From positions 368,791,132 to 368,855,131 of the forward strand of contig CM060900.1 of assembly GCA_030762935.1 (NCBI GenBank): 64,000 nt of DNA, written 5' to 3'. The notes beneath the pieces were generated by a model. The model was given only the letters and a program-made list of their open reading frames with translations, did not search any database and was not told the DNA's origin. The translations under genes were made by a program, and so were the position numbers. How positions within the stretch are numbered: the first letter of the stretch is position 1; each line of letters opens with the position of its first letter. This DNA is from Hymenopus coronatus. Lineage: Eukaryota > Arthropoda > Insecta > Mantodea > Hymenopodidae. Shown here in pieces: positions 1-64,000 of this stretch.

Positions 1-326
1 CAAGTTGCATTGCTCGGCACAACAAGCATTTAATAAACCAAGCCAATCAAGCAAGACTCCTGCTGCTTCGGTGGTTGGGTTGAATAATCGTCAAGATTAT
101 TCTGCTCTGCAAAATGGAACACCAATTGTGCCTTTTTTCTTTTTTTTAATATGGTTAGAACATAAAATGTAGCATCTAAGTAGGTCCCAGCAATGATGTG
201 CAAGTTCTTTACCCCTGACTGTGTAGAATGTTTTCTTGAATTTTCTAAGTGGTGTGGGGGCATAGCCCTGTAATAATACATAAAAAAGAAAGAAAAAAAA
301 TGAACTTAGCCTGCATTGCAATGACA

Positions 327-327
327 T

Positions 328-382
<55 letters not shown>
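327..382. repeat. (GAT)n microsatellite
   Basis: An almost pure trinucleotide run of GAT/ATG units of about 55 bases, followed by imperfect GAC/GAT units. It is open in several frames on both strands, giving poly-Asp, poly-His, poly-Ser or poly-Ile readings, none of which is a credible gene. Confidence 0.97.
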
Positions 383-383
<1 letters not shown>

Positions 384-2330
384 ATGACAATGACGATGAT
401 AGGGAGAGGGAGGATAATACCACTTTCTGCATTTAGTTCCTTCCATAGTTCCCAATGACTTGGCAACTTGTCTTTTATTTTCCCCAATAGCAGTTTGAAA
501 ATTGAATATAAGAAAAAACATTATTTGCCAAACTAATATTTAAAATTTAATTTCCAGATGTAGGTAACACACACTTTGGTCACCACATACATGCACTAGA
601 AAGATCATTTTAGTCCAAAGAAAACCACACAAGCAGAGCATTGGAACCAGTGAAGGAGGGTAATAGTATGTGCATACTCTTCCCCTCTAACTTCTAGCGT
701 ATCTTTACCTGCAGACAATGCTTTGTTCTGCAGGTTCTCAAAAATTTGTTTATTCCTCACATACTTGTATTTCTAATAGCAAATATTTATGCTTCTTGTG
801 CATACCTGTATAGTGATAGTTGTGTATGATGTACAATGTAAAAATTACGTATGAAGCAAAAGCTAGTATTTACCTGCTATAACCAATAAATGCAATGGGA
901 GCTCTTCAAGATCACATATGATGGTGTTAGACTTCACAGATTTTTAGAATGATAATAATGGGACACTTATTCCACCTCTGACTTTGAAGGGTAGAGAGGG
1001 TACCACAAATAAAAATTTTAAAAAAATCATTAAACATATTTGTACCCTATGTTAAAATTTCAGTCAATTCAAAACAATATTTTTGCACTACAGTTATGTT
1101 TTCCAATAACAGAAAATTGCCTATAGTATACGATTAGTTAAGTCATCTGTCAATTCTGATGGAGTAACTACTTGCAACTTTCTTTCCCTTGCACTGAGAA
1201 ACTTCCACCATTCTTAATACTACTATAAAACATTGACAGTCGCACAATAATTCAGCATGATTTTAATGTTATACTTTATTATTAAATTCAAATATTTACT
1301 CTTCTCAATGCTCCATTTTTGTTTTGTTTTGTTCAAAGCAGCTTTCTGTCATCACTGATGGTTAAGTTATACAAGTGAATGAGGTAATTCATGAAAACAG
1401 ACAGCTCACAATAAGAATGCTTTGTGAAGAAAGTAAAAATTAACTCAACACATGCAAAAGCACACTTACAATAACACTTTACACTCGACTGTACTCAGGA
1501 TGTTTCTCCCTGCTTGCTTCAAGTTACATGAGCCTTAGTTTGCAGAATCCAAAGAGAGGAAAGATCCAGGCTCGCTAACTGATTTCTGGATCAAGGTCGA
1601 CATTCAAGAACATTGCAAGACTATATAAGGCAACCAAACACACAACCATAACTTCATAAACGTCTTCCCTTTCTGCTTTACAGTACCAATGCAACATGAC
1701 TTGGCTGCATGATCTCATGACATGACCCTGCCTCACTACAAAGTAAAAATGTGATCGGTAGTTACCAATACCATTGTATTTAATGAACATGCATGCATTT
1801 CAGAATGCAAACTTGAAGTATAGCATGAAATAGAGGATTTTTGCCATCACATATGCTGGTAATACAGGACACATGATTCTTCCTCAAATATGGGAAATCC
1901 CATATAACATGGGATGTCTGGCAAGTCTAAATAGCCTTTGTATTAAATAACAATGAATGTAGTTTTCTGCTGTCCATCAGTGTTGCCAGTGGAGTGAAAA
2001 TGTTGCTGCAAACTCTTACCAGATGCATACTGTTACCTGACTGTACCCTATACATGGGAGCTTCTTGACTAGATTTCTCAATATTTATGTAGCATCTATT
2101 ATAATAGTTATTATATTGAAAGTGAAATTTACTTATGGGACTGAAATTAGTCATTCACATATTCACTCAGGTATAAATACACATCAGCACCATCACTTCT
2201 GTGTAATGCTTTCATGCTTCTTATCAAAACTTAATCTACTTCTCCCATATCTTTCCTAACTTCTACTACATCTTGTACTTTATTCCATCTCTTATTGATG
2301 TGTTTTAACCACTCTGTCATGTGTATACAG
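383..2330. other. Non-coding stretch, nothing recognised
   Basis: AT-rich DNA with only short chance open frames below about 80 codons. I see no domain, splice-bounded exon or repeat boundary. It is probably intron or 5' flank of the plus-strand host gene. Confidence 0.6.
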
Positions 2331-2402
2331 CCTAGAAGTTAAGGTGCAGCAGAACTATTGGAGTCATAAGTTCAATTCACCTCAACTGTTCTATAAACAA
2401 TA
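2331..2402 (+). repeat. Possible tRNA-derived SINE head
   Basis: The stretch carries an A-box-like GCCTAGAAGTTAAGG and, some 45 bases on, a B-box-like GTTCAATTC. That spacing resembles a pol III promoter of a tRNA-derived SINE. The body and tail cannot be delimited, so the call is weak. Confidence 0.25.
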
Positions 2403-3092
2403 ATGCTAAATTATACCTGTTTATAACCAATCTCCCTCCCTCCCACCCTTCCCAACCCTTCCCTTCCCTCCTCCACCCTCCATCCCTCCCTCAAAAAAGA
2501 AGGTATGTTTTGTTTCCCACCATAATGAATCTTTCTGGAAAATGATTCCTTAGTCCTAATACTCCTCTGAATACAACCATGGAAGACCTCTTTTGAACTG
2601 ATCACAATTGCATATTTGTTTCTCCCATCTACAGTTTATTTTAGCTCTTTAATGCACATCTAATTAATTTTTATTAAAGCTCAAATCTCCTAGTTCTCTT
2701 TCTAAAATCACTGTTACTTTCCTCCAGTTGTAAACTTCATCCCCATTCCAATATAACAGTTTACCCATCTCAAACCAACTCTTGCTTCCTAATGTATCTT
2801 TTTGGTACTATAGACATTCTCCCATTTCGTTGTAATCTAGATTTAAGTAAACATTTACCAGTATTTCAACTTTTTCTCCACTGTGTGTCATATAAATCTT
2901 TTTAGTCAGTTCATTAGTTATGAGCGAAATTAATACATGTTCTAATGACTTTCATAGCTAGGTTCTGTTATATTCATGCATTTCAAACTGTGCCTCGCAT
3001 CTCGCATTGCTTGAATATCATACCCCCAAACTACATTCCATCATTATTTGTACAACTCCAATTACACTTTCTCTAGCCCATATGTACAATGT
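2403..3092. other. Non-coding stretch with C-rich tract
   Basis: No gene seen. A CCCTCC/CCTTCC-rich pyrimidine tract lies at about 2430-2490. The rest is AT-rich and unremarkable. Confidence 0.6.
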
Positions 3093-4255
3093 GATATAGT
3101 GGATAGAGAAGGTATTGTATTCTACCCAAAAATTTGATACTGAAATTTCACTGGAAATATGTTGAAAAAAATGGAACTGGAGTTTTATATATGAATGCTC
3201 TTTAACTACTGCAGTTCTCCGTGTCCCATACTATATTGGACATGAAAGATTGCTTAATTTTGCTCAGCGGCCTCCTCATCAAGCTTGAGGTGCTTTTACG
3301 TTCTGTGAATCTACGATACAAAACCAAAGGCTTTACTTCCCTTCCAAAGGAAGCCATGCTTTTTATGCCCATAAAATATCCAACTCCTCCGCCGGGTTTG
3401 AATCCATGACCTTGGGTATATGAAGTAGCATTGTGATGACTACACCATGGAGGGTGACTATATGTTTTGAAGTTCCCCGAGTCTGAAAAAAACATTTAAA
3501 AAAAAAAAAGCCCTGTTTGTCTGCCTGCCTGTGGACAGCATAGCTCAAAAATGAAAAGTTGATTCAATACCAAACTTGGTATTTAAGTTCAGTATCTTCC
3601 AGGGATGTGACATGAAGATTTTCAAGAAAATTCCCCCAGCCCCAACTACCCTTTACATGGAACATTTTTTGAAAATTTTGATTTACTCAAAAATGACTTA
3701 ACAATTTTGATTAAAATATTGTTTATTAAAGATATTCACATCACAAATAAAAGGTATATTTTAAATTTTCTGGCAACAGCCTTTGAAGAGCTCTTTACTC
3801 TGGTTGAGTTTTGTAGAATTTTGCATAAAGATTTAAACCTTCGGAAATAAACAAAAACTTATAACACACAAAAATGTAGATCTCGTGAAAACACATAATT
3901 TATATCACATACATTTTTCTTGTAGAGTTGACCATTTTCAAAATATTCATTGTTATTGGTTTCTATTTTAAACTTATTAACTTTTCTGAAATGGGATCAT
4001 GCAAAGTGAACTGAGCCTCAATTGTTTCATACAGGGACCAACTTTTAAAAGATTGACTATCACTTTAACTTAATACATTTCCTTATTTCCCTTCTACTTA
4101 CAAGGAAGCAAGTAAGTAATAAGATCAATTCTACAGATGCTTATATAATTTAGCATGACATAGAAAAAAGGATAATCTTTTTTAAGAAACATTTGTTTGT
4201 GGAGCAGCTAGAAAAAGTTACGTGAATGGAACACATCAGATTTTTATACCATGTT
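3093..4255 (+). repeat. Interspersed repeat family A, copy 1
   Basis: This stretch is clearly homologous to 49965-50800 in the same orientation, and a shorter inverted match lies at about 37440-37670. Shared landmarks include ACCAAACTTGGTATTTAAGT, TCACATCACAAATAAAA and TAGAGTTGACCATTT in the same order. No coding capacity is visible. Copy 1 is interrupted by a SINE at about 3168-3458 that copy 2 lacks. It may be a non-autonomous DNA element or part of a longer unknown element; termini are not defined. Confidence 0.8.
3168..3458 (-). mobile_element. tRNA-derived SINE nested in repeat family A
   Basis: On the minus strand the segment starts with an A-box-like TGGTGTAGTCATCA (3433-3446), followed by a B-box-like GGTCATGGATTCAAACCC (3395-3412), the layout of a tRNA-derived pol III promoter. 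A body of about 200 bases follows. The segment is absent from the homologous copy near 50 kb. The flanks carry a short imperfect duplication (ATGTTGA against TATGTTTTGA). The empty site in the second copy is the main evidence for mobility. Confidence 0.7.
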
Positions 4256-7200
4256 TCTTCTGTCTATAATTTTGCTCCTCTCTTAAAAACTATTATCCTC
4301 TGTCATTTTACTGTTCATTCTTCAACTCTATTTTCCACAAAATGAAACTCATTGTTATATAGTTTGTTGTAGTCCTTATCACTGTTGTCCCCTCTGTTAT
4401 GAGATCATCTGCAGAAAGCAGTCATGGCATTTCTGTCCTTTTATTAATGGGACAGTGCCTATTACTTTTCATAATTTTATCCAAAATATCATCTGTTAAC
4501 AGATTAAATAATTTTAGGCTCAACTTTGTTATCAGATAGAAAGCACCTTCTTTGATACACTTCTTGTTAATGCACCCTTAGGATGGAATGTATTATTTCA
4601 GTGCAAGAGGGATTTATGTGATTAAATGGGATTATCTTACAGGAAGGGATTGAAGTAATTAGATATGTGAATAAATAAATGTCACAGATATTCTGTTTAC
4701 TAATCCAAAAGCACAGAAGAACACAAAATATGCCAAGGGAAAGGGAAACCACTATTTGCAGTGCAACAGGGATTGCCATTAATGCTGCCACCCAGTTGGT
4801 TTACTCTGTTTACTCCAGTTTGCTTACTTCTTTTCACAAATTATCTCCATTTAATTGTTTTCTGTGATCCAGGTTGGTTTACCTCTATTGTCTTCTGGTC
4901 AGTTTCATTCAGCTCATTGTGTTGACTACTTCTCAGTACAGTACAGTTCTTCCTTGTTTATGCGCAGAACAGTGAAATTTAACTATAAAAAATGTAGAAC
5001 ACAACTCACATCGAACTGGCAGACATGCATGTGGCATTCAGGGTAGCACCTGGTTCTGATCATGCATCTCGGAGGCCTTACCAGGAATTATTTTCCAAAC
5101 TAATGGGATCCTACAACTTTGTATCCATATCTTTTTTGAAAAAATTCATGCAGTGAAGCCAAGTGACAGTGGCAGTGTATCCATTTCCTCCCCCCCCCCA
5201 AAACAGACTTCTTTAACCATGTGATGTTGTGATGTTTGTTGATGAAACATGCTTCATACTTGAGACATAGTTTAATTTTATGTGCCCATTTGATAGCTAC
5301 ATTTGGTGCACACTAGATAGATCAGGTTGGCCCATTGCAGGTCATTGCACTCTCCTGACCAGATCTGTCCCTTGATTTCTTTTAAGGCTATTGTTTATGT
5401 TACTATTTCAATTCATTAACATCAATTTAAACATCAAAATATATTTGTTGTACTTCTAGAAATTTGGTAACAGTCGTATTGGCTACAGCAGTGGGTGTTC
5501 TTCACTGTCATCTCTTAAGACCTGGATGATGGGGTTTTAGATGTGCAGATCTCTCAACTACCCCCTATTATCACTCCACAACCTCTCCTTATAAAAAGCA
5601 TCCCTCAGCTATGTTTTGTGGCTTAGGGCCCTCAACATTGGGTTATATTTAAAGTGTATTCCGAAAGGAGTGACAAGTATTGTGTTTTATTGAACCTTAA
5701 AGATTGAATTTAGTTAATGCAGCTTTTCAGTAACTTATTCTGGGTGTAAAAACTGTGTAAACTAATACATAGACGTAAAGGTAGTTATAGTGCTGTTACC
5801 AATATAAATAGAAATGAGATCTTGGGAATAACTGCTTATGCTGTTTTTGATGCATAAATATTATATATGAGGAGTTTAAGTCTATTAAATACTCTTATGA
5901 GTAAAACAGAACCCTACCTCTAACATTTTATGCAGCTCCTTGCTGCCAAATATCATTGGATACCTCTCCTATTAAAACAATATCTGCAAACACGCTGTCA
6001 GAAACTTTTATAAGTATATTGATAGCAAATAAAATAAGTATTTTTATTCTTTCTGCTGGTGTGCAACAAAATATTTCTTTGCTTCAGTTACTGATCCAGC
6101 ACTCTGCTGCAGCAGGCCCCCTGAAAGCTCTGCTGCAATGCTTGGCCCACTGAATGCAACTTGTCCTCAGTCTGAAATATTATTCGAACTGGATATACAC
6201 ACTGTTTTTGTCTTATTTAAGGACACTTGGTAGAGAGTTTGGGTAAAGAAATTTTATTTTCAATTTATGCTTATTATGAATTAGCATAGTTTGTGGAACA
6301 TGTCCATATATGCTTTATGTATAGGATTAAGTACAGTTTTCTAAAACTTTTTTTTTTTTGTGTAAAATATGTTGCTCTAAACAGCAGGTAAAGGTATTTT
6401 GGTACATTCACATGAAACGTACAAGAAATAAAAAAATAAAGTATGCATAATTGTGTGTTGTTTTTTTAAATTTCCAATATTGTTGATTTAAATGCCTAGC
6501 TTTCATCAGCTATGTTAAATAACATATTTTTAAAAGTGATTACAAAATTTAAAGTGCCTCACTTCAAATATTCAGGAGCAAAGTGCACTGAAGAAGATTC
6601 GTGAAACATTTTGCAAATTCATTTGTTTAATGGAACATCAATAAAGTAACAATTATTGATGTTGTTAATTAACATTTTATTATAGTTTCTGAATCAGAAG
6701 AATATTTTTACAAGTGGTAATTTTCATTATGGTAAATTGTGTAGTTTTCAAGAAACATTTATATAGTATTATCCTACATTTTGGTGAGCATGCTCTTAGT
6801 TGAAGTGACTACAGGAGAACAATATATGTCATGAAATAATACACGTGATGCTTCACTAAGGATGGTAAATATAATGTTTCATAAGTAGCAAACACAAGCA
6901 TCCATCTTTTCTTGAGAGATAGTTTTACAGGTTTTCTTGAGTGACAGTTTTACAGGTAAGCGAAGGCCAGCAAAAGAAGAGAGATATCGCTCCCCTGTCT
7001 TTCTGCAGTGTTGCCAACCAAAGAAAATATCTTTCTTTGAGGCCCTCAGCCTCAATGAGGCCCATCAGCCCTCTAATTTACCACTAACTAATAAAGTTTT
7101 AAATGAAACACTGCACTTGTGAGCATGCATAAACTCTGGGATCTACAAACAGAATTAAAGCTTAGATCTGAGGCCACTAAATGAAGCAGAGGTGTATAGA

Positions 7201-8238
7201 ATACATGTCTCTATTTTGTCTCTCTGCTCTGCTTCCAAAATTATGCAAAACCTACGGAATGATGACTAGAGAGCTGAGCACCCAAGAAAAGGTGCTTGCA
7301 TAGTTTAATTTTTACTTAAAATTATCTAATATAATGTTATATGATGGTATCTTTTCATTCTCGCATTCTTAACACAGTGCAAAGAGCATTAAAAATGCTA
7401 CTCAATTGCAGCAGAATGAACTTTTGTACATAGGAATCTTTCAAAAACATCCGGATTAGGGGGTCAAGATATATGCCATTGTCTTGACTCTCCCCTTTTC
7501 ATTATTTGTGTTTTATGGCTCTGTTCGCTTTCAAAGCCACAATGTTGGATATTTGCAATATACTTAATATTGACAAAGATCACTTATAATGGAGAACTTA
7601 CACATTCCTGCTTTAACAAACTCGTTCTGTTCCTTTTACGTTGAGTCTATCTTAAAACTGAAAAATTCTTGTCAGGAATCATATTACAAGGAAGTGTGGT
7701 TTCAATTTTATGCTCTTATTTGGTGTTTCATTTCTTTCTTTTACTTTAATTACTGGGTTACCAACGCTATTCTATGTCGTATCAAAATTTTCAGAATTCC
7801 TGGCAAACACTTAATGTTTTATCAATAGATCATAATGTGACACTGTATGAGTGGCACTGGGTTGATTGTACCTTAACATGAAGAAATATCTGAGTTTTCA
7901 TACACTAATGTTAATATAATCATGAGTGGTTCTTTTATAAAAAAAAAAAAAAAAAATGTTTAATTTGACCACGTTATGCAATTTATACACAGAATTGTAA
8001 AGGGTAGATATATGTGAACATACTCAGAAAAACAATTTTTATTCTCTAAAGTTTTCTGAATATACCATGCTTGTACATATTCACTGTATTTGTCAATTAA
8101 ATATGCATTTAAATATGATTTTGTATAGCTGATACATTCCATTCAAGTACCCAAAGGCTACTAAATTATGTTAGAATATATTGGTACAAGTTACAATCAA
8201 TGGTAAATTTTGTTTGGTGGATAAAGACATATCTTTCC

Positions 8239-8240
<2 letters not shown>
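4256..8240. other. Non-coding stretch, nothing recognised
   Basis: AT-rich sequence with homopolymer runs (C tract near 5190, T tract near 6350, A tract near 7940). Small open frames show no domain or codon pattern. No exon with good splice sites was found. Confidence 0.55.

Positions 8241-8290
<50 letters not shown>
8241..8290. repeat. (AAT)n microsatellite
   Basis: About 16 uninterrupted AAT units. The poly-Ile and poly-Tyr readings on the minus strand are artefacts of this run. Confidence 0.97.
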
Positions 8291-8292
<2 letters not shown>

Positions 8293-10277
8293 GTTAGCAA
8301 ATTTAAAGAGCTCAAAATTTCTATTTTGTTTCTGTACATGGTAATGTAAAACATAGACTACAATTAATTTGGTCTGTTTGAAATTAAGCAAATCATTAAT
8401 TATATTCTCGAGGAAATTTGTTGTCATGCAAAGTTAGAAAAAGGAAGTTGTTTTAAAAGTACTGCATTTTTTTAAAAGTCATATGTACCTTGACAAATGA
8501 CATATTCTCTGCAATATTGCAAAAAGTAAGAAATATGTTAGTAATTAAAAAAAACTGTTCTTGCCTTACTTCCACCTTCATGTAACATTTTTGTTTTCAC
8601 ATACTAAATTAATATACCCAGAAAATAAAGTTCTGTTTATTTATTTATACTCTTATTATTAATAATCTACTACTGTAAAATGTTTGGTTTATTCTGATAA
8701 TATTTAACCCCAAAACTTGACATTCAAAATTACCAATTTTGTAAACAATTTTATACTTCAACTACACCTACCTTTAGAAGAGGCAGAGGAAGAACTCTTT
8801 GTCAGCGATGCTAGAGCACATGATCTGCTGTATCCTCAGATCCAGAGGGGAATTAACTGCTGACTTCTTACCATTATATGCAGTGGTCCTCTACCCTTTG
8901 CTCCTCTTTCCTACGCATCATGTACCATTGATGTTTCAAAATAAAGGTATTGTTTCCATGAATTTGCACCAAAGGGAACTTGAGGTATGCGTTTATAATT
9001 CATTTGATCAATGAGCATTTGAAGGTATGGTAACTGGATTAAATTTCTGTCTTTTATGGTGCATAAAGTTACATATAATATGATGAGCTTTGAAGGTTTT
9101 GTCTCATTACATAATTTGTTCAGTTATGTCCAAAGCATTACATTGGTGCTAAGATCAGAATGGCATATGTAGAATGTAATTATGCATTATGTTATTGTAA
9201 TTAAATGAGTAGTGTGTAATTATGTGCATGCTCCCTCTAAATGATTTCGTTTCTCTTATGTTTTGAACTTGCTATAACTTTCAACAGTAGTAACATTGCT
9301 TAAAAAACTCAAATTAGGAATTAAAAGAAAGGAAGGAAGGAAGGAAGGAAGGGTAATTATAAATACACAAATAAAATAAAGCAATAAAAATGAAAATGTA
9401 ATGTAACATTTTGTGCTATCATATATCTTCATTCATTTTTTATTAGTCCTTTTGAAACATATACATGTTGAACTGTTCCTGGCATTGTATGAATAAGAGC
9501 TTCAGCTTTCCGGGTGACACTCTCTTAAACATTCTCAGGCTTCAGACCAAGTGAGTTGATAAGTCATAAATGTGTTGGGAGCATGGATCTCTCCTATCTT
9601 CAGGATGCTCAATAACTTGGTAGGGTGAATTGCCAATATTTATACCCTATGCCACATTGACCTAACAGAAAATATGAGGCAGTTCACTGGGGCACGGGGC
9701 ACACCTTGTAGAAAACCGGCCTGCTTTGGGTACCACTTAGGTTGTTTGTTTTTGTGTTTCCATGCATTTTTGGTCATCAAAATAAAGACAAACACAGGAA
9801 ACTTAGACAAACTAAGTAGAACCCAGCTTGTAAACTGACTCATGTTTTCTGCCAGGTCTTTGCTGGCCACTATGCCATGCAGTATAAATATTGGCCATTT
9901 GCCCTTCCAAGTTATTCAGCATTATGGGACAGATACACTTCCTAAATGTTGACATATCTTCTTATCTGGTTCGAGACAGAACATCTAGAGTATTATACAA
10001 ATTATTTTATTTTATTATGACAGTCTTGATAAAAATGTTTGTGTGTTTTAATTGTGTATTTATTGGTTATCACTTCTACGAATACATAAGGTAATTTAAT
10101 GAATATGTATTTGGTCTTGGCATAAGTATAAGCCGGCCAAGGCAAGTAAAGCTCTGTACCAGGGAGTGCCACTTGTACATGTAATGGCTTCCCCACCTGC
10201 CTGTATAATCCAATTGGGAAAGTGTGAGCGATAGTTCATGATGGCATGTCCATTGGGTGCGGGTGCGCGTGAGATCA
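8291..10277. other. Non-coding stretch with GGAA microsatellite
   Basis: No gene recognised. A (GGAA)n run occupies about 9328-9352. The segment from about 10118 to 10277 is less AT-rich and looks like an old transposon piece, but I cannot assign it. Confidence 0.5.
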
Positions 10278-10638
10278 AGTATATTCTAAACTCCATTGCG
10301 ATACAATAAATTTATACATCTCTTTCCCTCACTTGCCATGTCGGTCTTGGATCCAGCGGCTATTTCTTCTCCTGATTCAGCATTGCTGTTGAGTTCTGGA
10401 TTGAATATTATTCTTTCCATTTCTCCTGCCATTAATACATATCTCTGTCAACATGTTTAGTATATTCTAACTCCATTGCGATACAATAAATTTGTACATC
10501 TCTTTCCCTCACTTGCCGTGTCGGTCTCGGATCCAGCGGCTATTTCTTCTCCCGATTCAGTATTGCTGTTGAGTTCTGGATTGAATATTATTCTTTCCAT
10601 TTCTCGTTCCATTAATACATATCTCTGTCAACATGTTT
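10278..10638. repeat. Two-copy 181-bp tandem duplication
   Basis: Unit 1 (10278-10458) and unit 2 (10459-10638) align end to end with a period of 181 and only about ten differences. Both start AGTATATTCTAA and end GTCAACATGTTT. The high similarity implies a fairly recent duplication. No coding capacity is seen. Confidence 0.95.
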
Positions 10639-11688
10639 CTTGAATATTTTTCACTTTCTGAACCAAGTTTTTCCAGTCATTTGCTGTTATTGACCTAATA
10701 GCATTCTAAGAAATTATGCTCCTTGAGCTATTACATCAGAGCATTCTCTCAGTAAACTATGTTTATCTTTTACACTTTTTAAATTTCAGTGTTTTCCTAA
10801 GCTTTTCTTTACTTCCAAATAAATTAAAGCAGGGATTTCTGTTTAACCTCGTAATATTCCTGATATTTTCTTCTAATGGCACACTAGTCCATATCATCCA
10901 AAACAACTTTGTTGCAAGAGGTTTACCAATCTTGTGAGGTAATGTAATTTTGCTCCCCCCACCTTCTTCAAGCTGGCCTTCTTTCTGATCTCGCAAATCA
11001 TTGTCTTATTCTAACTGGTAGAAGCGACAACAAGTTCAGTAGCATTTGTAATAAGTATTTTCTAAGCTTCTTTCTTTTCTTTGTTAAGTGTTCCATCAGT
11101 CACTGAATAATATGCGGCATGCTAGTGAAGTAACCTGGACTGTATAGCATTTCATGATGTAGACGTGAAGCCGTATTGCCTCATCACATTAGTTCACCTG
11201 TTCTCCGCTCCCACTGCAGGACTGCACTGGCCTTGGCCGCTTTATATGTTACTTTGACTACGGTTTGTTTTTCTTATTACTTGCATCAGTGGTAATAGAG
11301 CCAAAGTTGTCTTTGTGCATAATGAAGATATAAATGGTTAACTGTTCAAAGAAAACCTAATGTGATATATTTTATCAAGTAACTGCTCGAGTTTTCTGCC
11401 ACATAATGAGTTATTTTATTAAAAATGTTTGCAGTTAGCTAGCAAATTATTGTCTTGCAGTGTTCATTATAATCATTATTGTAAAATCCAGTATTAAATC
11501 TTTGAAAATCTTACAATCTTTGAAAGAAAAGTGTGAAAACTGGGTTAAACGTGATAAATTCAAAATAATTCTGAGACAGATTCCAACAGTTAATTTTGTA
11601 TTCATTATTAATTAAGATTTTTTTTTTTTTTCATGGTTGGAGAGGATGTTTGATTCAGTATTAAAAGTGGAGCACTAATTTTTTTCAG
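10639..11688. other. Intron or upstream region of the host gene
   Basis: No exon recognised. It ends in a long T tract (11622-11631) and a pyrimidine-rich TTTTTTTCAG acceptor that starts the next exon. Confidence 0.5.
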
Positions 11689-12406
11689 GTTTGCTCATTT
11701 TCTGAGCGCAAAATTGGAGCATTGGTGACTAATTCAAGAAGACTGGAAGTAGTTCGTGAGGGTTTGAAGGAGGCTTTAACTAATGGGCCAATAAGATCAC
11801 CATTAGGAAATGACTTCTATGGCAATGCTCTTCAGGCAAGCACTAATCATGCAACAGCAACTATAAAAACAGTATTGACCAACATTTGCACAAAAAGTAA
11901 CTTCTTGGGCCCTAGAGGCAAACTTTTGGTACCAAATATTGGCATCTCAAAAAGCCACAAAATGCCTATACAGTCATCTACCCGTAAGTCTAACACTATT
12001 TTGCCACCCACATCAAATAATATTCAGTTGGCTAGCTCTCTTAAAGCAGCTTTGCAAAAACCTCAACATGTGACCATTAAACCATTAAATCAAAATGTCT
12101 CTTCCAAAGAAACTTCAGCAAAGATTGGACATTTTCACATTCCAAATATATTAAGTGGAAGCTTAAAGCGCCAAGGAGGAGTTACTAAAGGTACTACCAG
12201 TGCAAAAAGAGCAAAGAAGAAACCCACAGCTAATGTTAATCCAGCAGAAATCATAGGAAGTTTATTTGGAAGAAAAAGCATGCCACTGGTGACTGTGGCT
12301 ATTGCCAATGGTGCCAATGAATCTGCAGATACCAAGAATGTTTTCACAGAACTTCAGAAAGGCACAACAAATTCAGATGCTAAAAGTGGTGCAACCAACA
12401 TAAAAG
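11689..12406 (+). CDS. Host gene, large internal exon of an unrecognised basic nuclear protein
   Basis: An open frame begins directly after a strong acceptor (TTTTTTTCAG) and reads 239 codons to a strong donor (AAAAG|GTAAGAG), leaving one base over (phase 1 out, phase 0 in). There is no ATG near the start, so this is an internal exon. The first 35 residues (VCSFSERKIGALV, then a charged VVREGLKEAL stretch) look like the edge of a folded region. The rest is Ser/Thr/Asn/Lys-rich and probably disordered, with a nuclear-localisation-like KRAKKKP near residue 173 and a later IIGSLFGRK segment. Unlike the surrounding elements, the frame has no stop. Reading past the donor continues to 12579 in low-quality sequence, which favours splicing. 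I do not recognise the family; a chromatin or transcription factor is a guess from composition alone. Confidence 0.78.
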
Positions 12407-13158
12407 GTAAGAGTTTAATTATAAATTCACAAGTAGCTGTGCAATTGAATTTGTATGTGGGTATTGGAGGTCTGCATGGGCCAATATATTGTATTTATAT
12501 GCTGTTATATGCAGCAGTTTTGCATACCTTGAACCTCCAGAAAACAAAATTTTGCAGTAGGAAGAAAAATGTTAACTAAACAGAATATTTTGGAAGGAGT
12601 TGAAAGAAAATTATGTTTGACATATTTAAACAGTTATGAAATGCTATTCTGGATTAAATAGGTAAAAAAAAATTAAGAAATACACAAGAAAATGGTATAT
12701 GAGATTTTGTCATTAATATGTTGTTATAACATTAGAGCTAAGTGGTTTTGGACTTATTGCTCACCTCTAATATATTAAGTTTTGTTTATTTATTGGCATA
12801 TATTTTCTGCATTACTATGAACAGTTTATCATCTACATCCAAATTATTCTTCAGATTAGATGAAGTAAGTACTTAGAGATTAATTTTAAAGAAATGTGCA
12901 ATTTCACAATGAAAAGTGACATTAAGAAATGCAGTAGTTTTGCATACATTTATTATGGCCTGAGGTATACATTAATTTTAATTTATATAAAGGTGAACAT
13001 GTTAATAATAGTATTGCAGGAAACATGATAGCTGTTCAAAAGTTTATTAATTAAACAATAATTCATTTTTATATAGGCCTGGTGTATTAAATGTCTAAGA
13101 AAATATTATCTGAGGACTGGAAAGAAATAAGTGGCAACATTGTTTTATCCCCATGCAG
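12407..13158 (+). other. Short intron of the host gene
   Basis: AT-rich sequence between the donor at 12407 and the candidate acceptor at 13157-13158 (CCCCATGCAG). No repeat or gene seen inside. Confidence 0.55.
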
Positions 13159-13220
13159 GGATTTTTGTTCAAGCTGCTGATGGGCGGAACTATACAGTTC
13201 GGGTTGCAGTACTAGCAAAG
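13159..13220 (+). CDS. Host gene, candidate 62-nt exon
   Basis: A 62-nt block between the acceptor CCCCATGCAG and the donor AAAG|GTACTG. With the one base left by the preceding exon it completes a Gly codon and reads IFVQAADGRNYTVRVAVLAK, which looks like real protein (alternating polar and branched residues, no low complexity). Incoming phase fits. The outgoing phase is 0, which does not fit the acceptor at 45226, where one pending base is needed. Either another exon lies between, or this exon is alternative, or a second acceptor eleven bases downstream at 45237 is used. Function is unknown. Confidence 0.55.
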
Positions 13221-14397
13221 GTACTGCAGTGCTAGGAGTGGCATGTGTTGATAGAAGGTTGTCAAATTACACTGCACTAAAGGGAATATTTTCCAAATTA
13301 GGACAGTATGCATGAATAATGATCATAGAGCTCCTGGAAAAAAATTCAGGGAATGTCACACTGGACTACATGAAGCATGCAGGAATGAGGCATTGCCACA
13401 TTGGGTTGCAGCTTTGTGTGTAGGACATAATAGTGTGCATCAGAAACCAGATGGAGGTTAACTTGGGGTCGAAAACTGAGTTATTGAATTGATTCAATCT
13501 TTGCTGCATGTGGAGGTGGACTTCTAGGAAATTGGCTAATGAGTAGGAACAACCCACACTACTATGTTGAATGTTTTGCACAATGTCCTCGGTTACCAAA
13601 AAATTGCATCACAACTAAGTTGCTGTGTGGAGCCTGTTTGCACATGAGTCTGTGTGATTCCCTGGGCATGAGTCCATGTGACTCATTGATTCCCTAAGAA
13701 TGAAAGAACTACTGCAAAGAATGCATTTCCACACCAAAAATGCCATACTTTGAGTATAGGATGCTCTCTTTCAGACATCAACAAGAGGGCACCACAGCTG
13801 GTATCCTGAGACTTCCCCTCATCTTATTTCCAGCCCTTGCATTTAAATACAATAATACTTAAATTTACAATAATTGAGTTCTGTTGAAAAATACTGTTTC
13901 GTTTCCGTTTAAATAATTTTAATATGATTACATGGTAACTGATTGCACACAAGGATGATTGTCTTAGAATAGATTAGTAATCACTAAAATAATAAATTCT
14001 TGTAAATGAATAAACTTATCTGTAAATGTTTTTGGAGGTTAATCACAAAGAGATACAATTTACATGTTCATACTTATTTTAATTTTACGCCTTAATAGTT
14101 CTTCCCATTGATTACCATAAGTTTGTATTTTATGGTGTCTGTAGGTAAGTAATGCAAAATTCTTTTATCTCTGACTGTAGGAACATTTTCACATTTGGGT
14201 GGATTGATAAAATATTCAAAACTCTGTATTTCTTGAAAAAATAATGATCAAGATACTTAGATACTACCTATGACTGTGGTTTTTGACTGCCACTTCAAAG
14301 GATATCAATATAACAGGCTGGTGAAAACAATTCGTAATTCTTTAATCAACTTTCAATGATGTAAAGTGCATTGTCTCTCACTTCATCTGTGTGTGAA
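13221..14397. other. Intronic stretch, nothing recognised
   Basis: No gene or repeat boundary seen. Open frames here are short and lack domains. Confidence 0.5.
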
Positions 14398-14956
14398 CTA
14401 TTCTCTGCGAATTTCTGCTTTTTTTTTACTCCCCCCCCCACTACTACTGAAAGCACAAAATTTACAAGAATGCAGTTCCCATTTTGATACATAACATCTG
14501 TCAATGTATAATATCACTTCACCTTTGCAGTTTGATGCCTTCTTATTCAGAAAGATGGTGAACTCGTCAGCAATTGAACCTCCCTTTGCCTCACCCCACA
14601 GGTAACAGAATGCTTCTTTACTTTGCAGATAGTAAAATGATGTGCTTTCAACTTGGTTTAGTACAAAGCAGAAGCTTTTAGAGAGTGGCTTACAAGTTCT
14701 ACCCAGAATCACAAAAATATGTTGTTACTCATTTTGTCATTTTATTTTTCTGCATGTGCTGCATCTTTTCTTCAGTGTACTTCTTAAAATCTTCATCTGA
14801 CACACTGCTTGCAATTAGTCTTTCTTGGTTTGAAAGATTCCATTGCCCATGGAATTGTATTTCATGAAGAAGAGTTATCATGGTACTGATTTGTGCTCCC
14901 AGAACAATAAGTACTTTTTGTACTTTCTGTGGAGACGTGATGTACCTTTCCAGCAA
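14398..14956 (-). pseudogene. DUF7869-type transposon-derived gene fragment, copy 1
   Basis: Two neighbouring minus-strand frames resemble the conserved block of the arthropod repeat-borne DUF7869 family. An upstream charged helix contains DEDFKKYTEEKMQHMQ. Then come a LNQVESTSFYYLQSKEAF stretch, the CYLWGEA motif in place of the usual Trp-Asp-Glu block, and a degenerate VILYIDRC in the position of the family's Tyr-Ser-Asp-x-Cys-Gly-Gly motif. The family is thought to be a transposase-like or element-borne protein. The copy is broken: the frame changes near 14720 and the Gly-Gly-Gln-Asn signature is lost. The assignment rests on motif memory and is tentative. Confidence 0.45.
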
Positions 14957-15861
14957 GATTCTAAATACTACTTCTTTGTTTTCAAATCAGCAGTAATGGA
15001 ATTTTAGCATGGGCAAAATATTCAGAAATGAAATAATATGATTTTGCGCCTCAGAACTATTATTTCTATTTCTCTTATGTATGCCCACAGAACACTCATT
15101 GTAGCATTGTTCCTCTATTTTATAGATTTTTCCCTGTATGCATATCAGCAATGCCATTTTCTTACATCTCCATTTGTATTGCAGTTGCTTTCATAAATTT
15201 AATGAAAAATGCCTCATACTGACTATTTACAAGGTTTTGTGTTCACAAAATAAGGCACCAAGACCTTGCAAATCCAAGCACTATGTATCCGTGGTCCTGG
15301 ATGAATAGAAATTACTTTTGCTTCATTGTATGAGGTTTCGCATTTTGTTATTGGCAGGAAAGTTTGTGATGATTTCTTTATAACATACTATAAACCACTG
15401 AGGAGTATTATAATGCATTCATTTTACTTAAAATCTCAATTTCAGCTGTCGGACTCATGAGGTTTTAGAATAACAGTGATTAAGTATGACTGAGATGCAG
15501 TTAAAGTACTTCGATCAGAGTCTATTGAGACAAATAGAAAACGGGTTGCTCTTGCCGCAGGACTCTTACATTTGATGGCACTTTATGGCAGCTGCTGGTG
15601 CAGCCATGCAACTTCATCTTTCACCTTCCACTATGTAAAAACAATCTGACCAAAATATACTCACCAACATGGTCCCATTTCACCAATTCCAGTAGAAACT
15701 GTAATAATTTTGCATTCCAGGCTTATTGTACTTTATGTATATGCTATAAGTCACAAATTAAAATAGTCATAGATTTTTATATATATATATATATAAAGCC
15801 TAATATCAAGATTCTACATTATTTTAAGCCTGAGGACCTGACCCATGTCAGTGCAAGTTTT
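14957..15861. other. Intronic stretch with AT microsatellite
   Basis: No gene recognised. A short (AT)n run lies at about 15778-15796. The segment ends at the GTAT duplication that borders the LTR retrotransposon. Confidence 0.5.
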
Positions 15862-15865
15862 GTAT
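15862..15865. repeat. Target-site duplication GTAT, left copy
   Basis: The four bases immediately outside the left LTR (GTAT then TGTCAC) are repeated immediately outside the right LTR at 36139-36142. Four-base duplications are usual for Gypsy-type integrases. Confidence 0.75.
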
Positions 15866-16539
15866 TGTCACAACCATGATGGTTGGAGCTTAGGGGTGTA
15901 GCTGGTTAGGGTAGAAGCTCAAAGTTTGGCGTAGTCAAAAGTTTATTTTCTTAGTTTGATGCCTCATTAATTCTAAGCAGTGTTGAGCAGTTTACAATCT
16001 TAAGGGTAGAAAATCTAGAGTACTTAGTGAGTCTTAGCTTGACGTATTGTCGTGTACCAACGAAGAGTCGTGGAGGCTACATCATTTAGACTTGACGAAT
16101 CTGCAAGATGGAAAGATCGATGGACAGTGTTGCAGCCCTTATTCCAGAATGTAACTATCTCCCCCAATCGGCACTATTGCACTCCCTTATATCGGTTCAA
16201 TCTGACTCAACCCAAATGATGTCTGTTTCCTCTATGTGATGAGCTGACGTCTAACTGGAGTGTTGGATTGAGCGGAAACACGCTATTGAACCATGTTGTC
16301 TGATGCAACATTGTTCTAGAACTTTCAATGGAAATAGTGTCATTCGAAAAGTCCCTTGTGGCAATCCAAAGGAAGTCTGGTATGCCCACTCACATCCTGT
16401 CATGAATGAATCTTAGCAAAGTCTCTTAAGTCAGAAAATATAAAATATGAAACCAAAAGAATTTGGAAGTGTGACAGGGGAATAATATATTTCAAAGTAT
16501 TGTAAAATAAAAATGGTCCTCCTACACATATAGGCAACA
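15866..16539 (-). repeat. 3' LTR of the retrotransposon
   Basis: Aligns over its whole length with 35479-36138, starting TGTCACAACCATGATGGTTG and ending GGCAACA. The alignment stops abruptly on both sides, as expected of LTRs. Main differences are scattered transitions and a small indel near base 33. A TATA-like CCTTATATCGG lies near the middle, but its orientation relative to transcription is unclear. Confidence 0.85.
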
Positions 16540-16556
16540 ATACCCCACTGCTCTAA
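16540..16556 (-). promoter_or_regulatory. Polypurine tract next to the 3' LTR
   Basis: Read on the minus strand the bases just before the LTR are TAGAGCAGTGGGGTAT, a purine-rich tract in the place where plus-strand DNA synthesis is primed in LTR retrotransposons. Its position on the inner side of the left LTR only makes sense for a minus-strand element. Confidence 0.6.
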
Positions 16557-19500
16557 AAAGGCACCCTCTGGTGCCACCAATAAGAAGAATAGCTACAATG
16601 AGCGAAAACATACCTTTAAGGGGAACCAACACTGCTCACTATACTAATACAATACAATATACAATAAAGTGTGAAAATAAAGAGAAAAAAAATACAAAGT
16701 CATTACAGGGCGCATAGGCAACTCGGCACACTTGCGAGAAGCAATAGTAGTAAAAAGATCTTAACAATGAAATAACGCCCAGTATACATAACAGTAAGTA
16801 TAAGAAAAATGTGTAGCACCTGAAAGAGAGAGAAAAAAGCACAAGGGTAGTGGGAGAAGTACCTATCAGATGGAGGGAAAGGTAAGTTCACTCGTTGAAT
16901 CCACAATGTGTGAGGTCAAATTCCATAGGAGACCTAAATGAATACTACCACGGAAGTGTTTGTGATTTTAGGACATACAGAAGAAAATAATGTCAATGAA
17001 TATGTTGCAGATACAAGTATACACTTACTGAACGCAGTCCATGAGAAGTCTTTGGGACACAACCAGTGTCCGAAGTGAGATAAGCACATGTTATAACATT
17101 GTGTCCATAGTGTACGATCCTCACCAAGCTTCCAGAGGAAAAACCAATGTCCAGAAGTACATTTAACTGGCTTCAAGATGATATACTCCCTCCGGGGGTA
17201 TATAGTCCATTGTTCAACCCCAGGGTAAACTGAAATGTCAGTGGTGGTACTCAGCCTTGATGTCCCACGAAGATCCTTGTTGATGGATGGTTTGGCTGCA
17301 CCGTGCAAGTGCAATTAATGTGGATTGCTCGAAAAAGAAAAAAATACAAGAAAATTAGGGGTGGAAAAAAAAATGAGAAAGCAGTAATACTTATGTAAGG
17401 TAGATTAGGTGATGGGTGAGGGAGAGGCATATCAGGTAATCCAAAGGGTACACATGTTAAGATAGGGGGAAATAATTTAATGATGGTGTTACTACATAAG
17501 ATTAACTAAAGATTGTCAATATAAAATGCAAATGAAATGACTAAAATGTGGTCGTGAAACATCTAAGTAATAATGAAGTTGAGTAATCATTAACATTGCT
17601 TAGTAATTATTACAAAGAAATAACTAATAAAACATGCACAGAACATCAGCCATGTGCTAGTGATTAAAGTTTGTAAACAGAGTAACTTGAGTCATTAAAC
17701 TGAGATACTTGCGCTGATGTTTCACTAGAATACAAAAAAATTACATATTGACCTATAAGAATTGCACAAAGATAAAGAATACATGTCATAAAAATTCTCA
17801 TAAGTGCAAGTGTTAAATATTTATATGGTATACAAAGAACATTTTTAATAATGCTTAAAAAGATGAGGGTAATATATGTATGTACCAGGCATAAACATTT
17901 AAATGAACTTTAATTAATAAATTGAATAGAATCTAAATGAATAAAGTATTGACAAAATAATTACTGTATATACTTTGTTTTTCACCAGTACCAGTAAACC
18001 TAATGAAGACAGTGTTGCAAAGCTTAGGGTTGCTGGGGTGTAAAAGAAAAAAAAAAAAAAATATATATATACATATGCATTCAAAAGCTGTACAGAAGGG
18101 AAGAATGTAGAAAAAAAGAAAAAGGGGGAACTTCCACCATCCTCGCTGACCTAAGATGATCAGTAAATCAATGTCATGTAGTAAGCGATAAACTCAAAGG
18201 TAGCGGACCTGGGACAATAATAGCTTATAATTCTCACAAGAACTATATTGTAAAAGGGTGTGCCTCAAAGTTAATCTCCAATGCGTAAAATCGATGTCAT
18301 TTAAGTGGTTAATTGAGGGTAGAATTTCTTCAGTAGAAAAAAGTAAGGGAAGATAGGTGGTAGGCCTTCCAAATCCGTACTTAAAATGTTTGATCAAAAT
18401 TAGCTCATCATGGACTATCAATGGCAGCCCCCAAGTGTACAACTTATGTTCATAAGGGAGTTATTGCCTTTACAAAAAATAGTTTTGGAGGGAATGACGA
18501 GCGTGAATAGTAAGCATATACAAGAGTATACAATGCAAGATAGATAGATACAAATGCTATTTTGGCATGTTGCATTCAAATAACAAACAAAATCGCTCGT
18601 TTTAGTTAGCATAATTGCTACACATACAGGTTAAAAATAGTCATATTATTATATGTACATTACAGATCTCATTTAATTGTCAGATGTTTTGCAGAACGAA
18701 TAAGGATCCTCATCATACCCTAGAGTTTACCAGAATTATTGTATCAGGAATCATGTTACCGTGACAAATATGCCACGTAAAAATAAAATGTGTTACAAAT
18801 ATTAATTCAGTCTAAGAACAATCTGTATCTCAACAAGCAGTACCGGTACTAATAAAATAGTTCATCATTGATATGCAGATACTAATGACTAATGGTTCAC
18901 CTCACTATCAGATTCGCTAGAAAAACCAATAATGAAAGGAAAAATAATGTGAACAAACATCTGGAGTTCAGAAAAAAAAAAAAAAAAAAATCAGGAATGT
19001 TGAACTTTTGCAATCGTATCCATGTTAAACATATCTATTGTAATCGTATTCTATGTAAACATACCCATTGTAAATATGTCCATGCGCATGGAAAGAGAAA
19101 AATATCATTGTACATAAAATACATGAGTGCTCACAAAATAAGAAAAATAAAATGTCAACGGAACCTTCCGGTTACTCCATAGATCAAACGCTAATAAATT
19201 GATGTAAAAATTATTAGTAATGTCTCATCTTAACCCAACCTATCAATCTAGGGAAATCTCGCAATTCACCACAAGATGAGGGCTGAAAAACAAAATTACT
19301 CCGTTATTTGCGTAATAAGACTCCTGATAATCTCTAGGTATGATTAAATTAAACGCATCATAATATTGTGAAATTCCTAGCAGAGAGAGACTTTCTTCAG
19401 AACAAGACTGAACCAGAGATAAGCATTACCAGTCGTAAACAGGATGAGGTAAAGCCGTATCCGTAGACATCTCCGAGATACATTAAGTATTCATGTAGAA

Positions 19501-20462
19501 AATTAACATTGAAATATGTCTTACCTATTAAAAGGAAAGAAATGCCAATTTGTCTCCAATTTCATCCTTTTTAAACAAGCGGTACATTAAATTAACAATC
19601 TCTGCAAAGCTGTCCTGCAAACATGCTCTTAATGCGCTTAACCCATTCTTCAGCATAGCAGCTGGCGGAAAATAGTTTCTGAAATCAGAACTTGACAAAC
19701 AAAGTTTAAAATACGTGGTATAAGCTAAATATATCGTTGGCGTTCTGGCAGAAATCACTAAGTCCAAAATCTGTGTTTAGAGATACAGCGATTTTAAATT
19801 TTGTCTTAGTTCTAAACATCCATTATGACTTTAGCATAAAGTGAAAATACAGTTTATAAATATGTACACATTTTAGTTATTTTAAATAGGATTCTCATCC
19901 TTTTTTCCGTAAATGTCTGTAAAATTCATTCAAATTTCCAAAATATTGGACTAAGTGACTTCTGCCTGAAGAGCAAAAGATATGTTAAAGGAGATAGGTA
20001 GACCACTGGATTATAAAACAAAAGAGTTTATTTTTTATAGTAAATGAATTAGTTATTGTCTACAGCATATTTTGCAGTTTTTATTTTCTTGACACTTTTG
20101 TAACTTTGCAAAAATATGATTCAGTATACCGATAAAAAAGTGCATACGTAAAACGTTTTGCATTACTGTGCTACTACATTTGAAAGTGGATGTAATCCAT
20201 GATTATCTGCTAAAATTGAAAACTTTTTACACATAGCATTTGATTATTTTGAAGAAATTAAAAAATTGGTTTTGCCCTTTGCTTAATTAAATTTACTCCG
20301 ATCCAAATTAATTACTGTTGTATCCTTCAGGTTCATTATCACTTCCGATGTTTGATTCTGGACTTCTATCTTCCACTTTTTTTTAATGTGGCAAGGAGCA
20401 ACAATATGAATGAAACTCTAATGGAATGACTCCTTTATCGCATGACAATAAATCCTTATATT
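16557..20462. other. Unexplained 3' interior of the LTR element
   Basis: About 3.9 kb between the polypurine tract and the DUF7869 remnant, with no recognised protein. The largest minus-strand frames are 16934-17314 (126 codons, Cys/Trp-containing) and 18194-18442. Neither shows a fusion peptide, signal peptide or clear membrane anchor that would support an envelope gene. The plus strand is A-rich with many homopolymers. It may be a non-coding 3' region, decayed accessory genes, or later insertions. Confidence 0.4.
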
Positions 20463-21250
20463 TCATGTCTGATATAGAAAGGGAGTATTATACGCCTTGA
20501 GGAGAGTAGGCATTCTTTGTCCAAACACATTTATTTGTGAATAGTTCCTAAAATGCTTATAACTGTATTTCAGAATTCCAGGGCTCTCTTTCTCATATCT
20601 GAAGCATTTTACTTTCAAATAGTTTACTCTCTTCTCTTCACTGTCCTTAGTTTTGTTGCATAGAATTGTTCTGGCCTGATAAATCAATATAGTCTTCAAA
20701 CTTCAGCTCTTTCACATAATAAGGTTCTTCCTTTTTCTTGAGGAACAGGCAAATCAAAAGATGTTTAGCTAATCATGCATAGTGTAAACAGATACAAATT
20801 TCTTTTGATTCTCAATGGCATTATGCGTACTGACCAGATTCGAGGAAGTTTGCTCAATCACATTAATGTTAGTGATCTGAGCAAATATAATAAAGGGACA
20901 GCAACATTTTGGTTTTGCCCACCAGAAGTATCCGAAAAAAGAGATACTTCCTTTATTGTTTGTAAAGGAAGTATCTGGTAAAAAAGAAGTAACGACAAGT
21001 TCCAACTTCAACACTTCCCCATTTACCATTTAATTCATGCCAGTGTAACAGTGTGGGATTCTCTGATACACTCTTAAGCTGTAGGTACAAAGCTTATGAT
21101 TGTAGTACATCGGAGCTACTTCACTACTTGGGATTTGCAAAAAAAAATTGTAGGCTGAAAGTTGCTGTCACTAACGATTCTTCTGTGAAAACCCTTGTTT
21201 TGTCATTTGCTTTGCTTTGGTTGGCTTCTTGTTCCCTTTGCTTATGATTT
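20463..21250 (-). pseudogene. DUF7869-type transposon-derived gene fragment, copy 2
   Basis: Read on the minus strand the order is a HWHELNGKWGSVEV block, a FSDTSGGQNQN motif (near 20925-20950), then in another frame INVIEQ and a His-containing block ending FVSVYTMHD, and finally a 78-codon frame at 20463-20699 with VNYLKVKCFRYEKESPGI. This is the motif order of DUF7869 proteins (Ser-Asp-x-x-Gly-Gly-Gln-Asn, then the downstream His and Trp-Lys blocks). Several frameshifts make it non-functional. It sits inside the LTR element, so it is a later insertion or was carried by it. Family assignment is from motif recognition only. Confidence 0.5.
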
Positions 21251-21259
21251 AGATATTGG

Positions 21260-21475
21260 GCTCCAGTTCTTGCTTTTCTTCCCCTTGAGCAGCATCACAT
21301 CTGGTACAAAATGAACACTGGTCTAATGTCTTCTTGCTATCCATATTCTATTAAGATCAAATGATAGGTATAAGTATACATAATTCCAACTACAACTAGG
21401 AATTGAACCTTTGATCTTTGCATTTATAAACCTACAAGTTATATACTAGCTCAGAAAGGCATCGCTCCACGTTAA
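21260..21475 (-). mobile_element. tRNA-derived SINE, minus strand
   Basis: Minus-strand reading gives an A-box-like GAGCTAGTATATAACTTG (21436-21453) and, 35 bases on, the canonical B box GGTTCAATTCC (21400-21410). The 5' end is near 21475; the 3' limit is a guess. The two boxes and their spacing support a tRNA-derived pol III promoter. Confidence 0.55.
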
Positions 21476-21491
21476 AAATATTACCTTTTGG

Positions 21492-21743
21492 ATTGCCTGC
21501 ACAGTAGAGTGGTCAGCGAGCTGACATCACCCTGAGGTCCCTCGAATTTGATTCCTGGCTGGAGATGTTACTTTTTCTCTAGTTAGAACTATTCTTTTTC
21601 CTCCATAGAGTCTGTAAGTGTGTACATGAGTGAATGTGCGTGTGAAAATAAGTTAAAGACGATAAAAAAAGCTACAGCAATTTAAACTTTAAGTTATAAT
21701 AATAATAATAATAATAAATATAATAATAATAATAATAATAATA
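21492..21743 (+). mobile_element. tRNA-derived SINE with (TAA)n tail
   Basis: Plus-strand A-box-like TAGAGTGGTCAGCGAGC is followed by a B-box-like GAATTTGATTCC (21544-21555), an unrelated body of about 130 bases and a terminal run of TAA/AAT units (21696-21743). A head, body and short-tandem tail is the typical SINE layout, and a TAA tail points to a partner LINE that recognises such an end. It lies back to back with the preceding minus-strand SINE. Confidence 0.65.
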
Positions 21744-22410
21744 TAAAGATGGCAATGTTTCAGTCAAAGCCCCAATATGACCATAACAGTTAAAGAGGTT
21801 AAAGAGATGGATAAACAAACAAACAAACATTACCTCCAGATTGTATTATGTGAGAATTGTCTTCATTAGCAGAAGCTTTATGGTCAGATGTATCCCCCTG
21901 GTGTATGTACAATTGCTGATCTTAAACAATCATATGTTTCAGAAGTTTGTAGACAAGTAATCAGCTTCACTGGCAGTTAGCCCTGTATCACTAAAAGCAT
22001 CACTGTTATTATTCTATTAAAGCAAATAGATATATTTAGTTATTTTGGGGGTAAAATAATAAAATAAGAGTATAAATTAACAGCTTAAATATTGATAATA
22101 GCATATTAGATGAAAATTATAACTGCCAGATTCAAATTTAAAATAAGAAACTTTAATATTGATAGCAGACTTACATGAAAATTATGACAATCAGATTCTG
22201 ATTCTGTAGTCTCCGTATTGATAATCTCAGCATTCTTTAGAGTAAAATAGCTTTTTCCTTCATCACTTATGTCAGTTTCAACAGATATATTGCACAGATA
22301 CCTGAAGTACACATTGAGTTGCCTGGCAAATTCAGAGAACAATGAGTTCATCCAATTACTCAGGTCATTTAAGAAATGATTATTCAAAGTATTGCTGGAT
22401 TTGTTTACAA
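21744..22410. other. LTR-element interior, nothing recognised
   Basis: No gene recognised. A minus-strand frame of 93 codons (22106-22387) lacks any motif I know. Confidence 0.45.
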
Positions 22411-22439
22411 TTTATTTCTATTTCTATTTCTTTATTATC
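22411..22439 (-). repeat. Simple-repeat 3' tail of the LINE
   Basis: On the minus strand the element ends AATAAAGAAATAGAAATAG and so on, a short tandem of GAAATA units after an AATAAAG motif. A microsatellite tail is typical of CR1/L2-type LINEs, unlike the poly(A) of Jockey or L1. The second LINE at 52.2 kb also ends in TAATAAAGAA plus a different simple repeat. Confidence 0.65.
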
Positions 22440-22572
22440 TCCATTTGTAATACATAATTTACAAGGATCATCAGATTGATTACAAAACTAAACATATAGT
22501 ATAAATAATAACATGAGTATATACACTTTTTTTAAAAAAAAAAAAAAAAAAATATCATACAGCATAACTTAT

Positions 22573-24869
22573 TTAGTTTAACATTTTATACTCCTCTATA
22601 GAGTAAAATACATTTTCTGAGAGATACTTTTTAATTGCTTTAAGTTTACAGTTTTCTTCAGTTATCTGTTTTATTTGTTTAGGCAAATGATTGTACAAAT
22701 CTTTGGTTTTACTTTCTATACTTTTGTTACTTAACGTTCCTCTTAGTCTGTTAATGAAATAATTTTGTTTCGTTCTTGTGTCATGTTCGTGTATGTGCAT
22801 GTTTCTATTTTGATTGCTATGATTTTTTATTGAGTATTTAATGCATTCATATATATACAGTGCCGGAAATGTTAATATATTTAGTTTTTTATAGGAATTT
22901 TTACAAGTATCCGTCGTCTTTAGTTTACATATTATTCGAATGGCATGCTTCTGTAGTCTTAATATTCTTTGCATTGTTTTTTTCTGTGCATTACCCCATA
23001 ATACAACCCCATAGCTCAAATGAGAATGTATGAAGGCATAGTATATTTGTATTAAGCTATCTCTATCCATTTGTTGCGCCGCTTGTTTTAAGATGTATAG
23101 TCCTGTATTTATTTTTTTTGCTATTTTTTCAATATGTTTTTCCCAGTTTAATCTGTTATCTATTACTAATCCTAAGAAGTTTGTTTCTGTTACTTGTTGT
23201 ATTTGTTTATTGTCTAGGACTAATTGAATATTGGGTGAGATTTTCTTTTTTAAGCTGATTTGCATCCATTCTGTTTTATTTGTATTCATTACCATCCCTA
23301 GGTTTCCTAGCTCTTCCCTAATTTTTTCAAGTAGTATATTTGATTTATCTTGTACTTCAAGTTCTGTATTTCCCCTTACTATAATTGTAGTATCATCAGC
23401 ATATCCAATGGCTATTTCACCTGCTTCTTTTATTATTTTGAATAAGCAATTTATATATATAAGGAATAGATATGGCCCTAGTTTCGATCCTTGTGTAACA
23501 CCGTGAGTCACTTTGTTAAAAGACGATCTGATTTTATTTAGGTTACCATTTGAATTGTATATAATTTCCACACATTGTTCTCTATTTTGTAGATAAGATT
23601 TTAGCCATTTTAGTGGAGTCCCCGGATGCCATAATTTTCTATTTTAGTTATTAATTTATGTATATCTACACAGTCAAATGCTTTAGTAAGGTCAAGAAAG
23701 ATTGCGATTACATATTCTTTCCTGTCTATTGCCTTTATGAGGATGTCATTTCCTTTACAGATAGCTTGTATTGTTGATTTCTTATTTCGAAAACCGAATT
23801 GGTACTCTGATATTATTTTATACTTACTGCAGAAGCTCTGTAGTTGAGTTAAAAACAATCCCTCTATTATTTTGGAAAATGTTGAACATAATGATATGGG
23901 TCTATAATTTTCCATTGCATGCTTTGAATTTTTTTTCTTGTATATTGGTCTTACTATTACTTTTTTTAGTGCATTGGGAAATGTACCTGTTATAAAGGAT
24001 TGATTAATTATATGCGTCATTATCTCTGACATTTCAGATTTACAATGCTTAACCATTTCATTTGTAAGTCCATCTAACCCAAAAGATTGTTTACACTTTA
24101 ATGTGTTTATCTGTTTAATAACATCCTCATTTGTTATTTCTCGTAACACCATTGAGTTACATATACTGTTTTCAGTTGTTTGCTGGTTTTGACCTTGGCT
24201 GAGGCCTAAAGTTTTTACAATATTGATGTAATAATCATTAAATTTTTCTGTTATGTTTATTGAGTTTTCTATTAACCTATTGTTTACTTCAATACATATG
24301 TTTTCTACCCATTTTTGTTTATTTTCTTTATGTGATGCTTTTATTATATTCCATGCTACTTTAATTTTATTTTCTGCATTTTGTATCAGTATTTTGTTGT
24401 GCTGCTTCTTTGCTTCAATTATTACTTTATTGAGCATTTGTTTGTAATTTTCTATATATGTGTATGATTTATCATCTAGTTTTGGATGCTTTAAGCTGTT
24501 TAGGAATTGCATGCGTTTTTTTGAGATGTTTATACCTTTGGTTGACCAGTTTTTACTTTTCTGCATACCACAATTTACTTTGCATATAGGTATTGCTGTG
24601 TTTAAGCATTTTTCTAAGATTTTAGCAAAACATTCAAATTTTTCATTTATTTCATATTTTTCATAGATTTCTTCCCATTGTGCTTCTTTGATGTAATATC
24701 GTAATGCTTCTAGTGTGTTTTTGTTTACTATTCTTTTGACCTCTATTAGTTTATTAGTTTTGGATCTTAAGTTACCTAATGTTTTACTTACTATTTGTTG
24801 ACCATAGTGGTCACTTATTCCATTTTTTATTATTTTAATTTCATAACTTTGAGAACATGAGGTCCACAC
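22573..24869 (-). CDS. LINE ORF2, end of endonuclease and reverse transcriptase (frameshifted)
   Basis: Two minus-strand frames, 23610-24869 (419 codons) and 22573-23571 (332 codons), make up the reverse transcriptase. The first opens with the last endonuclease motif (SDHYG), then RT motifs including NYRPISL and the motif A FLDLTKAFDCVD. The second has GVTQGSKLGP and the catalytic motif C IGYADD, then the thumb and a C-terminal region with SHLSYGVVLWG. The break between them lies at a run of G on the minus strand (23620-23623): one extra G would restore the frame. That makes either a recent mutation or a homopolymer sequencing error possible. Catalytic Asp residues are intact. The protein copies element RNA at the nicked target in the nucleus. 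Confidence 0.88.
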
Positions 24870-25614
24870 ATGTTGCTGAATACTTAGTTACTCTTGTTGG
24901 TTCTGTCTCTGCCAGTGCGACATTATTTCTTACTAGCATTTCTAATAATAGCCTTTTCTTTTTGTTTTCTACTAGAACATCTATATTGAAATCTCCTATT
25001 ACTATGGTGTCTCTATTTTCCCTTATACTGTTGAGACATTCTTCTAATCTCTCGAGAAAAATTACTTTGTTTGCATTTGGAGGACTGTAAATACTTATTA
25101 CTATGAGGTTTTTACTTTTTTGCTTTATTTCGATTGCTGCAATTTCGCTGCACATTTCTTCAGAGAATTTTTTGCAATCTATTTCTTTGTATTTAATTTC
25201 TTGTTTAACATAAATTACCACCCCCCCCCCACTTTTATGGTTATTTCTGCAGTAACTAGCCCCTAATGAGTAGTTTTCATAATTATTTACCTTTAATTCC
25301 TCTATTTTTAGACCATGCTCTGTAAATATTATAATATCGGGTTGCATATTTAGAATGTTTTGCTCGATAAGTGCTCTTTTATTGGCGATACTTTGAATGT
25401 TTTGATGATACAGACTAAATTTATTTTTACCCTTACTTTTTGTTGCCAAATTAGTTTTTAGACCTAACAGATTTTGTGTGGTGAAGTTTGTACAATCATT
25501 TGCCTTACCTTTAGTTGTATTTTCTTCTAAGTTAGTTGTACTGGACAAGTTTTCTGTACCCCCCTTTGCAGTTAGTTTCCCTGATCTATGATCCAGTTGA
25601 TCGTAGCTGTACAC
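24841..25614 (-). CDS. LINE ORF2, endonuclease domain
   Basis: 257 codons on the minus strand. An N-terminal linker is followed by an endonuclease/exonuclease/phosphatase fold: HQNIQS near residue 85, FTEHGL with the metal-binding Glu, SIYSPP, IGDFNID, then VDLMF at the end. The last catalytic motif, SDHYG, is read from the next frame, so the frameshift (between 24841 and 24869) falls inside this domain. It nicks target DNA to start reverse transcription. The ATG at 25614 overlaps the end of ORF1 by about 40 bases in another frame, a compact layout common in LINEs. Confidence 0.85.
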   Translation of the reverse strand: MYSYDQLDHRSGKLTAKGGTENLSSTTNLEENTTKGKANDCTNFTTQNLLGLKTNLATKSKGKNKFSLYHQNIQSIANKRALIEQNILNMQPDIIIFTEHGLKIEELKVNNYENYSLGASYCRNNHKSGGGVVIYVKQEIKYKEIDCKKFSEEMCSEIAAIEIKQKSKNLIVISIYSPPNANKVIFLERLEECLNSIRENRDTIVIGDFNIDVLVENKKKRLLLEMLVRNNVALAETEPTRVTKYSATCVDLMFSKL

Positions 25615-26693
25615 CTGTAGATGGTATTCTTCATTATTCTCTGTAGATTTGCCGTTCCTTTTCTGCTTAGGTGCAGGCCGTCTCTCCCTATACAGTCCAT
25701 TCCCATTTGTCTATCTACATCCACAAATACACACTTTAGTTTATCACACATCCAGCGTATATTTTCATTTACACTGTTTATAAATCTGAAATGTACATCT
25801 CTTCTTTTCACTACACCATTTATAATAACTAGTGTTTTCGGATACATTTGTTTTATGCTCTTTGCCGCACAGTATATAACGCCCATAACCTCTTCGGGAC
25901 AAGACGCTTGCTTCATTGTATTTGTTCCCACGTGCAGATATATTGCCTTTGGTTGGGTTTGGATTCCTGCGTTCTTCTTTTCAATCAGGTTTTCTAGTTC
26001 CTTTGTCTTTATTCCACTGAACACGTTCACTTTGGCCATTTTTGATAAGTCGACGTGCTATATTATCGAATCCCCTAGCACTATTACGTCTTCTTTCGTC
26101 TTCTGAATTTCACTTTCATTTCGCCTCTCGCTCGTGTTGTTTGAGCGTTTTTCTTGGTTAGTTTCTGCTGCACTTTTGTCTGCTTCTTTCTTCCTGTCTG
26201 CATCTGCTTGTGTCTCCTGAATATTTTCCAGGTAGCCGAATCTGTTCTTTGTTTCAATCACTTGAGATTCTGTAGGTTTGGCTTGGTTTGCCTTTCTTCG
26301 ATGAGTTACAGTTTTCCATTTTGTGCTGGCGTTGTTTTTTACCTCTATTTCCAGTGCTGCTTTTTCTTCTTTTAGCCTTTGGTTTTCTATTCTTGCTTCT
26401 TTAAGCTCTTTTGTTAATATTTCAATTATAAGCTGTAGCGACGCTACGCTTTCCTTGTCTTCTAGTGTACCGTCGTTCAGTTTCTCTCCCCCCATTTCAT
26501 TGTTACCTGCTTGCTGCATATGTTTCGCGATTTTCTCCTTTTCCGTTGGATTTTTACTGCTGCTTTCATTTGTACCTTCACTTCGAGGGTTTTTGTTTTC
26601 CTCGTTATTTTCCTTTGCGATTTTAAGTTTGTTGCTGTATAACTCTTCACAGTTTCGGAGCTTTGCTTTATAGTTGCACTGTTCTGCCGCCAT
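25572..26693 (-). CDS. LINE ORF1 with coiled coil and SGNH esterase-like domain, one internal stop
   Basis: A single minus-strand frame broken once. Residues 1-211 (26693 down to 26058) hold a Glu/Lys-rich N-terminus, a predicted coiled coil (ELKEARIENQRLKEEKAALE) and the SGNH block I DVIVLGDSII. A TAG follows at once (26058-26060). The same frame resumes and continues 156 codons with block III LHVGTN and block V GRDGLHLSRKG, giving the Asp and His of the triad. ORF1 proteins of this group bind element RNA; the esterase activity is known from the CR1 family but its role is unclear. I chose the ATG at 26693 because the frame upstream differs. An alternative ATG at 26758 reads a plausible N-terminus in another frame. 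Confidence 0.8.
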
Positions 26694-26800
26694 TTGGATC
26701 CTGCCAATATGCTGAAAGCATCTTCCTCATTTGTATTATGTTTAGTACTATGTAACATTAGTTGGCCTTGGGTTTACATTTCCTGCACAGCATTTGTTAG

Positions 26801-29800
26801 CACATAAAGATTTACTTCCGTTTTGTGAAATAACTCTTCCTAGATAAATAAAAACTTGTTGAGAGTGCAAGTTGCTTCAATGTGACATTGGCTTCAAGCA
26901 TTATTGGAACGCATGACAGTGACCTTAACATTATCCGTTTCTCAGCAGATTCTGCTTGACAATGGATGCGTAATGTAGCTACAACTTACGACAAGCAGAA
27001 GTAACTAAGTTCATTAAGTGATTTATGCCACCCTAAGAAATATGAAATTTGGACTTGATGAAAATTTAAAATAGGCATAATTTAAAAAGGGAAAGAGATA
27101 TCACTTTGAGACTTTTGCTAATTTATGGAGAACATATTTCTTGGTGAGGTGGTGTAATAATCTCAAAACAACCAAATTTGGACTTATTGACTTATGCCAG
27201 AGCGACAACGATATACAGATGGGAGCTCGGTTAAGAAACTTGTGTTTCTTGATAAGCAAATCACAGGTATCTGGCGATAGCAGAGCTTCCTTTTTATAAT
27301 TATCTATTTAAACAAAAATGGCAAGATAAATATGTATGTACAGTCCAAATCGACATGTTGTCATACATGGAGGGCGAATGAAATGAGACTTCATGGAATC
27401 CAGAAAATAGCTCAAGCATTATTTTCGGGTTAATGTTATATGTTATATATAATTTTATATGTTAATTTTATGTGTTATTTAAGCTTAACGTGGATTTAAA
27501 CGTAACATCACGGCATGTCAAAAAGGTAATTAATAATCAAGGTGTATGAACAACTGCGTACACATCAAGGAAAACTTATTATCAGGGGGGGGGAGGGTAA
27601 AACTTATATGTAAAACTTATTCGTAAAACTAGGCGTGTATTATATACAATATAAATCAAAATTAAGACATGCGTGTAGATGGAAACAAATTTATAAGTAT
27701 TGTATAAATCCATCACCTCACCTGGAGGTTTCATTGGTAGTTATTTATGTAATTAATTTATGTACTTATTTTATAGCATTTGAGACAAATAGACCTTCCT
27801 GTACACTAAATATACAGAAGTAATGATACAATAAAAATGACAAATAAATGTAATAAAATTACATACGATATCTAAAAGAATTATTAAGTAAAATGTCTAG
27901 AATGTCATTAATAAAATCTTGTGTATGGAATATTCCAATTTTTTTTTCTCTGAACACTAATAAAAAGCATGGTTGTGCTAACATGTATAAGGGTCAGATC
28001 AACAAAACACACAGAATAATAGCTAGATATTTCATCTGTTGCTTTGGTTTGTTTGTTTTTCTTACTCTTTAATTTCCTGTCTTTCTCTAGGGGCATAAAT
28101 GATCGAATATGTAAGCATGTGGACAACTAAAATATTAAATAGTTCTTACGCTGTAGGAATGAGCAAATATGTGGAAGATTCTGTGGATGTGACGATATGC
28201 TTGTCGGGAAAATTCAGAAAATATATAGTTTTCCTGCAAGAAATATACAGCGTAGTTATAATCACTTTAGACTGCGGATGCTAGGAAGTAACAGTGCGCT
28301 GGGCTGTCTATAATCAGATGTTGCTGGAGACAGAAGTCTTGTGGATTAGGTGGTCAATTGCAAGCAAGTAACTGTTTAATTGTGTTCAATTGTGCATATT
28401 CAAAGGAGAAGCAACTATTCTACATATAGATGAATTATGGTGAGTACTAAAAGTATTAAGTAAAATGAAGTGCAGTAGTGTAGCACAGGAATATTTTAAC
28501 ATGTTTATGTTTCAACACTAATAAAATAGTGGACAAGAGTGAGCAGTGACATAAAATAATAAAGAATACTATTGAAAACATCCGAAAATATAATAATGGT
28601 TATTACATCAATTTGTTGTCAGTGTAGAGTGAGACAAAAAAATGGTATCCTTTTTGAAGTGTTGGCATAGATTATTTTAGCAAAAAGTAATGCTTATGTT
28701 TGTTAATGCCTAATTAATATTAACTTATCTCTTGCATCAAAATATTTTCAGTAATACATTTTATGCAATTTTGTAGTTACAGAAGTATAGTAGGAAGCAA
28801 ACAAAAATGTATTGATTGCAAAAATCAAACAAATTAAAGAGGGTTTACATAGTTCCCAAAACTTGGTGGAACAGTATCTCATAGTAACAAATATATACTT
28901 ATTATTGAAAATAGAATGAACATATTTCTGTGGTAATAGTGTGTATGAATAATCGTGTTGTCGCGGAAAATTTTGTTCTACATGGGATCTGGAAGAGTAA
29001 CTGAGATGTGATGCTTAGAATACAGAAAGTGGGGGTAGAAATGTCGAGTGTAATTTCCTAGGTAATTAATTCACTTACCCTGTGAGATTCAAAAAACATG
29101 TAACTGAAGGTATTGGCTTACAAATCTGTGTTATAGCATCATTATCGTGAAAATTATGTGATTTATTATTATGACATAATATTAGTTATTTGCAATTAGG
29201 ATGGAAGCAAAAGAATTTTCAGTTTATTAACAGGTTCATTGAATTTCATTCAAGGTGGCAGTGAATATTAACAATTATCATAATTGCTATTGAATATTAT
29301 ACTAAACATTTTCAAAAAGAGACGTGCATTGCAGCATTTATGAATTATGTAATGTACCAGAGTGAGTAAAGCAAGGGTATACTACATGATTCTCCTATGG
29401 ATCTAGGATACTTCCAGTAGGTGCAGATAGCGTCGGCCACCTGTAGGAAATGTGTATCAATGCTATGTCAATCGGTTCAGTGGCATGCTGTGTCTTGTTA
29501 TTTATGGTTGTGTATTTGATAATGTGTCATATGCCTTGTTAGAATTTGTGGGATGTGGTGAGTTATGTCTTTGTATATAGAACTGCATTATCATTTTAAT
29601 CAATTATCATCACCGCAATTATACTAAAAATAACATGATTAATCAGTAATATTTGAATTGTTTGCTGTCTTAATATCCACAATGTACTGAAGAAATACTC
29701 TGGTAAATTTATTTATATATATTCACAAGTTATGGCAATTAATCATTGGTCGCATTTCCGAATACCAATTGTAATTAACTGAATTGGCATAAATTAGAAC

Positions 29801-30355
29801 TTAGCAAACTAAATTCCAAAATACACATGAAAAATAAAGTTAAGGAAACTATTTGGTGGTTATCATTTAGTGAAGTCAGTGACATAAACTATGGATTTAT
29901 GGTAAGTTCACAGTGATGAATGGTAATCCAAGTGGATTAATATGGTAATTAATTATATTAAAATTTAATTCTTCTTTTTATTCTTATATTGAAATGTTAG
30001 GTATAATTTTAGAATTTTGGAAATGGTGTTTCAATTTTATTTTTACGTTTAACTTTTGTAATGTTTGATTTGTTTCTTCTTATTTTTCTTACAAATGTTA
30101 TTGTTATCTGTTATTTATTTAATTGCTTATTTATGTCCTATTAATGCTGGAAAGAAAAAAAAATTGTAGGCGGCATCTGTTAATTATGTTTTTATTTATC
30201 TAAGGCTAACAACTGATATGTATATATACACGTTCAGTTGCTTGCTGTTAGTGCCTATCTTTGGTTACCCAGTTGTACTGTAATGCAGCTATCATTTATG
30301 TACTGCTACTATAATAGGTAGAGGACTTATTGTGGACTTCTAATATAATGTAAAA
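26801..30355. other. Unexplained LTR-element interior, 3.5 kb
   Basis: No protein, repeat or RNA gene recognised; small frames only. A G9 run lies near 27586. This piece sits between the LINE insertion and the integrase end, on the 3' side of pol, where an envelope gene would lie if there were one. None is visible. Confidence 0.45.
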
Positions 30356-30357
30356 TA

Positions 30358-30494
30358 AGAGAATTGTGATAGATTAAACCCTACTTTCACCATATTTACT
30401 ATGAATTTAACCTTATGTTTTATATAACATAATTAAGGTTAAATTCATAGTAAATGTGGCGAAAGTACGGTTTAATTATCTACTACAATTCTCT
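30358..30494. mobile_element. Palindromic 137-bp MITE with TA target duplication
   Basis: Two arms of about 60 bases are near-perfect inverted repeats (left AGAGAATTGTGATAGATTAA, right ending ACTACAATTCTCT) around a short AT-rich loop. TA flanks both ends (30356-30357 and 30495-30496). A foldback element with TA duplications fits a Tc1/mariner-mobilised MITE. It lies just 3' of the integrase end of the LTR element. Arm mismatches are few, so the copy is not very old. Confidence 0.75.
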
Positions 30495-30541
30495 TAATAT
30501 ATATGTACACTCATTATCTTATGATCTTTAGTTTTCTGGAA

Positions 30542-31391
30542 TTAATGTCTCTTGAACGGTTTATACGAGTAGTATGGGTATAGCATGGAGACATGAACGA
30601 TACTTTCGTTTCTTCTGGGTCCTGTTGTATTTCTTATCTTATAATTAACTGGTGATGTCTGTTGCACAATTTCATAGGGACCATAATACCTATGTAATAA
30701 CTTAGTCAACCAGCCTTTCTTACGTGTAGGTGTGAACAGCTTCACTAATTGTCCTGGTTGAAACTTAAGCGTTCTTCTCTTCCTGTCAAAGATTTGCTTG
30801 TACTTACTTTGCTAGCAGGTTATGTTGGCTCGCGATTTCTCAAGCGTTCTGAATTCGAGTCTGTACTTCGTTGACAAAGAGGTGATCGGTCGTCGCCTTC
30901 AGCTGGACTTCTTCCGGTAATTTGGGGTGTCGTCCATATAGTAGGAAAAAGGGGGTCATCCCTGTAGACTCTTGTTTACTAGTGTTGTATGCGAAGAGAA
31001 CGTGCGGTAGAGCCGCGTCCCAATCATCCTGTTTTGTGGAGGTGTAATGTGACATGTTAATGACAGTCTGGTTTGCTCTTTTTACTAATCCATTATAGGC
31101 TGGATGATAAGCTGTAGTGAAAACAGATTGAACGCCGAGGAAGCGTAAAAGTTTCGTTACTTCGCTCAGGAATACTGATCCTCTGTCGGAAAGTAATTGG
31201 GCTAGTGCACCATGACGACAGATTATGTTTTCTAGTGTAAATTTTGCGGCATGTTCTATGGATCCCTTTGGGATTGCCTTGCCTTGTGTCCACTTACAGT
31301 CTGTGGCAATAACCGCCGTGGTGTTACCTCTTTTTGACTTTTTAAATGGACCAATCAAATCTATACCCCACCTTGCACCTACTTGAGACAC
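30542..31391 (-). pseudogene. LTR element integrase core and C-terminal domain (broken)
   Basis: Minus-strand frame 30840-31391 is the retroviral-type integrase core: WGIDLIGPF carries the first catalytic Asp and LLSDRGSVF the second. The block that should carry the catalytic Glu reads NGLVKRANQT, with Lys in its place. The frame 30542-30745 holds the C-terminal GPY/F module (RYYGPYEIV) and ends HVSMLYPYY. A frame change separates the two near 30750-30840. The intact protein would insert the element's DNA copy into the host chromosome; this one is dead on two counts. Confidence 0.85.
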
Positions 31392-31660
31392 AGGGATGGG
31401 TTGAGGAATCCACTTGGTTTAACATTTCGGGGACCCTTGCGTGATTGAAAACTTGGACAACCCTTTACGTATTTCTCAATATATTTTCGCATTCCTATCC
31501 AGTAGTAACGCGAACTGATTTTTGGAAATGTTCTTGTGAACCCAAGATGGCCTAACAATGGGTCATCTTGACATGAAAATAAAATTGCATGTTTTAATTG
31601 TTCTGGTATCACCATTAAGTGTAATCGTCCTGAGGCTCCTGCATTTTTGCGATATAGCAC
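31379..31660 (-). pseudogene. LTR element integrase zinc-binding domain
   Basis: 93 codons on the minus strand overlapping the next frame by 13 bases. The HHCC-type domain is recognisable from LLGHLGFTRT, RYYWIGMRKYI and a final CPSFQSRKG. The last motif normally reads Cys-x-x-Cys; here Phe replaces the second Cys, so one zinc ligand is lost. The frame ends just before the catalytic core. Confidence 0.8.
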
Positions 31661-32047
31661 ACCGGATTTTAAGGTGTAAGAGGCAGCCTATCGTAATTTC
31701 GGTGAGCCTGTGTTCGGATTTTCTAATGCAGCTATTAATGGTTGTAGTTGAGGATCACGTTGTTGCTCTTGTGCAACTTGCACTTGTGTTAAGAGGCAAG
31801 TTATAAGTTCGTCTGTTGTTCAACTATATGGGGTGTAGGCTCATCAACTGGAAAGCGAAATAGTGCGTCGGCGTCGAGATGATTTTTACTTGATTTATAT
31901 GGTGACGTTATATTCTTGAAGTTTGAGGGCCCATCTAGCCAGTCTTCCTGTTATATCTTTAAGTTTGCATAGGTGGCACAGTGCATGATGGTCAGTTACA
32001 ACATGAACAGGGAACCCGTAAATATAGGGTCGAAAGTATGTTAAGCA
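31661..32047 (-). pseudogene. Decayed RNase H end and linker of pol
   Basis: No long frame, but short pieces in alternating minus-strand frames continue the RNase H domain, for example [13 protein letters not shown] and NHLDAD-like blocks near 31850-31990. This links the RT/RNase H frame to the integrase zinc domain and shows that the polyprotein was once continuous here. Several indels and stops separate the pieces. Confidence 0.55.
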
Positions 32048-33041
32048 TTACACAATGGCAAGTAACTCCAATTCGGAAACACTGTAATTCTTTTCATATT
32101 TGTTCAGGGATCTGGAAGAGAAAGCTATGGGGTGAAGTTCTCCGTTTATTCTCTGTAGAAGTGCACAGCCCACGCCAATAGTACTGGCGTCTGCGTGTAT
32201 TTTTGTATATGCGCCGAGGTGGATATGTCCGAGAATGGGTGTTTGGGTCATCAATTGCTTTAATTTATCAAAAGCATTTTGTTGGCTTTGAGTCCATTCA
32301 AAGTCCTTGTTCTTCCGTGTGAGTTCATGAAGGGGATGCGCTATGGAGGCAAAAATTGGTGCAAACCGTCTATAGAAACTAAATAAGCCCAATACTTTGC
32401 GTACGTCACGTACGTTTTTGGTTGTCGGCAATTGTGTGATGGCTCGGAGTTTATCAAAATCCGGCTCAATCCCTTTAGCCGAAACTTCGAATCCAAGAAG
32501 TTTAATTCGAGACATTCCAAAGAAGCATTTTTCAGGTTTTAATTTAAAGGTGTGCGTTTGCAGTTTGCGAAATACTTCCTCCAAATTGTTGCAATTCAGG
32601 AAATGAGGATGCGAATACAACGTCATCGAGATAGACCAACGCCTTCTTGAATTTTAGATCACCTAGCAGCTTAATGGATATTTCCGAAAAGAAACTAGGG
32701 GCGTTAACCAGACCGAAAGCGAGTCTGCTAAAAATATAGTGACCCTGATCAGTGGAGAATCCTGTATATTGTTGACTAGTTTCCTCGATTGGGACTTGAA
32801 AATATGCACTTAGCAAGTCTAGAGTGCAATACCATTGACAATTTCCCAAATAACTAATGAGATCGTCAATAAGGGGTAAGGGATAAGATGGAGTTACTGT
32901 TACTGCATTTAACTTTCGAAAATCTACGCAAAAGCGCACTTTACCGTTCTTTTTCTTAACTAAGATAACAGGGGAAGCCCAAGGGTCATGTTCTTCCCTG
33001 ATAACACCTGCGTCGAGCATCTCACGCACCTGGGATTGCAT
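32048..33041 (-). pseudogene. LTR element reverse transcriptase and RNase H (frameshifted)
   Basis: Frame 32544-33041 is a Gypsy-type reverse transcriptase with DPWASPVILVKKKNG, VDFRKLNAVT, the motif A LDLLSAYFQVP and the catalytic motif C VYLDDVVFAS. A frame change near 32590 leads to 32048-32626, with FGMSRIKLLGFEVSAKGI, the thumb (VLGLFSFYRRF) and the start of RNase H (IHADASTIGVGCALLQ, then YSVSELELLA). Motif order and wording match Gypsy/Ty3 elements rather than Copia or BEL. Enzymatic residues survive but the frame is broken. Confidence 0.88.
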
Positions 33042-33338
33042 GATTTCTCTTTGTGCCTGAGATTACACGATAGGGTTTTTGTTTTATAGGTTTGTCATCA
33101 TTGACCTGAATTTTAAACTCTCCTATGTTAGTTTTTCCTAGCTCCTTTAGTTTTGTAGCAAATACGTGTCGATATTTCTGCAATAATGCACTCAATTGCA
33201 TTTGTTGCCCCTGTGTGAGTTCAAGTTAAATTTTGCATTTTCAGTGTCAACTGAGTGTGTATCTTCGGGAGACCAATTTGCAGCTTGTATTAGCACTACC
33301 TCATGCGCATGAGCAAGAGTGGTCCCGAGAAAATTGTT

Positions 33339-33797
33339 TTAGGCTCCGCTGTATTTATTGTGTTCTGGGATGACACATTCTATGCGAACTTCGCAAAAGA
33401 TAGGGAATATTTGCAAATTTTTCTTCTGCATAATAGCTCCTTTTGGTTCTAAGAGAATTCTTCTCAGTATATCAAAAGGCAGTTTCGCTTTAACATTTAC
33501 TGATGTGAAAGGGGGAATGCGAGTATCTTGTATACAACATGCTTTGTGTGGCACTGCGGTTTCCTCGTCCGATTCCACAGTAATTTGTGCCAATGGTCAT
33601 CCTAGCTTTTCGCCACAATTTAATTCCATTTGGGATGAGTCCGGAAATTTAAGAGCAATTGTGCATGTTTCCAAGTCAATTAGGGCCTTGTATCGGTTCA
33701 TGAAATCCATCCCTAGTAGATCATGTCCGAACTCTTTAACAACACCCTCTTCAATGGATATGCCGTTAATGTTGAAGCAAAGAGGGTGGAATAACAT
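33339..33797 (-). pseudogene. LTR element protease end and pol linker
   Basis: Minus-strand frames 33597-33797 and 33339-33593. The first has GHDLLGMDFMNRYKALID, the typical Gypsy protease C-terminal block (Leu-Gly-x-Asp). The second is the linker between protease and RT. They are separated by one stop near 33595. The stretch between 33042 and 33338 is decayed, with no long frame. Confidence 0.7.
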
Positions 33798-33838
33798 ACA
33801 TCTAGTAATGTATTATCCGCTGTCTGTAGTATCAAATC

Positions 33839-34525
33839 TTACGAAACCGGGTGGGTGGGTGTGGTCACAAAATTGTGTTGTACTATACTGACTGCGCTGC
33901 CTGTATCAAACAGTATACTCACTGGTTGATTGGCAACCGTACCTTGTATAGTAATGACATTTACCGGCTGAATAAGTGCCGTCGTATGTTTTGGTGTACT
34001 CTCCTTGCCCGTTTGGGTGATTGTATTGTCTGCAGTTCGGGGCAGTATGTCCTGGCCGTCTGCATTTAAAGCACATGAATCTACTGTTTGGTATGCGACG
34101 GAAGGCATTAGGGCCACGCCATGTTCATCTCGAGGCAACGTAAAGACCGCCACGTTGACTATAGTTACCACGCCTATGGTCTTGTCCCGTTGCATTATCT
34201 TGCTGGGGGGGGGGGGAGGATTGCGAGGCGTGTCAAATGGTCTCAATTTAAATTTTTGCATTTGTTTCTGCAAGTCACGAATCTGACGCTGCAGTTGATT
34301 TACGTCTGATCGTGGACTGACCAGTGATACTGGTTTAGACGTGGGGAATACTCGAGCATCAACACGTTGACCGGCAAGGTATCTAGCCGCTTCTATACTT
34401 CGGACAAATTGTATCAGTTCTCCAATAGATCGTGGGTTCGAGGGGAGGACACGTTCTAGTAACGAGGGTTTCAATCCGCGCATAATATGGCGAATTCTTT
34501 CAGGTTCTTTCATGTCAGGGTTCAC
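33839..34525 (-). pseudogene. LTR element gag C-terminus with protease active site
   Basis: 228 codons on the minus strand. The first part (MRGLKPSLLERVLP, then SIGELIQFVRSIEAA) is a Gypsy capsid C-terminal domain, followed by a coiled-coil-like LQRQIRDLQKQMQ segment. A zinc-knuckle region follows, but its Cys residues fall in a neighbouring frame, so a pair of indels flanks it. The frame ends with the aspartic protease site SILFDTGSAVSIV. Gag packages element RNA and the protease matures the polyprotein. Confidence 0.75.
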
Positions 34526-34643
34526 CTGGTCGCAGAGAGCTAGTACATTATATATATTTCAGATGACGGGAATATATTTTAAACTAATTCGTTGATGCTT
34601 CCCTTAAATAGCACGGCAGATATTGTACCTTGTGCTTATCCTC

Positions 34644-35381
34644 CTATCCATTTGCCATAGCGATGGTTTCAAAGCTATAGAAGTAGTTTCCTACATCCTG
34701 ACCGGGTTTACCGTTGAATTTTCCAGGGTCAATTAAAGGGCATGCAAAAGGCACATTTGTGGTGAATACAGATGTGTACTGGGTCCTTTCGGGAACGGAG
34801 CGTGCGGCCAAGGTGGAGGCCGTAGTCATTTTTATATCTTCGGTCGAGCTAGAGCCTGAAGACATTAATGGTTTAAAATAATCTTGGGGCGATACTGTAA
34901 TGCTGAGGTCACCCATGCTCAGACTACGTTCTTTCGGAGTAAAATACTGAATAGGAGTTAAACCTCAGATTCATCTACTAGCTCTAACTCAGATATTGAC
35001 CATAGATGCTGGGACCTGATATTGAGTGTTGTTGTCCATGATAGTTTGATATTCGTGAATTAGCGTCTGGATTTCGGTACTAATATGGCTATCACTGAGA
35101 TACTTAGATAAAAATTCCATGCATTTAAGTGTGTGGAAGTGTGCGACACTAAATGGGGTAACGATAAGATCATTCATACAGAAAATAATATGCAAGAGAT
35201 GGTACACTGCATTAAGACAAATTGATACTAATGCTAAAATAACTGTGTTGCAACTCAAAAGTATGTTCATCAATTTTAAAAGAAATAAAGAGAAAAAAAA
35301 AAAAACAATACTAAAGTAGTACTGAGATATGAACACACACAGTTCAAAGAAAGCAGACTTAAAAACTAGAAAAATGTACAA
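34644..35381 (-). pseudogene. LTR element gag N-terminal region (degraded)
   Basis: Frame 34644-34916 (90 codons) has a PLIDPGKFNGKPGQDVGNYF stretch typical of the start of Gypsy capsid. A second frame, 34989-35381, ends in a plausible gag N-terminal helix (LIHEYQTIMDNNTQYQVPAS), though its hydrophobic upstream half is probably not coding. The two are separated by stops near 34920-34990. The gag start cannot be fixed. Confidence 0.5.
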
Positions 35382-35458
35382 TTACTCGGCTGGCATTGAG
35401 ATAACTTTAAATTTGAGAGGCTGTAGATTGAACCATACTTCTCAAGACAATTTTGAAA

Positions 35459-35475
35459 AGCCGGCGCATTCACCA
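35459..35475 (-). promoter_or_regulatory. Primer-binding site of the LTR element
   Basis: Three bases inside the right LTR the minus strand reads TGGTGAATGCGCCGGCT. Retrotransposon primer-binding sites start with TGG, pairing with a tRNA CCA end, within a few bases of the 5' LTR. I could not match the rest to a particular tRNA from memory. Confidence 0.55.
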
Positions 35476-35478
35476 TAT

Positions 35479-36138
35479 TGTCACAACCATGATGGTTGGA
35501 GCTTAGGGGTAGAGGCAACTCAAAGTTTGGCGTAGTCAAAAGTTTATTTTCTTAGTTTGACGCTTCATTAATTCTAAGCAGTGTTGAGCAGTTTACAATC
35601 TTAAGGGGAGAAAATCTAGAGTACTTAGTGAGTCTTACCTTGACGTATTGTCATGTATTGAGGAGGAGTCGGGGAGGCTACATCGTCCGGACTTGGCAAA
35701 TCTGCAAGACGAAAAGATTGACGGGCAGCGTCGCGGCTCTCATTCCAGAATGTAACTATCTCCCTCGATTGGCGCTATCACGCTCCTTTATATCAGTTCG
35801 ATCTGACTCAACCCAAATGACGTCTGTTTCCTCTATGTGGTGAGCCGATGCATTACTTGAGTGTTGGATTGAGCAGAAACACGTGATCGAACCATGTTGT
35901 CTGATGCAACATTATTCTAGAAATTTCCATGGAAATAATGTCATTCGAAAAGTCCCTTGTGACAATCCAAAGGAAGTCCGGTATGCCCACTCACATCCTG
36001 TCCCAAATGAATCTTAGTAAAGTCTCTTAAGTCAGAAAAAAAAGTATGAAACCAAAAGAATTTTGAAGTGTGACATGGGAATAATATATTTTAAAGTATT
36101 GTAAAATAAAAATGGTCCTCCTACACATACATGCAGCA
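35479..36138 (-). repeat. 5' LTR of the retrotransposon
   Basis: Starts TGTCACAACCATGATGGTTG and ends ATGCAGCA; homologous end to end with 15866-16539. Outside it lies GTAT (36139-36142), matching the four bases before the left LTR. The inner side carries the primer-binding-type TGG site, so this is the 5' LTR of a minus-strand element. Confidence 0.85.
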
Positions 36139-36169
36139 GTATGTAGTATGTGTGTTGTTAGAGAAAAAG

Positions 36170-36453
36170 ATAGAGATGGAAGGAGGGAGAAAGAAAGAGA
36201 GAGAGTGAGTGTGTGTGTGGGTGTGTGAGTGCACGCGCGCATGCTATAATCCAGATGTTTATATCGAAGACGGCCCTTGATCCATACTATCACGGATTTC
36301 TTCCAAAGTTTTGTAGACTTAGAGTTGATAATTGGTAATTGTACTGGGTCAATGGTTCATCAGTTGTATAACTAGTCATCAAATCTGAACATTAATAATG
36401 AAATTCTAAGTGACCTAGGCAGATATTTTTGCAGATGGGGGGGGGGGGGGGGA
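36170..36453. repeat. Low-complexity GA/GT run and G tract
   Basis: AGAGAGAG/TGTGTGTG alternation at about 36170-36245 with a CGCGCG core, then a run of sixteen G at about 36437-36452. No gene. Confidence 0.9.
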
Positions 36454-37430
36454 ATAAGATGTAGTGCTACTAATACTCAAATTAAAAACTAATGAACTTG
36501 GAGGATTTTTTAACCAAAGGTTTCTCTAGTTTTCAGTCTTTATTTCTTTACCATGCAATCTAGGGCAGCAGCAATATAATCTCTACTCAAGTTGGTATGA
36601 AATTATTTACAGCTATTCATAGTGGAAAAGGGAAGAGGAATTTTTGACCCACATTTGTTAAAAGAATCTGCAACTTCCTGCTATACAATTTTCAAGTATA
36701 TAATAAAATCTTATCATTAGTATCACTTATACCTATTTTTGATAGGCATTGAAGCAGTTCAAAAGTCCTTTCCAGTGGTAAATATAGCAACTTGAATACT
36801 TTTTTTTTTTTTTTGCCTGGTTCAGACTCTTTTCAACAAAACAGGCATCAGCTACATCAGCAATAGAAATTGAAGTTACCATAGCTGAGTAAATACAAAC
36901 TGCTTTCAATGCTCCTGAGTCCAGAAAGAAGCAATTTTTATATGATATGTTGCATTCACATGATTTTCTATACTATTGTTTATTTGTGGCTTCACAGATT
37001 AATCTTACGAAAGTATATTTAATTTCAATAGAGGGAAATCTTTGCAGAAATAGCTACACTATACATTTCATTATAGATACAAAGGAATAGCACTAGTCAA
37101 ATGTCTAACAACTGAAAACTATATGCTGGCCTTAAAATTCCACACTCTGTTCATGCAATAGCGAGAAACAACTGAAAATTAGCAATTTTTTTTTTTAATA
37201 AATATAAAGGCAAAGTATTGATGAATTTGAAACATTAATATCGGATATATCAGAAATTACTTACGCTACAGAGAAGGTAATTTGTAATAAATGGTATGTT
37301 TTAAAGACGTCTCTGCATGTTTTTGTGTAGTACATTTTTATCTATGTGTAGCATTTACCAGTTACACAAGCTTGTATAAAATTCCTTCTGAACAAAAAGA
37401 ACTTCACAGGCTGTTCCCAGAAAATTCCAG
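36454..37430. other. Intronic stretch, nothing recognised
   Basis: AT-rich, with T tracts near 36800 and 37190. No repeat or gene recognised. Confidence 0.5.
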
Positions 37431-37439
37431 ATACCCATT

Positions 37440-37670
37440 TTGCCATCAAAATACCTTTAATATATGATACTACAATCAAAATAGTAGTGAACAGCCATTT
37501 ATGAGAAAATTAAAAAAAAATTGTAAAATGATCCTTGTAAAGGATAGTAGGAGGTGAAGGATTTTTATTGAAAATGTTCGTGTGACATCTTTGGAAGGCA
37601 CTGAATTTCGATACATACCAAATTCGGTATTTATCCAATGTTGATTTTTGAGTTAAGTTGTTCAAAAAAA
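37440..37670 (-). repeat. Interspersed repeat family A, partial inverted copy 3
   Basis: The minus strand matches the core of 3540-3700: CTCAAAAAT, then ATACCGAATTTGGTAT, then TTCAGTGCCTTCCA, an ATGT-ACA block, TTTTCAA and CCTTTACA in the same order. It is more diverged than copies 1 and 2 and covers only their central part. Confidence 0.6.
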
Positions 37671-38619
37671 AAACAAATACACACACTCACTCATTTGCTC
37701 TCCCATATGTTGTCTAAATATGCTTTATTGGACTGAGGGATCCTGAACACAAGTATTTCTGGTGAAATCTCAGAATCAAATTTTTGTGTGGAATACAACA
37801 CTTCCCCTGCTTGCTATATGTAGTTGAGAACCTAAAAACAAGATACATGCCCATGTGTGCATGGCTAAATTAAACATCCAATAAACATCAAACTTTATAC
37901 TTCATCAGTATAGCCCAGGTTTTTCTGTATGTTAAATTTAGAAACATTTACATAAATATGTAGTAAAGTGTGTAATGAATCAACGTATCAAATGTGTAAT
38001 TATAAATATATAACTTAAAATTACATCAGAGTTGAGACCTTAAATGAACAATAATCTATTTCACTTACCAGTCACCCCTCGTACCACCCTATTTATTGTT
38101 TTTATTACCTCTCATTCCTCCACAGTCATTATTTGAAAATTCTAATTTTTTAAATTATATGAATTTGTTAATCAGATAATGATGAACACAAATTCCAGTT
38201 TCACAGTTTTCATAAAAAGTATTTTGTGATTACATGAAATGATGAGGATTTTGGGACAGTGATGTATACTGTAAGTTAAGTATTGATTTGTGTCAATTGT
38301 AACACTTTTCCTTTAAAAATATTCAAATGAAATAGAAGAATATATAAAATGAACCCACATAGGCATACAGCAAAATATTTCACTTTTACTGGAAGAGTGT
38401 ATCACCAAAAATCTGGTCTGGTCATGGCAAACCCTCTATCGCCTTGATTGGTGGACTTATTTATGAGCACTATGGAGATAAGGGTCACCAAAGCATTCCC
38501 ATGGATGTTAAAAGTGTGGCACAGGTATGTTAATATTTTTGCCATGGTTCCTGGGTAACACGTAGAGAATGCAATGAAAGTTTTAAATATTCAGGAAAAG
38601 ATATTAAGCTTCACAATGG
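37671..38619. other. Intronic stretch, nothing recognised
   Basis: No recognised gene or repeat boundary between the family A fragment and the old Penelope-like element. Confidence 0.5.
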
Positions 38620-38945
38620 AGAAAGAAACAAATGGACACAATTGGCTCTCCTAGACTTGAAAATAATGAAAAATCACAACAAATTAAAATTTGGCGTACA
38701 CAGAAAACCTACTCGCTCCAATAACTACATCAAATGCAATCTATATCCCACCAGCATGCAGTAATTAAGTCTTGCACACAGATTAATCAACATACCAATG
38801 GACATGGATGAGTTTAACAGCAAAATAAAAAGCATAATTGAAACAGCAGAAGCTAATGGATTTAACAAACAACTAGTTCATAAAAAAATAAATAAAGCCA
38901 AAACAAATAAAACTCATCAAAGATACCAGCACCCTCACTACAAAC

Positions 38946-38956
38946 AAGGATGAAAA
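38946..38956. repeat. 11-bp target duplication, left copy (AAGGATGAAAA)
   Basis: Identical to 39682-39692; the two flank exactly the inverted Penelope pair. The old element reads continuously if the insertion and one copy are removed. Confidence 0.85.
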
Positions 38957-39681
38957 TTGAAATCTTGCAAATATACAAAGAAGCTTTTGACAGTGATGTG
39001 ATTAAATTAAAACAAAATAATTTGAGTCAGGTTTTGTAACATAAACATCACTTAGTAATTACTTACCGGGACTGGTATCAGGAACACTTGTTCCCATTTT
39101 CAACCCTTAATTCTGACTAAATCTTGCTTCCTTGGCGTCAACGGTGAGGGTGTTGGTGTATCAGTTGTGTAGGCATCTGGTGCTGGATCTATGAACTTCC
39201 AATGGTTGCTGTATGGTGGTAAATCGAAATTCATGATAATGGCTCTTTTTCTTCATGATGTAGATCTTCTCCCAGACATCTAATTCTTCTGTGTCACTTG
39301 TGGAGGCATCTGGTACTGGATCTATGAGCTTCCATAGGTTGCTGTATGGTGATAAATCAAAATTCACATGGCTCTTTTTCTTCATGATGTAGATCTTCTG
39401 ACACAGAATTAGATGTCTGGGAAAAAATCTACATCATGAAGAAAAAGAGCCAAATCATGAATTTTGATTTACCATCATACAGCAACCTTTGGAAGTTCAT
39501 AGATCCAGCAACAGATGCCTCCACAAGTGATACGGAACCATCCTCATTATTGACACCAACGAAACAAGATTTAGTCAGAATTAAGGGTGGGAATGGGAAC
39601 AAATGTTCGCGAAACTGGTCCCAGTAACTGACCACTAAGATGTGTTTGTATTACAAAAACCGACTCAAATTATTTTGTTTT
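38957..39681. mobile_element. Head-to-head pair of truncated Penelope-like 3' ends
   Basis: The left part (38957-39290) is a minus-strand Penelope 3' end starting at TTGAAATCTTGCAAATA, the same terminal base as the independent copy at 57879. It is followed by a second partial minus-strand unit (39291-39403). At about 39404 the sequence turns around and a plus-strand 3' end runs to 39681. Both outer ends are therefore element 3' ends. All units carry the coding end (LDVWEKIYIMKKKSH, then SNLWKFIDPATDAST) seen at 62.6 kb. Inverted and partial tandem units are a known habit of Penelope elements. The duplicated target shows they entered as one unit. Confidence 0.88.
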
Positions 39682-40160
39682 AAGGATGAAAAGTTCACAT
39701 TTAGGAAGTTCACATACCCCCTTTGGCATACAACAAGGTTTAAGAATATCTTCAGAGCTCAAATTATTTTCCTAGCACCTACAAGTAATTTCTCAGTGAA
39801 AAATCTCTTAAATTAAAAAATTAAAAATGAAGTCCTAACAGAAAATAGAGCAGGAATATACTGAACAAATTGTTTAGACCGTAAAAAATGTTATATAGGG
39901 AAAACTAAAAGAACTTTGGCAACTAGGAACAAGTAACATAGAATTAAAACAGGATGATAAATCAGCAGTGGCATGGCATTTTTGGAGAGAACATAACAAC
40001 ATAGAAAAGACTCCAATTTTATTAAAAGTCAGAGGAAATGGTTGGGAGTTAGAAACTTGGGAGTATACCCACATTCACATCAACAAGGAACAATTGATGA
40101 ATTCAGAAATCACACCTGGAGACATCTTTTTCCAGAAGTTCCTAAATCCTTAACCAGAGA

Positions 40161-41679
40161 TGTCTACTGCAACACCAGATAATCACAGCACCAGTAGTTG
40201 AAAAGTTTATAATGGTAGCAACTGGACTTCTGAAACATATCCTTGATTATGAAACAATGTAAATAATGGAAAGTGTTACAATCAACTCAAATCAACATCT
40301 AACTTATTTTATGATTACTTCAAATGTTATTCATAAAACATGTTAGACTATAAATAACTTAAAAAAAAAAAAAAAACAGCTTCTGCTTAAACAATAACTG
40401 AATTAATTGAGAATAAGTAGGTATGTAATGCAGAAAATTGTTTACCTCCTGGCATGGTGCACAAAAAGATATTTCCCCACATTTTCTGATTTAAATGACA
40501 TTTTGGATAACATCTTCTTGGATGAAGAAAATGATCTTTCATTTAAGATGTTGCAGGACTGTACTGGAAAAAGAGCATTCTTTCTGAAGATATGTCCTCC
40601 TGAAGCATATTTGATCTTGATCTTCAGTAGGCTCAGGTTACATTTACATCGATAGAACTTGATTTCTTGATGAGTGGCATTGTGAATGCACTTCATATAT
40701 GTTGTTCCACTTGTGACTTCATGGAACATTCATTTTCTTTTCACATACTTGATACTATAATTTTACCAGCTATCTTAACTCAATCATGTATCACAACAAA
40801 TGCTTTTCATTTTTCAGCAAGTGAAAATCTTATTCATACAATTATAGAATGACTCCCACTTTTGAATCTTTCCTGGTATCTCTGATTTTTCAGAGAAAAC
40901 TAAGTATTACAGGAACACACATGAAGTTTTAATGGTTTAAGTTGGACATCACTCATTGTTGATATATCATCAAATGTTTAAATCTTTGCAACTGCACATC
41001 AATAATACTTCATCTCAATTAAAATTTTAATTAGTAGCACTTCAAAGGAAGAAAATATTTGATAGGCAGAGAAAGAAAGAAAAAATAAATGTAATAAATA
41101 ATTGAGGAAATGCACTGTAAAATTCAATGGTAAGAGCTGGGTTGGTTCATCAATACTGCCAAATATTTATTTTATTTAAGATTGTACAAATATATAATAC
41201 ATGCCAAAATACATAAAAATAAGCTTAAGTAAGGTAATGTCCATGCTTAAATTTGTATTAATTATTGTTTGCATAGAATATGTAATTACATGAATATCTG
41301 AGCTCTACTCATCGGTAATGCAAGTGAAAGTTTTCAACGAGTTCTCCTACTGCAAACAGACCTGTACATACAGAAATATTAGTTCTTGTTTATTTTCTCA
41401 GAAATTACTTCTTCCTTTTTTAAATAGTATCATAAATAGTAAATATCAGATTTTTGCATGATAATATATGTATTTTGAATGCTAACAACCAGAAGATCAG
41501 AAGAAATAAAATGTTACTGGGAATATGAAAATCTCATTAAAATGTGCAGTTAGAATCAAACAAAAATGGATTATGCATTAATGGTTTAACAAATCATTGA
41601 GGTTAATTAGTGATTTTATTTTTGAACCAGTACATCACTTATTAATATCCTTAAAATTGAAAGTTAGAATATTTAATAT
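40161..41679. other. Intronic stretch, nothing firm
   Basis: Overlapping open frames on both strands at 40407-40729 show no domain. A 16-base A run lies near 40362. Otherwise empty. Confidence 0.5.
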
Positions 41680-42110
41680 GAATGTGAAATTGGTGTTATT
41701 ATATGGATGTGAAACTAGGTAAATTGCTAGCTCAATTGCTTAGCAATTACAAGTGTTTAATAATAGATGTCTGAGAATAATCATGGGAATATGGGGCCCA
41801 AGGACCATTTCAAATAAGGACCTGTGGAAATAACCAACCAACAGGAAATTGGGAAAGGGGTGAAGTATAGGAAATGGAAATGCACTTGAAACGAGATGAG
41901 AAGAAAAGATGGTAGTATAGCTAAAACAACTTTCAATTGGAACCCTTGAGGATCAATTAGGAGATCAGGTAGACCAAGAATTACACAGTTAAGAAAGAGA
42001 CAGAAGTTTCAGGTAAGGGCTGGAAGCAAATTAAGGTATTGTCAAAGAATAGAATACGCTGGTGTGCATTCATTAAGGCCCGATGCTTCACAGAGGAGTG
42101 AGAGGACACT
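41680..42110 (+). mobile_element. 3' end of a second type of LINE (RT C-terminal tail)
   Basis: Plus-strand frames broken by stops read LLYGCET, then LQVFNNRCLRIIMGIW, a GSIAKTTFNWNP block and GRPRITQLRK. This is the characteristic C-terminal tail of insect endonuclease-reverse transcriptase LINEs (Tyr-Gly-x-Glu-x-Trp, Arg-x-Ile-x-Gly, Trp-Asn-Pro, Arg-Gly-Arg-Pro). No upstream RT motifs remain, so it is a 5'-truncated, decayed copy, different from the two CR1-like elements. Confidence 0.65.
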
Positions 42111-42160
42111 ATTATTATTACCACCACCTCACTCGCTTACCTCGCACCTCTCACCTCACC

Positions 42161-42231
42161 GGAAAACATGTTTATGAAGCTGTGTTGAATGGAAACTGAC
42201 AATAGAAGCACATAGCTACCGAAACATGTTT
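42161..42231. repeat. Short inverted repeat
   Basis: GGAAAACATGTTT (42161-42173) is mirrored by AAACATGTTTTCC (42219-42231), a 13-base stem with a 45-base loop. It could be the end of an unknown foldback element or a coincidence. Confidence 0.4.
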
Positions 42232-45226
42232 TCCATTGAACTAATAGTTAGTGATGTAATGTTACAAAAATCAATTCACCAATTAATCTTAATGATTAGA
42301 ATAGATCACTGTCACAAAGCCCACCATGCTAAATTTTAATTTAAGGTTTCAAAAATACTTGTGTTCATTCAGATTTCCTCTAAACTTCAACAGTTGCTTC
42401 GAAATATTAGTGCTGTCTTTCCTTTAAGTTCAGATGTAAATGGGTGGATGGGTTGGTGAGCAGATCGGCAAGTTTCACTGATTGGAAGTTTATTACAATA
42501 TGTCTTTATCAAGTTTAATATTCAAAAATTCATTTGAAAATGATCTATTCCTACACATAATTACACTATAAATAATTAAGAAATTTAATTAAAAATTCAA
42601 TTACCTGGTATATGAAACAGTTAAGCAGCAGTATAAGATTCCTATGTACACATATCTATATATTGTGGCAACTGAGCTCAAAAGCTCTTGTATGTTATAA
42701 AAACAGTGATCAATAAAAACCTTTAAATATACTTGCTTAGCCCTGGTGGATGCTTTTCATACATTTATTTAAGTGTTTCTTTTTTTGTAATTCATGATAC
42801 ATTGGGATTCTTGTGTGTAATATGGAGTTAACCTTTTTTTTTTTTCTCTCTGGTTAATATCAGAGTATCATATATTAATATGCCAATCCCCTTTTTGAAG
42901 CAATTCACCATTGTCTCACCTCCTATGCCTTTGCAGCAAAACATATATTAGCATAGAGTTGATTAAGCAAAACCTTTAGTGATGACAATCATTTACTGTG
43001 TTTGCTAAGCATCAAACAGAAATACTAGCTTTTTTTTTTGTATTTACTTTTTATAACACACATGAAAATAAATGACAGTATGCTATGTAATTGTAATACA
43101 ATTTATTCTTTAAATAGCATGTTTCTTACTTTTATATTTCTGTTTTTCTCAGATGTATTATTGCCAAACATTTTCTTTATTCATACCTAAGCCAATATTT
43201 TGTTATTCTCTAGAAATCTTTAAATTTATGCATCTAAATACTATAAATCATATACACAATTTTGAGCAGGTAGTAATCCAGTTTAGAATTTGTGTTGGAA
43301 AATGCTATCCTTGTTTGAAGTACACAAGTCAAGTATGCACAACTAAAAGTGCACTTGAAAGGCTGATTTTATAAATTTAACAGTGGTAAAGGCTAGTATA
43401 AAAAACCATTTTATATTCTTGGTTGTGGAATAACTTAGATGAATTTGGTGGATATGCCACAGATAGTCCTCATCCTATCTGCCTTTCTGGAAAGTGAGGG
43501 TTTCTGATGTCTTCCTGTCGAAAGTTGCATTCTTCCCTCAGAGATAAAATATTCAAAGGTATGATGTTATATTTGTGAGATTACCAAATAGCCTTTATGA
43601 AGATAAAGTGCAGCAATTGACAGCCCCGCTTCATGAATTGGTTTGTTTTTTTCTTGCCTAATTGTTTTGAATATTCATATTCACAAATAAGTGACACTTT
43701 GTGGTGTTATTTGTCTTAATGTTGCTTTAATTAAACAAAAGGGTGAAATATGCAAAGAAATTTTCTTTCACCAAAATCTGAATATTAACAAAACTAACAT
43801 TGCAACATGTATCAGTATAACTTATTGCATGAATCAGCAGTTTTACCTTCTGCAATTATTTAATGGAATATCACAACAGGATTTTCAATAGCTGCTTAGA
43901 GGTAATGGGTAAGCCATGGTGAATACCATAGCAGAAGAGTGAAGTTCTTTATAAAGACTGCTCAAACTATCTCTACGCAGTTTCTCACATTTTGTGTTAT
44001 TCACTACTTCAGAGCTGTTAAAAATGGCACAGAAGTCAGAAAGTTGTTAGTCTCTTATAAAATTGTCCATGCTGAAAAAGCCTACATCTTTTGATAAGAA
44101 AATATATATATATATATATATATATATTTGATAGAAGTTTGTGATTGCAGTAGGTATCCAGCTTAGGAACTTGATGGTGTGACTGACATGAAGTCATTTT
44201 ATCCAGAACAAGGTTTACATTATATTTTCTACTGTGCTGTAATACTACTACTGCCATTACTCCACTAGTGCACCATATACCAAAGCCTCTAACAGCAGAA
44301 TCTGTTATGGTGCTGCATGTTTTTGTCTATTATTTTATGCAATCTTGGATACTGATATTGCTAATATTTTCTACAAAAATCCTGAATTAATTTTGTTCTT
44401 GTCCATATAGAATAAAGCCCTTAATTATTAACATTGCTTTGATTTTAGGTGCTTGTTATAATAAAATGGATGTGTGTTTTCAATTCTTATTTTTTTTGGA
44501 TATCAATTGTTATTTCACTGCTGAAACCGGTCCAGTAAATAATTACTAACTGATGTTTTGTGTTAAAAAGCCGACTTGACTCTTGCATCAAATATTAATC
44601 ACATCGCTGTGACAAGCTTCTTGCAAATTTTAATATCCTCATGTATTTTTTTCAGTTTTTTAAATTAAAGTCTGCTCATTTTTTCTTTAGTGGGCATTAC
44701 AATCCATGCTTTTCATATTCTTCTCTATGGCTCTCACCCATTTATCCCTGTGTTTTGCTAACTCCTTCCAGATAATACATAATTGCAAACTGATCCAAGG
44801 CTGTTTGTATACAATTCCACTTTCTTGCTGTTGGTCTACTTCTTGGTCTGTGCCTTCCTATAAGTTCATAAAAGTAGCTTTTAATTCCTTAGAGATTCTA
44901 CATGTGTAACATGTACCAACTGTTTCAAACTTAGAAACTTAGTGTATGTATCTCCAAATCCATTACTGTAAAGCTTGTACAACTCATTTTTATATCTATG
45001 TGTTCATACATTCCCTGTCCTGATTACTCCAAAAATCCATAAAATCATTCTCTCAAACATCGTTATTTGGACAGTAGCACTTCTAATTAATGCCCATAGG
45101 ATTTTCTAAATAAACCCTAAATAATTTAATTTTCCTTATTAACCTAAAGAGTTATAGCTGTGATAATATTTGCTCACAAAAGAACTGACTGGTTCTCTTA
45201 AGCAACATTTAAAATTTATTTTGCAG
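42232..45226. other. Intronic stretch with TA microsatellite
   Basis: Nothing recognised except a (TA)n run at 44101-44128 and short T tracts. It ends in the acceptor TTTATTTTGCAG of the next exon. Confidence 0.5.
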
Positions 45227-45351
45227 CTGTTACCCAGAATGTCCGTATTGCAGCTGCACCCAGTACTGTTCAGATTGCTGCAGCTCCTCAAATCACATAT
45301 CTGACAACTACACCTGTTACTTTCCAACAGATTCCAGTTCTTAGCCAACAG
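45227..45351 (+). CDS. Host gene, 125-nt exon encoding an Ala/Gln/Thr-rich segment
   Basis: Bounded by acceptor TTTATTTTGCAG and donor CAACAG|GTATGT. The first two bases complete a codon started by the G left at 12406, giving Ala. The remaining 41 codons are open: QNVRIAAAPSTVQIAAAPQ followed by ITYLTTTPVTFQQIPVLSQQ. The two near-repeats (VRIAAAP, VQIAAAP) and Gln/Thr/Val content are typical of activation-domain-like regions in transcription regulators, an inference from composition only. The other two frames contain stops. The exon ends in phase 0. It stands alone amid transposons, 32.8 kb from the previous firm exon. Confidence 0.78.
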
Positions 45352-45499
45352 GTATGTAACTAATACATTTGACATTGCTTTTGAAGGTAGGGGCTTCCCT
45401 GCTATATGGAAGGATAAGCATGTTATACTTCATGTACAATGCTGTAAGAATGATTACAGTCTAAGAACAGGAAATACTCAATTTTATTGAGTGTGCTTC
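45352..45499 (+). other. Start of the next host intron
   Basis: Begins with the consensus donor GTATGTAAC. Nothing else is recognised before the SINE-like segment. Confidence 0.5.
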
Positions 45500-45766
45500 A
45501 CACAGATCAGTATTGTGCATTATGCCTCTTGTTGCTGTAATCTGCCATGTAAAGAGAATGTAGGAAAATCAGGCTCAGAAGTAAAAATGCACTTCAAGCA
45601 CATATGCAATGTTGAAAACTTGGGATCAATTTATTTTTCCACTGTTGTATTGATAATGTTGTGTTTTACTGCTAGAACCAGCTGAAAAATTCAGTGTCAC
45701 AGCCAAGATTTGAACATAGTTCTTCCACTCCCCATGTGGTTGCTCCAACTATTGAGCGGTTTGCCT
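45500..45766 (-). mobile_element. Possible tRNA-derived SINE, minus strand
   Basis: Minus-strand reading has an A-box-like TAGTTGGAGCA (45741-45751) and a B-box-like TGTTCAAATCTTGG (about 45702-45716). Body limits are guessed. It lies just after the exon in the host intron. Confidence 0.4.
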
Positions 45767-46391
45767 TTTTTTACTATCATTATTCATTAGAGTAATCATT
45801 CATTCTATATGTCAGCAAATGTTCACACATGTTTGTTGAGTCCACATGTCTAGGAGCATCTTGACTAGATATGCCCCCCCATGTGAATTCACAGTATTTG
45901 ATACCAAATGATACCTGGGTGAAATTCTGAGGTCCCAAGTTCATCAATGGTGCAGCATTCTTGTATCCCATAGAAGACATTAGGAAGTCATTGACAAGAG
46001 ATTCCAATTATTTTATACCTTTAGTGGATTCAATGCCCCAGTGATTGACACCATGATAGAAAATCATAGAAGCATACACAATACTTGTTTTTTTGTTTTT
46101 ATATGTTTTCTTGTTTCTTTCTAATTGGGCACTTTTTGTGTTGGTGTTAAATGTGATATTATGTGTAATAAAACCGTAATTACTCTTCTCCATGTTATAT
46201 GAACAGCAAATAAATGGTTGACTTACATCATGTAGCGAATAAAAGGTTTTAAATACTTATACTAATACTTATGGTACTTTAAATAGCAAGGGTAATGCTA
46301 TTTTTGCACGTCCTCAATCTTTTTTAACACATACAACAGTCTATAGAACACCTATGTCCATCATTAAAGCTTGGAGATAATTTTATTAATG
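45767..46391. other. Intronic stretch, nothing recognised
   Basis: No gene or repeat recognised up to the TA that borders the mariner element. Confidence 0.5.
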
Positions 46392-46393
46392 TA

Positions 46394-47685
46394 CGAGGGC
46401 AGATCAAATATAAATGGGAATTATTTTTTTAAATTTATTGCATCAACAAACAAAAATGCTCATATGCAGATTACTTTTCCACATAGTGTCCTGCCTTCGA
46501 TACACATTTTCTCCATCGGATTGGCAAGTTTTTGATGCCATCCTTATAGAAAGGAGGAGGATGCATGCAGAGCCAGTTGCTGACAAATTCTTCTACACTT
46601 GCATCATCATCATCAAACCTCTGTCCTCCTAGGTCTTGTTTGAGTGGTCCAAACAAATGGTAGTCACAGGGCGATAAATCTGGACTGTAAGGAGGGTATT
46701 CCAGAGGTGTCCAATGCATTTTCTCCAGTTTTTCTCGCGTTAAAGCGGCAGTATGTGGCCTCACAATGTCATGGAGAAGAATGCCGTTTTGGATCAGTTG
46801 CTGGCGTAGCTTGTTGCAATATGCAGCTTTTGCTTGATCCAAAATGCAATGGTAATAGGCTGCACTAATTTTCCTTTGTTCATGAAGAAAATCCACCTGC
46901 AAAATGCCTGCAGAGTCCAAGAAAATGGTTACAAGCACCTTTCCAGCAGATGGGTATATTCTGACCTTGACCGGACCTGCTTCATCTCTTCGCTGCCACT
47001 CCATGCTTGCTTTGACTCTGGGGTGTAATGATTCACCCATGTTTCATCACAAGTCACAATGCGATTCAAGAAATCTTCTCCCTCCTCCTCTTAGCAATGC
47101 AGGTGTCTCTGACAAACTTCCTGGCATAACATTTTTTGCTCCTGGTTGATGAGACGAGGAACCCACTTGGCAGACAATTTTCTGTAATGGAGTTCATCTC
47201 AGATGATTGTTTGAACACTTCTGTAACTTATTCCTAGGGCAAAAACAATTTCGGATATTTTTATGTGCTGATCTTCTTCAATAATGTCACAAATGGCAAC
47301 AATGTTTCTCCAGTAATGCTTATTTGCAGTCTCCTCCTATGAAGTTCATTTTGCACAGCTTCTCTTCCTGCCACAAAAATTTTAGCCCACTCATACACTC
47401 GAGTCTTCAAAAGTGTTTCTTCCCCAAGCTATGCACGGAGCCGTCTCAAAATTTCCGAAGGTTTGGTGCCCTCTTTTGCAAGAAATCTGATGATGAATTG
47501 TGCAACAGATGTGTGTACCTCTTGTTCACTCATGGCATACTAACGCAGCCCCGTTCTCTGCGGTGCATACACATGCAATACCCCCTCTCCAGATACCCCC
47601 ACCAACATACTGGCAGTCTCTCCTCAAAATTATGACCAATAGCAGCACTACATTAAAATTCCCATTTATATTTGATCTGCCCTCG
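46394..47685 (-). mobile_element. mariner element with perfect 29-bp terminal inverted repeats
   Basis: 1292 bases long, the normal mariner size. Both ends carry an identical 29-base inverted repeat starting CGAGGGCAGATCAAA, flanked by TA (46392-46393 and 47686-47687). The transposase gene is on the minus strand but broken. Perfect ends around a broken gene suggest that the copy could have been moved in trans, or inserted fairly recently from an already defective source. Confidence 0.93.
46471..47640 (-). pseudogene. mariner transposase (DD34D), frameshifted
   Basis: The 190-codon frame 46471-47040 holds the C-terminal half of the catalytic domain: LLHDIVRPHTA with the second Asp, YPPYSPDLSPCDYHLFGPLK with the third, 34 residues later, and an ending FYKDGIKNLPIRWRKCV. 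The first Asp lies in CDETWVNHYTP just upstream, in a different frame, so one base is missing or extra near 47015. Further upstream, other frames keep fragments of the N-terminal helix-turn-helix region (VHTSVAQFIIRFLAKEG near 47480-47520, LRAQLGEETLLKTRVYEWAK near 47390-47450), with a stop before DELHYRKLSAKWVPR. The protein cannot be made whole from this copy. Confidence 0.88.
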
Positions 47686-47687
47686 TA

Positions 47688-47750
47688 TCTTTCCATAATT
47701 ACCCCTCCATTGGTAACATATCTTTCCATAATTACCCCTCCATTGGTAAC
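47688..47750. repeat. 33-bp tandem duplication across the piggyBac left boundary
   Basis: TCTTTCCATAATTACCCCTC and the bases after it (47688-47720) are repeated directly at 47721-47750. Each unit contains a TTAC followed by CCCTCCATTGGTAAC, the start of the piggyBac terminal repeat, so two candidate left ends exist, 47703 and 47736. The first unit begins right at the mariner right TA. Confidence 0.9.
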
Positions 47751-49822
47751 GTGAATAGCACAGCATTCATTGGTAACAGGGGTGACTCATCACCCCATTG
47801 CTTTACTTTATATTTATTGCTAACTATACAATACTTTTAAAGGGAAAATTGGTTCATTGTTAGACATTAATGTTATTAACACAGAGCACAGTTAGGGTAA
47901 TTTAATAACAGTTATTATGATTTAGGAGAAACAAGATATGCAAATTTCTTTTCTGTGATCATTGCATGCAGGCTTTCCGCATTTTACACAAGCTATTTTC
48001 ACTTTTCTGTCTTTATCTCTTGTGCACAAATGGCACCTTGCTTGCTTCTGCAGTTTTGAAGGTCTGTGATCTTGATCTTGGGGGTTCTTGCTTCTCTTGA
48101 ATCCCAGAAGTGAAGTTATGTTTTCAGACAACTCCCGCGGCAAATTCATTTGTAGATGGCATTGCATGTGTGGTGAAGCAACTTGAAATCCAAGATTCTT
48201 TAGAAAATCTTTTCTTTTCATCTCCTGCTGTAATTTTACTGAGAAAGGAATGTAAGTATTTATTGCTGCCTGGTCCAAAATAACATTTAAAGTGGCCATC
48301 AGCATGTACCCCTTGAAACAGGGTATGCATGTACCATTTTGTTAAAATCATCCACGCCTCCTTTTGTACTATTATAAAAATCTGTTTTCCCTGGCTTTTT
48401 GGTAGCCTCGTCAACATCAGGAGCACTATGCATAGTAGACAAAAGTACCACTGATTTCCCCTTTTTAGGAGTGAAGGAGAAAGTGTCTTTTTCTGATGAA
48501 AAGTAACTTGAGAAGATAGTACTTTCTTCTTTCTATTAGGTAGGAAACTTGGTGGGATTTCCACCTTATTTTTTTGCATTGTACCAACAATTGTCAAATT
48601 ATATTTCAACATCATTTCTGCCAAAAGTACAGATGTGAACCAGTTGTCACAAGTGATGTTCTACCTGTACCATGAATTGTTTCTGTCAAAGCTTTCACAT
48701 AGTAAGTTGGCAAACTTTCGTTCATGTTTCTATTCTCCTTCCCTATGTATGGCATAGCATCAATCATGTAATATGTTCTGGCATCACACATAGTCATTAT
48801 TTTGATGTCATATTTATCTGGTTTAGAAGCAATGTAAATACGGAAAGGATATTTGTCACGAAACCCTAAAAACTGCTCATCAATGGTCTCGTACATATGT
48901 GGATAGTAATTTGAGCAGCAATTGCTTATGAAAACTGTCCAAAGCTCATGTATAGGTGAAAATTTATCTTCCCTGTTTCTCCTTGTCTTGTCATCAAGTC
49001 TCAGACAATTTAGCAGAAATTTGAATCTCATTTGGCTCATAATACATTTGTACACTGATGATCCAGACCACATGTCTTCAATATTGTGGTGACCATCTTT
49101 TCTGCTACCTGACATGTAAAGTAATTCTATTATTGCACATATTTCTTCTCTGGCCAGAATATGTGCATCTCTTCCTTTGAATTTCCTCATTTGTATGATC
49201 TACAACCATCTGAACAATAGTTTTATTTAATAGAATTTTGAGGGTATCATGCTCTGAATCACTGTTTTGAGCAAAGTTAGCAGCTTTGAGAGTTTTCACA
49301 ATGTTCCAAGTAGGAGTTCTACTTTCCTTAGACAGTTCTATAAACCATAAAAATCCATTCTTACCTTTTACTGTGTTTGGTGATGATGCCTCCTCCACCT
49401 CCTCCTCATGTAATGTTGTAGCTTCAATCTCAAAATTATGTGCAGATGCTATTTCTAAGTTATCTTCTTCCCTTGAAAGTAAGTAATTTTCGCTGTCATC
49501 CTCATATTCTTCTAAAGCTCTTCTCATAAAGTCATCAAATCTTGGGTCACTGACATTCATAGATTCCATGTTTGAAAATCTAGAATACAAATAACTGCTA
49601 CATGCACGGTAACAGGAGTGACTTATAGCACCAAGGATTATTCAGTCCTGAGTAGCGGCTGAAACTGACTGTTAAATCAGCACGGCTGACCAGTAACTGA
49701 TATCTGCAATAATGACAGAGGAATACATAGACATGACAGGAAAGTAAAACCATTGTAGCCAAATTTATAGTTGAAACAAATTGTTGTTGGGGTGATGCAT
49801 CACCCCTGTTACCATCAGAGGG
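47736..49822 (-). mobile_element. piggyBac-like element with TTAC target duplication
   Basis: The left end (47736, CCCTCCATTGGTAAC) and the complement of the right end (49822, CCCTCTGATGGTAAC) match, and both are followed inward by a TAACAGGGGTGA-type block (immediately on the right, after about 25 bases on the left). TTAC sits directly outside both ends (47732-47735 and 49823-49826). piggyBac elements normally duplicate TTAA and start with CCC, so this is a TTAC variant. The right inner repeat holds a perfect 18-base palindrome (49789-49806). The length of 2.1 kb and a minus-strand transposase gene fit the family. Confidence 0.85.
47922..49590 (-). pseudogene. piggyBac transposase with four frame segments
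   Basis: The gene reads from 49590 down in alternating frames: 49105-49590 (acidic N-terminus, RRALEEYEDDSENYL), 48612-49190 (catalytic domain with FLLNCLRLDDKTRR, the first Asp in TIDEQFLGFRDKYPFR and the YDIKIMTMCDA block), 48124-48624, and 47922-48305 (C-terminal Cys-rich domain with CHLCTRDKDRK and CVKCGKPACNDH). The second Asp (TCDNWF) and third (KGGVDDFNK) are both present, but off the longest frame next to the frame changes at about 48620 and 48350. At least three single-base indels break it. The transposase normally cuts at TTAA and leaves no footprint; this copy is inactive. Confidence 0.88.
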
Positions 49823-49826
49823 TTAC

Positions 49827-49964
49827 TGAGGTTGTATAGTGAAAGTCCACTAAAATAAAATAGTGCACATCTGTGCAAACTAATATTAGAAATGTTTAAA
49901 TATATCATTCTTTTTCTATTGAATGCAAAATTATTTTTATTTTCTCTACATGCAGTATGTACAT
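49827..49964. other. Short intronic gap
   Basis: Between the piggyBac end and repeat family A copy 2. Nothing recognised. Confidence 0.5.
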
Positions 49965-50800
49965 AGTGTATAGCAAAGGTATTGCATTCCACCCAAAAAT
50001 GTTATACCAAGATATCACTGGAAATATATATTTGAGGTTCCCTGAGTCAAAGAAAAAGCATTTTTAGAAAAAGGTCAGTGCATTGCACAAAAACTAAAAG
50101 ACCATTAAACACCAAACTTGGTATTTAAGTTTATTATTTTCCAAGAATGGGACAAGATGATTCTAAAAACAATCCTGCTCCAAACTACCTTTTATATGGA
50201 AACTTTTAAATTTTTTTTTTTTTTTTTTCAAAAATATCTCTTGCAATTTTGATTAAAGTACTATATATTTTTGTGGATATTTACATCACAAATAAAATGT
50301 ACATCTTGAATCTTCTGGGAATAACTTCTGAAGACCTGTTCATTCTGGATTAATTTTCAGAATTTTGCCTAACTAGTAAACTGTAAGAAATAGACAAAAA
50401 CTTACTACACAAAAATTGAGATCTTGTTAAAATACACAATCTTTGTCATATGCAATTTTGTTGTAGAGTTGACCATTTACAAGATATTCCTTGTTATTGG
50501 TTTCAAGTTTAAACTACATAACTTTACTCAAATGGGTTTACCTTTCCTTACATCACACGCTTGTTCACTGTTGACCTTTCAAAGCAAACTGAGCTCCAAT
50601 TATTCACAGCTTTTAAAAGATATAACTATCACTTTAGCAACATTTCCCTTCTGCTTATAAGGAATCAAGTAGAAGACCATTTCAGCTAATGCTTATCTTG
50701 ATTAGCATGATGTAGATAAAAGAATCTCTTTTGTATGAATAATTTGTTGCAGAACAGTTAGAGAAAGTCATGTGAATGGAACACAGATTTTTAAAACATA
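49965..50800 (+). repeat. Interspersed repeat family A, copy 2
   Basis: Matches 3093-4250 in order and orientation but lacks the SINE found in copy 1, so it shows the empty site. A T18 run interrupts it near 50213. No coding capacity. The homology starts near ATAGTGTATAGCAAAGGTAT and ends near GTGAATGGAACACAGATTTT. Confidence 0.8.
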
Positions 50801-52210
50801 TAATTAAATAACAGTTTTTGTCCATGTTTTAAAAATAGTACATATATGTTGGTATAAACTAACTTTACTGTTCACCAACATGGGTAGCTAAGGTTATTAT
50901 GGCCTAGACTCATTTAAGGAAAGTCTATGTTACAATTCTTTCCAGAACTGTCCTCCCTGATAAGGTTTTTCTCGCTCATAATTGGTACCATAAAATTAGG
51001 TCTGGAACATTTCCTGCCTAAAATTTCCCTATGCAGTTATCATTTCTTTTATCAGCTGTTGATTGCCTGTGGTGTAATTTGCAGTAAGAATGGATGCAAA
51101 ATACAAAAAAAAAAAAAAAGAAAAAAAGAAAGAAAAAAAAAAAAAGAAAGAAAGAAAAAAAGAAAAACAAAACAAAACCAAAAAATACGGAGCTATAATG
51201 TTTAAAATGAGCTTTGGTTCCCTATTCTGCAGTAAACAGTTCATTATATAGCTTTCCGCTAACATTAAATACCAAGGTATTATCTACCTTAAAAGTTACT
51301 TTCAACATTGCATATTTGAATCCTGGTATTCCATTACACCCTTAATGGGTTTAATTTAGATAAATTATTCATGGTAGCATATCTTGAGATTGGAGACTTA
51401 CCAGCAGCTATTAGACTTAAGTTCAGCTAAGAAGGCAGGCAGAAGTTAACGTTTTATGCACAGAAACAGAAGATATATTGCAGAAGGTATTGCCATATCA
51501 TTCTGTCTGTAGAGGTATGATCAGCCATGACACTGACATATTACTAATCATTCATCCAAGCACAATTACAGTAGAAATAATTTTTGTTTATCTTCACAAA
51601 GATTTAATAGCAACTAGATAAAACAAATTAAAAATAATAAGCAAGGAAATTGTAATATATACACAAATAAAGGTGTAGATAACTTAAAATCTTCAGTCAG
51701 TCACTGCCATCACTTGAATTGGACAAGGAAGATGATTCATATAGATTGATTATGATAGATCGTCTCTTTCCAACTCCTTTCAAAATTCCTGTTCCTGTAT
51801 TTCTGCATGTCAGATGTAATTTTCTGAATTGGAAAATTACTGGAGATCACCTCGTGTGTCAGTTTATCCAGTCAGCAATTTTGAGTGTGTTGTTTTATCT
51901 TCCTATGTACCCCATTACACTGACTGTACCAACTCATTGGGGTTGTAGTGACAATGGCATGGAAGTAACTGCACTATGTGATATCCATGCTGCCTAACAA
52001 TTTCATTTATTTCATTATGGTTTGTTGTGCAGGTTTGTGCATCTGAAACAGAAATAGTAGGTGCACTCTGTTCTTGTGTCCTTATATTCTATATACCTCT
52101 AGAAGTGAGCTATGGAATTGTCTGGTTTTCTGGTGTTGTGCGCAAAGGTTTATTTAATTACAGTAAATGAAAGCAGGCATGTTCCATCACCATAACTGAA
52201 TTCTTGGCAA
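50801..52210. other. Intronic stretch with A/G tract
   Basis: No gene recognised. An (A)n/(AAAG)n tract occupies about 51105-51182. The 92-codon frame at 51719-51997 has no recognisable domain. Confidence 0.5.
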
Positions 52211-52348
52211 GAACTGGTTTTCAATTCAATTCTTCAATTCTTTATTAGCTGTCAATGCTCTTTTACAAGCTTCTGACATTGTCAAAGGGGTATAATATAT
52301 AATCATAGGATATACAGTATATAAAATTAAACATCTAACACACAACAA

Positions 52349-54455
52349 CTAAGAGATATTTACAGATTTAATAACTTTATACAAACATTTATCAATTAAG
52401 AAGTACTTTAGCTTGTTTTGAAACTGCTTAGTACCATTTAGTGACTTAATTGCTGCTGGCAATGTATTAAATAAAATTAGACCCGTCACAAAAACATCTT
52501 TATCACTTGACTTTTTAGAAGTATGTTCTCTGAAATAGTCATTGTTGTGTCTGGTATTGTAGTCGTGAACATCAGAAATCTTCAAATTAAGCTTATTTAC
52601 AGCAAAAAGAATAGCTTTATATACATATAGTGAATACAGTGTGAAAATATCTACACATGAATCAGTATTTTTTAAGTTAAAAATTATCCTAATGCACCTT
52701 TTCTGTAGGACGAATACTCTGTCCAGATGAACCCTTGGACAATATCCCCATGACAATATCCCCATATTTCAATTCCATATGAGAGATATGGGTATAGAAC
52801 CCAAAAGTAGATCATTTTTAGGAGGTTGGTGTCACCAATTGGCTTGAAATGTCTAATTAGATATATTGATTTGCTAATTTTTTTACATAGTGAATATGAT
52901 TACTCCATGTCATATTATTGTCCTTATATAGCCTCAGGAATTTATGTAAACTTACATCATTTATATTACAATTATTTATCTGTACATTTATTTTGAAGTG
53001 AGTCTTGTTAGTTAGGCTAATTTGCATTGATGTGGTTTTTTCCATGTTGCACTTGAGATTATTTGTGTCAAAATAATTTGTCAGCTGTTCTCCCTGATAG
53101 CTTATGTCCTGGATTAATTTATTATTATTCCCAGCTGAACAGTTGTATCATCTGCTTAGGATATTATCTTAGCCCCATGTGTAATTGGCAAGTCATTTAT
53201 GTAGACGATAAACAGTAATGGTCCTAATACACTGCCTTGGGAAACCCCATATTTTACAGTCTTACAGGTTGAGCTATAATAATTTTGATAATTTGCATTT
53301 TGGTAAAGAATTTGTGTGTATTGTATTCTGCCTTTTAAATAAGAAGTTATTAAGTTCTAGGACATTCCCCTTATACCACAATTATCTAATTTTTGAATGA
53401 GGATATCATGATCTACACAATCAAATGCTTTTGATAAATAAAAAAATAAGGCACCCACCTTTTCGTTATTCTCTAATTTTATAGATGCTTGGTGTGCAAA
53501 CTCTGCAATTGCAGTAATTGTTGATAGACCTTTTTGGAAGCCGTGTTGGAACCCTTGAATAGTGTTATTTTTCTTTAGAAAGGACAAGAGTCTGTTTAAG
53601 ATTACCTTTTCAAATATTTTTGCTATTTCTGAAGTTAATGTAATAGGCCTATAATTATTTATATCTTGTTCATCTCCTTTTTTATACACAGGCCGCACTA
53701 TACTGGTTTTAAGACGCTGGGGGAATTCACCCTTCTCTATAGAATTATTGATAAGGTGTGAAATGGGCTTTGCAATAACATGTTTACAGTGTTTTAAGAT
53801 TATGGGGTCTATTTCACCCCGCCCGTGGGATGCTTTGCTTGTTAAGGCTGATATTATATCAATTATCTCACTTTCAGAAGTTGGTTTTAAGAATAGTGAT
53901 GAGCTTGTGCTACAGACAGTATCAGGATTTATGCTGCCCATGCCTTTTGGAGAGTTCATTCCTACATTTACAAAAAATTCATTAAAAAGTTCACTAACTG
54001 GTAATGGGTCACTAATTATTTCCCCGTCTTTTTTAAGGTTAATAGTTTTTTGGGTTACTCTGTTCAGTCTACTTTCATTAATGTATCCCCATGCTGCTTT
54101 TTGTATATTTCTATTTTTATTTATTGTCTGTTTATATGATTGTGCCTGTAAGATATTAAGATTGTCAAGACATTGCTTTTTGGTATTTTTGTATTTTTCT
54201 TTATAAAATGCCATCACTGTATATTTCTGTATTTGGGACAGTTCCTTCATTTCTTGCTTTAATTTAATTAGGTGAAGAGGAATTTTGAATGTTTTTTTTA
54301 AAATGTTTCTGTAGTTTGACATCTTTTACTGGGCAGCAATGGTTAAAGTAATCATTAAAAATCCTATAAAATTCATCACACTTGTCATTTATGTTATTGT
54401 AAGAATACATACTCTCCCAAGACTCTTCGCTTAAAAAACCTGCAAACAATTCCAA
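52349..54455 (-). pseudogene. LINE 2 reverse transcriptase (broken)
   Basis: Frame 53357-54322 (321 codons) has IVRPVYKKGDEQDINNYRPI, FQHGFQKGLSTITAI and a motif A reading FFYLSKAFDCVD, where Tyr replaces the usual catalytic Asp. A shorter frame, 54264-54455, gives the linker from the endonuclease. Past a frame change, [17 protein letters not shown] is readable near 53200. Motif C has ADD, but the Tyr codon before it is a stop (TAA, 53156-53158). The thumb (52857-53045) and C-terminus (52349-52765, VFVLQKRCIRIIFNL) are in further frames. Both catalytic motifs are damaged. Confidence 0.82.
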
Positions 54456-54466
54456 GCATCTATCCT

Positions 54467-55329
54467 TTAACTGCCTTTGTTTTTTTTTTTTATATTAACC
54501 TTTTGTATCTTGTATTCAATGTGTACAAAATCAACACATTGCACATAGTGGTCAGATAAGTGGGTATCAAGTACATCAGCTTTTAAAACTTGTTCACCAA
54601 TGTTGGTTATAACATGATCAATTGTTGTTTTGGAATAATTTGTAACCCTGGTAAAAAAGTGGATTAGTTCAACAAGGTTAAATGATGTTATAACCTGTGA
54701 TAGTTTTTTATAGTTGCTGTCCATTGGATCCAAGTTAATATTGAGATCCCCCGCAAGAATTATTTTTGTATTGGTTCTTGAATATCTGGCCAAGAGGCTT
54801 TCCAATAAGTGTAGGAATTCAGGCAGGCATGCACTAGATGATCTGTAAATACCAAAGTCGCATGTGTTTTCTGTTTTTGTTGTTATCTTAATACCTGCCA
54901 GCTCCATTACTACCTTTCTAGATTTAAGGGGGTTATATCGAGTCCATTTTGAGTGAAAATTGCTACCCCTCCACTTTTGAATGAAGATCTAGAATATTGA
55001 CTCACTAACCGATAATTACAAATATTTACAATTTCAAGCTGTTCATCATTCAATCTATGTTCAGTTAGTATGGCAACCTGGGGCTTGATTTCTTTGGCTA
55101 AATGCTCAAATGCAACATGCTTATTACTTAAGTGCTGTATATTTAAGTGCAAAACCCGAAACATTTTATTATTAGAGTTGCTGTTAGAGATTATTTTACC
55201 TTTGTTATGAAGAACTTGCTTTTTGTCCAAGGATACATCTGCAGCAGCATTCCCATTATCACTATTATTACCTAACAACTTATTTGATTCACTCAGAGTA
55301 ATATTAATTTCGTCAGTAGTAACATCCAC
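54467..55329 (-). pseudogene. LINE 2 endonuclease domain (frameshifted)
   Basis: Frame 54910-55329 holds VLHLNIQHLSNK, LTEHRL with the metal-binding Glu, and SSFKSGGVAIF. Frame 54467-54907 continues with FGIYRSSS, IILAGDLNINLD, TTIDHVITNI and the final catalytic LSDHYVQ. One indel near 54908 separates them. All the usual endonuclease motifs are present, so only the frame is lost. Confidence 0.82.
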
Positions 55330-55340
55330 CTTCGAGTTCG

Positions 55341-55891
55341 TTAGTTTCCCTCAAGTACTGAACTAATAACATCGCACAGCAGCTTCCCGAATTTATAGGC
55401 ACCTCTACGGTTAAAATGGACACCAACTCTTCCAAATTCACTTTCTACCAACCAAAAGTTCGCATGAACAAAAGTATAATGTTTATTAGAGAACAGCCAA
55501 TTCAGTTCTTTGTTGATTTTCACAATTTTCCTGTCGGTCACATCCCGTCTTCTTAGCACGCCACTAACAATGATCTTCACTTCAGGTGCTTCAGCTTTCA
55601 CATAGTTTAAGAGGTCCATCGTCATACCCATAGTTTGTTCTGCACATAGACCTGATTTGATATTATTGGTTCCAGCATGAACCACCATCACATCTGGTCA
55701 AACCACTGCTTCCTTACTTGATACATCATTTTGGAGTGATGGTCTTTGCTGGCCATGGATTTAGACTTAAATACAAATTTGCTCTCAGGAAAAAAGCTGA
55801 ACCAACCAGTAACACAATTAGCCGGCTGCCTTTGCCAATAGGAACCTTTAAGCCAACAGAACCAATATTTTCCAACCGCTTGAATTGGCAT
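55341..55891 (-). pseudogene. LINE 2 ORF1 with SGNH-type domain, lacking the triad Asp
   Basis: Frame 55341-55691 (116 codons) has block III MVVHAGTNN, a middle VLRRRDVTDRK and block V GRVGVHFNRRG. In LINE 1 this block reads GRDGLHL; here Val stands where the catalytic Asp should be, so the esterase triad is broken. Upstream, 55688-55891 reads another frame that may contain the rest of the domain, but block I (Gly-Asp-Ser) is not seen. It ends just before the endonuclease frame, as in the first LINE. Confidence 0.72.
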
Positions 55892-55970
55892 AGTTTTGGT
55901 TGACTAAAGTCTTGTCTAAATAATATACAGCAGATAATCCCTCTTTCCTTATCTTGTGCAGGGAGCATAC

Positions 55971-57866
55971 AAAAGCCATTCTTGCTGCAACAATGTTGCT
56001 CTGTTCCATTAGGAATTTTATGCCATAATTAGTAAGTTTGTACTTAAATGCAGTAATTAAAATATAGAGTATTGAGAATTTTCAGCATTGAACATTTTCA
56101 ATTTTTCTCAATTTTACCACCAAATTTTCTACTGCTGGATATTCTCCTCTCTCATATGTATTGTAACAAAATCTCTCGTTCAAATGCTGATTTACAAATT
56201 GTCTTATTCTAATGTTGCAAAACAATTTTATTTTTTATTGCTATGATGCTCATTTGACTGCTTCAACTGTCTCTCTCTAATCTAAGTATGCTCTCTTTAG
56301 TCACTGCCTAAACCGACACTGCTGGCTTTTTTTGCCCTCCTTTTTATACTTCCTGGTTATGTAACAAGAAATCGAGAAGTAGAAGTCATTACTGCATGTG
56401 TGACAGTGCAAGGCATTGGTTTAAATTGCTCACTAAAGCACATATTAAATTTATCCACACCTGCAAAAATGTAATGGAGCTATGGAAAGTAAGTCATTAT
56501 GCTTGTGTAACAATTCAGTGTGGAAAGCTATAAGCACAAGTACAGGGGTGCAGTCACAGTATAGAAAATTATGTGATGAACATTTTTGCTGACTTCATCT
56601 AAACCAGTAACTTCCTTATTGTAATTGCATCGCTTGCCTGGTGATTTGAATCTGCAACTCTATTGCTTTTAATGGACCTCTTTAGAAATATGGATGGTTG
56701 GTATCTGATGTTAAATGCTTGATAATGAAATAATGAAATCATTCTTTTTCTTGCACTCCAATATTTATCTGGGAGGGAGTCTTTAGAAATATGCTGCAAT
56801 GTTGATAGCCCTTGCTGTCTTCTTCTAAGCTGTGGCAACACAGGAGACAGGACTATGTGATATTTTTTATGGTTCTAACTCCAAATATTTTCTAAAATAA
56901 TGTGAATTGTGTGTATAAACTTCTTTTGCCTGTGTGTGCAATATGTGACATACTATTTTTATCTTCCACCAGCATCATATTTTACCAATTGCTTCCCACA
57001 AAATGAAAGAAAAACTTAAATTTGAAATAATGAATAATTCTGTTCACATGCTGACACTCAACTGAAGTGCATTGTTTTGGGGAAGCCACGTGACATGTTT
57101 GGTTTTCTGTGCATTTAGCAGATGACCACCTTCTTAGCTGAATCTGAGTCTAGACAGCTGACAGAAGTCCATTGCACAGTCAGGAATTTTTGTCAAATTA
57201 GCATAAATATAGTGTACTGGCAGAGAAAAAACATTGCACTTTAATTGAGAACAAATTATGGTATTGAATTAATTATCCAATCCAACTGAAATTTATATGA
57301 AATTACTCTTTTGAATCATTTCCATTAAAAGTATAATGCAAAAACCAATAAGCCATATTACCAATCAGATAAAAGGCTGTTATGTAATAAGTTGGAATGA
57401 AACTATGTACTACTTTTCATTGTATGGTATTATAATATTAACAGTGCTTGGCCAATGTATAGTACACTGGTATAGTACTTGAGATTTACTGAGAGGTCCC
57501 TTTGAATTTGAATATTTGATTAAAAATAAAATATTAATTTTGGGAGGAATGTTTGACAGTTGAGATAGGCTTATTTCCCTATTTTATTTACAGCATATGT
57601 AATTTTTATCTTACAAAGAATTCAGCTATAAAATTTCCATTGTGATATAGTGTTAGTAAGATGGCTATGTGGAATAAGAATAGCCTAGTAATTTGCTGGT
57701 CTAAGTGAGGATTTTTATCAGAAAGACATTAAATGTTTCTTTAAAATGTTATATTTAACACATGTTATATAAAAATGATGATCCAAAAAATGAAATTAAA
57801 GCAAGAAAAACAGATGTAACATGAGATTCAATCTTTGTCCCAAAACTTATGTTGTTCAGCAGCAAC
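55971..57866. other. Intronic stretch, nothing recognised
   Basis: No gene or repeat boundary recognised. The minus-strand frame 56599-56841 lacks any domain. Confidence 0.5.
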
Positions 57867-57878
57867 ATGCTCTAACAA

Positions 57879-58389
57879 TTGAAATCTTGCAAATATGCAA
57901 AGAAGCTTGTGACAGTGATGTGATTAAATAAAAAGCAAAAGAATTTGAGTCAGTTTTTGTAACACAAACATCATTTAGTAATTGCTTACTGGGACCAGTT
58001 TTGGGAACACTTGTTCCCATTTTCCACCCTTCACTCAGATTAAATCTTGCTTCGTTGGTGTCAACGATGAGGGTGGTGGTGTATCATTTGTGGAGGCATC
58101 TGGCACTGGATCTATGAACTTCCAAAGGTTGCTGAATGGGATAAGTCAAAATTCATGATATGGTTCTTTTCCTTCATGATGTAGATCTTCTCTCAGACAT
58201 CTAATTCTATGTGTTTATATGCTGGTTTTAACAGTTTTTTCATGTCCTGATGTTCAAAAATGATAGGCAACACCTGATTTTTCTGTTTGCTTGTAATTTA
58301 GGTTTCTCATGTGTTCCTTTAATCTGGTTTCCAAACTTCTTTTTGTCCTTCCTATATAAACTAGATTACAGTCTGAGCATTTAATTTTA
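57879..58389 (-). mobile_element. 5'-truncated Penelope-like element with 12-bp target duplication
   Basis: A 511-bp minus-strand copy, flanked by ATGCTCTAACAA on both sides (57867-57878 and 58390-58401). It starts in the GIY-YIG domain (CSDCNLVYIGRTKRSL) and runs through the coding end to the 3' terminus TATTTGCAAGATTTCAA. That terminus is the same base as the left end of the 38957 insertion, which fixes the element's true 3' end. Several stops break the frame. Confidence 0.9.
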
Positions 58390-58401
58390 ATGCTCTAACA
58401 A

Positions 58402-60670
58402 GCTCAGCTATCCTAAACACAGGCATTCATTCTTGCTAATCAAACTTAAAGTTATAGGCAAAGCGTCCAACACTAGAATTATTTTAACTTCTAGTTCAAA
58501 GTTTAATCAAAACACAATAACACATTTTCTACTGATGTTGAATTTTCAATATTTGCCTGTTAGGTTACAATGATTGCTGAAATACTGCTTTTCAAATCTG
58601 CGAGTTGGGTTGATAGCTGCCATGCTATCGGAATAACAAAGAAAGCATATGACAAACTTCATTTTCATACCATCTATGCAAGTACGCTTGAGACCCTTTA
58701 CACGAGCAAACAGAAGTTGGGTATTTACTTTTGTTATAGATTGTACACATGCAGAAAAACTTCATAAATATTTATAAATATCATCATTTTATTTTTCTTG
58801 AAAGCATTAATATATGCTTTTAAAAGTGCTTAATATAATATGGAGCGTTTTCTTAAGAAAAATAAAAAACTTAGTATTTAAGGTTTTTTGCTTCTCTTCA
58901 AAGTATTTTCTGTATTTCTTCCTCCCTCCCCCTCCTACCCATTATTCCTAATCATAGTTAATTTTGCAAGAGCAGCAATCAGTAGAGTGCCATCAAGTAG
59001 TGAAGGATTAACCGAGGCAATATTAACTGTGAATATTAAGTTAAGATAGCACTTATTATATCAGATAAGCATTGTCATGTCCCTTCGTTTACATTACAGT
59101 GTGAGAATTACAAATTTACACATAAAATTGTTTTATCAGCCAAACTCGAATGTGCATATATTATTTTTATTCTAATAGGTGTCCAATAAGACATTGATCA
59201 ATCATGAAGTATTATAAGCACATGTTTATGCATAATATGTCTATGATACATAAAATATAAGTCTATATATTGACTTATAATATCAAAGCTTGTTCTGATA
59301 GCATGCATGTGTACAATTTTGGTGCCCTCTCCCATCTTCTCTTTTGCATTGGGCTTGCCATATAAGTGTGTGTTTATGTTGGTCACCTTCTTATTAAACT
59401 GTTAAATCATTTTTGCCGCTCTCTCTTTCTTTGTATGCTCATTCATTTTCTTTATTTCACCAATCCTGTTGTTCACATCTTTATTTATTTTTTCATTTCT
59501 TTGATTTCAGAGTCATCTTTATTATTGCTCAGATATCTTTTCAGGTTTTCCTCTTTCTAGGTTCCACTTCTGCTTTTTAAATACAGCAAATAAATTAATT
59601 AATTTAAAACTTATTTTCAATCCTTTATATAGATAAAAAAACAACATAACTTTATATATTGATGATGGCACTCTTTGAGATTTTTCTGCTAGCACTCCCA
59701 TATCAAAGCTACCTGCTTGTCTATTTTGTCTGTTACATTTTCAAGTACCAGAAACCTTCCAGAGTTTGCAATAATGCTGTTCTGATTTCTTCCTGTACAT
59801 TTCTCCATTTTCTGAAACATCTGATACATGTAGTCAAATCTGTTATTAATGTGTCCAGTACATTAACTTTTTTGTGAAAAGTGAATAATGCAAGTTGGCT
59901 GAGGTTATGCAACAATTTTGAAACTATTTTTATGTGTTTAACAAAGTTTGTTCACTCCATAAAATAAAATAATTTGAAATTTGTCCTTAAAATTCTAAGA
60001 AATAATAGTTCAGTTTTCACTGTCACTTCACTTTTCCTCATGATGTAGTGGCAAGTAATGAAGTACATGTGGAGCATCCTGTTCTTCCTTGTGCTTCACT
60101 CTCTGTGGAATCAAAGGCAAGCCTCTCTAATTGCAGCACACGAGTTATCAGCACTTTATGGGATATCAGAACAATAACTCACTCACTCAATGAGCAGGCT
60201 TGCTTTAATAGCCACTGGAGTTTTTGAGTGTGTTCTAGAATGTTCAGAAGGCAGAAAGAAAGAAGCTTGCAAAGCACTCAAATTATCTCTCGTAAGTCAT
60301 AGAGCTTCTGGTGTTAATACACTTAACTGTTCAACCAGTTGGTGGGTGGATGGGCTCCTTCTAATAAGCTTTGCCCATAGCCTCTGTGTCCCAATATTTA
60401 AGAGCCTATTACACTTAAAAATATATTTCTAATTCAGTACATTTACAGATCATCTTGAATAAGTGCAAATTTTCACTTCTGTGACTTTCATAGTTATTGA
60501 GGGAAATGTGCATATTGTTAGGTAATACAGTTTGTGTATAATCTGAATAGATGTTTAACACGAAAACATAACCTCTTACTGGAGAGAATAAAAAATTCAA
60601 TAAATTGATAATTTAGAGAGAGAGAGGGGGGGAGAAAATTTATGTATTCATCAATTTTTAAATCTGGCAA
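58402..60670. other. Intronic stretch, nothing recognised
   Basis: AT-rich with small open frames. The best, 58570-58767, has no recognisable domain. Confidence 0.5.
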
Positions 60671-61270
60671 TGAGAACATGCTCTCTTTTTCTTTCTGTTT
60701 GCAAAAGACTTGACTGGAAGATGCATATTTAGAGAAATATGTCAAAGAAGTTTTGGAATGCTCACAAAGGGTCTTCGATTTGATGATTCCACAACCCATG
60801 AGGAGAGGGAAAAAACTGACCATGCAGCTGAAATCTTAGCAATATTTGATACCTTTATGTACAATTCACAAGAGATGTATTGCCCTAGTGAGAATGTGAC
60901 AGAACAAAATATTCATCTCTTTCAGAGGGAGATGTTGTTTTTGTATGTACATTCCGAAAAAAAAACAGCAAAATATGGAATCAAAATTCATTGTCTCGCT
61001 GTTTCAATTTGTTCATACCTATTCAATGCTTACATTTACACTGGGAAAGATAGTGATGGTATTGGGTTGTTTGTAGAAGATCACAAACTTTTGAAACTGA
61101 CCCAGTCAACTGTACGTTTATGCAAACCCATAGAAGAATCTAACTGAAATGTTACTGCTGACAACTGGTTTCCATCCATTGAACTAGTAAAAGAGTTCAA
61201 AAATAGATTTCTGACACATGTGGTACAATGAAAAAGAATAAATCTGTTATACCATCAGAGTTCAAAGTTG
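60671..61270 (+). pseudogene. piggyBac-like transposase fragment, plus strand
   Basis: The 145-codon frame 60710-61147 covers the middle of a piggyBac transposase: LTKGLRFDDSTTHEERE, IFDTFMYNSQEMYCPSENVT, KTAKYGIKIHCLAVSI and the FNAYIYTGKD block. After its stop the same frame continues with VTADNWFPSIELVKEFKNRF (second catalytic Asp). At the first catalytic site, family members read Val-Thr-Ile-Asp-Glu; here VTEQNIHLF has lost the Asp. No terminal repeats or TTAA were found, and the N- and C-terminal domains are missing. It is a different lineage from the element at 48 kb. Confidence 0.8.
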
Positions 61271-61303
61271 ATAAACCCAGGCCAGTAGGATCAGCTCTTT
61301 ATG

Positions 61304-61453
61304 GAGAGGGAGGGAGGGAGGGAGATAGAGAGGGAGGGAGGGGGAGAGATAGAGAGGGAGGGAGGGAGGGAGAGAGATAGAGAAGAAGGGAGAGAGAGAT
61401 AGAGAGGGAGGGAGAGAGAGATAGAGAGGGAGGGAGAGAGAGAGAGAGAGAGT
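61304..61453. repeat. Purine microsatellite (GGGA/GAGATA)n
   Basis: About 150 bases of pure G/A-rich repeats: (GGGA)n blocks alternating with GAGAGATAGA units. It abuts the truncated 5' end of the next Penelope-like copy, with a T9 run between. Confidence 0.95.
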
Positions 61454-61479
61454 GGTTTTTTTTTTCAGTATTTGTATTT

Positions 61480-62818
61480 CACCTTAAGATAAGATACTTT
61501 GATGTCACTTCCCTATTCCCAGCATCCCCATAGACAAACTCTGAAAACCTGGCTACAAAGCATAAACATACCTACAGAGGAAATGGAAGATCTTGTCCAG
61601 CTAACCAATTTATGTGTAAGACAGAACTACTTCACATTCAATAATAAATGTTATCAACAAACAACAGGGCTAGCAATGGAGAATCCTCTGTCACCATTCC
61701 TAGCTGACCTATACATGAGTAATTTTGAAACACACATCACTGAGGCATTCCCACATATATACAAAAAATGGTATAGGTATGTAGATGTCATCATCATAGT
61801 TCCAGAAAAACTCGTAAACAATGCACTCAAACTTCTTAACTTACAAAACAAGTCCATTCAGGTCACTTTAGAGACCGAACAGGAAGGAGTCCTACCATTC
61901 CTAGACATCAAAATAATAAGAACAGAAAAACATAACCTGACATTTGAAATACATAGAAAATCCACAAAAACAGATAACTATATAAAGTTTGATAGCTACA
62001 ACCCCACAACACACAAATATGCAGTCCTGAACAATTTAATGTATAGATTAGTACACATTCCCATGGAGAATAGTGAATACCAAAAAGAATACCAAAAGAT
62101 ACTCCAAACAGCAGTAGACAAGAGAATACATAAATACAAAAAACTGAACCGCATAACATGCACAACCACCCTACAGAACCTCAGTGACCAACCTCAGTTC
62201 AGAAAATTCACTTATCATCCTTGGGCACACAACAAACTTCAGAAAATCTTCAGGAATTATAACATCAACTTAGCTCCGAAAAACAACTACAGCATTCAGA
62301 AACTGCTGTGCAGAAATTTAAAAGATCCTATCCCTGCAAACAAAAAACTGGGAATTTATGAAATTAAATGCTCAGACTGTAATCTAGTATATATAGGAAG
62401 GACAAAGAGAAGTTTGGGGGCCAGATTAAAGGAAAACATGAGAAACCTAAAATACAAGCAAATAGAAAAATCAGCTGTTGCCTATAATTTTTGGACACCA
62501 GGACACGAAATCACACTGAATATAAAACTGTTAAAACCAGTGTATAAACCCACAGAATTAGATGTCTGGGAGAAGATCTATATCATGAAGAAAAAGAGCC
62601 ATATCATGAATTTTGATTTACCACCATACAGCAATCTCTGGAAGTTCATAGATCCAGCAACAGATGCCTCCACAAGTGATACACAACCACCCCCATTGTT
62701 GACGCCAATGAAGCAAGATTTAGTCTGAATTAAGGGTTCCCGAAACCGGTCCCAGTAAGTAAAAAGTAGTGATGTTTGTGGTTCAAAAACCGACTCAAAT
62801 TCCTTTGTTTTTTATTTA
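61480..62818 (+). mobile_element. Penelope-like element, 5'-truncated in the reverse transcriptase
   Basis: The largest Penelope copy in the window. It begins in RT motif A (YFDVTSLFP near 61496-61520), just after a purine microsatellite, and ends in a 3' segment whose sequence (CCGACTCAAATT) is shared with the copies at 39 and 58 kb. It lacks their last roughly 48 bases. No clear target duplication is visible. Protein wording matches the 38957 and 57879 copies, so all are one subfamily. Confidence 0.87.
61499..62728 (+). CDS. Penelope-like RT (C-terminal part) and GIY-YIG endonuclease
   Basis: 409 codons without a stop. Residues about 45-85: NKCYQQTTGLAMENPLSPFL, the RT motif B region; about 95: WYRYVDVIIIV, the catalytic motif where Penelope enzymes read Tyr-Val-Asp-Asp, so the second Asp is Val here. 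About 120-150: VLPFLDIKI. About 290-330: the GIY-YIG nuclease with LGIYEIKCSDCNLVYIGRTKR, including Arg of the R-x-x-x-R part. The first residues are out of frame: motif A sits in the neighbouring frame just upstream, so a one-base shift lies near 61520. The annotated start ATG is therefore artificial. The nuclease motif appears intact, the RT is not. Confidence 0.85.
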   Translation: MMSLPYSQHPHRQTLKTWLQSINIPTEEMEDLVQLTNLCVRQNYFTFNNKCYQQTTGLAMENPLSPFLADLYMSNFETHITEAFPHIYKKWYRYVDVIIIVPEKLVNNALKLLNLQNKSIQVTLETEQEGVLPFLDIKIIRTEKHNLTFEIHRKSTKTDNYIKFDSYNPTTHKYAVLNNLMYRLVHIPMENSEYQKEYQKILQTAVDKRIHKYKKLNRITCTTTLQNLSDQPQFRKFTYHPWAHNKLQKIFRNYNINLAPKNNYSIQKLLCRNLKDPIPANKKLGIYEIKCSDCNLVYIGRTKRSLGARLKENMRNLKYKQIEKSAVAYNFWTPGHEITLNIKLLKPVYKPTELDVWEKIYIMKKKSHIMNFDLPPYSNLWKFIDPATDASTSDTQPPPLLTPMKQDLV

Positions 62819-63052
62819 AATACTCAGTTATTTCGGTATAACAATTAGAAAAAAAAATTGGTGGGCATTTGTATGACTTTCCCTTTTCACTCAACAAGCA
62901 ACTCTTAATTGTATTCTATCATCTCTTGTTAATACAGGTGAACCTTCACTACTCGTTTCCTTGTATGTATAAGAAGAATACAATATGTTAAAGGATAGTC
63001 AAATCTTTTCAAAGGAAGTTATTATGGCTTATAAATTCTGTCTTCTTTGTAG
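62819..63052 (+). other. Intron end before the last candidate exon
   Basis: AT-rich; ends with the pyrimidine-rich acceptor TGTCTTCTTTGTAG. Nothing else recognised. Confidence 0.5.
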
Positions 63053-63109
63053 GAGCATGAAAAACCAAAAAAGAAAAGAAAAAAAAATTGCATTAAAAAA
63101 ACGTATAAG
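63053..63109 (+). CDS. Host gene, candidate 57-nt exon encoding a Lys-rich NLS-like peptide
   Basis: A 19-codon block between a strong acceptor (TCTTCTTTGTAG|GAG) and a strong donor (AAG|GTACGTG). It starts and ends in phase 0, matching the phase 0 end of the 45227-45351 exon. It reads EHEKPKKKRKKKNCIKKTYK, with a PKKKRKKK run resembling a classical nuclear localisation signal. The A-rich sequence makes open frames likely by chance, so support comes from the splice sites and phase. If real, it strengthens a nuclear role for the gene. Confidence 0.5.
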
Positions 63110-64000
63110 GTACGTGAACATTCAAATCAATAACAAATAAATCTTGGAAATGGTTAGTGCCTCAATAATTGTTATTTTACATAAACCGTATACTTCAACA
63201 AGATAAATATGTACAGGGTGTATCAGCTAGAACTTGCATTGCGAATATTTAGGAAATGGAAAGTGCTATTGACATGTAGTTTTCACATAATTTAATGATA
63301 GTCAGGGGCTTATATTTGTAGCATTATAAAAAAATTTAACAATGCTTAGGAACTGTATTTTTTGAACAAACATGCAATTTTTTAATGGAATAATGTCTAC
63401 TAATATTAACAAAATAAAAGTAGAGTAAATTAGATGTCAATGATATTTGTTGCAGGATTCTAGAGCAAGTATTTTATGAGGAGTTGTATTTTGAAAAGTT
63501 TCCACGCCAACAGTTGTTTGTTCCATTCAATGATTAGTTGCTAGGTAGGATGTTATGTATGTTTACATTATGTTTTCTGTTCATTGATTGCATTGCAACA
63601 CTCTAGTCAGTTGGTTTGTAATAGCTCAAGCAGCAAGTCTCAAGTGCTGTATGGGAGTTGCTAATGCAGAAGCGAAGTGAGGCTTGTAATGCTAGTGTAT
63701 CACATACTGACCAGCTCCCCTCCAAGTTTTGCATCGCCAGTATTGCCAAATCAACCACTAAGCTATGAGTCTCATTACACATCTTATATATTATACACCT
63801 TATATATGCATAACTGCTTTGCTAGCATAAAATTTACAGTTTTCACCTCATTTTCCTGCGCAAAACTTTAAAACTATTTGTATATTTATAATAAGCAAAT
63901 GTTTCATTTTGGTAGGTAATTTGCTCGTAGCTAGTAACAAAGATTTGCACTATTTGGAGTAATGTTTTAAAATGCAGGCAAATAATAGTTCTCTGGAATG
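63110..64000. other. Intronic stretch to the window end
   Basis: Starts with the donor GTACGTGAAC. No repeat, RNA or exon recognised further on. Confidence 0.5.

Follow-up and report, generated by a model that had tools for sequence, protein, structure and literature searches.

Head-to-head Penelope-like insertions in one genome: a 725-bp composite and the pairing of tailed with tail-less 3' ends

In LINE-1 twin priming, reverse transcription is primed on both strands of the target, the copy is partly inverted, and a single duplication surrounds it; its two parts derive from neighbouring stretches of one RNA. In the rotifer Adineta vaga, Penelope elements carry inverted pseudo-LTRs and insert head-to-head, and the same account mentions flies and fish; it describes inverted repeats in head-to-head orientation, one of which bears a tail, with an 8-10-bp duplication, and the sections of its text considered here do not give the number of tails per composite (PMC3846280). 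The Poseidon Penelope protein of Anolis carolinensis cuts and extends both target strands in vitro, initiating synthesis at two neighbouring internal sites, which delimit the tail (PMC11167929). For Penelope insertion, the relevant parts of the 2013 paper propose self-priming (PMC3846280), and those of the 2024 paper report priming by both strands without joined products (PMC11167929). The main text of a 2026 Drosophila virilis paper does not contain the word "tail" (PMC12910113). Among titles and the beginnings of abstracts we found neither a strict rule of complementary starts nor counts of tails per composite, although these may be in print elsewhere.

The window analysed here is a stretch of 64,000 nucleotides (G000:C21:368791132-368855131) in a 3.13-Gb genome. 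A 725-bp insert at 38957-39681, enclosed by exact 11-bp repeats, is made up of three pieces of one Penelope-like element. Element coordinates refer to a search frame built from window positions 61493-62560 and the left arm itself, so that the left arm's own 3'-end coordinates are fixed by construction; in this frame 1392 is the distal 3' end and about 1340-1360 the proximal 3' end. The features of the locus are as follows.

38376-38956, plus strand: target to the left of the insertion, an older Penelope-like ORF broken by frameshifts and stops; it covers the reverse transcriptase part and some sequence past it.
38946-38956, no strand: left copy of the target duplication (TSD), 11 bp, AAGGATGAAAA; from exact repeat, target alignment and flank comparison.
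38957 to about 39287-39290, minus strand: left arm, element 3' end with tail (distal, coordinate 1392), 5'-truncated near 1057-1062.
38957-39008, minus strand: tail of the left arm, about 52 nt, without counterpart in the right arm.
About 39290-39399, minus strand: middle partial unit, element coordinates about 1079-1192, oriented like the left arm.
39400-39403, no strand: inner joint of middle unit and right arm, a few bases without clear assignment.
About 39404-39681, plus strand: right arm, tail-less element 3' end (proximal, about 1340), 5'-truncated near 1057-1062.
39682-39692, no strand: right copy of the target duplication (TSD), 11 bp, AAGGATGAAAA; from exact repeat, target alignment and flank comparison.
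39693-40192, plus strand: target, remainder of the older Penelope-like ORF including its GIY-YIG part.

Both arms point their element 3' ends outward, and the insert carries just the last part of the Penelope ORF and the 3' end. Inverted arms, 140, 99, 80 and 48 nt long, link the units. A preliminary description of this DNA had proposed a 725-bp insert between 11-bp repeats, with an additional partial unit in its centre, and both features are borne out. It had also called both outer ends element 3' ends; they are, but they are not equivalent: the left has about 52 terminal nucleotides that the right does not. The same tail of about 52 nt is common to 20 aligned tailed ends.

A related copy at 61493-62819, whose 3' end the arms match, has a 411-codon open stretch in which a GIY-YIG endonuclease part comes after a reverse transcriptase part. 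The ORF at 61493-62725 scores below the Pfam cut-offs for both domains (18.9 bits against 29.6 for RVT_1, and 16.6 against 22.6 for GIY-YIG), and its homologue P0002 scores above both, in the same order. Three properties of endonuclease-containing Penelope-like elements are present: reverse transcriptase then GIY-YIG in one ORF; an optional short 3' tail, seen as two classes of 3' end; and pseudo-LTR repeats with a short TSD, found for the inverted form in 36 composites. A fourth, a hammerhead ribozyme motif in the pseudo-LTR, was sought with Rfam: no family of any kind reached its gathering score in 30000-64000, nor did any hammerhead appear at a relaxed threshold on 38900-39720, and a decayed motif is possible. 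The relaxed search on the palindrome returned mostly microRNA and snoRNA models at scores below their cut-offs, which we put down to the self-complementarity of the palindrome.

Other elements lie nearby. The copy at 61493-62819 is itself tail-less, and a flanking repeat was looked for and none found. A lone tailed copy of this family, 5'-truncated and outside any composite, occupies 57879-58389 between copies of a 12-bp TSD, ATGCTCTAACAA, at 57867-57878 and 58390-58401. A remnant transposase at 60674-61144 matches DDE_Tnp_1_7, which we take to be a piggyBac-type Pfam family, at 43.5 bits against a cut-off of 22.4.

The 11-bp sequence AAGGATGAAAA occurs just twice in the window with both strands checked, and about 0.07 occurrences are expected from base composition. 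When the flanks are joined with one repeat copy and no insert, residues 330-426 of P0002 align in one frame at 48% identity, as the preliminary description's view of the target as an older Penelope would have it. The 11 bp fall within this aligned stretch. Because the in-frame alignment spans the joined site, the repeats are target sequence and not part of the element, which would have told against the description. Together with the alignment of the composite and the flank repeats, the in-frame joined target supports its claim of insertion as a single unit with a target duplication.

The arrangement recurs. We count 36 head-to-head composites, the 725-bp insert and 35 others in the same genome, and they come from several searches. 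For the first sample, 40 of 3,881 candidate places were scored and the 39 beyond the 725-bp insert were fetched, 57877-58390 of the window among them; 18 of these 39 loci are head-to-head pairs with both outer ends near the element 3' end. The second sample used an internal query without tail, and six of the 22 places fetched are head-to-head pairs. One composite, L070, came from a separate search with a tail-less query, and at least ten new ones were read by eye among the matches listed for a 2,015-base query with tail (about 50 bases); ten from these enter the count. Six loci were not counted, since the outer end of the second arm is internal (L011, L015, L022, L029, L037 and L066), nor was L048, whose partner is cut by the locus edge. 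L066 resembles LINE-1 twin priming, its coordinates 1014-1392 and 858-1011 adjoining, as does G000:C9:59519583-59520803, where inverted pieces have adjoining element coordinates. At G000:C9:53614648-53615451 a tail-less plus copy and a tailed minus copy touch at their 3' ends; this is opposite to the usual layout and could reflect insertion beside an older copy's end.

Head-to-head landing is therefore common for this Penelope family in this genome, and the 725-bp insert taken singly is ordinary. The preliminary description had implied that so intact a capture is rare, and here it did not hold up: besides the 35 other pairs, the arrangement is described in the published rotifer account, in the part considered (PMC3846280). 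Among the 42 matches listed for a 180-bp internal query, 23 have the same score of 276 bits, which suggests one young amplified subfamily. L064 and L065 (G000:C21 near 213.89 and 212.72 Mb) are one Penelope insertion with flanks 99.5-99.8% identical, and therefore lie in a duplicated genome segment.

Flanking repeats were examined in 25 composites and L070. A repeat of 9-14 bp flanks both arms in 14 of these 26, the 725-bp insert included, with one mismatch in three of the 14. For scale, random 28-base stretches of the window share at least 9 bases in 17 of 4,000 draws; the composite comparison used about 52 bases and allowed mismatches, which makes chance matches somewhat likelier there. The other 12 of the 26 have no clear flanking repeat, for which age may or may not be the reason; the longest match at L070 is 6. 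An 11-bp repeat suggested at L019 sits inside the element and was discarded. Read by eye, the composite flanks show a candidate target motif, roughly GTT or ATT, adjoining both cuts. The two arms meet, with a gap of -17 to +9 bp, in 19 of 25 composites, and the inner coordinates of paired arms lie 22 to 1,037 nt apart in 23 of 25.

This variety of inner coordinates bears on whether the palindrome could be an independent mobile unit, pre-formed and then copied or moved whole. Its outer ends are constant in type, as such a unit would require, and the left and right arms of the 725-bp insert break at nearly the same element position. Among the 40 scored out of 3,881 places, however, no second copy of the whole composite was seen, in keeping with the preliminary description; the best other alignment, at L009, scores 455 bits against 1,348 and has a different interior. 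We regard a pre-formed unit as very unlikely. A terminal-inverted-repeat DNA transposon was rejected on the same absence, and also on the inner coordinates, which differ between composites, and on the arms, which are the end of a Penelope ORF.

The informative signal is an asymmetry of the ends across many copies, which had gone unnoticed in the preliminary description. The outer ends fall into two classes, a distal or tailed class of 51 (45 at 1392 and six at 1380-1391) and a proximal class of 33 at 1340-1360; none lies at 1361-1379 and three lie at 1306-1324. This count includes both L064 and L065, which are one insertion, and leaves out L070. Exactly one end is tailed in 34 of the 36 composites, neither in two, and both in none. 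The 34 comprise the 725-bp insert, all 18 of the first sample (three of which have the other end at 1306-1324), five of six in the second sample, L070, and nine of the ten from the matches listed. The two without a tailed end are L051, where a flanking repeat was looked for and none seen, and C18:7717849-7718662. All 14 composites with a flanking repeat pair one distal with one proximal end.

The query for the first sample contained the tail and so favoured tailed arms; this cannot explain the absence of pairs with two tails. Under independence, the chance that all 18 partners in that sample are tail-less is 4e-5 to 1.5e-2, depending on tail frequency and on how selection is modelled. Outside the tail-selected sample there are 17 composites (the second sample, L070 and those from the matches listed), of which 15 are one-tail pairs, giving P<=0.0012 under independence at any tail frequency. 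Of the copies for which no partner was recognised, 6 of 14 in the second sample carry the tail (a duplicate entered once, one truncated copy omitted), as do, by eye, 9 of 26 among the matches listed, where partners may be missing and three of the 26 recur in the second sample. Folding of the 20 tailed ends gave an 8-bp stem around the proximal start; none of its 12 pairs has a compensatory change, and the stem was dropped as evidence. The tailed end of the left arm of the 725-bp insert folds no better than shuffles (z -0.75).

The pairing bears directly on two further explanations. Two successive, independent insertions at one place are conceivable in that Penelope does insert into Penelope, as in the target of the 725-bp insert. 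But a single duplication encloses both arms, when a second event should usually leave a duplication of its own between the arms or around one of them, and should not yield the single tail per pair that is seen in 34 of 36 composites; we consider this account barely credible. In self-priming, an antisense transcript or cDNA would fold back and prime its own copying, and the resulting hairpin would be inserted. This is the specialist proposal for head-to-head Penelope copies, as set out in the part of the 2013 paper considered (PMC3846280), and head-to-head palindromes with an excess of sharing between arms would follow from it. On our reading, a fold-back copy should reach the end of its own template and so produce like outer ends, whereas the ends differ in 34 of 36 composites, and the one-tail rule disfavours self-priming on that reading. 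The middle unit of the 725-bp insert, moreover, shares none of five variants with the right arm, and a snap-back origin for it was rejected. Self-priming thus appears unlikely, and the rule favours priming by both target strands over it.

Sharing between arms was assessed with CpG-like columns omitted. Paired arms share non-consensus bases at 0.342 against a shuffled mean of 0.123, and none of 500 shuffles was as high, which supports a common source of both arms. At L041 the arms differ by 1.1% and have 22 of 23 non-consensus bases in common; over the columns compared, no other copy in the set comes closer than 95% identity. For many older composites the partner arm is no closer than some other copies, and the arms of the 725-bp insert share 3 of 20 variants (rank 99 of 156), no more than random pairs. 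A single RNA template for both arms is possible; the same pattern would come from two RNAs transcribed at one locus or within one young subfamily. In the 725-bp insert the left and right arms break at nearly the same element position, with GACACAG before both, and left-right pairs drawn at random from other composites come within 3 nt of each other in 3 of 576; as the coincidence was noticed post hoc, it is a lead only, hinting at a shared truncated or rearranged template.

With direct repeats outside two outward-facing 3' ends, the 3' end of either target strand runs into the antisense strand of an arm, as expected when a cut with 3' overhangs is primed from both sides. We therefore think that the insert is probably one Penelope-like retrotransposition event, primed from both sides of a staggered target cut. 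We infer that the element endonuclease would cut the two target strands at positions 11 nt apart and leave 3' overhangs, and that each target 3' end would then prime reverse transcription on element RNA: from the distal start, tail included, on one side, and from the proximal start, about 50 nt further in, on the other. Copying would halt after roughly 300 nt. The left cDNA would jump template once to give the middle unit, the two cDNAs would join 5'-to-5', and fill-in of the overhangs would yield the 11-bp duplication. The observation reported in the preliminary description is confirmed, and its interpretation partly supported. Against priming from both sides stand the 12 of 26 composites without a clear repeat, the two tail-less composites and the unshared variants in the 725-bp insert.

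More tentatively, two-ended insertion could be the standard reaction of one particle, in which one RNA bound by a two-subunit enzyme provides two starts, one for each end of the cut target; we give this rather less than even chances. If true, the distal and proximal starts would be complementary partners rather than independent alternatives, and the reading would explain both the zero two-tail composites in 36 and the private variants shared at L041. Two polymerases in file on one RNA should leave the tailed arm shorter, and this "no overtaking" prediction of a simple one-RNA model did not hold: among 23 composites the tailed arm is shorter in 10, longer in 12 and equal in one.

Published accounts already describe inverted repeats of which one may carry a tail; the strict one-tail pairing did not turn up among the titles and abstract openings considered, and may be in print elsewhere. 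LINE-1 twin priming gives adjoining, non-overlapping pieces, whereas here both arms of all 36 composites reach the element 3' region, and both arms of the 725-bp insert cover the same coordinates, about 1062-1340. In the part of the Adineta vaga account considered, a full element is joined to an inverted repeat (PMC3846280), whereas our composites mostly consist of two truncated arms; here the tail measures about 52 nt, and counts are possible because one genome contains many copies. Thousands of candidate copies turn the "optional tail" into a testable rule of one distal and one proximal start per two-armed insertion. As with Anolis Poseidon, extension of both strands and two adjacent starts would explain tailed and tail-less ends (PMC11167929). 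The sections of that study considered describe no joined two-ended products and saw no difference in start site between strands, which counts against the preferred reading (PMC11167929); here the arms are joined, and paired arms nearly always differ. The one-tail rule gives a precise prediction for the in vitro Penelope system.
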